Shown: in pieces, positions 1 through 64,000 of the stretch
How positions within the stretch are numbered: the first letter of the stretch is position 1
How the letters are laid out: every line of letters starts with the position of its first letter
NCBI RefSeq assembly: GCF_004300825.1
Contig: NZ_CP036250.1
Location: 2,987,001-3,051,000 of the forward strand
From: Egicoccus halophilus
GTDB lineage: Bacteria > Actinomycetota > Nitriliruptoria > Nitriliruptorales > Nitriliruptoraceae
Length of the DNA: 64,000 bases
Direction of reading: 5' to 3'
Made by a program: the position numbers and the translations under genes
The notes under the pieces: generated by a model
Seen by the model: the letters and a program-made list of their open reading frames with translations, nothing else
What the model was told of the DNA's origin: nothing
The model's database searches: none

Positions 1-2
1 CC

Positions 3-223
3 GGCGGGGACGGTGAGTCGACCGGTCATGCCTCGGGCCGTCGGATCGTGGACCTGCAGCGCACGAACACCGCGACGACTACACCGACGACGACCTCGCA
101 CACATGCGCAAGGTCGTCGGCTACGTCAACCGACACACCGCGCAACGTCCGTCGGGCGACGTCGAGGACAGCAAGTGGCGCTACTCGCTGATGAACTGGG
201 GCCACGACCCGCTCGAGGAGTGA
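3..223 (+). pseudogene. DUF3140-type protein, 3' part, frameshifted
   Basis: Only the C-terminal part lies in the window. Frame 3 gives an opening with the motif STGHASGRRIVDL. Frame 2 gives the continuation with TDDDLAHMRKVVGYVNRH and the terminal SLMNWGHDPL before the stop at 221. The two halves together match the C-terminal half of DUF3140 proteins (small actinobacterial proteins of unknown function), but they lie in different frames. One missing base near 66-76 would restore a single frame. It is therefore either a broken gene or a sequencing error; it is one of five lesions of the same sign in the first 6.5 kb. Family recognition is from memory of conserved motifs. Confidence 0.7.
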
Positions 224-307
224 CCCGGACGGCAGGACCGTGGCGTCGTCCACAGCTCCGGGAACGCTCGATCTGGCGGTGTCCCACCCCGGTGCGACAC
301 TGGGGTC

Positions 308-1952
308 ATGCTGCTGATCGAGGCGTGTGCGGACCTGGTGGCCGAACCGGCCACCTGCTACGACCCTGCCCCACCTCGCCAGCGCGAGGCACCGGCGACC
401 GGCCCGACGTCCGACCCGGCCGACACGGTGTCCGACCCGGCCGGCACGGTGTCCGCCGGTGGGGTGGCTCTGAACTCTCCGGTGTTGGCCGAGGCGCCGC
501 TGTTGGGGCAGCTGCTGGCCACGCTCCGGCAGGTCGACCGGCTGATCGCCGACGCGATCGACACCATCGTGGAGTTGCAGGACACCGAGCTGGCCGAAAC
601 GGTCACCGGCGTCCCGCTCGAGCAGTGGCTGCTCATCGTGGCCCGCCGCACGGGCACCGACCGGCGCATGCTGCTCACCACCGCCGACGTCTGCCGCCGC
701 CTGCCCGCCCTCCGACACGCCTCACCGCCGGACGGATCTCCTGGAGCCAGACCCGCACCCTGGTCCTGCAGCTCCACCGGCTCCCCCGCCGGCTCGACCA
801 CCAGTTGGACGCCGCGGTCGAGCAGGCCATCGATCGGGCCGAGACCGCCGACCCCGACAACCTCGCCACCCTGACCGGCTGGGTCGTCACCGACCTCACC
901 ACCACCGACCAGCCCGACGACCCCCGGACGGCGGACCGGCCGAATACCTGGCGCTGCAACCGAGGCTGGACGGCACCGGCGGCCGGTTCCACGGCGAAGC
1001 CGGCCCCGAAACCTTCGCCCGCCTCGAAGCCGCCTGCGACCCCGGCCCGGTCGGCGGTCCGACCCGGACCCGCTTCGGTGCCAGCCCCGACCCCGACCGG
1101 CTGACCGGCAGCATCGCCGAACGCGGCCGACGCCGGCTGCACACCCTGCTCGACCGGCTCGAACAGACCGCCTGCACCACCTGCACCACCACCGACCAGG
1201 ACGGCGGCAGCAGCGGAGGTCGCGTTGGGAGGCGGCGGCTCCCGCCGGTGCGGCTGCTGCTGCGTGCCGAACTCGACACCCTGTGCGACCGCCGACAGAC
1301 CCCGGCACAACTGTTGACCCGGCTCGCCGGTGGGCGCATGACCCTCACCGCCACCGCCGCACGCCGGCTGATCGACGAACGCGGCGCAGAGCTGCGCACC
1401 ATCGTCCTCGACACCACCGGCAACGTCGTCGGCGTCGGACGCCGTACCCGGATCCCGCCCGGCTGGCTCACCGACGCCGTCCTCGCGGTCCACGACACCT
1501 GCACCGAACCCGGCTGCAACATCGCCGCCACCGCCTGCGACCTCGACCACGCCACCCCCTGGCACCCCACCCGACCCGACCACCCGCCCGGGACCACCGA
1601 CATCGACAACCTCGCCCCGCTGTGCCGCACCGCCAACCGCACCAAGGAACCCGACGGCTGGAGCGCCACCCAGACCCCCGACGGCACCCGCCGCTGGCAC
1701 CACCCCCGCACCCGCCTCACCATCGACACCCTCCCCGCCACCACCCGCCTGCGCGTCCCGCCACCAGATGACCTGACACTGGCCGACCCGGCACCACACG
1801 ACCGCAGCACGGCCGCCCCCGACGGCCACGACCCACCGACGTCACCGCCCCTCGTCGGCTCGACCCGGCTCGTCCACCCCGGCGAACAACCCGACCAACC
1901 CGCCCGCAGTGACCCTGCGCCGACCGGCAGTGACCCGCCCCTGCCCTTCTGA
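308..1952 (+). pseudogene. DUF222 / HNH endonuclease (13E12-type), two frameshifts
   Basis: Reading in three successive frames reconstructs a complete DUF222-HNH protein. It starts at ATG 308 in frame 2 and runs to about 720, where the helical DUF222 segment (DRLIADAIDTIVELQ) breaks. It continues in frame 1 (AGRISWSQTRTLVLQLHRLP) to about 925, then in frame 3 (AEYLALQPRLDG) to the stop at 1952. The HNH core CDLDHATPW...NLAPLCR lies near 1535-1630. Both shifts are repaired by adding one C: at the CC at 720-721 and in the five-C run at 921-925. These proteins occur in many copies in actinobacterial genomes and are often suspected of mobility; their biological role is not settled. The lesions could be real decay or homopolymer undercalls. 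Confidence 0.85.
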
Positions 1953-2165
1953 CACCGCCCCAGTGGCACCCACCCTCCCCGCCTCTTCCCGGACCGCAGC
2001 ACCACTTCGACGCCCATCACGCACGCCTCGCCGAGGCGTCGCCGTGGTGGGCCGGACCTGCGCCGCTATCCGGACGGGACGAGGTCGGCCTTGCCGACAC
2101 CACGAGTCGGTCGGGGGGCGTCGAGGCGCACGCAACCCCAGCGCCGTCGGGGACGTCACACCGGT

Positions 2166-2701
2166 GTGGAGTTCCCGAGCAGCGCCCCGGCGAGACATCG
2201 GGTGGCCGCGATCGCCGTCGTCGCGGCCGCGGCCACGGCACTCGGAACCTGGCTCGCGCTGCAGCCCGTCGAGCCCTGCCTGCTGCTGATGTCCCTGCCT
2301 CCGCAGGGAGCCTGCCGGTCGCACCTCGGAGCGACGACGCCCCTGGGACCGGGCGCGTCGGGGCTCACCGTCGCCGCGTTCACCGGGGTCACCGTCGGCA
2401 CGTGCACGTGGCTCGCCGGCCTCGGCCCTCCGTGGCGAGCCCGAGCGCTCCTGGGCGCGATCGTCGTCGTCGCCGTAGGCACCCTCGCGCTCCCGGTGGC
2501 GTGCGAGTGGGTGATCGCCGGTGAACGGATGCACCGGACGCCGTCAGCCAGCGCTGCCGGAGCGTCTCCGGCGTCGCGACCACCTCGAGCCCGGCGGTCG
2601 CGGCCGCGTGGGCTGCTGCCGCCGGCGCGGTCACGGTCGCGGTCGCCTGGTTCCTCAGCCACCTGTGGGCGCGCACGCGACGATCTCCGAGGTGGCGCTG
2701 A
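2166..2701 (+). pseudogene. Small predicted membrane protein, one frameshift
   Basis: I do not recognise the family. From GTG 2166 (start uncertain, no clear ribosome binding site) frame 3 encodes hydrophobic segments at about 2200-2260, 2355-2430 and 2455-2515. After codon 2520 the frame degenerates to Arg/Pro-rich sequence. Frame 2 meanwhile opens a plausible continuation (TDAPDAVSQRC...) with a fourth hydrophobic segment (AAAGAVTVAVAWFLSHLWA) and a basic tail ending at the TGA at 2699-2701. One missing base near 2523 would join them into a roughly 178-residue four-helix membrane protein. The repair is inferred from the topology pattern, not from a homologue. Confidence 0.4.
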
Positions 2702-2881
2702 GCGCCGCGCTACGCAGGCCGGGAGACCGGGAGGCAGCCGACCGTCTCGCGCGCCGCCCTGGGCGACAGCGACACCCGACGGCGAGACCCGACGTCCGAC
2801 ACCGACGTCCGACACCGACCCGACGAGGCGGACCGCACCCGCCTCCGTTTCGCCTGCACGCGGTCTCCCGCCCGCTCCCGC

Positions 2882-4144
2882 TCACGACCGCTCGTCGGAC
2901 GCGGTGAGCTCGTCGAGTTCTCGGCGGGCGGCGGCGAGGTCGTCCTCGTAGTCGGCGAGATCCGTACGCGCGGCCTCGACCTCGGCATGGGCCGCCTCGG
3001 CCTGCGTCCGCAGCTCGTCCGCTCGCTCCTGCGCCCGCTGCACGCGGTCGCGTTGCTGGTCGAGCGCCACCTCGAACGCGTCGATCCGGCGCTGCAGGCG
3101 CCGTCGCCGGGCGGCCTGACGCGCTTCGTCGTCGGCCGCGCGTGCTGCGTCCTCGGCCCGGCGTCGTTCCTCCTCGACCCGGCGGGCCTCGTCCTGCCGG
3201 CGCTGTGCCTCCGCGGCCGCCGAACGGGCCTCCTCCTCGGCCTGACGTTGCTGCTCCTCGACCCGGCGGGCCTCGTCCTGCCGGCGCTGTGCCTCCGCGG
3301 CCACCGAACGGGCCTCCTCCTCCTCTCGACGCGCGGCCTCCTCCCGACGCTGCTGCTCCTCGGCCGTGCGGTCCTCCTCGAGCTCGCGTTCGCGCTTGGC
3401 CGCGGCGCGGCGGGCGTCCTCGGCCGCGTCGGCCACCGCCTGTGCGGCTGCTGCGGCCTCGGCGGCGTCGGCCAGGCCGTCGGCGGTCTCCTCGAGCGGG
3501 TCCCGCACGCCCGCCTCGTCCCTGTCCCGGGCCGTGACGTCACCGACCGCCTCGTCGGCATCGGCGCCGGCATCGGTGTCGGCATCGGTGTCGGTGTCGG
3601 GCGCCGGTGGGTCCGGCAGCGCGGCGAGGCCGAATCCCAGGCCACCGAAGCCGAGGCCGTCGAACCCGGGGCCCGGCAGCACGGTCGAGAAGATGCCCCG
3701 CCGGAGCAGGTCATGCCGTTCCGGGTCGACCGCGGCGGCGAACAGGGTCTGCTCGACCTCGTCGAGGTGGGCGTCGGGTCTGGTCCCGGCCGCGGCCAGC
3801 AGCTCGGCGGCCCGCTCCCGCAACTCCCCCACGAGCTCACGGACGCGGCGGTTCGCCTCGCGCAGCCCCTGCGCGCCGCGTCCGCTCGCGGCCCGGTGCT
3901 GTGCCGAGCGCAGTTCCTCGGCCGCGTCCAGCAGGTGCTCGACCTCGTCGGGTGCCGCGCGCACGAGCTGGTCGACGGCCCACGCCGGCACGGTCGGCTT
4001 GCGGTGCTGCTTGAGGGCGGCCGCCTCCTGCTTGTACCCCTCCGCCCGCAGCGCCTTCACCCGCCGATCCCGCTCGGCGGTGAAGGCGTCCAGGGCGAGA
4101 CCGTGGATCGCGTCGACGTGCGACGCGAGCACCTGCTCGTCCAT
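2882..4144 (-). CDS. Coiled-coil protein encoded next to Ku
   Basis: 420 residues, cytoplasmic. The N-terminal 60 residues carry the pattern [16 protein letters not shown]...[13 protein letters not shown], which recurs in actinobacterial proteins of unknown function. About residues 60-160 are helical with repeated [10 protein letters not shown]-type heptads. A Gly/Asp-rich linker with tandem DTDAD-like steps covers about 165-215. Residues 215-410 form a long charged coiled coil rich in EEARR and [12 protein letters not shown] repeats, with a partly duplicated block. The start lies 15 bp after the stop of the Ku gene on the same strand, so the two are probably co-transcribed. A structural or scaffolding role in end joining is only suggested by context. 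Confidence 0.7.
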
Positions 4145-4159
4145 GGGACCGTCCCGGCG

Positions 4160-5116
4160 TCAGCTGGCCTTGGAGGAGGCGTCCGACGTGCCCAGGGCCT
4201 CGACGAGCTCCTCCTTGCTCATCGACGAGCGACCCGGCAGGTCGCGTTCCTGCGCCAGGTCGTAGAGCTCGTCCTTGGTCATGGCACCGTAGTCGCGGCC
4301 CCGGGAGCTGCCCGTGCCCTCGCCGCCCCGGTCCCGCTTGGCCGACTCCAGACTCTGTTCGAGCGCCGCCATCAGGTCGATGACGCCGCCGGTGTCCCGC
4401 TCGGGTGGCGTGACCTCGAGTTCCTGCCCCTCGGCCTTCGCCTCGAGGAAGCTGGTCACCCGCTGCTGGTACTCGTCGTGGTAGCGCTCCGGGTCGAAGT
4501 CGGTGACCAGCGAGTCGATGAGCTGCTCGGCCATGGCGAGTTCCCGAGGTGCCACCTCGACCTGTTCGAGCGTGTCGGTCGCCTCGAGGTCGGCGGGATC
4601 GGCGACCTCGTCGGCGTAGTGCATCGTCGAGAGCACCAACAGTCCGTCCCGGGCACGCACGGCGGCGAGGTACTCCTTGTTGCGCATCACGAACCGGGCG
4701 ACGGCCACCTTGCCGGCCTGTTCCATGGCCTCGGCGAGCAGCTTGTAGGGCTTGGCGGCCGCGTCGCCCGACGGCATCAGGTAGTAGGCGCGGTCGTAGT
4801 AGACCGGGTCGATCTGCTGGAGCTCGACGAAGTCCTCGATGTCGATCAGGCGGGAGGCCTCGGGGTCGAGCTCGTCGAGCTCGTCGGGGTCGACCACCAC
4901 GTACTGGCCGTCGGCGACCTCGTAGCCCTTGACGATGTCGCCGTAGGCGACCTCGTCGCCGGTGGTCTCGTCGACCCGCTTGTTGCGCACCCGGTTGCCC
5001 GTGTCCTTGTGCAGCTGGGTGAAGCGCACCGAGTGCGTGCGCACGGCCGTGAACAGTTGGACCGGCACGCTCACCAGCCCGAAACTGATGGAGCCGCTCC
5101 ACGTCGGTCGTGCCAT
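4160..5116 (-). CDS. ku: Non-homologous end joining protein Ku
   Basis: 318 residues. Bacterial Ku forms a homodimeric ring that binds DNA double-strand ends and recruits LigD. The Ku core begins at once with [19 protein letters not shown] and includes the conserved [13 protein letters not shown] and [11 protein letters not shown] segments; the beta-barrel/bridge extends to about residue 255. The C-terminal 40 residues ([20 protein letters not shown]...) resemble a SAP/Rho-N type DNA-binding helix pair, an extension seen in some actinobacterial Ku proteins. I chose ATG 5116 over an upstream ATG at 5170 because GAGAGGTGG lies just before it and the family starts here. A LigD polymerase-domain gene lies 12 kb away (17198-18217). 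Confidence 0.95.
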
Positions 5117-5251
5117 GTCGCCACCTCTCGTGCGCAGGTACTCAGCGTGCCAGTCGCCGGCGCACGACATTTCCCTCGACGAGACCGGACGGCGGCTGGC
5201 CGTCGTGCCATGATCCTCGGGTGCTCACCGAACGTCGAGAGGGGTGCGCGC

Positions 5252-6256
5252 ATGTCCACACTCACCGTCCTGCCGGAGGACGCCGTCGCCGCGTTCGAGC
5301 CGTTCCGACGGGAGCTGACCGGCTACTGCTACCGGATGCTCGGCTCGGGCGCCGACGCCGACGACGCGGTCCAGGAGACCCTCGTCCGCGCCTGGCGCGC
5401 CTACGACCGCTTCGAGGGGCGGGCGTCGGTGCGGACCTGGCTGTACCGGATCGCCACCAACGTCTGCCTGGACCAGGTGCGCGGCCGCAAGCGGCGGGCC
5501 CGGCCCATGGACCTCGGGCCGTCCACGACCGTGGCCGCCGCCGAGTTGATCGAGCGCGACGCGGCCACCTGGGTCGAGCCGGTGCCCGACGGCGCCGTGC
5601 TGCCTACGGCCGGCGACCCGGCGGAGCTCGCCGTCGCCCGCGAGACGGTCCGCCTCGCGTTCGTGGCGGCGCTGCAGCACCTGCCGCCGCGACAGCGGGC
5701 GGTGCTGCTGCTGCGCGAGGTGTTGCAGTGGCACGCCGACGAGGTCGCGCAACTGCTCGACACGACCGTCGCGTCGGTGAACTCGGCGTTGCAGCGGGCG
5801 CGGGCGACGCTGGCGAACCGGACCCCTGCCGAGACCGACCCGCTGCGTCCGGACGACCCGGCACAGCGGGAGCTGCTGGCGCGCTACGTGGACGCCTTCG
5901 AGCGCTACGACATGGACGCCCTGGCCGCGCTGCTGCGCGAGGACGCGATCCAGAACATGCCACCCTACGACCTGTGGCTGCAGGGCCGGGACCAACTGGT
6001 GGCGTGGATGGTCAGTCCGGGACCGGACGAGTGCCGCGGCTCACGGCTGCTGGCCGTCGAGGCCAACGGCATGCCGGCCTTCGCTCAGTACCGACCGGAT
6101 CCCGGCGGCGGCCACCGTGCCTGGGCGTTGCAGGTGCTCGAGATCGTCGACGGGCGGATCCTGGCCTTCAACAGCTTCCTCGACGTCGAGCGCCTGTTCC
6201 CGCGGTTCGGCCTCCCCCTGCTACGAAACTTTGGGGCAGTACACCGCGGTCTATGA
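5252..6256 (+). CDS. ECF sigma factor with C-terminal SnoaL-like domain (SigG/TIGR02960-like)
   Basis: 334 residues. Sigma region 2 spans about residues 15-85 ([40 protein letters not shown]) and region 4 about 125-185 ([26 protein letters not shown]). A SnoaL-like alpha/beta domain spans about 200-325 and is thought to replace an anti-sigma factor in regulating such sigma factors. No anti-sigma gene is adjacent. The start ATG follows GAGAGGGG. The last about ten codons (after FPRFGLP) change to low-GC sequence and end differently from the usual family C-terminus, because a low-GC insert begins at about 6220. The core folds appear complete, so function is probably retained. Confidence 0.9.
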
Positions 6257-6965
6257 TCTAGAACTTGCAGGCTACTCATCTCCTCGGTTTAGGATCATGC
6301 ACTACGACGAATAATTCGGACGAGGGAGATTTCGCTGCCTCACTTCGCCGTTGCCCATCGCGAGATCGCCCGACGCCTACTGCCCCCTCAAGATCGGCCG
6401 AAGCCTTGATGAGCGACCAGGATCCGTTCGGGCACACTCCGGTTCAGCGATCCACCGAGAATCGGCCGGTGGCCCAGGTGCTGTCGTAGTGGCTGCTGCG
6501 ATAGTTGCCATGGTCGTTGGATGTGCGGGCGGGAGTGGGGAGGACGCCGGAAGCGGCGACGCGCTCGATAATCAGGCTGGTGGCGAGTCCGAGTCCTCCC
6601 AGGTGGCAGAAGTTTCGTTTCAGGGTCCTTTGAGAAAGGATGGAGACCTATGGGTCGTAGATGCGGAGCCGAATGACATTATTGCGGCACCAGGGGGCAC
6701 GATCGCAATGCCGGAAGATTCGGAGTCAGTGACTTACACCACTAGGGTCGGCACGGACTGCCGGACTTCGAATGATCGAAGCCTGTTCTTGGAGACGCAT
6801 CGCGGAGACGTGGTGGTGATCAGCTCCACTGGAGATCAGTATGACATCGTCGACACGAATCCTCTGAAGTTGCTCGGATCATGGAACGCCAGTAGCCGGG
6901 AGTGCGTGCAGGGCGAAGGGGATTCGTAGCAGCTATGGCGAAGGTGCTGATGCGGTTTCGTTAGC
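6220..6965. mobile_element. Low-GC insert between sigma and STAS genes, possible terminal inverted repeats
   Basis: Base composition drops sharply at about 6220 and returns to the background at about 6965. Both edges coincide with aberrant 3' ends of the flanking genes: the sigma factor's last codons and the STAS protein's last codons are low-GC. The left edge reads GCTACGAAAC (6220-6229). The right edge reads GTTTCGTTAGC (6955-6965), whose complement GCTAACGAAAC matches the left with one extra base. No transposase is present; the only gene is a lipoprotein-like cargo (6409-6929). It could be a non-autonomous element, an IS remnant, or simply a horizontally acquired fragment. The inverted repeat is short and may be chance. 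Confidence 0.4.
6409..6929 (+). pseudogene. Putative lipoprotein with N-terminal frameshift
   Basis: From ATG 6409, frame 1 encodes a polar N-terminus (MSDQDPFGHTP) and stops at the TAG at 6487-6489. Frame 3 continues immediately with a hydrophobic signal segment (VVAAAIVAMVVGC) ending in a lipobox-like VVGC. A Gly/Ser/Glu-rich linker and an about 115-residue domain without recognisable homology follow. One missing base near 6487 would fuse these into a normal lipoprotein of about 173 residues. Two cysteines in the distal part (TDCRTSN, RECVQ) could pair. Codon use is clearly less GC-biased than in the neighbours, consistent with transfer. Function unknown. Confidence 0.45.
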
Positions 6966-7374
6966 TACTGAAGCGGTTTGTCGAGGCGGTCGGACGAGAT
7001 CGCGCTTCTCCACCGATGAGGGGTCCCGGTTGGACGTCTGCCGACGACCGGGTCCCGGGTGCCTCGCCCGGCAGGACGTCGGTGAGCCCGAACAGGAGCA
7101 GCAGCTCGTGCAGGGGCGGCCCGACCCCACGCAACCGCACCGTGCGGCCGAGACGCCTCGCCGTCAGCAGGACGCGGGCGAGCGCGTCGACGGTGGCCGC
7201 GTCCGGTGCCCCCACGGCAGAGACGTCGAGAACGACGACGGCGGCCTCGTCGGCGAGCATGAGTCGTCGCGCCCCCACGCACCAGCCGGGCCGCGCGTCG
7301 GCGTCCAGGACGACCACCAGGGTTCGCTCCCCCGGACCCGCCGCAGGCGGTTCGTCGGTGCGGTCTGCCCCCAC
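6961..7374 (-). CDS. STAS-domain protein (anti-anti-sigma-like)
   Basis: 137 residues from a GTG start. The central part (about residues 15-105) shows the STAS pattern: a beta strand (TLVVVLDAD), then VVVLDVSAVGAPDAATVDAL with the Asp-Ser position typical of the phosphorylatable site, then a helix and the closing strand TVRLRGVGPPL before HELLLLFGLTDVLP. Such proteins act in partner-switching control of sigma factors by binding anti-sigma kinases, but no kinase or RsbT-like gene is adjacent. The last residues (TNRFSS and stop) lie in the edge of the low-GC insert, so the native C-terminus may have been replaced. Confidence 0.75.
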   Translation of the reverse strand: MGADRTDEPPAAGPGERTLVVVLDADARPGWCVGARRLMLADEAAVVVLDVSAVGAPDAATVDALARVLLTARRLGRTVRLRGVGPPLHELLLLFGLTDVLPGEAPGTRSSADVQPGPLIGGEARSRPTASTNRFSS

Positions 7375-7464
7375 GGCGGCTCCCGTCCACCCGACGGACC
7401 CGGTCGCAGGGGCAGACGGCGCACCGACACCGCACTCATCGGTGCGGACGCGACCGTGACGCGA

Positions 7465-8355
7465 TCAGGTGCCGGCGCTCCACAGCGTCGCCCGTCCCTC
7501 GCCGGACTCCCGCAGCGCCGACTCGAGCCCCGGAACCCGCGCGTCGAGGGCGTCGACGAGGCCGGCGCGCCTCGCCAGGGTCTCGGGCAGCGTCACCAGT
7601 TCCTCTGCCCGCGCCCCGGGGCGCGGGCCGTCGACGACGGCGAGCACCTCGAGCTGGCGAGCGACCCGCCCGTTGCCGACTGCGGCCGCGGTCACGTCGA
7701 CGTCGGTGACGTCCGTCAGCGGGACGCGCAACGTGCGGCCGCCGCCGAGTTCGACCTGCAGGCGGTCGTCGGCGACCGTCACCGCGCGGGGGTCGTCGTC
7801 GGGGTGTCCGAGCGCGACGGGCACGTCGGCCGGTACCAGGACGTCGAGGAGCAGCTCCGTCGGCAGCTCCGACGGCGCGAGCTCACGGCTCCCACGTCCC
7901 GTCCGGTCACGGTCGCCGGCGGTCACGTAGACGAGCACCGGCCCACGGGTGGCCTGCGCGCGGCGGACCTCGACGACATCCTCCCAGGCGAGCTCGCGGC
8001 CGAGGGCCGAGCCGCGGATCCCGTGTCGGTCGACCTCCACGAGTGCCCGCAGCACCCCGGTCAGCTGCCGTAGCCCCCGCCAGCCGTGGAACAGCAGCAG
8101 CGCGGCCGCGACGGCCAGCACGACCGGTCGGGCGACCGGCAGCGCGACCCACGCCGCGACGAGCAGTCCGGCTTCGATCATCACCACCGGCGTGGCCCAC
8201 AGGGCCTGCAGCGACAGCCGCCGCCAGGTGCCACGGATGCGGACGGTGTCGTCGCCGGTGTGGTCCAGGCGCACCTCGACGTCGCCGCCCACCCGGTTGA
8301 AGCGACCGGAGGGGGTCTGCGTCGGGTGCCAGGTGGTGGCGGTGGACGTGGGCAT
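7465..8355 (-). CDS. PH-like membrane protein
   Basis: 296 residues, no precise function. An N-terminal soluble stretch of about 60 residues is followed by two membrane segments (about 53-70, ALWATPVVMIEAGLLVAAWV, and 77-92, PVVLAVAAALLLF). A beta-rich cytoplasmic part begins with ALVEVDRHGIRGSALGRELAWEDVVEVR, which is the layout of bacterial PH (bPH) domain proteins. The long C-terminus repeats a similar beta pattern (VTVADDRLQVELGGGRTLRVPLTDVTDVD), so there may be two PH-like units. ATG 8355 is used. The gene stands between the STAS gene and a class V aminotransferase, all on the minus strand. Confidence 0.65.
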   Translation of the reverse strand: MPTSTATTWHPTQTPSGRFNRVGGDVEVRLDHTGDDTVRIRGTWRRLSLQALWATPVVMIEAGLLVAAWVALPVARPVVLAVAAALLLFHGWRGLRQLTGVLRALVEVDRHGIRGSALGRELAWEDVVEVRRAQATRGPVLVYVTAGDRDRTGRGSRELAPSELPTELLLDVLVPADVPVALGHPDDDPRAVTVADDRLQVELGGGRTLRVPLTDVTDVDVTAAAVGNGRVARQLEVLAVVDGPRPGARAEELVTLPETLARRAGLVDALDARVPGLESALRESGEGRATLWSAGT

Positions 8356-8426
8356 GGACCAACCTCTGCGACGACCTGCCGGACCTGCCAGGGTATCGCG
8401 CACCTGCCGGGTCCCTCCGTCGGAGG

Positions 8427-9512
8427 TCAGGGCGCGAGGTGGCCGTCGAGGACCGCTGCGGCCAGGTCGGTGTCCGCAGCGCTGGTCGAGACGTGGAAGG
8501 CCAGGCGAAGGCGTCCGGCCCGGGTCGCCGCCCGGATCCCGGCGTCGGCCAGCAGTCCGGGAACGGCGCCGTCGGCACGCGCCGAGACGATCGCCGAGCC
8601 GGCGAACGGCAGCCCCACCGCGGCACAGAACCGGGCAGCCTGGGCGCAGGCATGGTGGTGCAGGGCCTGGGTCCCGACCTCGAGCAACAGTTCGAGCGAC
8701 GCCGCCTGGCCGACCCACGACTGCCATGCCGGCGAGACGTCGAACCGTCGCGCGTCGGTGGCCAGCCGCAGCGGGCCGCCGTAGATGCTCGACCACCGGT
8801 CCTCCCCGGCGTACCAGCTCGCCGCGACCGGCAGCAGCTGGTCGACGTGATCGGGACCGATGGTGAAGAACGCCGTGCCGCGGGGGGCGAGCAGCCACTT
8901 GTAACCGCCACCGGTCGTGTAGGTGAACCGACCGGCGTCGACCGGCAGCCAGCCGGCCGCCTGGGTGGTGTCGACCAACGTGCGGGCGCCGACCGCATCG
9001 CAGGCGGCCACCAGGTCGTCGAGGTCGGTCAGCCGCCCGTCGGCGGACTGCACGGCCGAGACGGCCACCAGCCCGGTCGACGCGGTGACGGCCTCCGCGA
9101 GCCGTTCGAGCGGCGCCTCGCGGACGGTGACGCCGCGGGCCTGCTGGGCCAGCAGGGGGAACAGCACGCTGGTGAAGTCGTCGGTGGCGGTCAGCACCTC
9201 GCTGCCCGGCGGCAGGGAGGCGGCCACGAGTCCGACGAACGCCGACACCTGTGAGCCGACCGCGACATGGGCGGGTTCGACGCCGACCAGCCGGGCGTAG
9301 TCGCGGCGGCTCGCCTCGACGACGGCGTCGAAGGCGGCCGCGTCGGTCACACCGCGGCGCCACTCGTCGAGGGTGCGCTCGAGTGCCTGGACGGTCCGAC
9401 GCGGCGGCAGACCGAGCGTGGCACTGTCGAGGTGGACGACCTCGGCGTCGAACTCCGCCCGCGCGGTCGCGAGCCGCCGCTCCGCGAGCTCGTCGGTCGT
9501 CGACGTCGCCAC
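8427..9512 (-). CDS. Class V aminotransferase-fold PLP enzyme
   Basis: 361 residues, cytoplasmic. It has the class V fold of cysteine desulfurases, kynureninases and isopenicillin-N epimerase-like enzymes. The PLP Schiff-base lysine is in TTGGGYKWLLAPRGTAF and the cofactor Asp in ARTLVDTTQAAGWLPVD. The substrate cannot be assigned; the short, epimerase/kynureninase-like architecture with no added domains is common in actinobacteria. GTG 9512 is chosen because GGAAGGGAAC lies directly upstream; reading from 9554 would add 14 residues without a ribosome binding site. The neighbouring NUDIX gene is divergent. Confidence 0.85.
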   Translation of the reverse strand: MATSTTDELAERRLATARAEFDAEVVHLDSATLGLPPRRTVQALERTLDEWRRGVTDAAAFDAVVEASRRDYARLVGVEPAHVAVGSQVSAFVGLVAASLPPGSEVLTATDDFTSVLFPLLAQQARGVTVREAPLERLAEAVTASTGLVAVSAVQSADGRLTDLDDLVAACDAVGARTLVDTTQAAGWLPVDAGRFTYTTGGGYKWLLAPRGTAFFTIGPDHVDQLLPVAASWYAGEDRWSSIYGGPLRLATDARRFDVSPAWQSWVGQAASLELLLEVGTQALHHHACAQAARFCAAVGLPFAGSAIVSARADGAVPGLLADAGIRAATRAGRLRLAFHVSTSAADTDLAAAVLDGHLAP

Positions 9513-9629
9513 CGCGTTCCCTTCCACGAGTGTTCGCCACCGTAGTCGCCCCACGCCCGTGCGAGCCGGCGCCGCCGTCGGGCGCGTCGGGACGCCACGC
9601 TACGGTGCGGACGAGAAGGAGGAGCCGGT

Positions 9630-10097
9630 GTGACGAGGCGCAGCGCGGGCCTGCTGGTGTACCGGCAGTCCGACGGCGGCCTCGAGGTCCTGCTCGCGCA
9701 CCTGGGCGGGCCGTTCTTCGCCCGTCGGGACGTCGGCGCGTGGACGCTGCCCAAGGGCGAGTACGAGCCCGACGAGACGCCGTCCTCCGCTGCCCGGCGG
9801 GAGTTCCGCGAGGAGCTCGGGCTCGACCCACCGCACGGGGAGCTGGTCGAGCTCGGCGAGGTCCGTCAGTCGGGCGGCAAGCGGGTGACGGCCTTCGCCG
9901 TGGCCGGTGACCCCGACCCGGACGCGATCGTGCCCGGCACCTTCCTGCTCGAGTGGCCCCGCGGCTCGGGGCACGAACGCGCCTTCCCGGAGGTCGACCG
10001 GGTGGCCTGGTTCGATCCGGACACCGCACGGGCGAAGTTGGTGACGGCCCAGCGGGCCTTCGTCGACCGGCTCGAGGCGCACCTCGCCGGTCGGTGA
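9630..10097 (+). CDS. NUDIX hydrolase
   Basis: 155 residues. NUDIX enzymes hydrolyse nucleoside diphosphates linked to another moiety. The NUDIX box fits GX5EX7REUXEEXGU: it starts at GEYEPDE and ends in REFREELGL, at about residues 45-67. The opening SAGLLVYRQ and the segments WTLPKG and VAWFDPDTARAKL are typical of the Ap4A-hydrolase/MutT-like actinobacterial subgroup. Substrate is not assigned. GTG start with an excellent AAGGAGGAG upstream. It begins a short plus-strand run with the two following genes. Confidence 0.93.
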   Translation: MTRRSAGLLVYRQSDGGLEVLLAHLGGPFFARRDVGAWTLPKGEYEPDETPSSAARREFREELGLDPPHGELVELGEVRQSGGKRVTAFAVAGDPDPDAIVPGTFLLEWPRGSGHERAFPEVDRVAWFDPDTARAKLVTAQRAFVDRLEAHLAGR

Positions 10098-10200
10098 CGG
10101 CCGCGGCCGACCTCCGGTGCGACAGGCGGCGTGACGCCCCGCCGGTCGGACACGGCGCAGCAGCCACCGGGACCCGCTCAGCACCTACGGTCGCCGGACG

Positions 10201-11085
10201 ATGCAGACCTTCCTGCCCTTCGCCGACTTCGCCGCCAGCGCCGCGGTGCTCGACGACCGTCGTCTGGGCAAGCAGCGGGTCGAGACCCTGCAGATCCTGC
10301 GGGCGCTGCACCTCGAGGGCTACGGCTGGCGACGGCATCCCGCCGTGACCATGTGGCACGGGCACACCCCGGCACTGGTGGCCTACGGGATCGCGATGGT
10401 CGACGCGTGGGTCGCGCGTGGGTACGCCGACACCACCCGCGCCCTCATCGCCGAGTTCGTCCACCCCGACGACCCGCCGGACCAGCAGCTGCTGGCCCGC
10501 CAGGACCGGCTCCCACCGTGGCTGGGCGACGAGGCCGTGCACCGTTCCCACCGATCGGCGCTCCTGCGCAAGGAACCGGCGTCCTACCGGCCCCACTTCG
10601 GTGACGATCCCGACGACCTCGACTACCACTGGCCCGAGCCGCCGGCGCCACCCGCGCTCCCCGGCGACCGGGTCGCGTGGGTGGTACGCGCCCCGCTGGA
10701 GGCCGGCAGACTGGCCGTACCCGTGGCGCCGGGCGAGCTGCCGTGGACGCCGCTGGACGCCCGCAGCGGCCGTATCACCAAGCGGCTGCGGCAGGCCGCC
10801 CGGCTGGTCGACGAGATCGCCGAGGGCGACGGCGTGGTGGTGCCCGACGGCGACGAGCTCGACCTCGCCGTCGTCCGGGGCCCCCACCGGGTCGAGGACC
10901 ACCGGCACGTCCGGCCGGTACGTCGGGTGGGCCGGCTGGCACGCGCCGCCCTCGACTTCCCCGCCGCCCTGCAGGACCCCCAGGTCGTGTTCGCCCTCCA
11001 CGACGAACCGGCCGTGGCCGCGGCACTGGCCGCGGCCGGTCCGGACGGTGCGACGACGTCCTCCCCTGCGTCCGGAGTCGGATGA
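10201..11085 (+). CDS. MSMEG_6728-family / pyrimidine dimer DNA glycosylase-like protein
   Basis: 294 residues. The N-terminal about 150 residues (MQTFLPFADFAASAAVLDDRRLGKQRVETLQILRAL... HPAVTMWHGH) match the actinobacterial MSMEG_6728 family, which is assigned to the pyrimidine-dimer DNA glycosylase (T4 endonuclease V-like) superfamily. A role in UV damage repair is inferred from that family assignment, not shown. The C-terminal about 130 residues (from APPALPGDRVAWVVRAP) form an Arg- and Val-rich extension that I do not recognise. The stop overlaps the start of the next gene (ATGA), so the two are translationally coupled. Confidence 0.8.
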   Translation: MQTFLPFADFAASAAVLDDRRLGKQRVETLQILRALHLEGYGWRRHPAVTMWHGHTPALVAYGIAMVDAWVARGYADTTRALIAEFVHPDDPPDQQLLARQDRLPPWLGDEAVHRSHRSALLRKEPASYRPHFGDDPDDLDYHWPEPPAPPALPGDRVAWVVRAPLEAGRLAVPVAPGELPWTPLDARSGRITKRLRQAARLVDEIAEGDGVVVPDGDELDLAVVRGPHRVEDHRHVRPVRRVGRLARAALDFPAALQDPQVVFALHDEPAVAAALAAAGPDGATTSSPASGVG

Positions 11086-11993
11086 TGACGCTCGACCTGC
11101 GCGGCGTGTTCGTCGCCCTCGTGACCCCGCTCGACGAGCACCGGCAGCTCGACCATGCCGACGTCGGCGCGCTGTTGCACCGTGCGGCCGACGACGGGCT
11201 CGCCGGCGTGCTGGTGGCCGGCACCACCGGCGAGGGCACCCTGCTCGAACCGACCCAGCGGGCCGCACTGACCCGCACCGCCCGCACCAACGCCGAGGAG
11301 CTCGCGGTCGCCGGCACGACCCGCCGGCCGCTGGTGCTCGCCGGCGCGAGCGGACCCAGCCCGGCGGCGCTGCACGCCGACGTCGAGCAGCTGGCCGAGG
11401 CCGGCGCCGATGCCGTGCTCGTCCTCGCGCCGCACACCTACCCGCTGACGCCCGAGGAACTCGTCGACGTCCACCTCGAGGTCGCCGAGCAGGCCGCGGT
11501 ACCGACCCTGGTCTACCACCTGCCCCAGCTGACCGGGTCGGCGCTGACCGCCGACGCACTCGCCGAACTGGCGGCGCATCCGAACATCGTGGGCATCAAG
11601 GACTCCTCCTCCGACGCCGAACGGCGGGCCGCATTCGTCGCCGCGGTCGTCGACCGCGACCTCGCGGTGCTCAGCGGCCACGGGCCGAGCCTGCACGCGG
11701 CCCTGCGCGACGGGGCGAGCGGGTCGATCACCGCCATCGCCAACGTCCGGCCCCGGCAGGTGGTGCGCCTGCACGCCGCTGTGGCCGACGGCGACCACGA
11801 CACCGCCGCGCAGGTTCAACGCACGCTCGCCCGGACCGAAGCGGCCCTCGGCGCCCTGCAGGCCTCGCTGCCGGCCGTGATCAAGGCCGCCCTGCAACTC
11901 GACGGGCTGGTCACCGAACGCTGGTGCCGTCCACCGCTGCGGTCGGTGCCACCCGCACGCCTCGATGCCGTCCGGAGCGCGTTGCTGCGCTGA
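11082..11993 (+). CDS. Dihydrodipicolinate synthase / N-acetylneuraminate lyase family aldolase
   Basis: 303 residues, TIM-barrel class I aldolase. The pyruvate-binding loop is VAGTTGEGTLLEP, the Schiff-base lysine lies in IVGIKDSSSD and the catalytic tyrosine in PTLVYHLPQLTG. The family condenses or cleaves pyruvate adducts. Whether this is DapA for lysine synthesis or a sugar-acid aldolase cannot be told; the YHLPQLTG variant and the lack of other lysine genes nearby argue for caution. It starts inside the preceding gene (ATGA overlap). An in-frame ATG at 11085 is an equally good start. Confidence 0.88.
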   Translation: MMTLDLRGVFVALVTPLDEHRQLDHADVGALLHRAADDGLAGVLVAGTTGEGTLLEPTQRAALTRTARTNAEELAVAGTTRRPLVLAGASGPSPAALHADVEQLAEAGADAVLVLAPHTYPLTPEELVDVHLEVAEQAAVPTLVYHLPQLTGSALTADALAELAAHPNIVGIKDSSSDAERRAAFVAAVVDRDLAVLSGHGPSLHAALRDGASGSITAIANVRPRQVVRLHAAVADGDHDTAAQVQRTLARTEAALGALQASLPAVIKAALQLDGLVTERWCRPPLRSVPPARLDAVRSALLR

Positions 11994-12012
11994 GGCGCCG
12001 GGTCTCCGTCGC

Positions 12013-12636
12013 TCAGCGACCGTCGGCGGCCTGGTCGAAGAAGGCGAGTTCGAGCGCCATGGCCCGGCGGTAGTTGGTCGCGACCCGCGGGTCGGCAGCG
12101 TCGGCCTGGGCGTCGAGCAGGTCCTCGAGTGTGGTGGCGAGGTCCTCGAACGCCTCGGAGGCGTAGGTGTCGACCCACTCGCGGTACGGGCCGTCGGCCG
12201 CGGTGTCGGGCGCCAACGCCTGCCCCAGGGCGGCGTACAGGCGCATGCAGGGGGTCATGGCCGCCAGGATCGGGCCGACCGGTGCCGACCAGGCCACCCG
12301 GAGCAGGAAGTCGGTGTAGGCGGACGTCGCCGCGGCGGGCTCGGGCTCGAGATCGGCGCCCCACCGCTCGGCGTAGCCGCGGTGCAACCGCAGTTCGTCG
12401 ACCACCCCGTCGAGCAGCTGGCGCAGGGCGTCCATCGTCGCGGTGTCGGGAGCCTTGGCGATGGCCAGCGCGTAGGCCCGGGCGAAGGCCTGCAGGAACC
12501 AGGCGTCCTGCTCGACGTAGAACACGAAGCGGTCGCGGGCGAGTTCGCCCGAGGCGATGCCACGCACGAACGGGTGGTCCCGGCAGGCGTTCACCAGGTC
12601 GTCGCTGGCACGCAGCAGGGCGTCGGAGGTCGTCAT
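12013..12636 (-). CDS. tenA: TenA family thiaminase II / salvage protein
   Basis: 207 residues, all-helical. TenA hydrolyses aminopyrimidine derivatives in thiamine salvage. Diagnostic segments are HPFVRGIASGELARDRFVFYVEQDAWFL at the N-terminus, LAAMTPCMRLYAALG carrying the catalytic cysteine, and a C-terminal ALELAFFDQA helix with the acidic residue. The protein is of normal length. No thiamine gene or TPP-like leader is visible in the 70 bp upstream. It is convergent with the aldolase gene and precedes pgl on the same strand, without an obvious functional link. Confidence 0.9.
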   Translation of the reverse strand: MTTSDALLRASDDLVNACRDHPFVRGIASGELARDRFVFYVEQDAWFLQAFARAYALAIAKAPDTATMDALRQLLDGVVDELRLHRGYAERWGADLEPEPAAATSAYTDFLLRVAWSAPVGPILAAMTPCMRLYAALGQALAPDTAADGPYREWVDTYASEAFEDLATTLEDLLDAQADAADPRVATNYRRAMALELAFFDQAADGR

Positions 12637-12706
12637 GGGCACACCCTGCCACAGCCGGTTCCCGCGTGCCCACCCAGCCGGCTCGTCCGGCGACGCGTGC
12701 CCCGTC

Positions 12707-13402
12707 TCACGCGCTGTGCACTCCGGCGGCCGCCGGCGGATCGAGGAAGAGCACGGCACCGTCACGCCGCAACCGTCCGGCCACGAGGTCGCCACCGCCG
12801 CCGGCCAGGGTGGCGGCCACCACGGCCTTGTCACCACCGGTCACCAGCCAGAACCGCTCCCGCGCCGCGTCGAGCACCGGACGGGTCAACGTCAGGCGCC
12901 GGTGCCCCTGGTAGGTGCCGGTGCGGACGACCTCGCGATCGACGACCTCGACCGCCGGGTCCCCGGGCACGAGCGAGGCGGTGTGCCCGTCGCTGCCCAG
13001 CCCGAGCAGGACGACGTCGAGCACCGGTGGCGCGCCCGCCACCGTCCGCAGCACGTCGGCGTACCCGGCGGCGGCCGCGTCGAGGTCGTCGGCCTCGACC
13101 GGAAGGGCGTGCGCCTGCGCCGCGGGGAGCGGCACGTGGTCGAGCAGCGCCGCCCGCAGCCCGGTCAGGTTGCGGGCCGGGTCCCCGTCGGGGGCGACCC
13201 GCTCGTCGACCTGGAACACGTGCAGTCGGTCCCACGGCACGGGTTGGGCGGCGAGTCGGGCCAGCAGCCGTCCCGGCGTGCGACCGCCGCTGACCGCCAG
13301 CGTCGCCTGACCGCGGGCCTGCGCGGCCGCGCGCAGCGACGCGGCGACCCGACCCGCGACGTGGTCGGCGAGGACCGCCGGTGCCAGGATCTCGATCCGC
13401 AT
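12707..13402 (-). CDS. pgl: 6-phosphogluconolactonase
   Basis: 231 residues. It hydrolyses 6-phosphogluconolactone in the oxidative pentose phosphate pathway. Motifs are LAVSGGRTPGRLLARLA for phosphate binding, FQVDERVAPDGDPARNL, and DVVLLGLGSDGHTASLVPG with the catalytic His. The ATG overlaps the stop of zwf (TGATG), so translation is coupled to the preceding step of the same pathway. Length is normal. Confidence 0.95.
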   Translation of the reverse strand: MRIEILAPAVLADHVAGRVAASLRAAAQARGQATLAVSGGRTPGRLLARLAAQPVPWDRLHVFQVDERVAPDGDPARNLTGLRAALLDHVPLPAAQAHALPVEADDLDAAAAGYADVLRTVAGAPPVLDVVLLGLGSDGHTASLVPGDPAVEVVDREVVRTGTYQGHRRLTLTRPVLDAARERFWLVTGGDKAVVAATLAGGGGDLVAGRLRRDGAVLFLDPPAAAGVHSA

Positions 13403-14817
13403 CAGCCGCCGCCGTCGACGACCGGGTCGTGCCAGTGGTCGGCGCCGGGAAACAGCCCGTCGGCGGCCGCGGGGCCGAAGCTGCCCGGTCGGTAGAGGTG
13501 GGTCGCCGGCGGGGACTCCAGCACCGGGGCGAGGATACGCCAGGACTCCTCGACGGCGTCGGCACGGGCGAACAACCGCTGGTCGCCCTCCATCGCATCG
13601 CCGAGCAGCCGGGCGTAGGCGTCGTCGCGTGGGCCGTCCCGGTGCGGGTCGTAGGCGTAGGCGAGGTCGATCGGTCGGCTGTGCAGTTCCTCGCCGGGCT
13701 GCTTGGTCTGCACGGTCCAGGTCAGCTGCTCGTCGGGTTTGACCCGGAACCGCAGGTGGTTGGGATGTGGCGGACCGCCGTCGCTGGGCGCGAAGAACAG
13801 CCGGGGTGGCCGCTTGAACTCGACCACGATCTCGGTGGCGGTGACCGCCAGCGACTTGCCGGCCCGCAGGTAGAAGGGCACACCCGCCCAGCGCCAGTTG
13901 TCGACCAGGACCCGCGCCGCCACGAACGTCTCGGTGTCGGAGTCGGCCGCGACGCCGGGCTCGTCGCGGAACCCGTCGACCTGACCACGCACGACCGCGT
14001 CGGGACGCAGGTCCGGCATGGCCCGCAGCACCTTGAACCGCTCGTCGCGGAAGGCGGCGGCGTCCGAGCCACCCGGGGGTTCCATCGCCAACAGCGTCAG
14101 CAGTTCGAACAGGTGGTTCTGCACCACGTCGCGCAGCGTGCCGACCTCGTCGTAGAAGCCGCCCCGACCCTCCACCCCGAAGTCCTCGGCCATCGTGATC
14201 TGCACGTGGTCGACGTACTGCCGGTTCCAGATCGGCTCCAGGAACACGTTGGCGAACCGCAGCACGAGCAGGTCGAGCACCTCCTCCTTGCCCAGGAAGT
14301 GGTCGATGCGGAACACCTGCGACTCGTCGAACCGCGCCAGCACGCACGCGTTGAGCCGCCGGGCCGAGGCCAGGTCCCGACCGAAGGGCTTCTCCACCAC
14401 CACCCGCGCGGCGTGGGCGAGTCCCGCGTCGGCGATGCCGCCGACCACGGTCTCGAACACGCTGGGCGGGACGGCGAGGTAGAACAACGGCCGACGCGCC
14501 CCGTCCAACGCCGTGCGCAGACGGGCGTAGGTGTCCGGGTCGCGGTACTCGCCACCGACGTAGCGCAGCGCCGCCGACAGCCGCTCCCAGGCCGCGGCGC
14601 GCGCCGGCGTCGAGGTGTCGAGCTCACTCGCGGCGTGGTCGCGCAACCGTGCGACGTCCCACGGCGAGCGACCGATGCCGACCACCACCGGCGGGAGCCG
14701 GTCGAGCTCCGCCAGCCGGTGCAGGGCCGGGAACAACTTCTTGCGCGCCAGGTCCCCGGTGGCGCCGAAGAGCACCAGGGCGTCGCTGGTGCCGGTGTCG
14801 TCGCGCGGCGGGGTCAC
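13402..14817 (-). CDS. zwf: Glucose-6-phosphate dehydrogenase
   Basis: 471 residues. It oxidises glucose-6-phosphate to 6-phosphogluconolactone with NADP. The N-terminal Rossmann motif is [19 protein letters not shown], the conserved EKPFGRDL follows, and the substrate signature RIDHFLGKE lies near residue 165. The C-terminal catalytic half ([24 protein letters not shown]) is complete. GTG start preceded by GGAGGAG. It forms a two-gene operon with pgl. No opcA, tal or tkt is adjacent, unlike the usual actinobacterial tkt-tal-zwf-opcA-pgl cluster. Confidence 0.96.
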
Positions 14818-14951
14818 CGCGCTCCTCCGTGGTGCCGTACCGCTGACGTTCGCATCGTGGTTGCCGTCCGGGTCGTCTGGTGGCGAGGTGCCGACGCGAC
14901 CCTAGGAGAACCGCAGCGATCCACGGCGGCGAACACGTCGGACCACACGAG

Positions 14952-14980
14952 GGCGGACCGCAGCAGCGCTGCGGTCCGCC
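14952..14980 (-). terminator. Hairpin terminator after the 15019-15447 gene
   Basis: A perfect 12-bp inverted repeat, GGCGGACCGCAG and CTGCGGTCCGCC, with a 5-nt loop CAGCG. It lies about 40 bp downstream of the minus-strand membrane protein gene and upstream of zwf. There is no U-tract, as is usual in such GC-rich genomes. Confidence 0.7.
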
Positions 14981-15018
14981 TCGTCGGAGCGTCGTCGTGG
15001 CGGACGCGTGCTGGTCGG

Positions 15019-15447
15019 TCAGCCGCCGACGCCGTCCTGGACGTCGTCACCGAGGTCCTGGGCGTCCTGCTCCACCTCGGTCACCCCGTCGTCGACGTCG
15101 GTGACCTCCGCGGTCGTGGTGATCCCGGCGATCCCGAGGACCAGTCCGAGGCCACCGAGGACCATGCCGGCGATGGACAGGTTGGTACCGGGCGTGCCGG
15201 CCTGCTCACCGGTCTGCTCCTTGGCACGCCGCCACGCCGCGAAGCCGGCAGCCAGGGTGACGAGCCCGAGCACGAGCGCGATCACCCCCATCAGCGTCGG
15301 ATACAGCCCGGAGACGGAGGCGACACCCGCGATGGCGGCCAGGACACCCAGTCCCGTGGCGCTGCCGGCGGTGCGCTTGGTCGCAGGGTCCTCGACCGCG
15401 ACGTTGCCGTGGCGTCGATCCCGGTCGGGCGTCGGGTGGGTACTCAT
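15019..15447 (-). CDS. Small DUF4190-like membrane protein
   Basis: 142 residues. After a polar 28-residue N-terminus there are three membrane segments: about 30-48 (ATGLGVLAAIAGVASVSGL), 50-68 (PTLMGVIALVLGLVTLAAG) and 91-110 (SIAGMVLGGLGLVLGIAGI). An acidic C-terminal tail rich in DD and DV follows. The spacing resembles DUF4190-type proteins, whose function is unknown. Good ribosome binding site (GGAGAGG) before ATG 15447. It stands alone between zwf and a divergent lipoprotein gene. Confidence 0.7.
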   Translation of the reverse strand: MSTHPTPDRDRRHGNVAVEDPATKRTAGSATGLGVLAAIAGVASVSGLYPTLMGVIALVLGLVTLAAGFAAWRRAKEQTGEQAGTPGTNLSIAGMVLGGLGLVLGIAGITTTAEVTDVDDGVTEVEQDAQDLGDDVQDGVGG

Positions 15448-15614
15448 CGGTGTTCCTCTCCGATTTCGGCGGGTTCGGGCGGGCAGGTACGTGTCCCAGC
15501 GTGGGAAGTGGCGCTGCCGGTCGCGGGTGCCCGTACGGGAAGTCGCCGCCCTCGGCTGGTCCCTGTCCGATGCGCCAGGCCTGCCACAGCACGTCGCGTC
15601 GGCTGGCTATCTTC

Positions 15615-16724
15615 GTGATCCCCGCCGTCAGGTCCTTGGCCCTGTTGCGTCTGCGTCTGCTGTGCTGCCTGCTGCTCGCCGTGGTGACCGCCGCGTGCGG
15701 CCTGCTGAGCGATTCCGTCACGTTCCAGGCACCCGAACCGGGCGACCCGGCCGCCACCCCGCAGGCGACGAGCACGCCGACCGACGAGGCGGCACCGGCG
15801 CCCACGACCGCCCCACAGCAGCCCCGCACGGACGGCACGGACGACGAGGCCGGGCCGGTACTTCCACCCGCGCCCGAAATGCCGCCGCCCTACGAGCTGC
15901 ACCCGGACGAGACGCATCCCAACGCCAAGGCGCTGGGCGCGGAGGTGGCACAGACCCTGACCACCTACGGTCCCGACGAGACCTTCGAGGACGTGACCGG
16001 ACGGCTCGCCGACGGCGCGACCCGTGAGCGTCTCGCCGAGGAGGCGGCCGGCCTGTACCACCCCGACGCGTGGTCACGGGGAGAGGTCGTCTACCCGCAG
16101 TTCGGTGGCCTGACCGCCGATCGGGCCTCGATCATGGTCGTGCTGCGCCAGACGATCGGCGAACCCGGCGCCGACGAGGCGCGCACCGAGGTGCGCACGA
16201 TCGACGTGCGGCTGCGCCTGCGCGAGGACGTGTGGCTGCTCGAGGGGATCGCGTCGGACGGCGGGGTGCCGGTGCCCCGACCCGACGACCTGCCCGAGGA
16301 GGCCGTCGCCGTCCTCGACGACGAGCGCATCGAACTGCCCGACTCCTCGCGGTGGGACATCCACCGCGGTGCGACCGAGCCCGAGCTGCTCGAGCTGCTC
16401 ACGCGCCTGGCCGACGAGGTCGGTGACGTCGGCGTGGTGGTGCTCGAGACGGGACATCCCTACCACGTGTTCGGCACCGACCGGATGAGTGACCACCTGC
16501 GAGGCCGGGCCGTCGACATCCACCGCCTGGGTGGCGAGCTGGTCATCGAGGGTCACACGTCGCTGGAGTCGGAGACGCGCCGGGTCGTGGAGTGGCTCTA
16601 CGACGAGCCGTCCCGGCCGATCATCGGCAGCCCGTGGGCCCTCGACGGCTACGGCGGACGCTCCTTCACCGACGCGGTGCACCTCGACCACGTGCACGCG
16701 GCGGTGCGACCGCGACGCGACTGA
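15615..16724 (+). CDS. Predicted lipoprotein with M15-like (D-Ala-D-Ala peptidase-type) C-terminal domain
   Basis: About 369 residues from GTG 15615; the start is unresolved, since ATG 15570 is in frame and neither has a clear ribosome binding site. A signal segment (LLRLRLLCCLLLAVVTAACG) ends in a lipobox-like cysteine and is followed by a Thr/Pro/Gln-rich linker. A middle domain of about 150 residues has no recognised family. The C-terminal about 110 residues carry SDHLRGRAVDIHRLGG and DAVHLDHVHAAVRP. These are the H-x6-D and H-x2-H zinc ligands of the VanY/M15 carboxypeptidase fold. A role in peptidoglycan cleavage at the cell surface is inferred from these motifs; the middle domain may target or regulate it. 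Confidence 0.7.
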   Translation: MIPAVRSLALLRLRLLCCLLLAVVTAACGLLSDSVTFQAPEPGDPAATPQATSTPTDEAAPAPTTAPQQPRTDGTDDEAGPVLPPAPEMPPPYELHPDETHPNAKALGAEVAQTLTTYGPDETFEDVTGRLADGATRERLAEEAAGLYHPDAWSRGEVVYPQFGGLTADRASIMVVLRQTIGEPGADEARTEVRTIDVRLRLREDVWLLEGIASDGGVPVPRPDDLPEEAVAVLDDERIELPDSSRWDIHRGATEPELLELLTRLADEVGDVGVVVLETGHPYHVFGTDRMSDHLRGRAVDIHRLGGELVIEGHTSLESETRRVVEWLYDEPSRPIIGSPWALDGYGGRSFTDAVHLDHVHAAVRPRRD

Positions 16725-16744
16725 GTCAGTAGCGGAGCGGTCGC

Positions 16745-17023
16745 TCAGTCCTCGGCGACCAGCTCGGCGTACTCGGGGTGGCGTTCGATCCAGCCGGCGA
16801 CGAACTGGCACTGGGGATCGACCCGGAGGCCGTCGCGGCGGGCGTCGTCGAGGGCCCGTCGGGCGAGCCCGCCACCGATGCCGCGTCCCTCGGCGGCCTC
16901 GTCCACCTTCGTGTGCAGCAGTCGCAGCGTGCCCGCCTCCTGCGCGAAGGTGAGCTCGCCGACCTCGCGGCCGTCGTCGCTGGCCACGTAGCGCTGGCCG
17001 TCCGGGTCGCGTTCGATGTCCAC
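16745..17023 (-). CDS. Small YjdJ-type GNAT family N-acetyltransferase-like protein
   Basis: 92 residues, the compact single-domain GNAT subgroup with domain-only length. It has strands around GREVGELTFAQEAGTLRLLHTKV, the acetyl-CoA loop EAAEGRGIGGGLARRAL and the closing CQFVAGWIERHPEYAEL, which contains the CxFVxxWIxRHPEY motif diagnostic of this subgroup. Target unknown. GTG 17023 is chosen because GAGGAAGG precedes it and family members are about 90-100 residues long; upstream sequence in frame is Pro/Arg-rich and unlike the family. Convergent with the lipoprotein gene. Confidence 0.85.
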   Translation of the reverse strand: MDIERDPDGQRYVASDDGREVGELTFAQEAGTLRLLHTKVDEAAEGRGIGGGLARRALDDARRDGLRVDPQCQFVAGWIERHPEYAELVAED

Positions 17024-17056
17024 TGACGGTGCCTTCCTCGCCCGGGGGCGGTGCCT

Positions 17057-17090
17057 GGGCGGTGTCTGGGGCGGTGTCTGGGGCGGTGTC
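17057..17090. repeat. 12-bp tandem repeat upstream of the GNAT gene
   Basis: The unit GGGCGGTGTCTG occurs at 17057-17068 and 17069-17080, with a partial third copy to 17090. It lies in the 174-bp gap between the GNAT start and the LigD-polymerase stop. No function is evident. Confidence 0.7.
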
Positions 17091-17197
17091 GCGGGCACCC
17101 TACGGCGACGATGTGGGACGTCCTCGGCCGTTCGCCCACCCGGCTGCGGCACCTCCGTCCCGACCACCACCGCACGGAAGACGCGGACGGCGACGGA

Positions 17198-18217
17198 CTA
17201 CGCGTCGCGCTCGGCGCGGGCGCGACTCGGCGCGACCCGGGGCGGCTCGTCGGGCATCTTCGGGTAGACCGGCGGCCAGGGCGCGTCGTGCAGGCCGGCC
17301 TCCCGGTCGCGTTCGTGCAGTGCGAGCAACGGCGCGAGCGACTGCGGACGGGTGTACATCGGCGCCCACGGATCCCCGTCGGCGGCGACGCGGGCCGGCA
17401 CGCTGGCGATCGTCAGGCCGTCGGGGTCGACGTCGTCGAGCTCGTCCCAGGCGAACGGCGTGGAGACCTGCGCTCCCGGTCGGGCGCGGACGCACCAGGC
17501 CCCGAACACGGTCTTGTGCGGGGCGTTCTGGTTGTAGTCGACGAAGATGCGCTCGCCGCGTTCCTCCTTCCACCAGGCGGCGGTGAGCAGGTCCGGACGT
17601 CGGCGCTCGAGCTCACGGGCGACGGCGACCGCCGCCTGACGCACCTGGTAGCTGTCGTACTCGGGGACCAGTCGGAGGTAGACGTGGATGCCGCGCTTGC
17701 CGGTCGTCTTCGGGTAACCGACCAGGCCGAACTCCTCGAGCAGCCCGCGCAGCTCGCGGGCCGCCTCGCGCGCGGTGTCGAAGTCGGTACCCGGTTGCGG
17801 GTCGAGGTCCAGGCGCAACTCGTCGGCGTGGTCGGGGTCGGCGGCGGTCAGTGCCCACACGTGGAAGCCGAGGCAGCCGAGGTTGACCGCCCAGGCGACG
17901 TGCGCCAGGTCGGCGGCGACCAGGGCCTGCGAGGTGGTCCCGTTGACGGTGCTGACCGTGGTCGTGGTCAACCACGCCGGGGCGGACTTCGGCACCCGTT
18001 TCTGGAAGAAGCTCGACCCGTCGGCGCCGTTCGGATGGCGCTGGAGCAGGACCGGCCGCCCGCCCATGGCGGCGAGCAGCGGCGCCGCGACGGCCTCGTA
18101 GTAGCGGATCAGGTCGCGCTTGGTCTCCCCGCGTTCGGCGAAGAACACCTTGTCTGGGCTCGAGACCCGGACCTCGCGCCCGGCGAGATCGATCGTGGTG
18201 GCGGCGGCGTCGCTCAT
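17198..18217 (-). CDS. LigD polymerase-domain protein (NHEJ primase/polymerase)
   Basis: 339 residues consisting only of the archaeo-eukaryotic primase-type polymerase domain of LigD. It would fill in and remodel ends during Ku-dependent repair. The catalytic DxD is in ELRLDLDPQPGTDF and the third acidic residue in IFVDYNQNAPHKT; the phosphate-binding GKRGIHVYLRL is also present. The adjacent VSSPDKVFF start is typical. No ligase or phosphoesterase domain is fused and none lies adjacent, so this belongs to a split LigD system. ATG 18217 is used. A strong hairpin (18255-18288) separates it from the upstream CHAT module. Confidence 0.92.
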   Translation of the reverse strand: MSDAAATTIDLAGREVRVSSPDKVFFAERGETKRDLIRYYEAVAAPLLAAMGGRPVLLQRHPNGADGSSFFQKRVPKSAPAWLTTTTVSTVNGTTSQALVAADLAHVAWAVNLGCLGFHVWALTAADPDHADELRLDLDPQPGTDFDTAREAARELRGLLEEFGLVGYPKTTGKRGIHVYLRLVPEYDSYQVRQAAVAVARELERRRPDLLTAAWWKEERGERIFVDYNQNAPHKTVFGAWCVRARPGAQVSTPFAWDELDDVDPDGLTIASVPARVAADGDPWAPMYTRPQSLAPLLALHERDREAGLHDAPWPPVYPKMPDEPPRVAPSRARAERDA

Positions 18218-18254
18218 GACCGGCACGCTAGTCCCCCGGGCGACCGAGGGAGCC

Positions 18255-18288
18255 GGGAGCGCCGGACCTGGCTCGGTCCGGCGCTCCC
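18255..18288 (-). terminator. Strong hairpin terminator of the CHAT-sigma operon
   Basis: A perfect 14-bp stem, GGGAGCGCCGGACC and GGTCCGGCGCTCCC, with loop TGGCTC. It lies about 210 bp downstream of the last gene of the minus-strand module and 38 bp before the LigD-polymerase start. It marks the end of the CHAT-sigma-small protein transcription unit. Confidence 0.75.
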
Positions 18289-18496
18289 GCCGATCGATGC
18301 GATCGGCCGCCCCCGGTCCGGTCTGCCCCCAGTCCGGACCGCCCCCAGGATGGTGCGCGTGCGAGTGGCCCGAACCGCCGGTCCCCACGGCGGCCCCTGT
18401 CGGGCACCTCACGTGGAGGAACCGCAACCGTGGGCGGTGATACCACCCCGCCGGATCCGTGCGATGACCGCTCACCGATCCACGAAAGGCGCTCGC

Positions 18497-19000
18497 TCAG
18501 ACCGTGACCCACGCGGTCTCGACGGCCTGCCCCAGGTGCGGCCAGGCACACCGCAGGCTCAGCGGCCCGGGCTCGACCTCCAGGGTGAAGCGTCCGAGGT
18601 CGTCGGTCTGTGCGGTCCGCTCCCCCGCGGGTTGACGGATGGTGAGCTGTGCCGTCGCCGAGGGCAGGCACTGACCGACCAGGCGGCGGCGGGGGCCGGT
18701 GACCTCGATCTCGAGCTCCACCTCGGCGATCCCGGCCGCGAAGCTCAGCTGCCGGACGCGACCGTGCGCCCCGCCGCGCACCCCGACGGGCTCGGCCTCC
18801 ACCGCCGAGTCGTGCACGAGCTCGGCCAGGGCCGCGTCCAGCCGCAACCAGGCCAACGACGAACGGGCCGCCAGCACGGCCTCCGGCGGCACGGGATCGA
18901 ACTGCGCCGCCAGATCGGTGAGCTCGGCGAGCAGCAGTTCGTCCAGGTCGTCGGCGGCAACGTCCGGCGGGACGTCCCCAGGCAGTCGATTCTCGTCCAC
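18497..19000 (-). CDS. Small helical plus beta-sandwich protein of the CHAT-sigma module
   Basis: 167 residues, no signal peptide or membrane segment. The N-terminal about 65 residues are acidic and helical (DLDELLLAELTDLAAQFDPVPPEAVLAARSSLAWLRLDAALAELVHDS). Residues about 75-165 form alternating beta strands (RQLSFAAGIAEVELEIEV; RFTLEVEPGPLSLRC), resembling a carboxypeptidase-regulatory/transthyretin-like sandwich. I recall similar proteins beside sigma and CHAT genes in other actinobacteria, but I have no searched evidence. GTG 19000 follows GCAGGAGG, 13 bp after the sigma stop. By position it could be an anti-sigma factor or protease substrate; this is inference. Confidence 0.75.
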   Translation of the reverse strand: MDENRLPGDVPPDVAADDLDELLLAELTDLAAQFDPVPPEAVLAARSSLAWLRLDAALAELVHDSAVEAEPVGVRGGAHGRVRQLSFAAGIAEVELEIEVTGPRRRLVGQCLPSATAQLTIRQPAGERTAQTDDLGRFTLEVEPGPLSLRCAWPHLGQAVETAWVTV

Positions 19001-19013
19001 GGCGTCCTCCTGC

Positions 19014-19589
19014 CTACCCGGAGTACCGGGTCGAGGGCGTGATACCCCGTGTGCGCAGGTGCTCGCGCAACTGGCCCAGACAGCGTCCGCGGGTGGGGCC
19101 GATGCTGCCGATGGGCATGTCCAACGCCGCACCGACCTCCTCGTAGCTCGGTGTCGGGTCCGCCATCAGCAGCCGCAGCAGACCGCGGCACCGTTCCCCG
19201 AGCTGGTCGAAGGCCGCCCAGACGACGGCGCGCTGCTCGTCGCCGAGCAGGCCGGCGTCGCTGGCGGGCCGGGACTCGTCGGCCAGGTCGAGTTCGTCCG
19301 CGGCGACCGGCCGGGTGCGGTCCGCGGCCCGCAGCAGGCGCAGCGACTCGTGCCGCGCGGTCGTGGCCAACCATCCCCCCACGGCCCGCGGGTCCCGTAG
19401 TCGGTCGAGGTGCTCGACCAGCCGCAGCCAGGTGGTCTGGAACACGTCCTGCGCGTCGGCGTCGCCCAGACGGTGCGCGCGGACCACGGCCCAGACCAGG
19501 CCGGAGTAGCGCGCCACGAGTTCGTCGAAGGCGTCCTGGTCACCGGCCGCCGCGGAACGGACCAGCACCTCGACCGCCGCACGGTCCAT
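19014..19589 (-). CDS. ECF sigma factor of the CHAT module
   Basis: 191 residues. Region 2 spans about residues 15-88, with YSGLVWAVVRAHRLGDADAQDVFQTTWLRL and the -10 recognition segment GGWLATTARHESLRLLR. Region 4 spans about 125-178 (LGERCRGLLRLLM; YEEVGAALDMPIGSIGPTRGRCL). The promoter it reads is unknown. ATG 19589 is chosen as the family start; upstream codons to 19661 lack sigma features. It lies between the CHAT gene (104 bp upstream) and the small 18497-19000 protein (13 bp downstream). No classical zinc-binding anti-sigma protein with HxxxCxxC is present. Confidence 0.93.
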   Translation of the reverse strand: MDRAAVEVLVRSAAAGDQDAFDELVARYSGLVWAVVRAHRLGDADAQDVFQTTWLRLVEHLDRLRDPRAVGGWLATTARHESLRLLRAADRTRPVAADELDLADESRPASDAGLLGDEQRAVVWAAFDQLGERCRGLLRLLMADPTPSYEEVGAALDMPIGSIGPTRGRCLGQLREHLRTRGITPSTRYSG

Positions 19590-19693
19590 CGTGTCCGTCC
19601 TGTCCGGCGTCGAACTGGCCGACGACCGACCGTCGCCAGGGCCTCCGACGCTAGCAAGCACACGCGTCGGGGCCGCAGGCGTCGCGATCCCGC

Positions 19694-22357
19694 TCAGACG
19701 CCACCGCCGTCGCCGAGGACGACGAAGGCGTGCCGCACCGCGCGGTGCGCCGGCTCGGCGTCGTCGGCCGCTTCGATCGACGCGGCCAGGGCCGAGGCCG
19801 CCGTGGTGCCGTTCGCGAGCCGACGGTGCAGGTCGACCATCAGCGCCACCGCCGCCGTGTCGGGGATCTCGAGCACCGGTGCGATCAACGTGCCGACCCC
19901 CAGGCGCAGCAGCGCGCTGCCCAGTCCCAGCACGGCGTCACCGGCGACGGTCGCCGTGGTGGCCGCGTCACAGCTCGACAGCACCAGCGTGCGCGGGACG
20001 GCGGACAGCTTCTCGAGGTCGTAGACGTTGAGCGCCCCGTCGGCCAGGCGCAGGCAGGAGAACAGCGGGTTGTCGGTGCGATAGACGCCGTGCGCGGCGA
20101 CGTGGGCCGTCGTCGCGTCCGCCAGCGCCGCGCCGACCGCGGCCACGGTGGCGTGGGGACCGGTGAGCGCCGTCGTCGCCGGGTGCTCGACCGCCAGGGC
20201 CGCGACCTCCGCGTCGGCGCCGGGCAACTCGGGGCCGGCGACCAGCAGGTCGGGCGTCCCGGGCCTCGCGCAGCCGTCGGTCGCGGCCAGCCAGGCCGCC
20301 GCCGAGGGCACGACCGTCGGCACCGACCGCCCGATCGTCAGCGTCGACCAGGGCAGCCCGTCGAGGGCGCCACACGGCACGATCACGAGCGGCGCGTCGA
20401 GCCGGTCGAGACCGAGCCGTCCGGCGAGGTCCCGGGCCGAGCGGGCCACCGACGCGTCCGCGGCGGCCATGGACGCGGCGCTGGCCCGCCCGCGCGCCAA
20501 CCGTCGTACCGCCGAGCGCATCAGCGCCACGGCGTCGCGGACCTCGGCGGCGGGGCCGAGCACGCGATGGCGGACGCCGGACGGATGCACGGTCAGCTGG
20601 TGCAGGCGTGCGTCGAGTTCGGCGTAGGCGACCAGGACTCGTCCGTCGAGCGTCTGCCGCAGCCGGTCCACGTCGAGCGTCGCGTCGGCCGGCTGCGCAA
20701 CCGACGCGACGGCGTGCCGGTCGACGGCGTGGCTGGTGGTCCGGGCCCGGTCGCGCACGCGCCGCTCCGCACGGGCACGAGCCTCGCGGTACGGACGCGG
20801 GTCACCGCCGCCGCGCGCGGCGTCCCGTTCGGCCCTCTCGAGCCGCCGCAGCTCGGCCAGGAGGTCGGCGAGTACGGGGTCCCCGGGCGGCCGGGGCGCA
20901 ACCGCCACGTCGGCGGCCCGGACCCGGTCCAGGGCACACAGCGCCCGATCGGGGCGGCCGTCCTCGAGTGCCAGCCGGACGCCGAGACGGACCAGGTCGA
21001 CGGTGTGGCGGGCGGCGTGGGCCCGCAGCTCGGCCGAACCGAAGGTGAGCCGCGAGCGGTGCAGCACGTCCACCCCGCGCGCGACGGCGAGCTCGGCGTC
21101 GGCGCGCCGTCCGGACGCGGCCTGCACGAGTGCCGTCGCGTAGCAGTGCTGCGCCCGGGCCAGGGCGGGCAGGTCCCCGTCGACGTCGTCGGTCAGGACG
21201 TCGTCGAGCACGCGACCGGCGAGCGCCGGATCGCCTGCCCGCAGCGCCTGCTCGGCCACCAACAGGCGGGCCGACCGGGCCTCGAGGTGCCATCCGCCGG
21301 CCTGGAGGTCGTCGGCGAGCGCAGCAGCGGTCGACACCTCGACGTGGCCCTCGGCCGCCGAAGCCGCGGCCAGGGTGACGTAGCGCGCCTGCAGCTCCCA
21401 GCCGTCGCGTCGTGCCGCACGGAACGCCCCGCCAGCCCGGCGCGCGTGGTCCGCCGCCGCCGTGTGGTGGTGTGCCAACAGCAGCGTGCGCGCCAGCTGC
21501 AGCTCGGCCTCGGCAGCGTTGGTGCGGTCGTCGCCGGCGGCGAGGACCTCGGCCGCGTCGGCGGCGACCTCCAGCGCCTCCTCGAGCAGGCCGGCGTCGG
21601 CGAGCACGTCGGCGCGGTCGAGGGCGATGCAGGCGCGCATGGCCGAGGTGGCGAACTGCTCGTCGTCGAGCAGGTCCTGGGCCTGTTCGAGCAGCGCCAG
21701 GGCGGGCGGGATCTCGCCGCGTCGCGCGGCGACGAAGGCCAGGTTCTGCAGGGCGATCGCGATGCCCGGGGTGGTGCCGAGCTCGCGTGCCAGGGCCAGC
21801 GAGCGCCGCAGGTCGCCCGCCGCCGCCGTCAGGTCGCCCAGGTAGGCGTGCACCACGCCCCGGTTGCCGAGCAGGCGTGCCTCGGCCGCGACGTCGTCGG
21901 CTTCGCGCAGGATCGGTAGTGCCCGGCCGTAGGCGTCGACGGCCTCGTCGAGGCGGCCGAGTCGCTGCAGCAGCAGCCCGCGCTGCATCTCGTTGCGGGC
22001 CGCGTCGGGGCCGGTGAGGTGCTCGGCGGCGAGGGCGGTCGTCGCCAGGGCGGCCTCGGTCTCGCCGAGGTGGAGCAGCACCAGCGCCAGGCTGGAGCGC
22101 ACGAGCGCGGCGGTGCCGAGCGCGCCGAGCCGCTGCGCCCCCTGGGCGGCGGCGTCCAGCTCGCGGCGGGCACCGGGCAGGTCCCCGAGCTCACGCAGGG
22201 CCGCCCCCAGGGCCCAGCGGACCGCGACCGTGCGCGCGTCGTCGCCGGCGGCGTCGCTGAACAGCTCCGCCGCGTCGCGGCGGAACCCCACCGGGTCGGC
22301 GAGCGCGACGTCGACCAGGTCGCGGAAGGCCGTGTCGGCCGCATGCAGCGTCCCCAT
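19694..22357 (-). CDS. TPR-CHAT protease
   Basis: 887 residues, cytoplasmic. About residues 20-480 are tandem helical repeats of TPR type (for example GDLPGARRELDAAAQGAQRLG; GRLDEAVDAYGRALPILREA). About 500-600 is a linker rich in Arg and Ala. The CHAT (caspase-like) domain is at about 620-887, with catalytic His756 in HVAAHGVYRTDNPLFSCL and Cys796 in LVLSSCDAATT, 40 residues apart as expected. TPR-CHAT proteins are proteases whose sensor repeats or partners control cleavage. It is the first gene of a minus-strand unit with an ECF sigma factor and a small protein, and is divergent from an S8 protease gene 70 bp away. A -10-like TACTCT lies 6 nt before ATG 22357, suggesting a leaderless mRNA. 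Confidence 0.92.
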   Translation of the reverse strand: MGTLHAADTAFRDLVDVALADPVGFRRDAAELFSDAAGDDARTVAVRWALGAALRELGDLPGARRELDAAAQGAQRLGALGTAALVRSSLALVLLHLGETEAALATTALAAEHLTGPDAARNEMQRGLLLQRLGRLDEAVDAYGRALPILREADDVAAEARLLGNRGVVHAYLGDLTAAAGDLRRSLALARELGTTPGIAIALQNLAFVAARRGEIPPALALLEQAQDLLDDEQFATSAMRACIALDRADVLADAGLLEEALEVAADAAEVLAAGDDRTNAAEAELQLARTLLLAHHHTAAADHARRAGGAFRAARRDGWELQARYVTLAAASAAEGHVEVSTAAALADDLQAGGWHLEARSARLLVAEQALRAGDPALAGRVLDDVLTDDVDGDLPALARAQHCYATALVQAASGRRADAELAVARGVDVLHRSRLTFGSAELRAHAARHTVDLVRLGVRLALEDGRPDRALCALDRVRAADVAVAPRPPGDPVLADLLAELRRLERAERDAARGGGDPRPYREARARAERRVRDRARTTSHAVDRHAVASVAQPADATLDVDRLRQTLDGRVLVAYAELDARLHQLTVHPSGVRHRVLGPAAEVRDAVALMRSAVRRLARGRASAASMAAADASVARSARDLAGRLGLDRLDAPLVIVPCGALDGLPWSTLTIGRSVPTVVPSAAAWLAATDGCARPGTPDLLVAGPELPGADAEVAALAVEHPATTALTGPHATVAAVGAALADATTAHVAAHGVYRTDNPLFSCLRLADGALNVYDLEKLSAVPRTLVLSSCDAATTATVAGDAVLGLGSALLRLGVGTLIAPVLEIPDTAAVALMVDLHRRLANGTTAASALAASIEAADDAEPAHRAVRHAFVVLGDGGGV

Positions 22358-22427
22358 GCTGGCAGAGTAGGGGTTCGGGTCGGGGGCCGGCACAGGATCG
22401 GGGGCCGGCACGACATCAGGAGCGAGC
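22358..22427. promoter_or_regulatory. Divergent control region between CHAT and S8 protease genes
   Basis: 70 bp separating two divergent starts. On the minus strand TACTCT (complement of 22364-22369) ends 6 nt before the CHAT ATG. Two identical 14-bp direct repeats, TCGGGGGCCGGCAC, lie at 22380-22393 and 22398-22411, an 18-bp period. CAGGAGCGAGC just before ATG 22428 serves as ribosome binding site for the S8 gene. The repeats could be a regulator or sigma-factor site shared by both genes. Confidence 0.5.
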
Positions 22428-23828
22428 ATGACCGACGGCGACGGACCGGGAACGAGCGACGACGACGGCGTGGTGTCGCTCGCGCGGGAGTTCGCCGAGC
22501 GCGGCATCGAGTTGGCCGGCGGCCGGAACCCCTTCGCCTACCGCCGGGGGCAGGTGCTGCTGCGCGCCTCGGACGTCCGCGCCGCGGACCGCAGTCCCGC
22601 CTTCCGCCGGGCCCGGGAGGTGCGTGACGCCGAACCGCTGGCGGCCTGCGACGGGGAGGTGGTGTGCGTCCACGTGCAGGCGGCGAAGGACGCCTCCGGC
22701 GAGTTGCGCTCGCGCGGCGTGCTTGCGCACCTCAACCACGTGCTGTTCACCGCGAACGGACCGGGACTGACCGCCAACCCCGGCTACCAGGGCAACCCCG
22801 GGTACCAGGGCAACCCCGGCTACCAGGGCAACCCCGGGTACCAGGGCAACCCCGGCTACCAGGGCAACCCCGGGTACCAGGGCAATCCGGGAGGCAGGCC
22901 GTTGGCGTCGACGGCGACGCCGGCCACGCCGTTGCCGGCCTGGGAGCGGCTCGGCGACGGCGGCGGACCGCGGATCGCGGTGCTCGACACCGGCCTGCAG
23001 ACCGACGGCGAGCACGACGGGGCACACGAGGTGGCCGGGACGACCCGCACCGTCCGGCACGCCGCGTTGCGCGAGCACGTGCCGCTGCCCGAGCGGTGGC
23101 GGATGACGCCGCTCGCCGACGACCTGCGTTGCGACGAGGACCACGCCGACGAGAACGACGACGGCTTCCTCGACCGGGCCGCCGGTCACGGCACGTTCAT
23201 CGCGGGGATCGCCGCCCGGCTCGTGCCGGGCGCCGAGGTCCGGTGCGAGGGGGCGATGTCGTCGTTCGGGGACGGCGACGACGCCACCCTCGCGGCCGCG
23301 CTCGGTGAGATCTTCGACCGGGGACGTCCCTGCCTGGTGAACCTGTCCTTCGGCGGCTACAGCGAGCACGACGAGGTGCCGCTGGCCATGGAGGCCATCC
23401 TGCGGCGCCACGTGCGACGCCACGACGAGACCGTGCTGGTCGCCTCGGCGGGCAACGACGCCACCTGCCGGCCGAGCTGGCCGGCCGCCTTCGCCGACGT
23501 CATCGCGGTCGCGGCGCTGCAGCCCGGCGGACTTCCGGCCGGGTTCACCAACTGGGGCCACTGGGTCGACGCCTGCGCACCCGGCGTCGACGTGACCAGC
23601 ACGTTCCTGTACCACGACGGCGTCGAGGTGGCCGGGACGGTCGCCGAGCACTTCACGGGCTGGGCGACCTGGTCGGGGACCTCGTTCGCGGCGCCGAAGG
23701 TCGCCGCGGCCATCGCGCGGGACATGGTGGTCACCGGCGCGTCCCCCCGCGAAGCGGCCCACCGGGTCGTGCGGGCGCACGGGCTGTACCGGCTGCCCAA
23801 CCTCGGGACGGTCGTGAACCTGGTGTGA
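22428..23828 (+). CDS. Cytoplasmic-type S8 (subtilisin-like) serine protease with NPGYQG repeats
   Basis: 466 residues. An N-terminal about 110-residue domain (NPFAYRRGQVLLRASD... LAHLNHVLFTANG) precedes six perfect NPGYQG hexapeptides (residues 117-152). The S8 domain then runs to the end. The catalytic set is complete: Asp187 in IAVLDTGL, His254 in GHGTFIAG, Asn343 in VASAGND and Ser419 in WSGTSFAAPK. No signal peptide, membrane segment or cell-wall anchor is visible, so it is probably intracellular, unusual for subtilases. It is divergent from the TPR-CHAT gene with only 70 bp between. A two-protease signalling or suicide pathway is an attractive but untested reading. Confidence 0.92.
   Translation: MTDGDGPGTSDDDGVVSLAREFAERGIELAGGRNPFAYRRGQVLLRASDVRAADRSPAFRRAREVRDAEPLAACDGEVVCVHVQAAKDASGELRSRGVLAHLNHVLFTANGPGLTANPGYQGNPGYQGNPGYQGNPGYQGNPGYQGNPGYQGNPGGRPLASTATPATPLPAWERLGDGGGPRIAVLDTGLQTDGEHDGAHEVAGTTRTVRHAALREHVPLPERWRMTPLADDLRCDEDHADENDDGFLDRAAGHGTFIAGIAARLVPGAEVRCEGAMSSFGDGDDATLAAALGEIFDRGRPCLVNLSFGGYSEHDEVPLAMEAILRRHVRRHDETVLVASAGNDATCRPSWPAAFADVIAVAALQPGGLPAGFTNWGHWVDACAPGVDVTSTFLYHDGVEVAGTVAEHFTGWATWSGTSFAAPKVAAAIARDMVVTGASPREAAHRVVRAHGLYRLPNLGTVVNLV
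22776..22883 (+). repeat. Six in-frame 18-bp repeats encoding NPGYQG
   Basis: Six 18-bp units encode NPGYQG, followed by a partial NPGG. The third codon alternates GGC/GGG strictly from unit to unit, so at DNA level it is a 36-bp unit repeated three times. This suggests expansion by duplication of a two-hexapeptide block and possible copy-number variation between strains. Confidence 0.95.
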
Positions 23829-23835
23829 GCCCGGG

Positions 23836-24831
23836 TCAGCGGCGGTCGGCGGACGGGCCGGCCGCCGCACGCAGGGCCGCGATGACGCGCAGGTTCGCGA
23901 CGCCGTTGGCGCCGGAGGTCGGGACCGGGGCGCCGTCGAGCACCGCGGCCGCGAACGCGTCGCCCTGGAGGCCGTACTGGTCGGCGGGCGGGACCTCGAG
24001 GACCTGCGGCGGCTCGTGCGGTCCGGTGTCGGACACCAGGAGCCGGGTCGGGGCGTCGGGGCGGGCGTTGAACGGCAGCTCGACGGTCAGGGTCGCCTCG
24101 CTGCCGACCAGGTGCACCCACTGGTCGTTGGCCGAGCGCGTGGAGCAGGTGAAGCTCGCGTGGCGGTCACCGGGGAAGGCGAGCAGCCCGGTCGCCAGGA
24201 CGTCGGTGCCGAACTCGGGGTCGGTGCGGATCGCGCCCTCGACCCGTTCGGGCTCGTCGGCGAGCAACCAGCGCGACACGTCGATGCAGTAGCAGCCGAT
24301 GTCCATCAGCCCGCCACCGCCGTAGGCGGCGACGTTGCGGATGTTGGCCGGGTCCGGGTTGTCGTAGCTGAACGCGCTCTGCACCCAGCGCAGCTCCCCG
24401 AGCCGGCCCTCGTCGAGCAGTTCGCGCACGCGCGACCACTGCGGGTGCGAGCGGTACATGAACGCCTCGACGAAGACCACGCCGGCGCGTTCGCAGGCGT
24501 CGACCATCGTCCGGGCCTCGTCGGCGTCGAGCGCCAGCGGCTTCTCGCACAGCACGTGCTTGCCGGCCTCGGCCGCCGCGACGGTCAGCGGGGCGTGCAG
24601 GTGGTTGGGCAGCGGGTTGTAGACCGCGTCGACACCGGTGTCGGCGAGCAGATCCTCGTAGCTGCCGTGGACGGTGCCGATGCCGAGCGGCTGCGCGGCG
24701 GCGCGGGCCCGGTCGAGGTCGCGCGAGGCGATGGCGACGACCTCGCAGCGCTCGCTGCCCTGCAGCCCGGGGATCACCTTCTCGACGGCGATCCTGGCCG
24801 TGGACAACACCCCGATGCGCAGCTTCCGCAC
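23836..24831 (-). CDS. Gfo/Idh/MocA family oxidoreductase
   Basis: 331 residues. An N-terminal Rossmann domain (LRIGVLSTARIAVEKVIPGL), the conserved EKP in GKHVLCEKPLALDADEA and the C-terminal alpha/beta dimer domain are all present. Family members oxidise or reduce sugars and related compounds with NAD(P). The sequence resembles trans-dihydrodiol/sugar dehydrogenase-like members (EAFMYRSHPQW), but the substrate is not assigned. GTG 24831 is chosen because GAGGAG lies 7 nt upstream; the GTG two codons earlier is too close. Convergent with the S8 gene, 7 bp between stops. Confidence 0.88.
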   Translation of the reverse strand: MRKLRIGVLSTARIAVEKVIPGLQGSERCEVVAIASRDLDRARAAAQPLGIGTVHGSYEDLLADTGVDAVYNPLPNHLHAPLTVAAAEAGKHVLCEKPLALDADEARTMVDACERAGVVFVEAFMYRSHPQWSRVRELLDEGRLGELRWVQSAFSYDNPDPANIRNVAAYGGGGLMDIGCYCIDVSRWLLADEPERVEGAIRTDPEFGTDVLATGLLAFPGDRHASFTCSTRSANDQWVHLVGSEATLTVELPFNARPDAPTRLLVSDTGPHEPPQVLEVPPADQYGLQGDAFAAAVLDGAPVPTSGANGVANLRVIAALRAAAGPSADRR

Positions 24832-24862
24832 CCGCACGCTCCTCGCTGGACGAGGCGCGACC

Positions 24863-26029
24863 CTAACCGCCGGCCGCGACGTGCTCGGCCAGTCGCACGA
24901 ACCGCTCGGGCCAGGCGCCGTCGCCGTAGGCGTCACCGAGCCGGACGACGACGAGGTCGAGCTCCGGCGCGACGTAGACGTACTGCCCGAAGTTGCCGAC
25001 CGCCATCGCGTGCCCGTCGGGCAGCGGGGCGCCGTCGAAGGTGCCGGTCCACCAGTGCAGGCCGTAGGCCGGGTTCGGGCCGGTGTCCGCTCCCCGTGAC
25101 ATCGCCCGCGCGACCCAGCCCTCGGGCAGGACCTGCCGGTCCCCGACGCGGCCGTCCGCGGCGAACAGCAGCCCGAAGCGGGCGTAGTCGCGTGGGACGG
25201 CGTTGAGACCACTCTCCATCTTCTCGAACCCGCTGCGGGTCGAGTCGAGGCTCAAGCCCGCGTCGGCCTCCGCGCCCATCGGCTGCCACAGCCGCTCGGC
25301 GAGCAGGTCCGACACCCGCTGGCCGGTGGCCCGCTCCAGCACGAGCCCCTCGAGCAGCAGGTTGTAGTTGTTGTAGAGGAACCGCTCCCCCGGCGGGCCG
25401 GTCACCTGCGCGTCCAGCGCGACCGCGCGCAGGTCGGTGCCGTAGTAGGTCCGCGCGTCGTCGCTGAACGGCGTCCCGCGCTCCTCGTAGCGCAGGCCGC
25501 TCGACATGGTCAGCAGGTGCCGGACGGTGATGCGGGCGAAACGCGGATCGCGCTCGAGCAGTTCGGGCACGTGGTCGGTCACCGGCTGGTCGAGCGAGGT
25601 GATCGCGCCGTCGGCGACCGCCAGGCCGACCAGCGTCGAGACCACCGACTTCACGCTCGAGAACGACGTCCGCTGGGTGTCGGGTCCGGTGTCGCCGAGG
25701 TAGGTCTCCACCCGCAGGCGGCCGTCGTGCACGACCAGCAGCGCGGCGGTCGAGGTCGCCGCGAGCACGGCGGACGGGTCGTCGACGCCCCACGCCTCGG
25801 CGAGGTCGAGCGCGGGTCCCGGCGGCAGGGCGCGCGGCGTGTCGCCGGCGGGGACCACCCGGGCCGGGAAGCGGTGCAGGTCACCGGTGTCGGCCTCGAG
25901 CCAGGCGATCGCCCGCGAGGCGCCGTAGCGGTCGGTCGTCGCCCACGCCCCGGCGTAGGTCGTCGCGAGCGCGACGACGAGCGCCAGGGCCACCCGGCGC
26001 CACGTCCGTCGCCTCGTCCGGCGACCCAC
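24863..26029 (-). CDS. Beta-lactamase-fold serine hydrolase (6-aminohexanoate-dimer hydrolase-like)
   Basis: 388 residues. An N-terminal hydrophobic segment (about 12-30, VALALVVALATTYAGAWA) acts as signal peptide or anchor. The class C beta-lactamase/esterase fold follows, with the nucleophile and general base in SFSSVKSVVS (S-x-x-K) and the second motif Tyr in LYNNYNLLL (Y-x-N). The segment TMSSGLRYEE is typical of the NylB-like group. It probably acts outside the membrane on an ester, amide or peptide. It begins 5 bp after the stop of the D-amino-acid PLP enzyme gene, so the two are likely co-transcribed. Confidence 0.88.
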   Translation of the reverse strand: MGRRTRRRTWRRVALALVVALATTYAGAWATTDRYGASRAIAWLEADTGDLHRFPARVVPAGDTPRALPPGPALDLAEAWGVDDPSAVLAATSTAALLVVHDGRLRVETYLGDTGPDTQRTSFSSVKSVVSTLVGLAVADGAITSLDQPVTDHVPELLERDPRFARITVRHLLTMSSGLRYEERGTPFSDDARTYYGTDLRAVALDAQVTGPPGERFLYNNYNLLLEGLVLERATGQRVSDLLAERLWQPMGAEADAGLSLDSTRSGFEKMESGLNAVPRDYARFGLLFAADGRVGDRQVLPEGWVARAMSRGADTGPNPAYGLHWWTGTFDGAPLPDGHAMAVGNFGQYVYVAPELDLVVVRLGDAYGDGAWPERFVRLAEHVAAGG

Positions 26030-26034
26030 CGCGG

Positions 26035-27156
26035 TCAGCTCGTCCGCCCGCGGGCGGCGACCGGCAGGATCTCGACGACCTCGCCGTCGCGTGCCAGCAC
26101 CAGCTCGTCGGTCAGGTTGACGACCGGGCAGGCGTGGTTGGGCACGACCGCCACGACGTCCCCGACCCGCGGCGGCGAGGTGCCCTCGGGCAGACGGACC
26201 ACCGCGTGGTGGTCGTAGACGGCCGTGATCACCGCACCGGGCAGGTCCGGGACCGCCCCGTGCCCCTCGAGCCAGCCGGGCTTGTCCTTCGCCAGCGCCT
26301 TCGCGCCGGCATCGAGCACGCAGCCACCGTCGACGGCGGTGCTCACCACGGTGGCGGCGACGGCCAGCGCGAGGGTGGCGGGGTCCGAGCCGCCCAGGTG
26401 CGCCTGCTGACGGTCCCCGAACACGTAGGTTCCCGGGCGCTCCTCGGTGATCGGGCGTGCCGAGGCGTGCACGGCCGTCGGGGTCGAGCCGGCGCTGACG
26501 ACCGCCACCTCGACGTCGGCGGCGTGCAGCGCGTCGAGGGCCTCGGCGAGTCGGTCCCGCTCGTCACCGGCGGCACCGAGGACCCGGTCGGGTCCGCGGT
26601 AGGCGTGTCCGCCGTGCGTGAACACGCCGCGCAGGGACAGGCCGGCGTCGGCGACCGCACGCGCCACCTCGACGACCCGCCCGGGGCTGGTGCCGGTGCG
26701 GCCCTCGCCGGAGTCGAGCTCGATCAACACCTCCGGCAGGTCGGCCGCACCGGCGAGCGCCCGGCCGAGCTGGGTGGCGCCCTCCACCGAGTCGACCCCG
26801 ACGGCGAGCCGGATGCGCCCGGCCAGATCACGGAGCCGGTCGGCCTTCGCCCCGACCGCCCACACCGGGTAGGCGACGAACACGTCGTCGATGCCCGCGT
26901 CGGCCAGCACCTCGGCCTCGCCGAGCACCGCCACGGTGACGCCGACCGCACCGGCCGCCAGCTGCCGGCGGGCGAAGAAGGGACTCTTGTGCGTCTTGGC
27001 GTGCGGGCGCAGCGCCACGCCACGCCCGTCGAGCAGCGCCTGCATGCGCGCGACGTTGGCGTCGACCCGGTCGAGGTCGACCACCACGGCCGGCGTGTCG
27101 AGCCCGTCGGGCAGTCGTGGGGCGGTGAGCTGGGCGTCCGAGGTGGTGGGCGACAT
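26035..27156 (-). CDS. D-threonine aldolase / D-serine dehydratase-like PLP enzyme
   Basis: 373 residues of fold type III (alanine racemase-like N-terminal barrel). The PLP lysine is in LRPHAKTHKSPF. The metal-binding pair near the C-terminus is H-x-C in VVPNHACPVVNL, the form seen in eukaryotic-type D-serine dehydratases, whereas D-threonine aldolases usually have H-x-D. The activity is therefore on a D-3-hydroxyamino acid, with D-serine dehydration or D-threonine cleavage as options. ATG 27156 is used. Divergent from pirin and directly followed by a secreted beta-lactamase-fold hydrolase, which might release D-amino acids. Confidence 0.85.
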   Translation of the reverse strand: MSPTTSDAQLTAPRLPDGLDTPAVVVDLDRVDANVARMQALLDGRGVALRPHAKTHKSPFFARRQLAAGAVGVTVAVLGEAEVLADAGIDDVFVAYPVWAVGAKADRLRDLAGRIRLAVGVDSVEGATQLGRALAGAADLPEVLIELDSGEGRTGTSPGRVVEVARAVADAGLSLRGVFTHGGHAYRGPDRVLGAAGDERDRLAEALDALHAADVEVAVVSAGSTPTAVHASARPITEERPGTYVFGDRQQAHLGGSDPATLALAVAATVVSTAVDGGCVLDAGAKALAKDKPGWLEGHGAVPDLPGAVITAVYDHHAVVRLPEGTSPPRVGDVVAVVPNHACPVVNLTDELVLARDGEVVEILPVAARGRTS

Positions 27157-27250
27157 CGAGCTGGTCCGGTCCGGTTCGCGGGAGCTGCACTGTCGCGCGT
27201 CCACGTGCCGACGCCAAGTCCGGCCGAGCTCCCGCAGCGCAGCAGCCGAC

Positions 27251-27278
27251 TTGCTTGCAGATGCAACTACCGTACGCT
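27251..27278 (+). promoter_or_regulatory. Pirin promoter with internal palindrome
   Basis: TTGCTT (27251-27256) and TACGCT (27273-27278), 16 bp apart, form a plausible promoter for pirin at 27331. A 12-bp palindrome TTGC-AGAT-GCAA (27255-27266) sits between them, where a repressor such as a MarR-type dimer would block transcription. No regulator gene is adjacent. Confidence 0.5.
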
Positions 27279-27330
27279 GGTACCGGTCGCACCGAACGCC
27301 GGGTCCGGCCGTACGCACGAGGAGTCCACC

Positions 27331-28371
27331 GTGATCCTGTCCGACGACCTGGTCCTGCAGACGGTCGCGCTCGACCGCGTGTGGCAGACCGTGGACCCGT
27401 TCCTGTTCTGTGTGCACCACGACGACGACTACCCCGAGGGTGACGACGAGTTCGGCCCGTGCGCGCCGTTGACCGGTCGCAACCTCGGCATGGACTTCTC
27501 CGGTCGCGACGGCTGGTCGATGTACCACGGCATGCAGGTACCCGGCTTCCCCCAGCACCCGCACCGCGGGTTCGAGACCATCTCGTTCATGCGCAAGGGC
27601 TACATGGACCACGCCGACTCACTGGGCGCCGCGGCCCGGTTCGGTCGCGGGGACGTGCAGTGGATGACGGCCGGCTCCGGCATCGTCCACGCCGAGATGT
27701 TCCCGCTGCTCGACAAGCAGGCCTCCAACGAGACCGAGCTGTTCCAGATCTGGATCAACCTGCCGTCGACCGACAAGATGGTGGAGCCCCACTTCCGGAT
27801 GCTGTGGAACCACGAGATCCCGCAGCACACGCTGCTCGACGCCGCCGGACGCCCCACCGAGGTCACCGTCGTGGCCGGGCAGCTCGTCGCCGGCCACCGA
27901 GCTCCCGCCCCGCCGCCGCACTCGTGGGCGTCGCGCCCCGACACCGACGTCGGCATCTACCACGCGGCGATCAGCCCCGAGGGGTCCTGGACGCTCGGCC
28001 CGGCAGCCCACCCCCGCACCGTGCGCACGCTGTACGTCTTCGCGGGTGGTTCGGTCCGCATCGGCGGCACCGAGGTGACCGGCGGCCACGCCGCCGTCGT
28101 GCGCAGCGAGGTGCCGGTCACCCTGACCGACACCGGCGACGGCACCGAGGTCCTGGTGCTGCAGGGCCGGCCCATCGGCGAGCCCGTCGTCCAGTACGGC
28201 CCCTTCGTGATGAACACCAAGGCGCAGATCCAGCAGGCCTACGCCGACTACCAGCAGACCTGGTTCGGCGGCTGGCCGTGGCCCGACGACGACCCGAACC
28301 ACGGTGGCGACCTGCGCCGCTTCGCCCGCCACGCCGACGGCCGGGTGGAGGAGTACGCCGTCGCCGGCTGA
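27331..28371 (+). CDS. Pirin family bicupin
   Basis: 346 residues with two cupin domains. The first carries the iron ligands of pirins: FPQHPHRGFETISFM (two His), then GSGIVHAEMF (His and Glu). The second (about 190-285) is the degenerate pirin C-terminal cupin. The C-terminal 50 residues (NTKAQIQQAYADYQQTWFGGWPW) match long pirins. Pirins act as quercetinase-like dioxygenases or redox-sensing regulators; which applies here is unknown. GTG 27331 has GAGGAG 7 nt upstream. Confidence 0.93.
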   Translation: MILSDDLVLQTVALDRVWQTVDPFLFCVHHDDDYPEGDDEFGPCAPLTGRNLGMDFSGRDGWSMYHGMQVPGFPQHPHRGFETISFMRKGYMDHADSLGAAARFGRGDVQWMTAGSGIVHAEMFPLLDKQASNETELFQIWINLPSTDKMVEPHFRMLWNHEIPQHTLLDAAGRPTEVTVVAGQLVAGHRAPAPPPHSWASRPDTDVGIYHAAISPEGSWTLGPAAHPRTVRTLYVFAGGSVRIGGTEVTGGHAAVVRSEVPVTLTDTGDGTEVLVLQGRPIGEPVVQYGPFVMNTKAQIQQAYADYQQTWFGGWPWPDDDPNHGGDLRRFARHADGRVEEYAVAG

Positions 28372-28446
28372 GTCCCGGCAACGGCCGCCGGCGGCACGCG
28401 AGGCCGTTCCGCCGGCCGGTGCCGTCGCGCTCCCGGCCGGTTGTCC

Positions 28447-28587
28447 GACTCAAGCGTTGGCACGGATCGGCACCGCGAGTGCACGACCGCCGCGCGAGGA
28501 CGCACCACGGCTTGAGCGGGCCGGACGAGCACCGAGGCATGGGGTAGCCCCGACGACTGCGCGGGGACCTGCCACCAGGAGCCTCCC
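28447..28587 (+). promoter_or_regulatory. Conserved leader upstream of the first tandem exported protein
   Basis: This 141-bp leader shares ordered blocks with the leader at 30614-30759: GACTCAAGCGTTG, then ACCGCCGCGCGAG, then ACCGAGGCATGGGG with AGCCCCGACGA and GCGGGGACC, then CAGGAGC before the ATG. The GGGG/CCCC blocks could pair as short hairpins. It may be a promoter plus structured 5' UTR. I could not fit it to known c-di-GMP or c-di-AMP riboswitch consensus. Confidence 0.5.
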
Positions 28588-30525
28588 ATGCGCTGCTCGC
28601 CGCGCCGGAACGACCATCGCTCGGCGATGCGTGTCTCGTCCGTCCTGCTGCTGCTCGCCGTCCTGCACACCGCGACCCCCGCCGGAACCGCGACCGCGTC
28701 GACCGCCACCGACCCGGTCACCGCGACGGCGACGGGTACCGTCCGCCGTGCCTACACCGACGACAGCCCGTGGAACACCCGGATCCCGGCCCACGCCCGG
28801 GTGCATCCGGACTCGCGCACCTTCCTGCGCAGCTTCGAGACCGCGGCGAGCGACGGTCATCGCCGGCGGCTGACCAGCGACCCGACGCAGTACACGTTCC
28901 CGCTGTACCGGGTCGGGGCCGCGACCCCGACGCGACGGGTCACTCTCACCGGGACCTACTCCGAGGTCGTCGACCAGGTCACCACCCGCACGAGGCGGGC
29001 GCCGGTGTTGTCGATCCCGATCCCGGCGAACGCCCAGCCCTCACCGGGCACGGACGCCAGCGTGGTGATCTGGAACCCCGCGACCGGTGACGAATGGGGC
29101 TTCTGGGAGTTCACCAACCACGGCAACGGCACCTTCAGCGCCCGCAACGGCTACCACTACAACACCAACTTCTCCGGGGTCCCCCCGACCGCGCCCAACC
29201 GCTTCGGCTCCCGCGGCGCCGGCGTCCCCTACTTCGCCGGCCTGGTCCGACGCGACGAGATCGACGCCGGCCGCATCGACCACGCACTCGCCTTCGCCTA
29301 CGACTACCCCAGCCCCGAGTTCGTCTGGCCCGCCACCAAGAGTGACGGCATCGGCACCATCGGCCGCGACGTGCCCGAAGGCGCCCGCATCCGACTCGAC
29401 CCCACCTACACCGAAGCCGACTTCACCGCCTGGGGCCTGTCCCGCGAGGGCCGCATCATCGCCCGCGCCCTGCAGCAGTACGGCATGTACACCATCGACA
29501 AGGCCGGCCGCCCCAAGATCATGATCGAGGACGAACAGACCGCCGCCTGGAAGGGCACCATCACCGCCTCGACCGTCAGCCGCATCCCCTGGGACGCCTT
29601 CCAGGTCCTCGACTGGCGCACCCCCAAGGCCCCCGTCGCCGCCCTGGGCGCCGGCACCACCGTCGCCCCCGGCACGCTGGTCACCCTCGACGCCAGCGGC
29701 TCCTACGCCCCCGACGGCGGCACCATCACCGCCTACCAGTGGACCGCCCCCACCGGCACCACCCTCACCAACCCCACCAACGTCCAGGCCACCTGGAACA
29801 CCCGCGACCTCGCCCCCGGCACCTACACCTTCACCCTGCGCGTACGCGACACCACCGGCACCTGGTCCACCCCCGCCAGCATCACCCACGAGGTGGAGGC
29901 GGTCCGTCAACCGACCGTGCTGCAGCAGCAGACCTTCGGTGGCGTCCAGGTCACCGCGGCCGCCAGCCCCTCGTGGCGACCGGCCGCCGACGAACAGCTG
30001 CTCACCGTGGTCGCGCTGCGGCCGGCGTCCACGAACGTCACCCAGGTCACCGGCAACGGCCTCACCTGGACCCGCGTCGTACGCCACCGCGACGTCCAGG
30101 GCGAACTCGCCGTCGAGATCTGGCGGGCCAGCGGTGCACTCCCCACACCGGGACCGGTGAGCGTGCGCACCGACCGGCAGGCCGGAACCCTCAACGCCCA
30201 GGCGCTGCGCATGTCGCCGTCGCGGGTGCTGTCGTCCGCGGGAGCGGACACCGGCGCGCTCGACACCCGCTTCCCCGCGCTGGCGCTCTCGGCCGGCACA
30301 CCCAACACCCTGGCCCTGGGGGTGCACGTCGGTCGCGCCACGCCGTTCACCCCCGACGCCGGCCTGACCGAGATCGGCCGCCACGCCGTCGGCGACGGCG
30401 GCGGCAACGTGCGCACGACCCTGCTCGCGACGCCGCTGCCGAACGGCGGCCGGGTCCGGCTCGGTGGCTCGCAGTCGACCGCGCTCGACTGGGTCATGGG
30501 CGGGATCGTGCTCGGCCCGCGCTGA
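28588..30525 (+). CDS. Large exported protein with PKD-like domain (tandem copy 1)
   Basis: 645 residues. A signal peptide (about 1-38, SVLLLLAVLHTATPAGTATA) leads to a 300-residue core I do not recognise. The core's conserved landmarks are DDSPWNT, TSDPTQYTFPLYRV, GDEWGFWEF, RFGSRGAGVPYFAGL, RIDHALAFAY, FVWPATKSDG, PEGARIRLDP, IARALQQYGMY and WKGTITAST. A PKD-like beta domain (about 345-430, VTLDASGSYAPDGG) and a C-terminal beta-sandwich of about 200 residues ending WVMGGIVLGPR follow. The core could be a polysaccharide-binding or -cleaving domain, as it flanks an exopolysaccharide locus; this is inference. Large blocks are DNA-identical to the next gene. Confidence 0.85.
   Translation: MRCSPRRNDHRSAMRVSSVLLLLAVLHTATPAGTATASTATDPVTATATGTVRRAYTDDSPWNTRIPAHARVHPDSRTFLRSFETAASDGHRRRLTSDPTQYTFPLYRVGAATPTRRVTLTGTYSEVVDQVTTRTRRAPVLSIPIPANAQPSPGTDASVVIWNPATGDEWGFWEFTNHGNGTFSARNGYHYNTNFSGVPPTAPNRFGSRGAGVPYFAGLVRRDEIDAGRIDHALAFAYDYPSPEFVWPATKSDGIGTIGRDVPEGARIRLDPTYTEADFTAWGLSREGRIIARALQQYGMYTIDKAGRPKIMIEDEQTAAWKGTITASTVSRIPWDAFQVLDWRTPKAPVAALGAGTTVAPGTLVTLDASGSYAPDGGTITAYQWTAPTGTTLTNPTNVQATWNTRDLAPGTYTFTLRVRDTTGTWSTPASITHEVEAVRQPTVLQQQTFGGVQVTAAASPSWRPAADEQLLTVVALRPASTNVTQVTGNGLTWTRVVRHRDVQGELAVEIWRASGALPTPGPVSVRTDRQAGTLNAQALRMSPSRVLSSAGADTGALDTRFPALALSAGTPNTLALGVHVGRATPFTPDAGLTEIGRHAVGDGGGNVRTTLLATPLPNGGRVRLGGSQSTALDWVMGGIVLGPR
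28998..29889 (+). repeat. Near-identical block shared with 31332-32223
   Basis: About 892 bp match the block 2,334 bp downstream with no difference in the stretches I compared, including synonymous positions. Flanking sequence is clearly diverged. Further identical blocks occur at about 30010-30133 and 30187-30440 against 32344-32467 and 32521-32774 (two base differences seen near 30396-30405). The pattern is that of gene conversion between tandem paralogues. Confidence 0.85.
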
Positions 30526-30613
30526 ACCGCACCGTCCTCGACGCGGGCGACGCACGATCCGACCGGAGATCGGGGGTCGACACCGGACGGCGCCGTCCGC
30601 GCCGTCCGGTGTC

Positions 30614-30759
30614 GACTCAAGCGTTGTCCGGCGACTGTGCAGGAGATGGACAACCGCCGCGCGAGTCAGGGTTTTCGGCTCAGGCCGACGCGCCGATCGA
30701 CCGAGGCATGGGGAGCCCCGACGAACCCGCGGGGACCGACGTCCCAGGAGCTCTCCTCC
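30614..30759 (+). promoter_or_regulatory. Conserved leader upstream of the second tandem exported protein
   Basis: Same ordered blocks as 28447-28587 with diverged spacers: GACTCAAGCGTTG at 30614, ACCGCCGCGCGAG, ACCGAGGCATGGGGAGCCCC, then CAGGAGC and the ATG at 30760. Spacers differ while the blocks hold, which favours functional constraint over recent duplication alone. Confidence 0.5.
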
Positions 30760-32859
30760 ATGCTCGCGATCCTGCGCCGGACCGGCCACCGCAACGCGGT
30801 GCGCGCCACGTCCGTGTTGCTCGTCCTCACCGTCCTGCACACCGCCGCCCCGACCGGCGCCGAAGCCAGTCCGTCCCAGAACGGACAGGACCGGCGGGCC
30901 GCGTCCGCGACCAAGGAGTCGCCCCCCGAACCGACGCCGGAACCGACGCCGGAACCGACCCCCGATCCGACGCCGGAGCCGACGCCGCAACCGGCGCCCG
31001 AGCCGGACCCCGACTGCCCCGAGGAGCCGACCCTTCCGGCCCCCACCCCGGTCGCCGACGCCCCGGTCACCGCGGTCACGCCGGTCTACGCCGACGACAG
31101 CCCGTGGAACACCCCGATCGAGGCCGACGCCCGGGTGCATCCGGACTCGCCCGTGTTCCTGCGCAGCTTCGAGACCGCGGCGAGCGACGGACACTCGCGG
31201 CGGCTGACCAGCGACCCGACGCAGTACACCTACCCGCTGTACCGCGTCGACGCGTCGACGCCGCTGCGCACCGTGACCCTGACGGGCAACTACTCCGAGG
31301 TCGTCGACCAGGTCACCACCCGGACCTCCTCGGCGCCGGTGTTGTCGATCCCGATCCCGGCGAACGCCCAGCCCTCACCGGGCACGGACGCCAGCGTGGT
31401 GATCTGGAACCCCGCGACCGGTGACGAATGGGGCTTCTGGGAGTTCACCAACCACGGCAACGGCACCTTCAGCGCCCGCAACGGCTACCACTACAACACC
31501 AACTTCTCCGGGGTCCCCCCGACCGCGCCCAACCGCTTCGGCTCCCGCGGCGCCGGCGTCCCCTACTTCGCCGGCCTGGTCCGACGCGACGAGATCGACG
31601 CCGGCCGCATCGACCACGCACTCGCCTTCGCCTACGACTACCCCAGCCCCGAGTTCGTCTGGCCCGCCACCAAGAGTGACGGCATCGGCACCATCGGCCG
31701 CGACGTGCCCGAAGGCGCCCGCATCCGACTCGACCCCACCTACACCGAAGCCGACTTCACCGCCTGGGGCCTGTCCCGCGAGGGCCGCATCATCGCCCGC
31801 GCCCTGCAGCAGTACGGCATGTACACCATCGACAAGGCCGGCCGCCCCAAGATCATGATCGAGGACGAACAGACCGCCGCCTGGAAGGGCACCATCACCG
31901 CCTCGACCGTCAGCCGCATCCCCTGGGACGCCTTCCAGGTCCTCGACTGGCGCACCCCCAAGGCCCCCGTCGCCGCCCTGGGCGCCGGCACCACCGTCGC
32001 CCCCGGCACGCTGGTCACCCTCGACGCCAGCGGCTCCTACGCCCCCGACGGCGGCACCATCACCGCCTACCAGTGGACCGCCCCCACCGGCACCACCCTC
32101 ACCAACCCCACCAACGTCCAGGCCACCTGGAACACCCGCGACCTCGCCCCCGGCACCTACACCTTCACCCTGCGCGTACGCGACACCACCGGCACCTGGT
32201 CCACCCCCGCCAGCATCACCCACACCATCGCCGTCGCCCAGCTGCCGACCGTGCTGCAACAGCAGGCCTTCGGCGCGGTGAACGCCACCGGGGCGAGCGG
32301 TGTCGACTGGCTCCCTGGCGCGAACGAGGAACTGCTCACCATGGTCGCGCTGCGGCCGGCGTCCACGAACGTCACCCAGGTCACCGGCAACGGCCTCACC
32401 TGGACCCGCGTCGTACGCCACCGCGACGTCCAGGGCGAACTCGCCGTCGAGATCTGGCGGGCCAGCGGCACCGCGCCCACGCAAGGTGCGGTGACGGTGA
32501 CCACGGACCGGCAGGCCTGGACCCTCAACGCCCAGGCGCTGCGCATGTCGCCGTCGCGGGTGCTGTCGTCCGCGGGAGCGGACACCGGCGCGCTCGACAC
32601 CCGCTTCCCCGCGCTGGCGCTCTCGGCCGGCACACCCAACACCCTGGCCCTGGGGGTGCACGTCGGTCGCGCCACGCCGTTCACCCCCGACGCCGGCCTG
32701 ACCGAGATCGGCCGCCACGCCGTCGGTGACGGAGGCGGCAACGTGCGCACGACCCTGCTCGCGACGCCACTCGTCGACGGCGGTGCGGTCACGCTGGGCG
32801 GCACGCAGTCGTCCGCCCTCGACTGGGTCATGGGCGGGATCGTGCTCGGCCAGCGCTGA
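30760..32859 (+). CDS. Large exported protein with PKD-like domain (tandem copy 2)
   Basis: 699 residues, paralogue of 28588-30525 with the same order of signal peptide, unrecognised core, PKD-like domain and C-terminal sandwich. It differs by a Pro/Glu/Thr linker of about 45 residues (repeated PEPTPEPTP) between the signal peptide and the core, which could span the cell wall. Residues of the core and PKD domain are almost identical to copy 1, whereas the N-terminus and the linker before the last domain (TIAVAQLPTVLQQQ versus EVEAVRQPTVLQQQ) differ. ATG 30760 follows CAGGAGCTCTCCTCC. Expression is probably controlled by the conserved leader. Confidence 0.85.
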   Translation: MLAILRRTGHRNAVRATSVLLVLTVLHTAAPTGAEASPSQNGQDRRAASATKESPPEPTPEPTPEPTPDPTPEPTPQPAPEPDPDCPEEPTLPAPTPVADAPVTAVTPVYADDSPWNTPIEADARVHPDSPVFLRSFETAASDGHSRRLTSDPTQYTYPLYRVDASTPLRTVTLTGNYSEVVDQVTTRTSSAPVLSIPIPANAQPSPGTDASVVIWNPATGDEWGFWEFTNHGNGTFSARNGYHYNTNFSGVPPTAPNRFGSRGAGVPYFAGLVRRDEIDAGRIDHALAFAYDYPSPEFVWPATKSDGIGTIGRDVPEGARIRLDPTYTEADFTAWGLSREGRIIARALQQYGMYTIDKAGRPKIMIEDEQTAAWKGTITASTVSRIPWDAFQVLDWRTPKAPVAALGAGTTVAPGTLVTLDASGSYAPDGGTITAYQWTAPTGTTLTNPTNVQATWNTRDLAPGTYTFTLRVRDTTGTWSTPASITHTIAVAQLPTVLQQQAFGAVNATGASGVDWLPGANEELLTMVALRPASTNVTQVTGNGLTWTRVVRHRDVQGELAVEIWRASGTAPTQGAVTVTTDRQAWTLNAQALRMSPSRVLSSAGADTGALDTRFPALALSAGTPNTLALGVHVGRATPFTPDAGLTEIGRHAVGDGGGNVRTTLLATPLVDGGAVTLGGTQSSALDWVMGGIVLGQR
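31332..32223 (+). repeat. Near-identical block shared with 28998-29889
   Basis: Second copy of the 892-bp block (see 28998-29889). The boundaries are sharp: CGAGGCG versus CTCCTC at the left edge and GAGGTG versus ACCATC at the right edge. Confidence 0.85.
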
Positions 32860-32905
32860 GCCGACACCAGCACTGGCCACGGCGACCGCGCCGTTGCCCA
32901 CGCGA

Positions 32906-32935
32906 CGGGGGCACGTCCATCCGGACGTGCCCCCG
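32906..32935. terminator. Bidirectional hairpin terminator
   Basis: A 13-bp perfect stem, CGGGGGCACGTCC and GGACGTGCCCCCG, with a 4-nt loop ATCC, sits between the plus-strand exported protein gene and the end of the minus-strand polysaccharide operon. It may serve both directions. Short GTGCCCCCGCCGTC direct repeats follow. Confidence 0.75.
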
Positions 32936-32980
32936 CCGTCGTGCCCCCGCCGTCGTGCCCCGTCGGCGTGCCGTCGAACG

Positions 32981-34165
32981 TCAACCGGTGCCGGCGGCGA
33001 CGTAGGTCTCGAGCGTCTCGTCGATCATGGTCTCGGTGAGCAGGCGCTCCCTGGTCGCCTGCTCCCCGCGCCGCGCCAGCTCCGCGCGCGTGTCGGGTTC
33101 GTCGATCAGCCGCTCGACCGCCGCGGCCAGCGCCGCGGGATCCTGCGGCGGCACGAGCCAGACCTCCTCCTGGTCGTAGACGTGCGGCAGGCCGCCGACG
33201 GCGCACGCCAGCACGGGTGTGCGTTGCAGCGTGGCCTCCGCGACGACCAGCGGCAGTCCCTCCGCGAGCGAGGGCAGCACGAACACGTCGCTGGCGTGCA
33301 ACAGGGCGGTGACGTCGTCACGGAACCCGACGAGATGCACCCGGTCCTCGAGACCGAGTTCACGCACGCGCTGACGCAGGGCCGCCTCCTCGCCGCCCTG
33401 ACCGACGACGACCCAGTGCAGGTTCGGCCGCCGCTCGGCGAGTCCGGCGAGTGCCTCGACGAAGAACCGGTGGCCCTTGCTCGGGTGCAGCCGGGCGACC
33501 GTGGTGCACACGAACGCGTCCTGCGGCACGCCCAGCTGCCGACGGGTCGTGTCCCGGTCCCCGAAGTCGGCCGGGTCGGGCAGCGGCACGGCGTTCCAGA
33601 TCAGCTGGATGTCGCGGTCGTCCACGCCGAGCTCGTGCAGATAGGCGCGCACCGGTTGCGACACCGCGACGAACCGCGCCCGGACCCGCTGTGACGCCTG
33701 GAGCACGAAGTCGTAGAACCGGCCGCGACGCAGCCCGGCCTGCTCACGCCCGTACTCGCTGTGGACGGTCACCACCCGCGACGGTGTACGGCACAGCGTC
33801 GCGGCCAGCATCCCCCAGAACTGCGAGTGCACGCCGTGGGTGTCGACGACGACGGGACGCAGGCGCCGCAGGATCGTCACCAACCGCAGCAGCACGCGCG
33901 GGTCACCGCGCCCTTCGGCGAGCGGCAGCACGTCCACGCCCACGTCCCGCAGGCGCGGCAGCAACATGCCCTGTGCGCTGCAGACCACGTGCACGCGGTA
34001 GCCACGCGCCCGCAGGGACGTCGCGAGGTGCAGGACGCGGTTCTCGGTCCCGCCGAACCACCGGGCCAGGTCGACCAGCAGGACCGGATCGCCGGGGGCC
34101 ACGGCGCGCCGCGGCGTTCGCCGCCGCGCCGGACGCCGCGTCAGCAGTTCCGTCGGCCGTCTCAC
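32981..34165 (-). CDS. Glycosyltransferase family 4 (GT-B fold)
   Basis: 394 residues. The N-terminal domain has VLLVDLARWFGGTENRVLHLATSLRARG and the VVDTHGVHSQFWG region. The C-terminal nucleotide-sugar-binding domain has VARLHPSKGHRFFVEAL, VVVGQGGEEAALR and the EX7E signature region FVLPSLAEGLPLVVAEA. It adds a sugar to a lipid-linked or growing polysaccharide at the cytoplasmic membrane face. GTG 34165 overlaps the stop of the GT2 gene (GTGA). It is the last gene of the minus-strand exopolysaccharide operon. Confidence 0.92.
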   Translation of the reverse strand: MRRPTELLTRRPARRRTPRRAVAPGDPVLLVDLARWFGGTENRVLHLATSLRARGYRVHVVCSAQGMLLPRLRDVGVDVLPLAEGRGDPRVLLRLVTILRRLRPVVVDTHGVHSQFWGMLAATLCRTPSRVVTVHSEYGREQAGLRRGRFYDFVLQASQRVRARFVAVSQPVRAYLHELGVDDRDIQLIWNAVPLPDPADFGDRDTTRRQLGVPQDAFVCTTVARLHPSKGHRFFVEALAGLAERRPNLHWVVVGQGGEEAALRQRVRELGLEDRVHLVGFRDDVTALLHASDVFVLPSLAEGLPLVVAEATLQRTPVLACAVGGLPHVYDQEEVWLVPPQDPAALAAAVERLIDEPDTRAELARRGEQATRERLLTETMIDETLETYVAAGTG

Positions 34166-35385
34166 GCCGCCTCCTCGAAGTCGGTCGTGCCGGTCGTGGC
34201 GGAGCGCTTCTGCCAGATGACGCTCTGTCCCCCACGCAGGAACCGCAACAGGCCGCCGAAGGCCGCGGTGTTGCTGGCCACGAAGAAGTAGGGCACCGAC
34301 ACCGCCTTCGGCAGCGGCCGGCCGGCGCGTTCGAGCAGGCGCCCGGCCGCGGCCGCGCCGTACAGCGCGAGCTGCCCGGGACGCAGCACGTAGCGGTGCA
34401 GACCGGCCAGCAGTCGACGCGGCGCGGCGCCGTCCGCCGGGACGCGCCGCAGCGACGAGACCGCCAGCGCCAGCAGGAACAGCGGGGTCAGCACGCGCAG
34501 CACCTTGTGGCTGACGAGCCGGAACAGCAACGAGGGCTCGCGGGCGACGGCGGCGCAGTAGCGCGCCAGCGACTGGTAGCGGCCGGCGTTGATGCGGGTT
34601 CGGCGGGCCATCTCCTCGTCCATCGACGCCGACGCCTCGTCGTAGGCGACGGCCTCGGGCTCGTAGAGCACCCGGCGGCCACGCCCGGCGACGTCCATCG
34701 CGATCGCGAACTCGTCGTTGATGGTGTCGTCGGGCAACGGTCGGTAGTCCCCGCGTCGGAACACGAACAGGTTGCCGGTGACGCCCACGGTCGAACCGGT
34801 CAGCGACTCCCAGTGACGCAGCCGCTCCTGGTAGCGCCAGTACAACCCTGCCGGCTGCTCGACGGCGCCACCACCCCCGCGGATGAGGTTCTGTCCGGAC
34901 ACGACACCGACCTCGTCGGCGGCGAAGGGGGCCACGGCCGCCAGCAACGAGGCGGTCGGGAAGGTCGCCGACGCGTCGGTCAGCAGCACGAGTTCGCCAC
35001 GTGCCTCGGCCATGCCGGCGTTGATGGCCGCCATCTTCCCCGCCCGCGGTGTGCGGGGAAGACAGCGCACGCCGTGCTCGTCGACGTAGCGGCGCACGAT
35101 CTCCCCGGTGCCGTCGGTCGAGCCGTCGTCGACCACGAGTACGTCGAGCTGCTCGCGCGGATAGTCCAGCGCGAGGATGCTGTCGAGCTTGCGGGCGATG
35201 ACGTCGGCCTCGTTGTGCGCCGGCACCAGCACCGTGATCGTCGGGCGGTGGTCGGTCCGGGGCAGGGGCCGTGGGGCCGTGCGGGCACGCAGGGCCATCA
35301 GCAACGGATAGCCGACCATCGTGTAGCCGACGGCGCTCGCGCTGAGCACGGCGACGCCGAGTCGGAGATCTCGCAGGGCGGGCAT
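34162..35385 (-). CDS. Glycosyltransferase family 2, membrane-bound
   Basis: 407 residues. An N-terminal membrane segment (about 8-30) precedes a GT-A domain with TVLVPAHNEADVIARKL, VVDDGSTDGTG, the metal-binding TDASATFP and the catalytic base region NDEFAIAMD. An RRTRINAGRYQSL segment resembles the (Q/R)xxRW motif of processive or BcsA/HAS-like enzymes. C-terminal hydrophobic helices follow (about 300-325 and near 370-385). It could be a processive or single-addition transferase. It overlaps the downstream GT4 gene and starts 23 bp after the flippase stop. Confidence 0.9.
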   Translation of the reverse strand: MPALRDLRLGVAVLSASAVGYTMVGYPLLMALRARTAPRPLPRTDHRPTITVLVPAHNEADVIARKLDSILALDYPREQLDVLVVDDGSTDGTGEIVRRYVDEHGVRCLPRTPRAGKMAAINAGMAEARGELVLLTDASATFPTASLLAAVAPFAADEVGVVSGQNLIRGGGGAVEQPAGLYWRYQERLRHWESLTGSTVGVTGNLFVFRRGDYRPLPDDTINDEFAIAMDVAGRGRRVLYEPEAVAYDEASASMDEEMARRTRINAGRYQSLARYCAAVAREPSLLFRLVSHKVLRVLTPLFLLALAVSSLRRVPADGAAPRRLLAGLHRYVLRPGQLALYGAAAAGRLLERAGRPLPKAVSVPYFFVASNTAAFGGLLRFLRGGQSVIWQKRSATTGTTDFEEAA

Positions 35386-35408
35386 GACGACTCCTCGAGC
35401 GGGGATGG

Positions 35409-36977
35409 TCAGCGGACGATGGCGCGGAGCACGGGCAGGCGCGTGAGCTCCGGGAAGACGACCCCGACCTCGAGGTCGTCACGGGTGAGCAGGTAGAGCA
35501 CGATGCTGGCCACCGCGCCGAGGAGCAGGGCCACCGGGAAGGACACCGCGACCAGGCGCCCGACCACCCACAGCGCCCCGGCGAACACGGTGACCAGGGC
35601 CCCGGCGCGCAGCAGCGGTCGGGTCATCACCCGCATGCCGGTGGCCTGGCGCAGCAGCACGACCCGACCGGCGTTGAGCACGACGAGCGACGCGGCCGTG
35701 CCGATCGCGGCGCCGACCGGCCCGAACCGCGGGATCAGCGCGATGTTCGCGCCGATGTTGGCCACGGCGATGACCAGGTTGAGGACCGCGAGACGCTTGA
35801 GCTGTGCCAGCACCTTGAGCGTCAACCCGGTGAGGCCGAACGCGCCCTGGACGAACTGGCCGAGGGCGAACAGGGCCAGGATGGGCCCGGAGGGGCCGTA
35901 CTCGGCGCCGAACAGCGTGACCGCGGTCACGTCCGCGAACGAGAACGTCAACGTCAGCACCGGGAAGCTGAACACCAGCGCCCACAGCATCGAGCGTTGG
36001 AAGACGGCGTTGCGCTCCTCGACGTCGTCGCGGGCGAACAGCCGCGACATCAGGGGGATGAACAGCGGGATCAGCGCGTAGAAGACGTTGAGGTTGCCGT
36101 TGGCGACCGGTTGCACGGCCTGCACGAGCGCGACGTCCTCGGCGCCACCGAACGCGCCGACCAGGATCGCGTCCGAGGCGAACAGCAGCACCACGACGAG
36201 GTCCGAGGCGACCGCCATGAACGCGTAGCCGCCCACCTCACGGATCGGGAAGGTCGGACGCCGTCCCCGCACCAGGATCTTCTGGTCACGGAAGGTGCGC
36301 ACCAGCAGGCGGGCGTAGACGAGGATGCCGAGCAGCGTCGCGCCGACGTAGGCCCACGCCAGGTCGAACACGTCCCCGCCGGTCAGGACCACGATCACGG
36401 CGGCGGCGACCTTCAGGCCCGGCGCCAGCAGGTACTTGCGCGTGAAGATGACCATCGGCTTCGCCCACACGGCGAAGAGGTTCATGATCAGCGCGTCGAG
36501 CGCCTGCAACGGCGCGAGCAGCACCATGACCACGAGCAGGCTGATCGCCTGCCGGTCGTCGATCGCGATGCCGAGCAGCAGGTCCTGGCTCGCCCACGTG
36601 CCCACGACCACGACCGTGCCCAGCACGACCACGAGGCCGATCTGGAGCAGGATCGCCCCGGCGAGGCGGTCGTAGGCCTTGGCCTCGTCGTAGATGGCCG
36701 CGAACCGCTGGATGGCCTGTTCGAGCCCGAAGCCGACCACGACCGTCAGCAGGTTCGCGATCGCCAACGCGTAGGCGAACGCGCCGTAGGCGCTCTGCGA
36801 CAGGTAGCGCACGATCAGTACCTGGATGGCCAGGTTGCCGCCGATCGCCAGGAACTTGCCGACGAACAGCAGGCTCGAGCCGCGCAGCTGGGCGGTGCCC
36901 GAGCCGACGACCGGGGCGTCGCCGCCCGCGTCGCCGCCCGCGTCACCGCCCGCGTCGGTCCGGGAGCTGGAACTCAT
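35409..36977 (-). CDS. Polysaccharide flippase (Wzx/MOP superfamily)
   Basis: 522 residues with about 12-14 membrane helices, starting at about residue 33 (LRGSSLLFVGKFLAIGGNLAIQVLIVRYLSQ). This is the typical MOP-superfamily opening, and the polysaccharide-biosynthesis C-terminal helices are also present. It would flip lipid-linked repeat units across the membrane. The N-terminus has a DAGG tetrapeptide repeated in tandem (12-bp DNA units), an odd cytoplasmic tail. ATG 36977 overlaps the stop of the ligase/polymerase gene (ATGA). Confidence 0.9.
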   Translation of the reverse strand: MSSSSRTDAGGDAGGDAGGDAPVVGSGTAQLRGSSLLFVGKFLAIGGNLAIQVLIVRYLSQSAYGAFAYALAIANLLTVVVGFGLEQAIQRFAAIYDEAKAYDRLAGAILLQIGLVVVLGTVVVVGTWASQDLLLGIAIDDRQAISLLVVMVLLAPLQALDALIMNLFAVWAKPMVIFTRKYLLAPGLKVAAAVIVVLTGGDVFDLAWAYVGATLLGILVYARLLVRTFRDQKILVRGRRPTFPIREVGGYAFMAVASDLVVVLLFASDAILVGAFGGAEDVALVQAVQPVANGNLNVFYALIPLFIPLMSRLFARDDVEERNAVFQRSMLWALVFSFPVLTLTFSFADVTAVTLFGAEYGPSGPILALFALGQFVQGAFGLTGLTLKVLAQLKRLAVLNLVIAVANIGANIALIPRFGPVGAAIGTAASLVVLNAGRVVLLRQATGMRVMTRPLLRAGALVTVFAGALWVVGRLVAVSFPVALLLGAVASIVLYLLTRDDLEVGVVFPELTRLPVLRAIVR

Positions 36978-38509
36978 CCACGCACCTCCACCGGCAGCTC
37001 CTGCGCCGGCGCCAGGGCCCCCCCGTCGGGCGCCGTGTCCGTCGTACGGCGCTGCTCGGCCGCCCAGGCGGCCACGATCGCCACGTGCAGCCACAGGTAG
37101 CGCTCGAAGGCCAGGTGCAGGAACATCCCGTTGGCGGCCAGCATCGCGATCACGCCCAGGCCCGCGACGGCGAAGGCCCGCGCCGCGGGGCTCGCTGCCT
37201 GGCGTCGGGCCCGCAGCATCGCCCGGGCCAGCACGACCAGCAGCACGACGAGCAGGAGCATCCCGCCCGTCCCCAGTTCGGCCGCGAACTGCAGGTAGAG
37301 GTTGTGTGCCTCCCGCGGGCCGTCGTGCACGTCGTAGCCGAGGGCCGCCGCGTAACGCGGATAGTTGGCCGGGAACAGGCCCGGACCGAGCCCCAGGAAG
37401 GGATGGTCCTGCCAGGCGTGCGCGGCGGCCACCATCTCCGAGAACCGGCCGACGAGGGCCGCGTCACCGACCTGGTCGGCCCCACCGGTCCACAGCAACG
37501 GTGCGGTCGCCAGACGCACCAGACGCACGGCCATGTCGGGGATCGCCAGCACGGCGACACCACCGAGTCCGAGGGCGAGCAGGGTGCTGCGCGGGATCAG
37601 ACCGGTGACGGCGAACAGGCCGGCGACCACCGCGATGACCACCAGCGCACCCCGGGAGTAGGTCAGCAGGATGCCGCCCAGGATGAAGGGCGCGGCCAGC
37701 AGGGCGAGCACCCGCTCGTGGCGTGCCCGGGGCGCGAAGACGAAGGCCAGCGCGTAGGGCAGCGCCAGCATCAGCACCAGGGCGAAGAAGTTGGTCTCAC
37801 CGATGGGTCCGGCGGCCCGCAACTCGGACGGCAACCCCTCGGTGCTGAAGTAGTGCCCCCAGTCGACGTCCTCGAGCAGGTCCCCGCGCACCAGTTGGCT
37901 GAAGCCGCCGAAGCGCACGCCGGGCCAGTCGGACATGCCGGCGTGCAGCGCGGTGACCAGACCCAGTAGGCCCGCCGAGAGCACGACCGTGAGCGCGGCC
38001 AGGCGGATGGTGCGCGGCGAACGCAGCACGTTGACCAGCAGCAGGTACAGCGCCAGGCCGTTGGTGAGGAAGTTCAGCAGCGCCGGCCCCGTCGTCGTCC
38101 AGTCGTCGGCGGCGAGCGCCGAGACCAGCTGCAACGTGGCCAGGACCAGCAACAGCGGACCTGCGACGCCGATCCGGAGGCGTTCCCGACGGACCACCAC
38201 ATGGAACACGAGCGGCGCCAGCAGGGCGAAGGGGACCACGACCCCCACGACGAAGGGCAGGCCGTGCTGGTTGACCGCCACCACCGGCGCGTTGACGTAC
38301 ATCGTCGCCAGGACGACCAGCGTCGCCACGTCCGGGCGGCGCAGGACGACCGCGGCCACGGCCAGGCCACCGGCGCCGAACAGCATCAGCAGCGGCGAGG
38401 TCACGCTCGCCCACGCCAGGACCACCGCCGTCAGCAGCACGGCGGTGATCACGGCGGCATCGCGCGCCAGGTCGGCGGCGCGCCGCGACGGGGCGAGCGG
38501 GTTGCTCAT
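36974..38509 (-). CDS. O-antigen ligase/polymerase family membrane protein
   Basis: 511 residues with about 12 membrane helices and a large extracytoplasmic loop around residues 190-235 and 320-400. The Wzy_C/WaaL landmarks are GILLTYSRGALVVI and the loop HPFLGLGPGLFPANYPRY...EAHNLYLQFAAELG, which contains the conserved HN(x)YL. It would polymerise or ligate polysaccharide repeat units on the outer membrane face of the cytoplasmic membrane. Overlaps both neighbours by ATGA, so the operon is tightly coupled. Confidence 0.9.
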   Translation of the reverse strand: MSNPLAPSRRAADLARDAAVITAVLLTAVVLAWASVTSPLLMLFGAGGLAVAAVVLRRPDVATLVVLATMYVNAPVVAVNQHGLPFVVGVVVPFALLAPLVFHVVVRRERLRIGVAGPLLLVLATLQLVSALAADDWTTTGPALLNFLTNGLALYLLLVNVLRSPRTIRLAALTVVLSAGLLGLVTALHAGMSDWPGVRFGGFSQLVRGDLLEDVDWGHYFSTEGLPSELRAAGPIGETNFFALVLMLALPYALAFVFAPRARHERVLALLAAPFILGGILLTYSRGALVVIAVVAGLFAVTGLIPRSTLLALGLGGVAVLAIPDMAVRLVRLATAPLLWTGGADQVGDAALVGRFSEMVAAAHAWQDHPFLGLGPGLFPANYPRYAAALGYDVHDGPREAHNLYLQFAAELGTGGMLLLVVLLVVLARAMLRARRQAASPAARAFAVAGLGVIAMLAANGMFLHLAFERYLWLHVAIVAAWAAEQRRTTDTAPDGGALAPAQELPVEVRG

Positions 38510-39912
38510 CGGCCGTGACCACGGGTGGTCGGCCGCTGCACGGGCGTGCCGCGGTCGGCGACGACGTCCGACGGCGACCCGACGGCACCGGTCTTCGGAT
38601 AGTCGGCATCGGCGTTGGCGGTGACCACCACGGTGCCCAGGACCTCGGCACCGTGCCGGCGCAGCAGGTCCACGGCCTCGGCCGCGCCGTCGACCGACTC
38701 GCTGTCGTCACCGGCGACCACCAGCGACCCGTCGACCGACTCCGCGATCAGCAGGGTGCCGAACTCGAGCAGCATCGGCGGGGCGACCACGATCACGAGG
38801 TCGCCGACGTCGGCGAGCAGTTCCGCGACCGGGCGCGTGCGAGCCTGGTGCTCGGCACCGCGTACGGCGTCCGAGACGAGGTAGCGCACCGAGCCGCCCT
38901 CCTCGTCGTCCACGACGCGGGCCAGCTCGAGCACCACGTCGTCGACCGTGACGACGTCGTGCTCGACGCCGCCCGGCTTGAGTCGGGACCGCAACACGTC
39001 GTCGCCGGTGAGGTCGGCCAGGACCACGTCCCGCCCGGATCGGGCGAAGGTGCGGGCGAGCTCGCCGGCGACACAGGCGCTGCCGTCCTCGGCCCCGGCA
39101 CCGAACACGGCCAGCTTGTCCAGCGGCCGGTTCGCGGTCAGGTGCTGCAGCTTGGTCACGATCAACTGGTACTCGCGTTCCGCCTGACGACGGGCGCGAC
39201 GGTTGGTGAAGCTGCGCAGGCCACCGCTGGGCACGAGCAGGAACCGTCCCAGGAAGCGGCGGTGCTGCAGCGACTCGAGGTTGGTCGGCGCACGACGCCA
39301 GGGGGCCATCTCGAGCGCGACGGCGGCCGTCGCCGCCAGTGCCGCCGCGACCAGACCGGCGAGCAGGATGAGCAGCGCGTCGGGCTGCTGCAGCGGCTCG
39401 GTCGGCAGGTCGGTCCCGTCGATGACGGTGACCGTGCCGGGCAGCGGGACGAGCGCCGGGCCGAGCCGGTCCGGCGGGAAGGTCAGTTGCTGCCGCGGCG
39501 AGACGTCGATGATGCGCTGCGTCAACGCCGTGACCATCGCCCGGGCCACCTCGGGGTCCGGGTACTCGGCGGCGATCGTCAGCACGCGCGTGTTCTCGTT
39601 GGTCGAGGCCGTGACCTGCTCACGCAGGTCGTCGAGGTCACCGCTCATGCCGGCCTCGGCCGCCGCCGCCTGCAGATAGCTCTGCGAGGTCACCAGGTCG
39701 GCATAGGTCAGCCCGACCAGCCCGGCCGCCCGCAGGCTGTCAACGGGCGCGTCGCTGCTGTCGGGACCGACGAGCAGGCGGCTGCTGGCCCGGTGTTCCT
39801 GCGGGCGCTGGTCGGTGACGACCCAGGCGGCCGCCACCGCGACGGCGATCGTCACGACGAGCAGCGGCCACCGGCGCCGGAGGCTGCGGAGGATGGTGGC
39901 GGTCGATTCCAT
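38506..39912 (-). CDS. Wzz-like chain-length protein fused to degenerate BY-kinase-like domain
   Basis: 468 residues. The N-terminal Wzz unit has membrane helix 1 (about 15-32), an extracytoplasmic segment with SSRLLVGPDSSDAPV, and helix 2 at about 178-202. The cytoplasmic part from about 225 follows the layout of a CpsD/BY-kinase. However, the Walker A position reads GAGAEDGSACVAGE with no GK[ST], Walker A' is reduced to VVLADLTGDD, and the Walker B-like DLVIVVAPP lacks the usual acidic residue. It also ends without a Tyr cluster. It probably keeps a structural role in chain-length control without ATP-dependent tyrosine kinase activity. ATGA overlap with the next gene. Confidence 0.82.
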   Translation of the reverse strand: MESTATILRSLRRRWPLLVVTIAVAVAAAWVVTDQRPQEHRASSRLLVGPDSSDAPVDSLRAAGLVGLTYADLVTSQSYLQAAAAEAGMSGDLDDLREQVTASTNENTRVLTIAAEYPDPEVARAMVTALTQRIIDVSPRQQLTFPPDRLGPALVPLPGTVTVIDGTDLPTEPLQQPDALLILLAGLVAAALAATAAVALEMAPWRRAPTNLESLQHRRFLGRFLLVPSGGLRSFTNRRARRQAEREYQLIVTKLQHLTANRPLDKLAVFGAGAEDGSACVAGELARTFARSGRDVVLADLTGDDVLRSRLKPGGVEHDVVTVDDVVLELARVVDDEEGGSVRYLVSDAVRGAEHQARTRPVAELLADVGDLVIVVAPPMLLEFGTLLIAESVDGSLVVAGDDSESVDGAAEAVDLLRRHGAEVLGTVVVTANADADYPKTGAVGSPSDVVADRGTPVQRPTTRGHGR

Positions 39913-39945
39913 GGAGACCTCGAGACGAGAAGTCGGATGCGTCGC

Positions 39946-40896
39946 TCAGGCGAGGGCGAGCTCGTGGCTCTGGGCCTGCACCTGGCGGCGGACACCCTCG
40001 GCCAGGTCCGTGTGCGGCTCCCACTCCAGGACCTCACCGACACGGCTGGTGTCGCCACCGGTGCGCTGGACGTCGCCGGGCGAGGCACCGTGCTGGTCGA
40101 CGGGCACCTCGTGGCCGGTGGCCTCGGCCACCAGGTCGATCAACTGCGCCACGCTGACCGGCGCGCCGCCACCGACGTTCATGACCTCGCCGGCGGGGAC
40201 GTCGGCGAGACCGGCGTCGACCGTGGCGCGGGCGATGTCGCCGACGTAGGTGAAGTCGCGCACCGCGGAACCGTCACCGAACAGCGGGAACGGCTCGCCG
40301 GTCAGCGCGCTCTCGATGAGACGGCTGGCCGCCATCTCCGGACGCTGCCGCGGGCCGTAGACGGTGAAGTAGCGCAACGAGACCGTCTCGAGCCCGAAGT
40401 TGTCGGCGTAGGCACGGCACAGGTGCTCGGCCGACATCTTGGTCACGCCGTACGGGCTGTGGGGCGACGGTTCGTCGCTCTCCTGGCACGGGTAGCGCTC
40501 GGCGTTGCCGTAGACCGAGGAGCTCGACGCGTACACCAGCCGCGACAGGTCGGTGGTGCGGGCGGCCTCGAGCAACCGCTGCGTGGCGAGCACGTTGTGC
40601 TCGACGTAGCGCTGGAAGCCATCGGCCCAGGACCCGCGGACGCCGGGCTGCGCGGCGAGGTGGTAGACGACGTCGGCGCCGTCGATGAGCTCTTCGAGGT
40701 CGGCCGTGCGGAGGTCGGCCTCGACACTGGTGAACCGGTCGTTCGCCTCGAGTTCACGCAGGTTGCCGCGCTTGACGTCCGGGTCGTAGTAGGGCGTCAG
40801 GCAGTCGACGCCGTGCACGTCGAAGCCCTGTGCGAGCAGTCGCTCACTGACGTGGCTGCCGATGAAGCCGGCGCTTCCGGTCACGATCGCGTACAT
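39946..40896 (-). CDS. NAD-dependent sugar-nucleotide epimerase/dehydratase (GalE-like)
   Basis: 316 residues, extended SDR. NAD-binding is in VTGSAGFIGSHVSERL. Catalytic positions lie in YASSSSVYGN and SPYGVTKMSAEH (Y-x3-K), and the substrate loop is RYFTVYGPRQRPEMA. It is likely a UDP-glucose or UDP-glucuronate 4-epimerase supplying a sugar nucleotide for the polysaccharide; exact substrate is not assignable. It starts 33 bp before the Wzz-like gene on the same strand. A 175-bp gap with a 30-bp tandem duplication separates it from the sugar-phosphate transferase upstream. Confidence 0.92.
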   Translation of the reverse strand: MYAIVTGSAGFIGSHVSERLLAQGFDVHGVDCLTPYYDPDVKRGNLRELEANDRFTSVEADLRTADLEELIDGADVVYHLAAQPGVRGSWADGFQRYVEHNVLATQRLLEAARTTDLSRLVYASSSSVYGNAERYPCQESDEPSPHSPYGVTKMSAEHLCRAYADNFGLETVSLRYFTVYGPRQRPEMAASRLIESALTGEPFPLFGDGSAVRDFTYVGDIARATVDAGLADVPAGEVMNVGGGAPVSVAQLIDLVAEATGHEVPVDQHGASPGDVQRTGGDTSRVGEVLEWEPHTDLAEGVRRQVQAQSHELALA

Positions 40897-40985
40897 GTCG
40901 GTTCCGATGCTGGTCGGGGGAGGAGAACGGGTGGAGGGGCGAGCGGCGCAGAGGGACCATGCGTGGGCTGCCGGCTCCTCGCGGC

Positions 40986-41044
40986 GCGAGGACGCGGACG
41001 TCGGCAGGGGGCCGTGCGAGGACGCGGACGTCGGCAGGGGCCGT
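40986..41044. repeat. 30-bp tandem duplication in the exopolysaccharide operon gap
   Basis: A 30-bp unit beginning GCGAGGACGCGGACGTCGGC occurs at 40986-41015 and again (29 bp, one G shorter) at 41016-41044. It lies between the sugar-phosphate transferase and the epimerase genes. It may be an internal promoter element or chance slippage. Confidence 0.8.
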
Positions 41045-41071
41045 ACGGCGTCGCCGACGAGCCCTGCGGGC

Positions 41072-41824
41072 TCAGACCGCGCCGCGGCGCAGGAGGACCG
41101 CCGGCACGGTCCGCAGCAGGATCTCGAGATCCAGCCGGAGACAACGGCGCTGCTTGTAGGCCACGTCGAGCCGGATGCGCTCGGTGAAGGAGTCGGCGCC
41201 CCGGGCGGCGACCTGCCACAGCCCGGTCAGGCCCGCGCGGACCGCGTAGCGCTCCAGGTGCCACCGGTCGTGGTGGTCGGGCGTCTTGGACCAGGGACGC
41301 GGACCGACCAGCGTCAGGTCACCCTTGACCACGTTGCGGATCTGTGGGATCTCGTCGAGGCTCGTCGCCCGCAGCACGCGTCCGACCCGGGTGACCCGCG
41401 GGTCGTCGGTGATCTTGAAGTCGGGCCACTCGCGCTCGTTGAGGTGCGCCAGCTCGGCCTTGCGTTCCTCGGCGTCCGGGACCATCGTGCGCAGCTTGTG
41501 CACCCGGATGCGCCGGCCGTCGGTCCCGGTGCGGCGCTGCGAGAAGTGCACCGGTCCGCCCGGCGAGTCGAGCTTGACGGCGGCGGCGCTGGCCGCGTAC
41601 AGCGGTGCCCACACCGGTGCGGTCAGCCCCACGAACGCGAGGTCGACGAACCGCTTGACCGGCCGGTAGGCGCGCCCCGGACGGGGGCGACGCGGGTACC
41701 GGGCCAGCCAGGGCACGAGCTCCAGCGCGCTGCGCGGCGGCGGCGGCTCCGTCGGGACCGCGCGGAGCGTCGGCGTCGCGACGGGGCCCTCCGAGGAGGG
41801 GGTGTCGGCGACCAGCTCGCTCAT
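41072..41824 (-). CDS. Undecaprenyl-phosphate sugar-1-phosphate transferase
   Basis: 250 residues, single-helix bacterial PGT. It starts polysaccharide synthesis by transferring a sugar phosphate to undecaprenyl phosphate. The re-entrant helix is at about 57-80 (RPVKRFVDLAFVGLTAPVWAP, with the KR..D start). The motifs HFSQRRTGTDGRRIRVHKLRTM, TSLDEIPQIRNVVKGDLTLVGPRP and RAGLTGLWQVAARG are complete. It lacks the long multi-helix N-terminus of WbaP-type enzymes, leaving a 55-residue soluble lead. ATG 41824 overlaps the preceding stop (ATGA). Confidence 0.93.
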   Translation of the reverse strand: MSELVADTPSSEGPVATPTLRAVPTEPPPPRSALELVPWLARYPRRPRPGRAYRPVKRFVDLAFVGLTAPVWAPLYAASAAAVKLDSPGGPVHFSQRRTGTDGRRIRVHKLRTMVPDAEERKAELAHLNEREWPDFKITDDPRVTRVGRVLRATSLDEIPQIRNVVKGDLTLVGPRPWSKTPDHHDRWHLERYAVRAGLTGLWQVAARGADSFTERIRLDVAYKQRRCLRLDLEILLRTVPAVLLRRGAV

Positions 41825-42351
41825 GCCGAACGCTCCAGGTACGTGGCGTCGGTGTCGTCATCCTCGTGGTGGTCGTCCGTGCGCATGCGGGCGACCGCCG
41901 CTTCGAGCAGCTCACCCGGGCGGCTGCCGTCGGCGGGGAAGCACGCCGCGCCGGAGGCCACCGGACGCTGGTGTGCGTCGAGTTGCGCGGCGAGTCGGTC
42001 CCGCAGTCGCTCGGTTTCCGCCGGCGGCGAGCCGGCGGCCACGACGATCAGCCGTCGCGCGTCCACGTCGCTGAAGACCGCGTCGAAGCCTCGCACGTGC
42101 TGGGTCAGCCGGTTGGCCAGCGCCCGCAACGTGGTGCCGTCGCGTCGACGGCGACGCCAACGTCGCGCGTCGGACGTCTCGGGCACCTCGAAGGCCAGCA
42201 CGCTGACGGGGATGTCGAAGCGGCGGCTGCGAGCCAGTTCGAGTTCGAGGAAGTGGTGCAGGTCGGGGTTGGGACGGTGGAGCAAGCTCCCTCCAACAAG
42301 GTCGCGGTCCAAACGGGATCGGCGCGTCGCCCGGCCGTCGTGGGACGACAT
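41821..42351 (-). CDS. Degenerate GGDEF-like protein at the head of the exopolysaccharide operon
   Basis: 176 residues. After a 30-residue lead, the sequence follows a nucleotide-cyclase/GGDEF pattern: HHFLELELARSRRFDIPVSVLAFEV (the usual helix then beta1), LRALANRLTQHVRGFDAVFSDVDARRLIVVAAG (where GG(D/E)EF would lie), then LRDRLAAQL and a closing VASGAACFPADG with a final helix (ELLEAAVARM). The GGDEF signature itself is absent, so catalysis is unlikely; ligand or partner binding is possible. ATG 42351 lacks a strong ribosome binding site, so the start is uncertain. It overlaps the sugar-phosphate transferase gene (ATGA). Confidence 0.6.
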   Translation of the reverse strand: MSSHDGRATRRSRLDRDLVGGSLLHRPNPDLHHFLELELARSRRFDIPVSVLAFEVPETSDARRWRRRRRDGTTLRALANRLTQHVRGFDAVFSDVDARRLIVVAAGSPPAETERLRDRLAAQLDAHQRPVASGAACFPADGSRPGELLEAAVARMRTDDHHEDDDTDATYLERSA

Positions 42352-42768
42352 CGGAGCGGGCGCCGAAAGAAGGCGGCGGCCGTGAGGCCGGCCGGGGCAA
42401 GCGGTGCAATCGGTGCGTCGCTGCACCTGGAGGCGCCGACCGGTACTGGCGCGTGACAGCACCGTACGGCACGTCGTCGCCGCTCCCCCGTCCGCACGTC
42501 GGGGAGTGTCGTGGCCGGTGTGGCCACACCCCTCGGGGCCGGTCCGGCTGCGGGGGGCCATCCGACCGGGCTGCCGTTCGGCCGGGCCGGGCGTGCGATT
42601 CGGCTCGGCCGGGAGACCGACGGCCGGGTCACGACGGTCGTGGCCGCGGACGCACGTTACCGTCGATCTCCCGACGCGGTTGCCGGGCGCCGGGGGACGC
42701 TCGTTCCTCGACGCGCCCGGGTCGACCGCGTCCGTCCTTGCTGTCGCCGCATCCTTTTCAGGGAGGGC
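42352..42768. promoter_or_regulatory. Divergent intergenic region of the polysaccharide locus
   Basis: 417 bp between the minus-strand exopolysaccharide operon and the plus-strand exported protein at 42769. It should contain the promoters of both. I see no convincing small gene and no clear -10/-35 pair. A GGGAGGGC ribosome binding site ends the region before ATG 42769. The block 42515-42530 contains GGCCGGTGTGGCC, a short inverted repeat. Unlike the two tandem paralogues, it lacks the GACTCAAGCG leader. Confidence 0.5.
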
Positions 42769-44793
42769 ATGACGACACCGAACGAGACATCCGGCACGCC
42801 GCGTACCCGCCGCGTGCGACCACTGGTGGCCGCCGTCGTCGGCCTCGCCGTCGTCGGGGTCGTCGTGGCCCTGCTCGTGTCGCCGGACCCGCCGGCGGAC
42901 GATCCCGACGAGGCCGCTCCCGACCGCGAGGCCCCACCGGACCCACAGCCCGACGACACGACCGAGGACGCCGTCTCGGTGGACGTGCCGGAGGCCCCCT
43001 GGAGCTCGGTGCACCCGTACAGCGCGGACTCGCCGTGGAACACCCCGCTCCCCGCGGACGCGCCGGTGCACCCGGACACCGACGCCTTCCTCGAGCGGAT
43101 CGAGGGACCGCTGACCAGTGACGTGAGCCAGTACACCCTGCCGGTCTACGAGGTCGACGGAGACACCCCGACGGTGCCCGTCCGGCTCCTGCACCTGTTC
43201 TCGGACGTCGATGCGCACGGCACCGGCCTCGACCGCATCCAGACCCCCACGGTCGAGGTCCCCATTCCCGACCGCGCCGCCGCCGCGCGGGGCTCCGACG
43301 CCCAGATCGTCGTGGTCAACACCGACACGGGCGAGGAGTGGGGCTTCTGGCAGCTGCAGCCGGAGGACGACGGCTTCGTCGCGACCAACGGCTACCGCTA
43401 CCACGTCGACTGGAACGCCGTCCCGCCCGACGGCTTCGGCAGCCGCGGGGCCGGCGTGCCCTACCTGACCGGACTGATCCGTCCCGACGACATCGAGCGC
43501 GGGCGCATCGAGCACGCGATCGCGTTCGCCTATCCGACGCCCAGCCCCGAGTTCGTGTTCCCGGCGACCAAGAGCGACGGGCCCGGCGAGGCCGGGGTCG
43601 ACCTGCCCGAGGGTGCGCGGCTGCGCCTGGACCCCTCCCTCGACGAGCAGGACCTGCGGGAGCTCGGACTCGAGGAGGAGGGCCTGGTCATCGCCCGGGC
43701 GCTGCAGGAGTACGGGATGATCCTGATCGACATCGCCGGCCGCCCGAAGATCTACGCCGAGTACGACGAGACCGCCGGTTGGGACGGACGGATCGACGAG
43801 GACACCATCAGCGCCCTGCCGATGGACGCCTTCGAGGTGATCGACTGGGAGGCCCACGAGCACGCCCCCCTGGCGCAGCCGACGGCCCAGGAGCCGGTCC
43901 CGCTCGGCGGTGACGTGGTGCTCGACGCGACCGGGTCGATCGCGCCGGACGGCGAGATCACCGCCTTCGAGTGGACCGACGGCACCGGCGACCCCGTCGG
44001 CGACGAGCCGATCCTGCGCCGCTCCACCGACGGCCTGACGCCGGGCGTGCACCCGTTCCTGCTGCGGGTGCGCGACGACGAGGGCCGGTGGTCGTTGCCG
44101 CGGCTGCTCCCGGTGGAGGTCGCCGAGGTCGACGGCCCGTTCGTCTCGGCCACCCACGAGGCCACCGGACTCGACACCGACCGACTCGAGCTGCCCGCGG
44201 CCAGCTTCGGCGACGACGAGCTCGCGGTGGTCGCGGTCACGGTGCGTCGCGTCAATCCCCAGGACGAGGTCGGCGTCACCCGGATCGAGGGTGACGGCCG
44301 CCGCTGGCAACGCGCCATCCGCGAGAGCGACGACGGCGGCAACCTGGGCCTGGAGATCTGGTTCGGGACGCCGGCGAACGACGGCGCGGCCGAGGACGGC
44401 ACCACGGACAACGACGGCGGACTCGAGCTGCGACTGTCCGCGGGCACCAACGTCAGTGCGCAGGCGCTCGGCGTGGCCGGCGTCGGCCCGGTCGCGGACT
44501 TCGCCACGGCGCAGACCGGGAGCGAGGCGACCGAGACGGCGGAGCTGGAACTGGACGCCCCGGCCGACGGGCTGGTCCTGGGATTCCACGCGGGCCGGAC
44601 CGAGGACTTCTCCCCCGCCGACGACCTCGAGACCAACGTGCTCAACACCGTGGCCGACGCCGAGGGCGGCTCCGTACGGACCTCGACCGTGCTGAGCACC
44701 ACCGACGACGAGCGCACGGTGCCGGTGCGCGGGACCACGCGCTCGCCGATGGAGTGGGTGCTGATCGGGCTGAGCTTCGAGGCGGCCGACTGA
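42769..44793 (+). CDS. Membrane-anchored paralogue of the tandem exported proteins
   Basis: 674 residues. A basic N-terminus and a single membrane helix (about 18-38, LVAAVVGLAVVGVVVALLV) with no obvious cleavage site suggest an anchored protein. An acidic Pro/Asp linker follows, then the same core family as 28588-30525: ADSPWNTPL, TSDVSQYTLPVYEV, GEEWGFWQL, GFGSRGAGVPYLTGL, RIEHAIAFAY, FVFPATKSDG, PEGARLRLDP and IARALQEYGM. A PKD-like domain (VVLDATGSIAPDGE) and a C-terminal sandwich ending EWVLIGLSFEAAD complete it. The core is well diverged from the tandem copies, which exposes the invariant residues. Divergent from the exopolysaccharide operon, so a role in handling that polymer is plausible. 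Confidence 0.83.
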   Translation: MTTPNETSGTPRTRRVRPLVAAVVGLAVVGVVVALLVSPDPPADDPDEAAPDREAPPDPQPDDTTEDAVSVDVPEAPWSSVHPYSADSPWNTPLPADAPVHPDTDAFLERIEGPLTSDVSQYTLPVYEVDGDTPTVPVRLLHLFSDVDAHGTGLDRIQTPTVEVPIPDRAAAARGSDAQIVVVNTDTGEEWGFWQLQPEDDGFVATNGYRYHVDWNAVPPDGFGSRGAGVPYLTGLIRPDDIERGRIEHAIAFAYPTPSPEFVFPATKSDGPGEAGVDLPEGARLRLDPSLDEQDLRELGLEEEGLVIARALQEYGMILIDIAGRPKIYAEYDETAGWDGRIDEDTISALPMDAFEVIDWEAHEHAPLAQPTAQEPVPLGGDVVLDATGSIAPDGEITAFEWTDGTGDPVGDEPILRRSTDGLTPGVHPFLLRVRDDEGRWSLPRLLPVEVAEVDGPFVSATHEATGLDTDRLELPAASFGDDELAVVAVTVRRVNPQDEVGVTRIEGDGRRWQRAIRESDDGGNLGLEIWFGTPANDGAAEDGTTDNDGGLELRLSAGTNVSAQALGVAGVGPVADFATAQTGSEATETAELELDAPADGLVLGFHAGRTEDFSPADDLETNVLNTVADAEGGSVRTSTVLSTTDDERTVPVRGTTRSPMEWVLIGLSFEAAD

Positions 44794-44797
44794 GGCC

Positions 44798-44831
44798 CCG
44801 GGGACCGGCGGCCACGGCCGCCGGTCCCCGG
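44798..44831 (+). terminator. Hairpin terminator after the exported protein gene
   Basis: A perfect 16-bp inverted repeat (CCGGGGACCGGCGGCC and its complement) separated by only AC, starting 5 bp after the stop at 44793. Confidence 0.8.
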
Positions 44832-44847
44832 CCACGTCGGCGCTACG

Positions 44848-46098
44848 GTGCGGCCGGTGACCCTCTCGACGCTGCCACCCGACCCGCCCGGACGTTGGCG
44901 GGCACTCGGGTCGCTGGCCACCGCCGAGTTCCTCGCCATGGCGACCTGGTTCTCGGCCTCGGCCGTCGTGCCCGAGCTCCAGCTGCGGTGGTCGCTGACG
45001 CCGGCCGGCGCCGCGCTGATGACCGTCGCGGTGCAGGTCGGCTTCGTGGTCGGGGCGGTGCTCAGCGCCACCCTGTCCCTGGCCGACGTCTTCCCCGCGC
45101 GTCGGGTCGTCGCGGCCGGCGCGGCCGGTGCGGCCGCGGCCAACCTCGGCCTGCTGGTGGCCTCCGGTGCCGGCACGGCCACGCTGCTGCGCTTCGCCAC
45201 CGGGCTGTGCCTGGCGGCGGTGTACCCGCCGGCGATGAAGGCGATGTCGACCTGGTTCCGTCGCGGGCGCGGGCTCGCCCTGGGCATCATGGTCGGTGCG
45301 ATCACGCTCGGCTCGGCGCTGCCCCACCTGGTGCGCGCCGTCGGTGGACTGGACTGGCGGGTGGTGATCGTCACCACCTCCGCCGCGAGCCTGCTCGGTG
45401 GCGTGCTCGCGCTGGTCGGCCGTGACGGACCCTTCCCGTTCCCCCGGGCCCGGTTCGAACCGCGTCAGGCCCTGCGGGTGCTCGCCGACCGCGACGTCCG
45501 GCTGGCGTCGTACGGCTACTTCGGGCACATGTGGGAGCTGTACGCCATGTGGGCGTGGGTGGCGGTGTACCTCGCCGCATCGTTCGAGGCCTCGGGGGCG
45601 TCACCGACCGCGGGAGCGAGGGCCGCGTCGTCGGTCGCCTTCGCCGCCATCGGTGCCGGCGCGCTCGGCTCGGTCCTGGGCGGCGTGCTCGGTGACCGCT
45701 GCGGGCGGCCGCTGGCAGCCTCGGTGTCCCTGGTCGCCTCGGGGTCGGCCGCCGTCGTCGCGGGGCTGGTCTGGGGTGGGCCGCCCGCCCTGGTGGTGGC
45801 GGTGGTCGTCTTCTGGGGCCTGTGGGTGGTGGCCGACTCGGCGCAGTTCTCGACGCTGGTGACCGAGCTGGCCGACCAGCGCTACGTCGGGACCGCCGTG
45901 ACCCTGCAGCTGGCGCTCGGCTACGTGCTCACGGTCCCCACGATCTGGTGGGTCCCGTTGCTCGTCGAGGCCGTGGGCTGGCGGTCGGCGTTCCTGGTGC
46001 TCGTGCCGGGGCCCGTGGTGGGCACGGTGGCGATGCGCACGCTCGCGCGACGGCTCGGCGACGGCCGCCTCGACGCCGCACGATCCGGTTCCCGGTGA
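44848..46098 (+). CDS. MFS transporter
   Basis: 416 residues with 12 predicted membrane helices. The N-terminal half contains TAEFLAMATWFSASAVVPEL and the A-like motif region STWFRRGRGLALGIMVGAITLGSALPHLV. The second half has GVLGDRCGRPLAASVSL, the loop 8-9 A-motif equivalent. It is similar to nitrate/nitrite- or cyanate-type MFS members in layout, but the substrate is not assignable. Start is GTG 44848 or GTG 44857; no strong ribosome binding site distinguishes them. Convergent with recQ. Confidence 0.88.
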   Translation: MRPVTLSTLPPDPPGRWRALGSLATAEFLAMATWFSASAVVPELQLRWSLTPAGAALMTVAVQVGFVVGAVLSATLSLADVFPARRVVAAGAAGAAAANLGLLVASGAGTATLLRFATGLCLAAVYPPAMKAMSTWFRRGRGLALGIMVGAITLGSALPHLVRAVGGLDWRVVIVTTSAASLLGGVLALVGRDGPFPFPRARFEPRQALRVLADRDVRLASYGYFGHMWELYAMWAWVAVYLAASFEASGASPTAGARAASSVAFAAIGAGALGSVLGGVLGDRCGRPLAASVSLVASGSAAVVAGLVWGGPPALVVAVVVFWGLWVVADSAQFSTLVTELADQRYVGTAVTLQLALGYVLTVPTIWWVPLLVEAVGWRSAFLVLVPGPVVGTVAMRTLARRLGDGRLDAARSGSR

Positions 46099-46124
46099 CC
46101 AGCCACGCGTCGTCCGAGCGACGG

Positions 46125-48275
46125 TCAGCCGGCCGTCGTGGACGACAGCACCAGGGGCAGGACCGGGCCCGCACCCTGCTCGGCGAGCAGGACCGTGGCG
46201 ACGGTGAGCGTCCAGCCCGACACGGTCACCGCGTCGACGAGCAGCACCGGCCCGTCGGGCACCGGGCCGGTGACCTCCAGCGTGTCGAGCGCATTGGCCG
46301 CCTGGTGCGCCGAGTTGGCGAAGCTCGACTGCGGCGGGGTGTCGCGCGCCTCGAGCACGTCGTGGCGCACCGGCAGTCGGCCGAGCTCCCCCAACCGGTC
46401 GGCCACCGCCCGGGTCAGCGGCCCGTGGGTCGCCGAGGGGACGGTCACGATCGTGCGCGGTCGTTGCGGCCAGTCCCAGCGGGCGAGCAGCTTCACGCAC
46501 CCGTCGACGACCTCCGCGAACGCCTCGGACGACACGGCGTCCTCGGCCCGGCCCTCGCGGGCGAGCGTGAGCAGGTCCGCCACGGCCTGCCCGTACCCGG
46601 ACGGGTCCGTGCCGGCCAACGCCCGACCGGGCGCGGCCTGCAGGTCCTTGGCCAGGTTGCCGCGACGGTCGTGTCCGAGCCGGTCGAGTCCGCTCGGCCA
46701 GCGCCGGCGCGGCAGCACCGGCAGCTCGCGACTGCGCACGTGCTCCCGGGCGGCGGCGAGCACCTGCTCGTCGAGTGCGACGTCGAGCGGACGGCCCGTG
46801 CACCGGCCGCAACGGCCGCACGGCTCGGCGGCCGGGTCGTCGAGCGCCGCGGTCAGCAGCTGCATCGAGCACTCGGTGGTGGCCGGGTCGAGGTAGCGGC
46901 GCATCACCTCGTGTTCGGCGCGGCGCCCCTCGAGCAGTCGCTCGTAGCGGGCGTCGTCGTGGGTGTAGGGGTGGCCGGTCGCGAGGTAGCCGCCGTCGAC
47001 CCGCCGCACGACCCCCTCGACGTCGAGCACCTTGAGCAGCAGCTCGAGGCGGCTGCGACGCACGTTGACGGCGGCTTCGAGCGCCGGCAGCGACCGGGGC
47101 CGGTCACGGTCGAGGGCGCCGACGATCTGGTCCACCTCGGGCTGCGTGGGGATGCCGGCGACGTCGAAGTGGTGCCACAGGCGCTCGTCGGTCGGGGTCG
47201 GCAGCACCACGATGTCGGTGGGGTGCCCACCTCGACCCGCGCGGCCGATCGCCTGGTAGTAGGCGACCGGCGACGAGGGCGCGCCGAGGTGGACGACGAA
47301 CCCGAGGTCGGGCTTGTCGTAGCCCATCGACAGCGCCGTGGTCGCCACGACCCCGGCGAGCTGGTTCGCCTTCAGCGCGTCCTCGAGCTCGGCGCGCTGC
47401 GGCGCGTCGAGCCGGGAGGTGTAGGCCGCGACGTCGTGGCCGAGCTCGCGCAGGAAGGTCGCGACCCGTTCCGCCTCCGCGACCGTGAGGGCGTAGACGA
47501 TGCCGGCCCGGCCGGCCGGGGCGTGGTCGGCCAGGTAGCCGGCGATCCAGGCCAGGCGCTGCTCGTGGCCGCGCAGGTCGACGACGTGCAGGGCGAGGGT
47601 GTCGCGGGCCAGGGCCCCGCGGAGCACGGTGACCGGGACCTGGTCGCCGTCGGGTCGGCGGGCGAGCTGGTCGGCGACGTCGGTGACGACCCGGTCGGTC
47701 GCCGTCGCCGTGCAGGCCAGGACGGGCACGTCGGTGTCCCGGGCGGCGACGAGCTGGTCCAGGACGTCGCGCAACCGGCGGTAGTCGGGACGGAAGTCGT
47801 GGCCGTGGTCCGAGATGCAGTGCGCCTCGTCGATCACCAGCAGCCCGATGCTGGCCACCAGGCGGTCGAGGATCTCCGCGCGGAAACGGGGGTGGTTGAG
47901 CCGTTCGGGCGACACCAGCAGCAGGTCGACCTGCCCGTCGGCGACCTGCTGTTCGATGGCCTTCCAGTCGTCGACGTTGGTCGAGTTGACCGTCTCCGCC
48001 GTGAGCCCCATGCGCCGGGCGGCGGCCAGCTGGTCGCGCATCAGCGCCAGCAGCGGGGACACGATCAGGGTCGGGCCGGCCCCCTCGTCACGCAGCAGCT
48101 TCGTGGCGATGAAGTACACCGCCGACTTGCCCCACCCGGTGCGCTGGACCACCAGCGCGCGGGCCCGGGCGTCCACCAGCGCCTGGATCGCGCGGCCCTG
48201 GTCCTCGCGCAGACGGGCGTCGGGTCCGGCCAGCTGGTGCAGGAGCGTCTCGGCGCGCTCACGGGTGGTCGCCAC
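46125..48275 (-). CDS. RecQ-family DNA helicase with phosphoribosyltransferase-like C-terminus
   Basis: 716 residues. The helicase core has Walker A as QRTGWGKSAVYF, DEAH box VIDEAHCISDHGHDFRPDYRRL, LACTATAT and motif VI region AYYQAIGRAGRGG. A zinc-binding cysteine cluster (ECS...CGRCGRCTG) follows at about residues 500-525. The last about 150 residues form a PRTase-like fold with VLLVDAVTVSGWT at the PRPP-loop position, as in actinobacterial RecQ fusions. GTG 48275 is used; a longer in-frame start exists but encodes Arg/Gly-rich sequence. Confidence 0.9.
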   Translation of the reverse strand: MATTRERAETLLHQLAGPDARLREDQGRAIQALVDARARALVVQRTGWGKSAVYFIATKLLRDEGAGPTLIVSPLLALMRDQLAAARRMGLTAETVNSTNVDDWKAIEQQVADGQVDLLLVSPERLNHPRFRAEILDRLVASIGLLVIDEAHCISDHGHDFRPDYRRLRDVLDQLVAARDTDVPVLACTATATDRVVTDVADQLARRPDGDQVPVTVLRGALARDTLALHVVDLRGHEQRLAWIAGYLADHAPAGRAGIVYALTVAEAERVATFLRELGHDVAAYTSRLDAPQRAELEDALKANQLAGVVATTALSMGYDKPDLGFVVHLGAPSSPVAYYQAIGRAGRGGHPTDIVVLPTPTDERLWHHFDVAGIPTQPEVDQIVGALDRDRPRSLPALEAAVNVRRSRLELLLKVLDVEGVVRRVDGGYLATGHPYTHDDARYERLLEGRRAEHEVMRRYLDPATTECSMQLLTAALDDPAAEPCGRCGRCTGRPLDVALDEQVLAAAREHVRSRELPVLPRRRWPSGLDRLGHDRRGNLAKDLQAAPGRALAGTDPSGYGQAVADLLTLAREGRAEDAVSSEAFAEVVDGCVKLLARWDWPQRPRTIVTVPSATHGPLTRAVADRLGELGRLPVRHDVLEARDTPPQSSFANSAHQAANALDTLEVTGPVPDGPVLLVDAVTVSGWTLTVATVLLAEQGAGPVLPLVLSSTTAG

Positions 48276-48607
48276 GGCATCGGCCTCGGGTCGGGTTCGT
48301 CCCCCAGCAAAGCGGATGACGGTGACCTCCGTCGGCGACCGTCCACAGGCGGCGGCTCCACCGTCCCGACCCGGACACCGATGACCCGCGGTGGCGCCAC
48401 GCCCGCCTCGCCCACCTCGCCCGCCTCGCCCATATCGGGCACCCGGTCCCTCGATCCGGCCGGAGCGGACGGTGGCCACGTCCGGACCCGCCCGGCGGAG
48501 TCGGTGACCACCCGACGGGGCCCTCGGTTCCGCACCCGCCTCCGACCACCTTGGCTGTGGGTCGGCGGGTCACCGCGTCCCGCCGACCGACCGACGAGGA
48601 GACCACG
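48276..48607. other. Divergent intergenic region with 9-bp repeats
   Basis: 332 bp between recQ and the 48608 gene. No gene seen. Four tandem 9-bp units of GCCCGCCTC type lie at 48401-48436, and GAGGAGACCACG before ATG 48608 is a ribosome binding site. The promoters of both genes must lie here but I cannot place them. Confidence 0.5.
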
Positions 48608-48853
48608 ATGGCCACCGGTGAGACCGGATTCGCCGACGTCACCTACGACCTGATCTCGGTGCAGTACCACGCGCTGAAGGCCGGGCACGACTACGGCCAG
48701 TACGTCCGCGACGCCAAGAACGCCGGACTCGACGACCTCGCGTCCTTCTTCGAGCAGGTGATGGAGGAGGACTCCGAGCGTGCCAAGCGCTGCCACGAGT
48801 TCCTCAAGGAACTGATGACGAGCGACGACGACGCCGGTCCGGCCGTCGACTGA
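48608..48853 (+). CDS. Small helical protein, function unknown
   Basis: 81 residues, acidic, no signal peptide. It reads TGFADVTYDLISVQYHALKAGHDYGQYVRDAKNAG...LASFFEQVMEEDSERAKRCHEFLKEL. The paired helices with regularly placed Glu/His (YHALKAG; EQVMEEDSERAKRCHEF) suggest a half-ferritin-like four-helix fold after dimerisation; this is inference. I recall similar short proteins in actinobacteria but know no function. ATG 48608 has a good ribosome binding site, AGGAGACC. Convergent with the NYN gene. Confidence 0.75.
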   Translation: MATGETGFADVTYDLISVQYHALKAGHDYGQYVRDAKNAGLDDLASFFEQVMEEDSERAKRCHEFLKELMTSDDDAGPAVD

Positions 48854-48928
48854 CGGTCCCCGCACCGTCGCGCACGAATCGCGCTTCCACGGTCCCGGTG
48901 TGCGTGTCGCCCCTCGACGGGCCACGCG

Positions 48929-49336
48929 TCACCGGGACCGATGCCGTCCGGGCCGGTCGAGCTCGTCCCACAGCTGGCGCGGGCCGGTCACCGTCGCGCC
49001 GAGACGGCGGACCCGGTCGGCGAGCTCCCGGTCGGCGGTCACCACCTCGAGCTCGATGTCGTCGGCCGCGGCCACCAGCGCGACGATGAGGTCGTCGGCC
49101 GCGTTCCGGCCGCCGTGCCCGGCGTAGCGGACCTCGAGCAGGCCGTGCCGGCCCTCGGGAAGGGCCTCGGAGGCGGTCCCGTCCACGACCAGCACGACCT
49201 CGACGTCGACGGCGGCGGCGGCGGCCAGCGTCCGCAAGCGGTCCGCGAGCCGTCGCACGGCCGCGGGCCGGTCCTGCCACCAGCCGTCGGGCCGGCTGCC
49301 GACCACGTTCATCGCGTCCACGAAGCGGATGCCCAT
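48929..49336 (-). CDS. NYN/PIN-like domain protein (YacP-type)
   Basis: 135 residues. The PIN-like nuclease fold has the opening IRFVDAMNVVGSRPDGWW, then VVLVVDGT, the NAADDLIVALV acidic pair and VVTADRELADRVRRLGA. The aspartates match the metal-binding positions of NYN/YacP proteins, which act on structured RNA. ATG 49336 is chosen over 49354 because the domain starts directly after it. The divergent neighbour is a dienelactone hydrolase. Confidence 0.88.
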   Translation of the reverse strand: MGIRFVDAMNVVGSRPDGWWQDRPAAVRRLADRLRTLAAAAAVDVEVVLVVDGTASEALPEGRHGLLEVRYAGHGGRNAADDLIVALVAAADDIELEVVTADRELADRVRRLGATVTGPRQLWDELDRPGRHRSR

Positions 49337-49424
49337 GCCGCCCACCCTACGCACCTATCGTGCCGTGGCGCCGAACCTCCGGCGCCGGCGACCGCCGCCG
49401 GGACGGCGAGGTGGAGAGCGAACC

Positions 49425-50195
49425 GTGGACACACCCGACACGAACGCACGCACGAGGGACGCGCACGAGGTGGACGAGCACCGCGTCGAGTACGACGCCG
49501 ACGGGACCCGCCTGGTCGGCCATGCCTACGTGCCGGCGGACGCCGCGGGTCCGCGGCCGGCGGTCCTGGTGTTCCCCGAGTGGTGGGGCGTCACCGACTT
49601 CCCGCGACGTCGGGCCCGCGAGCTCGCCGCCGAGGGGTACGTCGCACTCGCCGCGGACATGTACGGCGAGGGTGCCGTGACCGACGACGTCGAGGAGGCC
49701 GGGCGCCGCTCGGCCGACACGCGGCTGGGCGCGGTCAGCCGGGCACGTTCGCGGGCGGCGCTGCAGACGCTGCTCGCGCTGCCACAGGTCGACGCCGACC
49801 GGGTGGCGGCCATCGGGTTCTGCTTCGGTGGCGACGTCGCGCTCGAGCTCGCCCGCGACGGTGCGCAGCTGCGCGGGGTGGTCGCCTTCCACGCCAGCCT
49901 CACGACCGGGCAGCCGGCCGCCCCCGACCAGCTGCGTGCCAGCGTGCTGGTGCTCCACGGTGCCGAGGACCCGCTGACCCCGCCCCAGCAGGTCGCCGCC
50001 TTCCAGGACGAGATGCGCGCGTCCCGGGCCGACTGGCAGCTGGTCGCCTACGGCAACGCGGTGCACAGCTTCACCAACCCGGAGGCCGACACGGCCGGGA
50101 TCGACGGCGTTGCCCACGACGCGGTCGCCGCCCGGCGCGCGTGGCAGGCCCACCTCGCCTTCCTCGCCGAGGTGCTGGCCCCGCCGGCCGACTGA
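49425..50195 (+). CDS. Dienelactone hydrolase family protein
   Basis: 256 residues, alpha/beta hydrolase. The catalytic triad is Cys in IGFCFGGDVAL, Asp in LHGAEDPLTP and His in NAVHSFTNPEA, the Cys-Asp-His set of dienelactone hydrolases. PEWWGVTDFPRRRARELAAEGY is the typical opening. Substrate unknown. GTG 49425 with GTGGAGAGCGA upstream. No aromatic-degradation genes are adjacent. Confidence 0.92.
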   Translation: MDTPDTNARTRDAHEVDEHRVEYDADGTRLVGHAYVPADAAGPRPAVLVFPEWWGVTDFPRRRARELAAEGYVALAADMYGEGAVTDDVEEAGRRSADTRLGAVSRARSRAALQTLLALPQVDADRVAAIGFCFGGDVALELARDGAQLRGVVAFHASLTTGQPAAPDQLRASVLVLHGAEDPLTPPQQVAAFQDEMRASRADWQLVAYGNAVHSFTNPEADTAGIDGVAHDAVAARRAWQAHLAFLAEVLAPPAD

Positions 50196-50332
50196 ACGCC
50201 GGTGTCCGGCCCGCGCCGTCACGGGACCATCGACCCGGCGGGTGTGGTCGTCGTGCCCGTGTCGACAAGCGCGGCGACCGGCACGCTGGTCGTCGGGCGC
50301 CACCACGCGTGCGGCGCCGGGAAGGACCTCTC

Positions 50333-51139
50333 GTGAAGCTCGCAGGCAAGGTCGTCGTGGTCGTCGGTGGCGGCAACGGGATCGGACGCGAGGTCGTGTT
50401 GGAGCTGCTGCGGCGCGGTGCGCGGGTGGCCGCGGTGGACCTGCGCAAGGACGCGCTGGAGGACACGGTCGAACGGGCCGGCGCCGGTGACCGTCTCGCC
50501 ACCTTCGCGCTCGACATCAGCGACCGCGAGGCCGTCGGGTTGCTGCCGCAGCAGGTGCTCGACACGTTCAGCCAGGTCGACGGGCTGCTCAACGTCGCCG
50601 GCATCATCCAGCCGTTCGTCAGGCTCGCCGAGCTCGACGACGCCGCGATCGACCGGGTCGTCGACGTCAACCTGTACGGCACGCTGTACCTGGTCAAGGC
50701 CTTCCTGCCCCATCTGCTCGCACGTCCGGTGGCCCACATCGGCAACGTGTCGAGCATGGGCGGCTTCCTGCCCGTCCCCGGCCAGACCGTCTACGGCGCC
50801 AGCAAGGCGGCGGTGAAGCTGCTGACCGAGGGGCTCTACGCCGAGCTGATCGGGACCCCGGTGGCCGTGTCGGTCATCCTGCCCGGTGCGGTCAGGACCG
50901 AGATCACCACCAACTCGGGGGTCGAGCGGCCCGGTGCCGCGGGCGCGGAGGGCAAGGCGTCACGGCTGCCGATGACCATGGCGGACGCGGCCGCCCGGAT
51001 CATCCTCGACGGCATCGAGGAGGACCGGCTGCACATCTTCGTCGGCAAGGACTCCCGGGTGATGAACCTGCTCACCCGCCTCGCGCCGAAGCGGGCGACC
51101 CACCTGATCCAGCGTCAGATGCAGGGCCTGCTCGGCTGA
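50333..51139 (+). CDS. Short-chain dehydrogenase/reductase (SDR)
   Basis: 268 residues. Cofactor-binding loop VVVVGGGNGIGREV, the NVAG variant of NNAG (LLNVAGIIQ), catalytic Ser in GNVSSMGGF and YGASK (Y-x3-K). The C-terminus (VSVILPGAVRTEITTNSG) is complete. It probably acts on a hydrophobic alcohol or ketone; substrate not assigned. GTG 50333 with GGGAAGGA upstream. It follows the dienelactone hydrolase by 137 bp, probably a separate unit. Confidence 0.92.
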   Translation: MKLAGKVVVVVGGGNGIGREVVLELLRRGARVAAVDLRKDALEDTVERAGAGDRLATFALDISDREAVGLLPQQVLDTFSQVDGLLNVAGIIQPFVRLAELDDAAIDRVVDVNLYGTLYLVKAFLPHLLARPVAHIGNVSSMGGFLPVPGQTVYGASKAAVKLLTEGLYAELIGTPVAVSVILPGAVRTEITTNSGVERPGAAGAEGKASRLPMTMADAAARIILDGIEEDRLHIFVGKDSRVMNLLTRLAPKRATHLIQRQMQGLLG

Positions 51140-51188
51140 CGACGACGGCGTCGACGGACACCTTCCTGGAACCGCGCCCACCCGCCGG

Positions 51189-51572
51189 TCAGGCGCCGTC
51201 CGCGAGCCATTGCTCGATCCGGTGCAGCGCCACCCGGCACACCACCGTGTAGGCCGCGGCGAGGACCGGCACCTCGAACACCACCCGGCATCCCTCGGGA
51301 TGTGCCTCGACACGGTGGCCGGTGGCCGGGACGCCCGCGACCCGCCATCGCCACCGGACCCCCTCGGCGAAGTCCGTGACCCGGAAGGGCAGCGCGACCC
51401 CGGCCAGGGTGCGCACCCGTCCGGTCGTGTCCGGACCGATCCGTGGCTCGGCCACCTCGACGCCGCGGATGGTGGGGCCCCAGTCGGGCCAGGTGCGGGT
51501 GTCGGTCAGCAGTCGCCAGGCGCGCTCCGGCGCACCGGGCATCACCCGGCCGACCTCGAGGTGGCGCAGCAC
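51189..51572 (-). CDS. SRPBCC (START-like) family protein
   Basis: 127 residues. The polyketide-cyclase/START fold is indicated by APERAWRLLTDTRTWPDWGPTIRGVE at the start, FAEGVRWRWRVAGVPATGHRVE in the middle and a long C-terminal helix (AAYTVVCRVALHRIEQWL). It binds a hydrophobic ligand; role unknown. GTG start at 51572. It lies downstream of the antiporter (−) and converges with the SDR gene. Confidence 0.82.
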   Translation of the reverse strand: MLRHLEVGRVMPGAPERAWRLLTDTRTWPDWGPTIRGVEVAEPRIGPDTTGRVRTLAGVALPFRVTDFAEGVRWRWRVAGVPATGHRVEAHPEGCRVVFEVPVLAAAYTVVCRVALHRIEQWLADGA

Positions 51573-51665
51573 GGCGACTCCGTTGGACGAGGTGGCGCGA
51601 CGACCGTAGGCGACACGGACGGCCCGAACGGCCTGCTGACCGGTCGTCCGGCGGGACGACGGGAC

Positions 51666-53147
51666 TCAACGGCGCGGATCCCCCTCCCCCCGGGCCCAGG
51701 CGGTCAGCCGGTCGATCGCCGGCCCGGCCCGCTCCACCGTCAGCAGGAGCACGTCGTCCACCTCGATGCGCGTGTCGCCACGCGGCACCAGCACGGCGTC
51801 GCGCCGGATGACCGCCGTGACGATCGTCCCGCCGGGAACACCGACCTCGGCCAGGCGTCGGCCGGCCAGGAACAGGTCCTCGGTGACGTGCACCTCGACG
51901 AGGTCGACCTCGATGCCCTCCAGCGGCAGGGCCTGGGCCACGGGCGCCCACGCCGGCGTCGACTGCTCGAAACCGAGGCGCCGAACGATCGGCAGCAGCG
52001 CGAGGCCCTGCACGAGTACCGACGAGAGCACCACGAAGAACACCACGTCGAAGACGAGCAGGGCGTCGTCGATGCCGGCCGTCAACGGAAAGGTGGCCAG
52101 GACGATGGGCACCGCCCCTTTGAGCCCACCCGCGCTCAGCAGGGTCCGTTCGCGCCAGTCGTACCCCTGCCCGAGGGTGCACAACCACACCGCCGCCGGA
52201 CGGGCCACCAACGTCAGCACCGCGGCGACCCCCAACGCCCCCAGGGCGACCGCCGGGAGCCGGGCCGGGAACACCAATAGCCCGAGGACCAGGAACAACC
52301 CGATCTCGGCGGCGTTGGCGAGCGCCTCGTGGAACCCGAGGATCGTGCGCCGGTGGCGGGGCACGTAGGCGCCGACCAGCACACCGGTCAGATAGACCGC
52401 GACGAACCCCGAGGCACCGAGCCGCACGGCCGACCCGTAGGCCAGCACGCCCAGCGCGACCACCGCGATCGGGTACAGACCGTCGATGCCCAGTGGCAAC
52501 CGACGGAGCAGCACCACGGCCAGCCCTCCGACGCCCACACCCACCACCGCACCACCCAGCAGCTGCATGCCCGCGAACGCGGCCCAGGTCCCGGGCGAGG
52601 CACCACCGTCGACCGTGGCCAGCAGTCCGACGGTCAGCATCACGGCGATCGGGTCGTTGGATCCCGACTCGACCCGCAGCAGCGCCGACACCCGCCTCGG
52701 CAGGGGCGTGGTGCGCATCATCGAGAACACCGCGGCGGCGTCGGTCGAGCCGACGACCGCGCCCACCAGCGCCGCGGTGACGACCTCGACGTCGAGCAGC
52801 AACCACACGCCCAGGGCCGTGATCCCGGCGGTGGCCGCGACCCCGACGGTGGCGAGCAGCAGGCCGGGGACCGCCGCCAACCGCAGGTCGGTCGGCTTGG
52901 TGGTCAGACCGCCCTCGAGCAGGATGAACAGCAGGGCCACCACGCCGGCGTTCTGTACCAGTTCGGCGTCGGCGAGGCTGACGAGGTCGAGCCCGTCGTC
53001 GCCGACCAGCATCCCGAGCCCGAGGAACAGCAGCGCCCCAGGTACCCGCAGGCGGCGCGAGAAGCGGGTGGTGAGGGCGGAGACGACGACGGCCGACAAG
53101 GTCAGCACGGCGGCGAGGAGCAGGAAGGCGTCCACGCCGAGCGTCAT
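51666..53147 (-). CDS. Potassium/proton antiporter (CPA1, NhaP2/CvrA-like)
   Basis: 493 residues with 12-13 membrane helices. The CPA core has the ion-binding acidic residue in VGSTDAAAVFSMM and SGSNDPIAVMLT (ND motif). The C-terminal about 100 residues form a soluble RCK_C (TrkA-C) domain (IEVDLVEVHVTEDLFLAGRRLAEVGVPGGTIVTAV), typical of NhaP2-type antiporters regulated by nucleotides. ATG 53147 is used because sequence to 53210 is Arg/Pro-rich. Divergent from the M14 peptidase. Confidence 0.92.
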   Translation of the reverse strand: MTLGVDAFLLLAAVLTLSAVVVSALTTRFSRRLRVPGALLFLGLGMLVGDDGLDLVSLADAELVQNAGVVALLFILLEGGLTTKPTDLRLAAVPGLLLATVGVAATAGITALGVWLLLDVEVVTAALVGAVVGSTDAAAVFSMMRTTPLPRRVSALLRVESGSNDPIAVMLTVGLLATVDGGASPGTWAAFAGMQLLGGAVVGVGVGGLAVVLLRRLPLGIDGLYPIAVVALGVLAYGSAVRLGASGFVAVYLTGVLVGAYVPRHRRTILGFHEALANAAEIGLFLVLGLLVFPARLPAVALGALGVAAVLTLVARPAAVWLCTLGQGYDWRERTLLSAGGLKGAVPIVLATFPLTAGIDDALLVFDVVFFVVLSSVLVQGLALLPIVRRLGFEQSTPAWAPVAQALPLEGIEVDLVEVHVTEDLFLAGRRLAEVGVPGGTIVTAVIRRDAVLVPRGDTRIEVDDVLLLTVERAGPAIDRLTAWARGEGDPRR

Positions 53148-53423
53148 CTGCAAAGCAGCCGGCCTTCGTCGTCCTGGGCACCGCGGGCGCGGCCGCCGAC
53201 GCTCCAGCATGCCAGTTCCCGGCTCCTCGTAGGGCCGGCGACGGACGGCCGGGCCGGGAGCGGCGACCCACCGGTCGGGTCGCCCGGGCCGTCGCTACCG
53301 GGTCGCCTCCCGGTCCCCTGTGCGGTCCTGGCACGTCAGACTGTCCCCAACGGACTAGTTCTCTAGCGTCCGACGCGCCGCTCCGGGCAGCCGGAGCACC
53401 CACACGCGAGAGAGACGCCACTG

Positions 53424-54605
53424 ATGAGACGATTCTTGACCCTCGGGCTGGCCGCCCTGCTGGGGATGTCGGTCTTCGCACCCGCCGCCGGTGCGCAGAG
53501 CGCCGAGGCCGACTGCCGCAACCTGCCCACCACACCCTCCACGTCGGGGTGGACGGACTACGCCCAGCTCGAGAAGGAACTCGACCGGATCGAGCGGACC
53601 AGCCGTGGTCGGGTCGAAGTGAGCTCCATCGGGCAGACCCAGCTGGGCCACGAGATCTACGCGGCCCGCGTCGGCTCGGGCGACCAGGTCCTGCTCGTGA
53701 CGGCCGAGATCCACGGCAACGAGAAGACCGGGCCGGAGGCGCTGCTCAGCCTGCTCAAGACGCTGGGCAGCAGCGGCAACCCGCAGGTGCAGGCGTGGCT
53801 CGAGGACGTGACGCTCGTCGCGATCCCGAAGTTCAACGTCGACGGGGCCGAGCGCAACCAGCGCCAGAACGTCTTCCCGTGGGCCGACGTCGTGGAGCAG
53901 TTCCCCCAGCTCGAGGGCGCTGCGCCGGCGTGGAACTACAACGCCCGCATCGGCGGCTTCGACGTCAACCGCGACTTCAACCCGGACCTCGACTACGAGC
54001 CACGGGCCGAGGACCTGCCGGGCGGCAACCTCGAACCGGGCTTCTACCTGACCAACGAGGCCCGCGCGCTGCGCGACCTCTACGTCGAGCTGCGCGACGA
54101 GTTCGGGCACGTCGAGGCCTACGTCGACCTGCACCACATGGGTCCGTGCAACCAGGTCGACGGGGACGGTCAGTACGTCTCGGTCGCGCTCGACTACCCA
54201 CCGCTCGGCCCTGACGACAGCGACAAGTACGACGCCTGGCCGGCACTCGACCAGGAGCGCTCGCGCCGCTACGCCCTGGCCGCGGCCGAGGGCATGTTCG
54301 ACAAGGCGGGCAATGGCAACGGGCAGAGCTCGCCGTTCTTCGGCGGCGTGACCCGCTACCTGCACCCCGAGTGGCGTGACCTGCCAGGGCAGGCGCGCTC
54401 GTCGTTCGCCCTCAACGGCACCTCGACCGTGCTGTTCGAGGTCCGCGGCCAGCAGCAGGCCTGGGGACAGAAGCAGAAGGGCATGTTGACCGCCGTCGTC
54501 GAGGCGGGCCTGGTCGGCATCGTCGAGCGGATGGCCGACGGCTCCATCGAGCAGATGGACGGTGACGACTTCTACGAGCTGCCGACCTACGGCTGGGACC
54601 AGTAG
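53424..54605 (+). CDS. Secreted M14 zinc carboxypeptidase
   Basis: 393 residues. Signal peptide 1-24 with cleavage near AGAQ. Zinc ligands are His97 and Glu100 in EIHGNEKTG and a His in DLHHMGP (about 237-238). Substrate carboxylate binding is by Arg183 in FDVNRDFNP, and the catalytic Glu339 is in TVLFEVRGQ. It would remove C-terminal residues from peptides or act on peptidoglycan stem peptides outside the cell. AGAGAGACG precedes ATG 53424. A hairpin terminator follows. Confidence 0.93.
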   Translation: MRRFLTLGLAALLGMSVFAPAAGAQSAEADCRNLPTTPSTSGWTDYAQLEKELDRIERTSRGRVEVSSIGQTQLGHEIYAARVGSGDQVLLVTAEIHGNEKTGPEALLSLLKTLGSSGNPQVQAWLEDVTLVAIPKFNVDGAERNQRQNVFPWADVVEQFPQLEGAAPAWNYNARIGGFDVNRDFNPDLDYEPRAEDLPGGNLEPGFYLTNEARALRDLYVELRDEFGHVEAYVDLHHMGPCNQVDGDGQYVSVALDYPPLGPDDSDKYDAWPALDQERSRRYALAAAEGMFDKAGNGNGQSSPFFGGVTRYLHPEWRDLPGQARSSFALNGTSTVLFEVRGQQQAWGQKQKGMLTAVVEAGLVGIVERMADGSIEQMDGDDFYELPTYGWDQ

Positions 54606-54634
54606 GACGTCGAGGTCCGACGGCGAGGGGGCGA

Positions 54635-54664
54635 CGAGGGGGCGGCGCGCAGACCGCCCCCTCG
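54635..54664 (+). terminator. Hairpin terminator after the M14 peptidase
   Basis: An 11-bp stem, CGAGGGGGCGG and CCGCCCCCTCG, with an 8-nt loop, 30 bp after the stop. Confidence 0.75.
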
Positions 54665-54824
54665 CCGTGTCCCGCTCGTCGGGACCGTGTCGGGCGGTCC
54701 ACTGGGCAGCGTCGCCGGCGGCGGGTGCCCCGGCGCCGGAACCCCCACCGGCGCGGCACCGGGCTACCGTCGGGTGCTCCACCCCAGCGAGCGACCGCTC
54801 GCGTGCAACCGACGTGAGGTGCTC

Positions 54825-55613
54825 GTGCAACGACTCGCCATCGACGTGCGTGCGTCCTGGAACGCCACGGCGGCGGCCGCCGGCCTCGTGCTCCTGCAGG
54901 TCGCCGACGCCGCCGGACAGACCCACGTCGCCGAGCACCTCGAGGTCGAGGGCGCCGAGGTCGAGGACCCCGGGACCCGCCCCGACGGGTCCCGGCCACT
55001 GCGCCTGCACGCGCAGGCCGGCACGGTCCGCCTGCACTACCGCGCCGACGTGGACGTCGCGCCGGCCGATACCGTCGGCGACGCGCCGCTCCCGGGCCTG
55101 GCCGGACTCGACCTCGACCTGCAGACCTGGACCCTGCCCAGCCGCTACTGCCCCAGCGACGTGCTGCGACCGATGGCCGTCGCCCTGTTCGGCGGCGGCC
55201 CGCACACCGGGACGCTGCTCGAGGACGTCCGGGCGTGGGTCGAGCGGGAGGTGGCCTACGTCCCGGGGTCCAGCGACGTGCACACCGCCGCCGACGAGAC
55301 GATGCTGCGCCGAGCCGGGGTGTGCCGGGACCTCGCCCACCTGACCGCCACGCTGCTGCGGGCGCTCAACGTGCCCGCACGCCTCGTCGCCGTGTACGCG
55401 CTCGACCTCGAACCGCCCGACTTCCATGCGGTGGTCGAGGCCCACGACGGCACCGGCTGGCGACTGTTGGACGCGACCGGGCTCGCGTCGACCTCGACGC
55501 TGGCGCGGATCGCGACCGGACGCGACGCTGCCGAGATCGCCTGGGGCACCATCGACGGACCGATGAACTTCGCGGACCTCGCGGTGGAGGTCACCGACGG
55601 GACACAGGACTAG
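54825..55613 (+). CDS. Transglutaminase-like protein
   Basis: 262 residues, no signal peptide. An N-terminal beta domain (about 1-95) is followed by the transglutaminase core with Cys in RRAGVCRDLAHLTATLLRAL, His in EPPDFHAVVEAH and Asp in WRLLDATG. This N-terminal domain plus core layout is the bacterial cysteine-protease-like transglutaminase type. GTG 54825 is used, with GAGGTGCTC upstream. Its TAG stop shares CTAG with the stop of the opposite gene. Confidence 0.88.
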   Translation: MQRLAIDVRASWNATAAAAGLVLLQVADAAGQTHVAEHLEVEGAEVEDPGTRPDGSRPLRLHAQAGTVRLHYRADVDVAPADTVGDAPLPGLAGLDLDLQTWTLPSRYCPSDVLRPMAVALFGGGPHTGTLLEDVRAWVEREVAYVPGSSDVHTAADETMLRRAGVCRDLAHLTATLLRALNVPARLVAVYALDLEPPDFHAVVEAHDGTGWRLLDATGLASTSTLARIATGRDAAEIAWGTIDGPMNFADLAVEVTDGTQD

Positions 55614-55960
55614 AGCAGGGTCCACGCGATCAGCGCGCCCGCCACGCTGGCGGACACCGCCCAGGTGAGGACCTTCACCGACGTCGGGGCACGGCGGTAG
55701 CGCTGCAGCACGTCGTCGCCGACGTCGACCCCCTCGAGCAATGCCCGGCGCGCCCAGCCGAACACGACCGCGAGCATGGCCATACCGAGCGGGACGACCA
55801 CGGTGGACGGGCCCGGGAACACGATCATCGCCAGCCCGCCGAGCACCACGACGGCACCGACCGCGATCCACATCACGTGGAAGACCCGGCCGTGCCGGTC
55901 GTAGACGTCACGTGCCTCGTCGACCTTGCGGTCGGCGCGTTCGCGCGCCTCGTCTCCCAC
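55610..55960 (-). CDS. PGPGW-type (TIGR02611-like) membrane protein
   Basis: 116 residues. A charged N-terminus (GDEARERADRKVDEARDVYDRHG) precedes helix 1 (about 30-48). The signature loop IVFPGPSTVVVPLGMAML corresponds to the family's PGPGW stretch, and a C-terminal helix (about 95-114) follows. Function unknown. GTG 55960 follows GGAGGACCGC. The stop overlaps that of the transglutaminase gene. Confidence 0.82.
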   Translation of the reverse strand: MGDEARERADRKVDEARDVYDRHGRVFHVMWIAVGAVVVLGGLAMIVFPGPSTVVVPLGMAMLAVVFGWARRALLEGVDVGDDVLQRYRRAPTSVKVLTWAVSASVAGALIAWTLL

Positions 55961-56140
55961 GCGGTCCTCCGCCCTCGTCCCGACCGGGAGGCTACGTGGG
56001 AGCCGGCCGCGGCGGACCCGGCCGACCGACGCGGACACGCCTCGTCCGTCCGGCCCGCCGCCGCGAACCGCCGGACACGACGCCGGCCCTAGGGTGGGAG
56101 TCGCACGGCGACCGGGAACACGCTTCGGAAGGGCCTGCGG

Positions 56141-56638
56141 ATGGCCGCCGAGCCGACCACCACCGACACCGCCGACGGGCGGGTCTTCGTCGCGGGTGCG
56201 TTGACGTTCGGCTTCGGGTTGGGTGGGCTCGCCGACGGCATCGTGCTCCACCAGGTGCTGCAGTGGCACAACCTCGTCAGCAGCCGCGTCCCGCGCGAGA
56301 GCCAGGCGGCGCTCGAGCAGAACCTGTTCTGGGACGGCGTCTTCCACCTCGCCACCACGATCGTGCTCGTCGTGGGTGTCCTGCTGCTCCACCGCGGCTG
56401 GGAGCGGCAGGATCGGGCGACCGGGAACCTGGCGGCGCTGGCCGGCCTGTCGCTGCTCGGCTGGGGCGCCTTCCACGCGGTCGACCAGCTGGTGTTCCAC
56501 CTGCTGCTCGACGTGCACGACATCCGCCAGGGCGTGGCGAACCCCGGGGTCTACAACTGGGGCTTCTTCGCCATCGGTGGCGTGCTGGCTGCCGCCGGCT
56601 GTCTGCTGCTACGGACCCGGGGACGCATCGGCCGGTGA
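56141..56638 (+). CDS. DUF2243 membrane protein
   Basis: 165 residues with four membrane helices. The conserved GGLADGIVLHQVLQWHN, HLATTIVLVVGVLLL, FHAVDQLVFHLLLDVHDIR and VYNWGFFAIGG are the DUF2243 pattern. The many conserved His in the membrane (LHQVLQWHN; FHAVDQLVFH) suggest metal or haem binding; function unknown. ATG 56141 used. It begins a plus-strand pair with the DinB gene. Confidence 0.9.
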   Translation: MAAEPTTTDTADGRVFVAGALTFGFGLGGLADGIVLHQVLQWHNLVSSRVPRESQAALEQNLFWDGVFHLATTIVLVVGVLLLHRGWERQDRATGNLAALAGLSLLGWGAFHAVDQLVFHLLLDVHDIRQGVANPGVYNWGFFAIGGVLAAAGCLLLRTRGRIGR

Positions 56639-56720
56639 ACGGCGGACGTCGTCACGGGCGTGCGGCCGGGGTCACGGCCGCCACCTAGGTTGTGCCGGCC
56701 CAGCGAGACGGAGGACGCCC

Positions 56721-57305
56721 GTGGTGCCGGACGACGCCAAGCAGACCCTGCAGCGCTACCTGCAGGTCGCCCGCGACACGCTGCTGTGGAAGCTCGACGG
56801 GCTGTCGGAGTACGACGTGCGCCGCCCGCTGGTGCCCACGGGGACGAACCTGTTGGGTCTGGTCAAGCACCTGGCCGGCGTCGAGGCGGGCTACCTCGGC
56901 CTGGTCTTCGACCGGCCGTTCCCGCAGGAGCTGCCCTGGATGGCGATGGACGCGCCACCCAACGCCGACCTGTGGGCCACGGTCGAGGAGTCCCGCGACG
57001 ACGTGCTGGGCCTGTACCGGCGGGTGTGGGCGCACGCGGACGCGACGATCGCGGACCTGCCGCTGGACACCACCGGGCGGGTCCCGTGGTGGGCGCCCGG
57101 CGGCGAGGAGGTGACGCTGCACCGCATCCTCGTGCACGTGGTGACCGAGACCCACCGGCACGCCGGCCACGCCGACCTGGTGCGCGAGTTGATCGACGGT
57201 GCCGCCGGGCTCCGCGCCGGCGCGGAGAACCTGCCCGACGGCGACGACGCCTGGTGGGACCGCCACCGACGACAGGTCGAGGACGCGGCGCGCACGTTCC
57301 GCTGA
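56721..57305 (+). CDS. DinB family protein (DUF664-like)
   Basis: 194 residues, four-helix DinB fold. Metal-binding His positions lie in GLVKHLAGVEAGYLG, then VVTETHRHAGHADLVREL. Members are often metal-dependent thiol S-transferases (mycothiol- or bacillithiol-dependent) or stress proteins; the reaction here is not known. GTG 56721 (or 56724) with GGAGGACG upstream. Confidence 0.85.
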   Translation: MVPDDAKQTLQRYLQVARDTLLWKLDGLSEYDVRRPLVPTGTNLLGLVKHLAGVEAGYLGLVFDRPFPQELPWMAMDAPPNADLWATVEESRDDVLGLYRRVWAHADATIADLPLDTTGRVPWWAPGGEEVTLHRILVHVVTETHRHAGHADLVRELIDGAAGLRAGAENLPDGDDAWWDRHRRQVEDAARTFR

Positions 57306-57329
57306 CGGCCGCGGCGGCCCCGTCGGGGG

Positions 57330-57764
57330 TCAGACGCGGTCGAGTGCTGCCACGGCGACGCGGCCGACGCAGTCGGGGCAGCGCGCCCGGAAGGTGACGT
57401 CCACCCCGAGCAGTTCGAAGCCGTGCTGCTCGCCGTCGGGCAGCCGGGGGTCGTCGACGTGGACGTCGAGCATCCGTCCGCAGTCCACGCACAGCAGATG
57501 GTGGTGCGGGTGCTCGACGTTGGGGTCGTAGCGCTTGCGACCGTCGACGTGGGCGACCTCGAGGAGCTCGCCCATGTCCACCAGCTCGTGCAGCGTGTTG
57601 TAGACGGTGGCGAGGCTGACCTCGGGCAGGATCGCGCGGGCGCGGTCGAACACCTCGTCGGCCGCCAGGTGGACGTGCTCGCCGGCCAGCACCTCGGCGA
57701 TGACGCGCCGCTGCGCGGTCAGACGCCAGCGGCGGTCGCGCAGGCGCTCCACCAGCGGTTGCAC
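57330..57764 (-). CDS. Fur family transcriptional regulator (FurA/PerR-like)
   Basis: 144 residues. Winged-helix DNA-binding domain (LRDRRWRLTAQRRVIAEVL; SLATVYNTLHELVDMGEL), then the metal-binding domain with HPHHHLLCVDCGRM and a second pair in RARCPDCVGR. Two CxxC motifs form the structural zinc site. Divergent from katG, so a peroxide/iron regulator of katG is likely. GTG 57764 has GAGGACCTGCC before it; sequence upstream to 57959 is not Fur-like. Confidence 0.92.
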   Translation of the reverse strand: MQPLVERLRDRRWRLTAQRRVIAEVLAGEHVHLAADEVFDRARAILPEVSLATVYNTLHELVDMGELLEVAHVDGRKRYDPNVEHPHHHLLCVDCGRMLDVHVDDPRLPDGEQHGFELLGVDVTFRARCPDCVGRVAVAALDRV

Positions 57765-57850
57765 GGCAGGTCCTCGGTCCGGTCGACGGGGAGAGATCGG
57801 CCGAACGCTACCAGAGCCCGTGCCAGCACCGCCGTCGCTCGAACTACCGG

Positions 57851-57877
57851 TTGCTCCCAGGCTTGGAACTGTTCTAG
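57851..57877 (+). promoter_or_regulatory. Candidate katG promoter with Fur/PerR-like operator
   Basis: TTGCTC (57851-57856) and TTCTAG (57872-57877), with 15 bp between, form a candidate promoter. GAAC-T-GTTC (57866-57874) is an inverted repeat overlapping the -10, where the adjacent Fur-family regulator could bind. Confidence 0.45.
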
Positions 57878-57976
57878 CTTGCCGACATCGCACGGGACGC
57901 GGCCCGGCCGGCTCGACAGGGGCCGCATCGCCCCAGGCCGGGCGAGACGAGACCAGCACCCTTCGAGGAGGACATC

Positions 57977-60178
57977 GTGTCCGACCAATCCACCACGCGC
58001 CCCGAGTGGGCCGCGCGGACGACGCCCAGCCTGCAGGGCAACGAGCACTGGTGGCCCGACCAGCTCAGCCTCAACATCCTGCACCAGAAGCACCCCGACG
58101 CGAACCCGCTCGGCGAGAACTTCCGGTACGCCGACGCGTTCTCGCAGCTCGACGTCGAGGCGCTGACCGCCGACGTCGACGCGCTGATGACCGACTCGCA
58201 GGACTGGTGGCCCGCCGACTGGGGTCACTACGGTCCGTTCTTTATCCGCATGTCGTGGCACGCGGCCGGCACCTACCGGGCGATCGACGGCCGCGGCGGT
58301 GGCGGCACCGGCGCCCAGCGCTTCGCACCGCTCAACAGCTGGCCCGACAACGGCAACCTCGACAAGGCCCGCCGGCTGCTGTGGCCGATCAAGCAGAAGT
58401 ACGGCGAGAAGATCTCCTGGGCCGACCTGCTGGTCTTCGCCGGCAACCGGGCGCTCGAGACCATGGGCTTCAAGACCTTCGGCTTCGGGTTCGGCCGCTC
58501 CGACATCTGGGCGCCCGAGGACGACGTCTACTGGGGCCCGGAGACCGAGTGGCTGGCGACCGAGGACGAGCGCTACACCGGTGACTGGGAGGACGGCAGC
58601 CGCGTCCTGGACAATCCGCTCGCCGCGGTCCAGATGGGCCTGATCTACGTCAACCCCGAGGGCCCCAACGGTGTGCCCGACGCGCTGAAGTCCGCGCAGG
58701 ACATCCGCGAGACCTTCGGCCGCATGGGGATGAACGACCGCGAGACGGCCGCCCTGACGGTCGGCGGTCACACCTTCGGCAAGATGCACGGCAACGGTCC
58801 GAAGGAGGCCGTCGGCGGCCTGCCCGAGGAGTCCAAGATCCACGAGCAGGGCTTCGGCTGGGCCAACACCCACGAGACCGGCCTGGGTGAGTACACCATC
58901 ACCTCCGGCCTCGAGGGCGCCTGGACCCCGACGCCGACGCAGTGGGACAACTCCTACCTCGACACGCTGTTCAACAACCAGTGGGAGCTCACCGAGTCGC
59001 CCGCCGGCGCCAAGCAGTGGGAGCCGGTCGACCCCGACGAGAAGTACCTCGTCCCCGACGCGCACGTCGAGGGCCGCAAGAACAAGCCGGTGATGTCGAC
59101 CGCCGACATGGCGATGATGGCCGACGAGACCTACCTCGGGATCTGCAAGGAGTTCTACGAGAACCCCGACGTGCTCGCCGACGAGTTCGCCCGCGCCTGG
59201 TACAAGCTGCTGCACCGGGACATGGGCCCGAGCGCCCGCTACCTCGGCCCCCAGATCCCGGACGAGGAGCTGGTCTGGCAGGACCCGGTCCCCGCACACG
59301 AGGGACCGCTGGTCTCCGAGGACGAGATCGCCACGCTCAAGCAGCAGATCGCCGACTCCGGCCTGAGCGCCGCGCAGCTGGTCGGCACCGCCTGGGCGTC
59401 GGCCTGCACCTACCGCCAGACCGACCACCGCGGTGGCGCCAACGGTGCACGCATCCGGCTCGAGCCGCAGGCCAGCTGGGACGTCAACCTGCGCTCCGGC
59501 GTCGCGGGCGTGATCGACCAGCTCGAGCAGATCAAGGACGCCTCGGACGCGAACATCTCGCTCGCGGACCTCATCGTCCTCGCCGGCAGCGTCGGGATCG
59601 AGATGGCGGCCGAGGCGGCCGGGCACGACATCACCGTCCCGTTCACCCCGGGCCGCACCGACGCGACCCAGGAGCAGACCGAGGTCGACACCTTCGGGTG
59701 GCTCGAGCCCAAGCACGACGGGTTCCGCAATTACCTGCTGAAGACGCCGCGTGGCCTCCCGGCCGAGCACTTCCTGATCGACCGGGCGTTCATGCTCAAC
59801 CTCAGCGCACCCGAGATGGCGGCGCTGGTCGGTGGCTTCCGCGGCATCGGCGTCAACGCCGGTGACGACAACACCGACGGCTACCTGACCGACCGTCTCG
59901 GTCAGTTGACCAACGACTTCTTCCTCAACCTGGTCGGCATGGACACCGTCTGGGAGCCGATCGGCGAGGGCGAGGACCGGTTCGAGGGCAAGAGCCGCAC
60001 GACCGGGGAGACCCGCTGGACCGCCACGCGCGTGGACCTGATCTTCGGCTCCAACTCGGTGCTGCGGGCCATCGCCGAGGAGTACGCGGCCGACGGTGGC
60101 GAGGAGCGCATGCTCGACCGCTTCGTCCAGGGCTGGGTCAAGGTCATGAACGCGGACCGGTTCGACCTGCACCGCTGA
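57977..60178 (+). CDS. katG: Catalase-peroxidase
   Basis: 733 residues, full length. Distal active site Arg91, Trp94 and His95 in [12 protein letters not shown]; Trp94, with the Tyr in [13 protein letters not shown] and a downstream Met, should form the Met-Tyr-Trp adduct of catalase activity. The proximal haem His is in [13 protein letters not shown]. The C-terminal gene-duplicated peroxidase-like domain is present. It detoxifies hydrogen peroxide in the cytoplasm. ATG is replaced by GTG 57977, with GAGGAGGAC upstream. Divergent from a Fur-family gene. Confidence 0.97.
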
Positions 60179-60180
60179 CC

Positions 60181-60246
60181 CGACGCACCACCAGCACCGA
60201 CGCACCACCAGCACCGACGCACCACCAGCACCGACGCATCACCAGG
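60181..60246. repeat. 17-bp tandem repeat after katG
   Basis: The unit CGACGCACCACCAGCAC occurs three times perfectly (60181-60231), with a fourth degenerate copy to 60246. It starts 2 bp after the katG stop and precedes the hairpin terminator. Confidence 0.9.
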
Positions 60247-60275
60247 CGAGCGGCCGTCCTCAGGGCGGCCGCTCG
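60247..60275 (+). terminator. Hairpin terminator of katG
   Basis: 10-bp stem CGAGCGGCCG and CGGCCGCTCG with loop TCCTCAGGG, after the 17-bp repeats. Confidence 0.7.
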
Positions 60276-60432
60276 TCGCGTGTCGGTAGCACCGGTCCGC
60301 GACGCCTCGCGTCCGGCCGGCGCGAGGAACCGATGGTCCCCCGTCGGCCCGCGCCGCGACCCGGACGACGCCGCCACGGCCCGACGCGCGACGACTAGCG
60401 TCGCGCACCGACGGCGAGCGGAAGGGCAGCGG

Positions 60433-60798
60433 GTGGCGATCGATCCGACCGGGGCGCAGCTGAAGCAGCTGTTGGCCGAGGACGACGGCGAGCCGGTGGT
60501 GATGCTCAACCTGCTGCGCTTCGCACCCGACGGCGGGCGGGCCCGCTACGCCGAGTACGCACGCCACCTCTCGGAGACGTTCCTGCCCCGCTACGGCGGC
60601 GAGGTCCTCTACGCCGGCAGCGGGTCGAGTCCGCTGGTCGCCGAGGACGGCCAGGCCTGGGACGCGGTCGTGCTCGTGCGCTATCCCGACCGGCAGTCCT
60701 TCAGCCGCATGGTCGCCGATCCGGAGTACCAGCAGGTCACGCACCTGCGTACCGAGGCGCTGACCGAGGCGGTCCTCCAGGCGACCCGCCCCTGGTGA
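60433..60798 (+). CDS. DUF1330-like protein
   Basis: 121 residues with a ferredoxin-like alpha/beta dimer fold pattern: EPVVMLNLLRF at the start, RYAEYARHLSETFLPRYGGEVLYAGSG in the middle and VVLVRYPDRQSFSRMVADPEYQQVTHLR at the end, as in DUF1330 proteins. Function unknown. GTG 60433 is used; there is a weak GGGCAGC ribosome binding site, so the start is moderate. Confidence 0.8.
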   Translation: MAIDPTGAQLKQLLAEDDGEPVVMLNLLRFAPDGGRARYAEYARHLSETFLPRYGGEVLYAGSGSSPLVAEDGQAWDAVVLVRYPDRQSFSRMVADPEYQQVTHLRTEALTEAVLQATRPW

Positions 60799-60799
60799 C

Positions 60800-60841
60800 C
60801 TGCCTCTGGTGAGCTGCCTCTGGTGAGCTGCCCCTGGTGAC
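60800..60841. repeat. 14-bp tandem repeat overlapping the gap after DUF1330 gene
   Basis: CTGCCTCTGGTGAG occurs at 60800-60813 and 60814-60827, with a variant third copy to 60841. It lies just after the stop at 60798. Confidence 0.8.
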
Positions 60842-60880
60842 CCGCCATCCGTGACGTCGCGCCCGGCTGGTGGTGCCCGG

Positions 60881-60927
60881 TTGGTGCTTCGGCGGTGCGC
60901 TGCGATACTTAGGTAATGCTCACCTCG
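60881..60927 (+). promoter_or_regulatory. IdeR/DtxR-controlled leaderless promoter of the iron importer
   Basis: TTGGTG (60881-60886), a 17-bp spacer and GATACT (60904-60909, with an upstream TGC) form a good promoter whose start would fall at about 60916, exactly the A of ATG. The sequence TTAGGTAATGCTCACCTCG (60909-60927) matches the DtxR/IdeR consensus TTAGGTTAGGCTAACCTAA closely in its inner part. The operator therefore overlaps the -10, the transcription start and the first codons: iron-loaded IdeR would block transcription. Confidence 0.8.
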
Positions 60928-61950
60928 GCTCTGGCGCCTCCCGCGCCCGTGACGGAGGCGCCGCCGCGTCGGCGCCCGGGCGTCGCCGTGGTCGCCGTCT
61001 GCCTCGGCCTGTTCGTCCTGGCTGCGGTGGCCAGCCTGCTCCTGGGCGTGCGCGGCACCCCGCCGATCGAGGTGTGGCGCGCCTTCACCGACCCGGTCGC
61101 GACCAGCGGCGACCACCGGGTCGTGCTGGACCTGCGGGTCCCGCGCACGCTCGTCGGCGCGCTCGCCGGCGTCGCCCTGGGTCTGGCCGGCACGCTCATC
61201 CAGGGGGTGACGCGCAACCCGATCGCCGATCCCGGACTGCTCGGCATCAACGCCGGGGCGTCGCTGGCGGTGGTGCTGGCGATCTGGCTGCTCGGGGTGA
61301 CCAGCCCGACGAGCTTCGTCTGGTTCGCGTTCGCCGGGGCGGCCCTGGCGGCCCTGGCCGTGGCCGCCATCGGGCGGGGGGATCCTGTCCGGCTGGCCCT
61401 CGGGGGTGCCGCCCTGACCGCGCTGCTGACCCCGGTCATCACGATGGTGCTGATGCGCAGCCGGCAGGCCTTCGACGAGTACCGCTTCTGGGCGGTCGGC
61501 TCGCTCACCGGGCGGGACCTCGACCTGGCCGGGGACCTGTGGCCGTACGTGGCGACCGGTGCGGTGCTGGCCGTCGTCTGCGCCCACCGCCTCAACCTGC
61601 TGGCGCTGGGCGACGACGTCGCCCGGGGCCTCGGCCAGCGCGTCGGGACCACCCGTGCGCTCGCCGGGTTGGGCATCACGCTGCTGGCCGGGGCCGCGAC
61701 GAGCCTGGTCGGACCGATCGCCCTGGTCGGGCTGGTCGTGCCGCACGCCGCCCGCCGCCTGGCCGGCTCCGACTACCGACGGATCCTGCCGGTCGCGGCC
61801 GTCCTCGGCGCGACCCTGCTGCTCGTCGCCGACGTCATCGGCCGTCTGGTCGCCCGTCCGGGGGAGCTCGAGGCCGGCATCGTCACCGCCTTCCTCGGCG
61901 CCCCGGTGCTGGTCGCCGTCGCGCGGGGACGCAAGGTGGCGCAGCTGTGA
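60916..61950 (+). CDS. Ferric-siderophore ABC transporter permease (FecCD family), first subunit
   Basis: 344 residues, FecCD/BtuC fold with about 9-10 membrane helices. Landmarks are LDLRVPRTLVGALAGVALGLAGTLIQGVTRNPIADPGLLGINAGAS and, near the C-terminus, GPIALVGLVVPHAARRLAG, the coupling region for the ATPase. It imports iron-siderophore across the membrane. ATG 60916 has no ribosome binding site; it lies at the predicted transcription start, so it is probably read from a leaderless mRNA. The next gene overlaps by GTGA. Confidence 0.93.
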   Translation: MLTSALAPPAPVTEAPPRRRPGVAVVAVCLGLFVLAAVASLLLGVRGTPPIEVWRAFTDPVATSGDHRVVLDLRVPRTLVGALAGVALGLAGTLIQGVTRNPIADPGLLGINAGASLAVVLAIWLLGVTSPTSFVWFAFAGAALAALAVAAIGRGDPVRLALGGAALTALLTPVITMVLMRSRQAFDEYRFWAVGSLTGRDLDLAGDLWPYVATGAVLAVVCAHRLNLLALGDDVARGLGQRVGTTRALAGLGITLLAGAATSLVGPIALVGLVVPHAARRLAGSDYRRILPVAAVLGATLLLVADVIGRLVARPGELEAGIVTAFLGAPVLVAVARGRKVAQL

Positions 61951-63008
61951 GCCTGACCACCGAGGCCACCCCCGCCGCCACGGCCGGTCGCGCACCGGCC
62001 GACCTCCGGCGGCGGCGGACCCGCCGCTCGGCGACCGTGCTCGGCTGCGGCGTCGCGCTGCTGCTCGTGCTGGCGATGCTCGCCCTCACCCTGGGCGCCG
62101 CGGGGCTGACGCCACGCCAGGTGCTGCTGGCACTCACCGGCGCCGGCGAGAGCAGCGAGGTGTTCGTGATGCGGCGCCTGCGGCTGCCGCGGGTGCTGGC
62201 CGCCGTCGCGGCCGGCGCGGCACTGGGGACCGCGGGCGCGCTGTTCCAGTCGACGTTGCGCAACCCGCTCGCGAGCCCGGACATCCTCGGGATCTCAGCC
62301 GGCGCGAGCCTGGGCGCCGTGTGTGCCCTGCTCGGGTTGGGACTGACCGGGGCCGCGGTGGCCGGGTTCGCCGGCGTCGGCGCGCTCGCGACCGCGCTGG
62401 CCATCTGGCTGTTCGCCTGGCGCCAGGGACTGCACGGCATCCGTTTCGTGCTGGTCGGCATCGGCTTCGCCTACCTCGCGACCTCGCTGATCAGCTGGCT
62501 GCTCACGCGGGCCGAGGTCCGCGACGCCGCCGGCGCGCTGCTGTGGACCGTCGGCAGCGTCGGCGACGTCCGCGGTCCGCGCTTGACGCTGCTGCTGGCC
62601 AGCGTCGCCGTGCTGCTGCCGCTGGCCCTGCGCCAGCACGCCCGGCAGCGCATCCTCGCGCTGGGTGACGACCATGCCCGGGGGCTCGGCGTCGCGGCCG
62701 ACCGTTCCCGCGCGAGTGCGCTGCTGCTCGGCACCGCGCTGGTCGCGGCCGCTGCGTCGGTGGCCGGACCGGTGCCCTTCGTCGCGCTGGTGGCCCCCGC
62801 GATCGCCCGCGGGCTGCTCGACGACGGCGGCCCCGCCCTGGCCACCAGCGGACTGGTCGGGGCGTCGCTGATGCTGGGCGGCGACGTGATCGGGCAGCAC
62901 GCGCTGCCGTTCCAGCTCGCCGCGCCGGTCGGGATCGTGACCGGGATCATCGGCGCGCCGTACCTGATCTGGCTGTTGGCGAGAACCGGACGAGGAACGA
63001 GCCGGTGA
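61947..63008 (+). CDS. Ferric-siderophore ABC transporter permease (FecCD family), second subunit
   Basis: 353 residues, same fold as the upstream gene. RRLRLPRVLAAVAAGAALGTAGALFQSTLRNPLASPDILGISAGAS is the FecCD signature and GPVPFVALVAPAIARGLL the ATPase-coupling loop. With the first permease it makes a heterodimeric channel. GTG 61947 overlaps the preceding TGA (GTGA). Translationally coupled to the ATPase downstream (GTGA again). Confidence 0.93.
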   Translation: MSLTTEATPAATAGRAPADLRRRRTRRSATVLGCGVALLLVLAMLALTLGAAGLTPRQVLLALTGAGESSEVFVMRRLRLPRVLAAVAAGAALGTAGALFQSTLRNPLASPDILGISAGASLGAVCALLGLGLTGAAVAGFAGVGALATALAIWLFAWRQGLHGIRFVLVGIGFAYLATSLISWLLTRAEVRDAAGALLWTVGSVGDVRGPRLTLLLASVAVLLPLALRQHARQRILALGDDHARGLGVAADRSRASALLLGTALVAAAASVAGPVPFVALVAPAIARGLLDDGGPALATSGLVGASLMLGGDVIGQHALPFQLAAPVGIVTGIIGAPYLIWLLARTGRGTSR

Positions 63009-63865
63009 GGGCACCGGACACCGACGCGCGTACGACCGGGCACGCCCTGAGCGCCGAACAGGTGCGCATCGGCTACGGCGACCATCTCGTGATCGACGGT
63101 CTCGACCTGACGATCCCCGACGGGCGGATCACCGCCATCGTCGGCCCCAACGCCTGCGGCAAGTCGACGCTGCTCCGCGGCCTGGCGCGCCTGCTGCCGC
63201 TCGCCGGCGGCCGGGTCACGCTCGACGGACGGGACATCGCGCGCCTGCCCAGCCGGGAGGTCGCCCGCATCGTCGGGGTGCTGCCGCAGCGGTCGGAGGC
63301 GCCCGACGGCGTGCGGGTCGCCGACCTGGTCGCCCGCGGCCGCTACCCCCACCAGGGCTGGTTCGGCCGGCACCGCAGCGACGACGACCGTGTCGTCGCC
63401 GAGGCGATGGCCGCCACCGGGGTGGCGGACCTCGCCGACCGCCGCATCGAGGAGCTCTCGGGTGGGCAGGGCCAGCGGGTCTGGATCGCGATGGTGCTCG
63501 CCCAGCAGACCGACATCATCCTGCTCGACGAGCCGACGACGTTCCTCGACGTCACCCATCAGCTCGAGCTGCTCGACCTGCTCACCGAACGCAACCGCGT
63601 GCACGGCACGACCGTGGTCCTGGTGCTGCACGAGCTCAACCTCGCGGCCCGCTATGCCGACCACCTCGTGGTCATGCAGCGGGGTCGGATCGTGGTCGAG
63701 GGGGCGCCCGCCGAGGTCGTGACCGAGGACATCGTCGCGGACGCCTTCGGTCTCGCGTCGCGGGTCGTCGCCGACCCGGTGTCGGGTTCGCCGCTGATCG
63801 TCCCGATCGGCCGCTACCACGCGGCCGACGCCGACCTCGGTGTCGAGACCGGCCACCGTTGCTGA
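63005..63865 (+). CDS. Ferric-siderophore ABC transporter ATP-binding protein
   Basis: 286 residues. Walker A GPNACGKST, signature LSGGQGQRVWIAM, Walker B DIILLDEPTTFLD and switch His in VVLVLHELNLA are all intact. It energises the two FecCD permeases. GTG 63005 overlaps the preceding gene. No substrate-binding protein gene lies in the remaining 135 bp, so it must be outside the window or elsewhere in the genome. Confidence 0.95.
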   Translation: MRAPDTDARTTGHALSAEQVRIGYGDHLVIDGLDLTIPDGRITAIVGPNACGKSTLLRGLARLLPLAGGRVTLDGRDIARLPSREVARIVGVLPQRSEAPDGVRVADLVARGRYPHQGWFGRHRSDDDRVVAEAMAATGVADLADRRIEELSGGQGQRVWIAMVLAQQTDIILLDEPTTFLDVTHQLELLDLLTERNRVHGTTVVLVLHELNLAARYADHLVVMQRGRIVVEGAPAEVVTEDIVADAFGLASRVVADPVSGSPLIVPIGRYHAADADLGVETGHRC

Positions 63866-63907
63866 CCCGCTGTCGGCAGCCGGGCGGCCCACCCCGGGCA
63901 CCGCGCA

Positions 63908-63998
63908 ATCCGTGCGTCCTGATCCGACCCGGGCCGGTGTGGGACGCACGTGCGTCGGCGCGCCATCCGTGCGTGCGTCCTGATCCGACCCGGGCCGG
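63908..63998. repeat. Direct repeat in the intergenic region after the iron importer
   Basis: Two copies of a roughly 30-bp sequence starting ATCCGTGCGTCC and ending ACCCGGGCCGG, at 63908-63937 and 63965-63998. The second has an extra GCGT. The region reaches the window end, so more copies may follow. Confidence 0.8.
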
Positions 63999-64000
63999 GG

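Follow-up and report, generated by a model that had tools for sequence, protein, structure and literature searches.

The question raised by this locus, which lies in a 64,000-nucleotide stretch of Egicoccus halophilus DNA (the window), is whether four neighboring genes encoding a small protein, an ECF sigma factor, a TPR-CHAT protease, and an S8 (subtilisin-like) protease act together, and in what arrangement. All four open reading frames described in a first-pass annotation of the window are present and intact. The small protein gene (18497..19000, 167 aa, GTG start), the sigma factor gene (19014..19589, 191 aa), whose region 4 bears the family motif SIGPTRxRCL, and the TPR-CHAT gene (19694..22357, 887 aa) lie on the minus strand; the S8 gene (22428..23828, 466 aa) is divergent on the plus strand, with 70 bp between its start codon and that of CHAT. 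Pfam searches on the window matched CHAT (8.2e-24) and TPR_12 (5.6e-17) in the TPR-CHAT protein, Sigma70_r2 (5e-13) in the sigma factor, and Peptidase_S8 (3e-20) in the S8 protein. As annotated, both catalytic sites are complete: His756 and Cys796 of CHAT are unchanged in 34 of 34 aligned homologs, and Asp187, His254, Asn343, and Ser419 of S8 in 24 of 24. The window S8 carries no visible signal peptide, in agreement with the earlier reading that it has no export signal. A GC-rich hairpin on the minus strand (about 18254..18289, z = -3.9), located ~210 bp beyond the small protein stop codon, is a candidate terminator of the minus-strand unit; it had been noted before, but its stem measures 15 bp rather than 14 bp. 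Between the small gene and this hairpin, a 16-bp unit (CCGCCCCCAGTCCGGA) is repeated 2.6 times at positions 18307-18348. At the other end of the unit, alignment with two related loci (L022 and L023) highlights a -10-like box, TACTCT (22364..22369, minus strand), directly before the CHAT ATG. This box is a candidate leaderless housekeeping promoter for CHAT, distinct from the GTATCA promoter described below.

The quartet is a real, conserved, and functionally coherent signaling module. CHAT homologs occur in 14 of 41 genomes, counting the window's own, and among the genomes of the class searched for both markers, 12 contain CHAT and the small protein, one the small protein alone, none CHAT alone, and 15 neither. 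A search of 296 genomes of the phylum with the small protein returned 38 positives. Reading the neighborhoods of the CHAT and small protein matches revealed sigma, small, CHAT, and S8 genes together in ~25 loci of the phylum, in many gene orders; no further gene family is conserved in most of these loci. The first-pass proposal depended on these neighbors being conserved together, and they recur across both class and phylum. The ~25 loci take in six genomes that we call Streptomyces-like (genus g49, a label resting on gene content and size), a group in which the system is patchy and absent from five of 11 members. Three other genomes (G039, G281, and G299), all fragmented assemblies, have sigma and/or small with CHAT not found. 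A contig scan with the full-length CHAT protein yielded one distant relative only. One of the loci, L002, comes from Acidobacteria, and downstream of the module in L029 (genome G006) lie a fluoride riboswitch and an M-box riboswitch, at 2018-2081 and 3747-3930.

The gene association itself is not new, as it has been published for sigma factor group ECF54: a 2022 review places CHAT, subtilase, and "carboxypeptidase" genes around ECF54 and proposes proteolytic control (PMC8999054, citing Huang 2015 and Casas-Pastor 2021). CHAT and subtilase genes are likewise conserved around the sigma gene here. Our ECF54-type label is accordingly a contextual one, the sigma factor itself having matched general ECF models only. 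The promoter, a division into two sub-modules, arrays in the S8 proteins, and extra targets in Streptomyces-like genomes are new here.

The promoter is the firmest of these results. The motif TGTATCA-N16-[CG]TC, learned from the CHAT-S8 spacers of Streptomyces-like genomes, stands ahead of the S8-sigma-small operon in six of six of them and was then tested on the other loci. These contain 69 GTATCA sites, followed by CTC at a spacing of 16 in 31 cases and of 17 in 13 (44 together); CTC occurs nine times at spacing 19 and zero to four times at nearly all remaining spacings. GTATCA-N16/17-CTC has the form of an ECF promoter, as judged from its sequence. It is found upstream of S8 in 14 of 34 cases, sigma in 11 of 42, small in 8 of 44, and CHAT in 0 of 39. 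Genome-wide, it is rare, with three to five sites each in G000, G003, and G010, one or two of which fall within the system. Judged by this co-occurrence, the sigma factor of the quartet very probably uses the GTATCA promoter to switch on its own partners. Loci with a divergent sigma (L065 and L067-L071) keep SIGPTRxRCL and lack the motif. In literature other than the primary classification papers, we found no promoter, inhibitor, or signal described for ECF54.

In the window, the predicted promoter (GTATCA-N16-CTC, 19021..19045, minus strand; chance expectation 0.08 per window) lies inside the 3′ end of the sigma gene, 20 bp upstream of the start codon of small. L022, L023, and L029 have a promoter at the matching place, and in all four loci the glycine at this site is encoded by GGT, which accounts for 10-17% of the glycine codons in these genes. 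The S8 genes of the window group have no GTATCA promoter. Downstream of the small gene is a degenerate copy, GTATCA-N16-TTC (18419..18443, minus strand), at whose place three relatives carry a perfect GTATCA-N16-CTC followed by a hairpin. A small RNA downstream of the window's small gene was considered and rejected, given the degenerate promoter copy and five observed G-runs against 3.0 expected; this stretch has no Rfam match. We likewise set aside a wider regulon in the window genome, where two of the three promoter matches fall outside the system and are not convincingly placed.

Further putative targets appear in other lineages. In four Streptomyces-like genomes, a LuxR-type regulator with an AAA/STAND ATPase domain beside CHAT carries the GTATCA promoter (L056 353-2173, plus strand; equivalents in L057, L058, and L060). 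All six system-positive Streptomyces-like genomes also have the motif before an intergenic stretch that ends in a GC hairpin (L088, L086, L097, L096, L083, and L103 in G062, G207, G154, G243, G289, and G307, respectively). About 150 bases after the motif, this stretch contains a G-rich unit of four to nine ACGGGG repeats in five genomes and two in G307. No such unit was found among the motif matches of the five system-negative Streptomyces-like genomes, and Rfam gave no match to it; the non-coding unit is a candidate small RNA. Adjacent to the system, putative targets encode a Nal1/trypsin-like protease (L033), an exported Calx-beta protein (L024), and a phosphotransferase-like protein (L028), and more distant motif sites precede genes for UDG-like, Gmad2-LysM, and Ig-domain proteins.

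How the four proteins pair is indicated by gene linkage and co-variation. The small gene adjoins sigma in nearly all loci. In G027, G028, and G036, sigma and small lie far from CHAT and S8 or on other contigs, and G032 has both arrangements. When protein distances are compared over 20 loci, the partial correlation is 0.61 for small-sigma (bootstrap 0.40-0.75) and 0.64 for CHAT-S8 (bootstrap 0.31-0.80), intervals that are wide, and the remaining pairs give 0.13-0.25 with intervals crossing zero. Since joint inheritance of adjacent genes yields the same pattern, these values support the pairing and leave physical contact unproven. The comparisons thus support a module made of two sub-modules, sigma with small and CHAT with S8. 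In L031 and L032, CHAT and S8 are each present twice and small two or three times, next to a single sigma gene; because the extra small copies stand beside extra CHAT-S8 genes, the small protein may also serve the proteases.

AlphaFold2 predicts the small protein, at good confidence (pLDDT 88), as two helices (residues 16-34 and 39-50) followed by an Ig-like β-sandwich (57-167). CarboxypepD_reg matched 11 of 37 small homologs weakly, with a best value of 1.9e-7; this part of the protein is a regulatory-like Ig domain and no peptidase. Its CarboxypepD_reg-like Ig fold makes the small protein most likely the published ECF54 "carboxypeptidase." Sequence and structure searches of the PDB returned generic Ig-like folds only, and detected no similarity to known anti-sigma domains. 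Kinship with Csx30 was considered and not adopted on the same searches, where absence is no exclusion. Adjacency to and co-variation with sigma mark the small protein as a putative sigma partner or inhibitor.

The S8 model is confident in parts only (mean pLDDT 65). It places a folded, prodomain-like N-domain at ~16-108, with propeptide-like predicted secondary structure, before a disordered segment (110-177) and the subtilisin catalytic domain; fold searches with the model retrieved subtilisins, several as pro-forms. Between the two domains, in the region predicted to be disordered, an 18-bp tandem repeat (22775..22885, plus strand) encodes (NPGYQG)x6. Like the promoter at 19045-19021, this array (22775-22885) is absent from the first-pass annotation. 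It occurs nowhere else in the window genome, which rules out a match to another protein encoded there. In all, 13 S8 genes encode nearly perfect tandem arrays, each between N-domain and catalytic domain, with units that vary by lineage in an otherwise constant position and style: NPGYQG in the window, and elsewhere NPAYQG, NPAYQA, HPFWVG, HPFWGG, HPMYDG/HPLYDG, GPFTSG, NPFTRS, NPYGTRT, GYGDGV, and TPYPGG. The units of the two S8 paralogs differ in L031 and L032. Exported-looking S8 proteins have no array, nor do some cytoplasmic ones. Signal peptides, identified by eye and in one case Tat-like, are present on the S8 proteins of L034, L036, L042, L062, and L067-L070, so that in those loci S8 provides no cytoplasmic link. 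The array may serve as a hinge for cleavage, as a tag for binding, or as a segment that promotes condensation.

We favor, at a probability of about one half, an ECF54-type proteolytic cascade, pieced together from sequence comparisons, in which CHAT senses a signal, the small protein is inactivated, and the freed sigma factor amplifies its own operon. CHAT, expressed from its own promoter, would serve as a cytoplasmic sensor protease whose TPR part takes the signal and activates the caspase-like domain. The small helical/Ig protein would normally bind the ECF sigma factor and keep it inactive, until CHAT, alone or via S8, inactivates the small protein, presumably by cleavage. S8 may itself be released or activated at the disordered hexapeptide-array hinge. 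Freed sigma would then bind GTATCA-N16/17-CTC and transcribe S8, sigma, and/or small, along with lineage-specific targets, an output that would combine positive feedback with re-synthesis of the inhibitor. Because conservation in most loci is limited to these four genes, control of sigma is most simply sought within the quartet. Weighing against the cascade are the missing resemblance of small to known anti-sigma domains in our searches, the extra small copies beside the proteases in L031 and L032, the exported-looking S8 proteins, and the three genomes with sigma and/or small in which CHAT was not found. The first-pass annotation had proposed a CRISPR-independent signaling module in which CHAT cleaves the small protein or S8 to free sigma or trigger proteolysis. 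Conserved linkage upholds its core, an ECF sigma tied to an intact TPR-CHAT and S8; the wiring needs redrawing, given that the evidence pairs small with sigma and CHAT with S8, and that S8 itself often stands behind the sigma promoter.

That last arrangement also fits a reading in which S8 is an output: CHAT alone, or another signal, would act on small and sigma, and S8 would be an effector made once sigma is on. The sigma promoter on 14 of 34 S8 genes, the exported S8 proteins of several lineages, and the Nal1/trypsin-like protease of L033 as another adjacent target all suit this view, which we regard as possible yet somewhat unlikely, since CHAT and S8 stay together where sigma and small are elsewhere, co-vary most strongly, and in the window group include an S8 without the promoter. 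Improbable, in our estimate, is the proposal made for ECF54 (PMC8999054) that the proteases hold sigma off by degrading it, with no anti-sigma factor and the small protein as an adaptor. It counts the "carboxypeptidase" as proteolytic, whereas that gene, if correctly equated with small, encodes an Ig-like domain and no peptidase, and small tracks sigma most closely. An immune role, as a Craspase-like device that is independent of CRISPR and triggered by phage, would match the patchy distribution among Streptomyces-like genomes and the analogy to Csx29/Csx30/sigma and CalpL/CalpT/CalpS. The earlier suggestion of defense nevertheless finds no support: PADLOC called no system and gave weak, generic TPR, BovA, and subtilase matches only, the window neighbors look like housekeeping genes, and no CRISPR part or mobile context is seen, which makes this role very improbable. 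Conserved linkage, co-occurrence, and promoter placement refute a chance adjacency of unrelated genes, to which we give practically no weight. Our preferred cascade could be extended into a CRISPR-independent caspase-to-subtilisin relay in which the lineage-specific arrays act as an activation hinge or assembly tag of S8 and the sigma regulon takes in its own proteases as well as, in Streptomyces-like genomes, a G-rich, multi-repeat decoy small RNA; this extension is speculative, and we consider it doubtful.

If the cascade is correct, caspase-like control of transcription extends beyond CRISPR to a widespread actinobacterial family. With the GTATCA-N16/17-CTC element, the ECF54 group can be tested by means of a simple reporter; the pairing of sigma with small and of CHAT with S8 sets priorities for purifying complexes, and the hexapeptide array points to a place where S8 may be controlled.

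Among known systems, the closest context is that of ECF54, which shares an actinobacterial ECF sigma that lacks a classical anti-sigma factor and is flanked by CHAT, subtilase, and a CarboxypepD_reg-like protein; the literature provides the association and the proteolysis proposal, and the present analysis adds the promoter, the division into two parts, the array, and the targets. Type III-E Craspase (Csx29 TPR-CHAT, Csx30, and CASP-sigma; PMC10028731) also groups a TPR-CHAT protease and an ECF sigma with the gene of a small regulator, and the window CHAT has the catalytic His/Cys of the Craspase TPR-CHAT. It differs in that the window has an added S8 and a 167-aa, Ig-like small protein whose detected resemblance to solved proteins is limited to Ig folds, and in that gRAMP/Cas7-11 and crRNA were not seen in the window in the first-pass annotation. 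CalpL-CalpT-CalpS (PMC11417357) combines a type III CRISPR Lon protease, an anti-sigma, and an ECF sigma; its Lon/SAVED sensor is driven by cyclic nucleotides, and it has neither CHAT nor S8. EACC2-caspase-TRADD-N (PMC8195603), as far as the accessible text describes it, unites a caspase-like protease, an ECF sigma, and a TPR protein in one bacterial neighborhood, with other adaptor domains and no S8 or small Ig protein in that description. By analogy, and with no kinship claimed, the quartet may work like Csx29-Csx30-sigma and CalpL-CalpT-CalpS.
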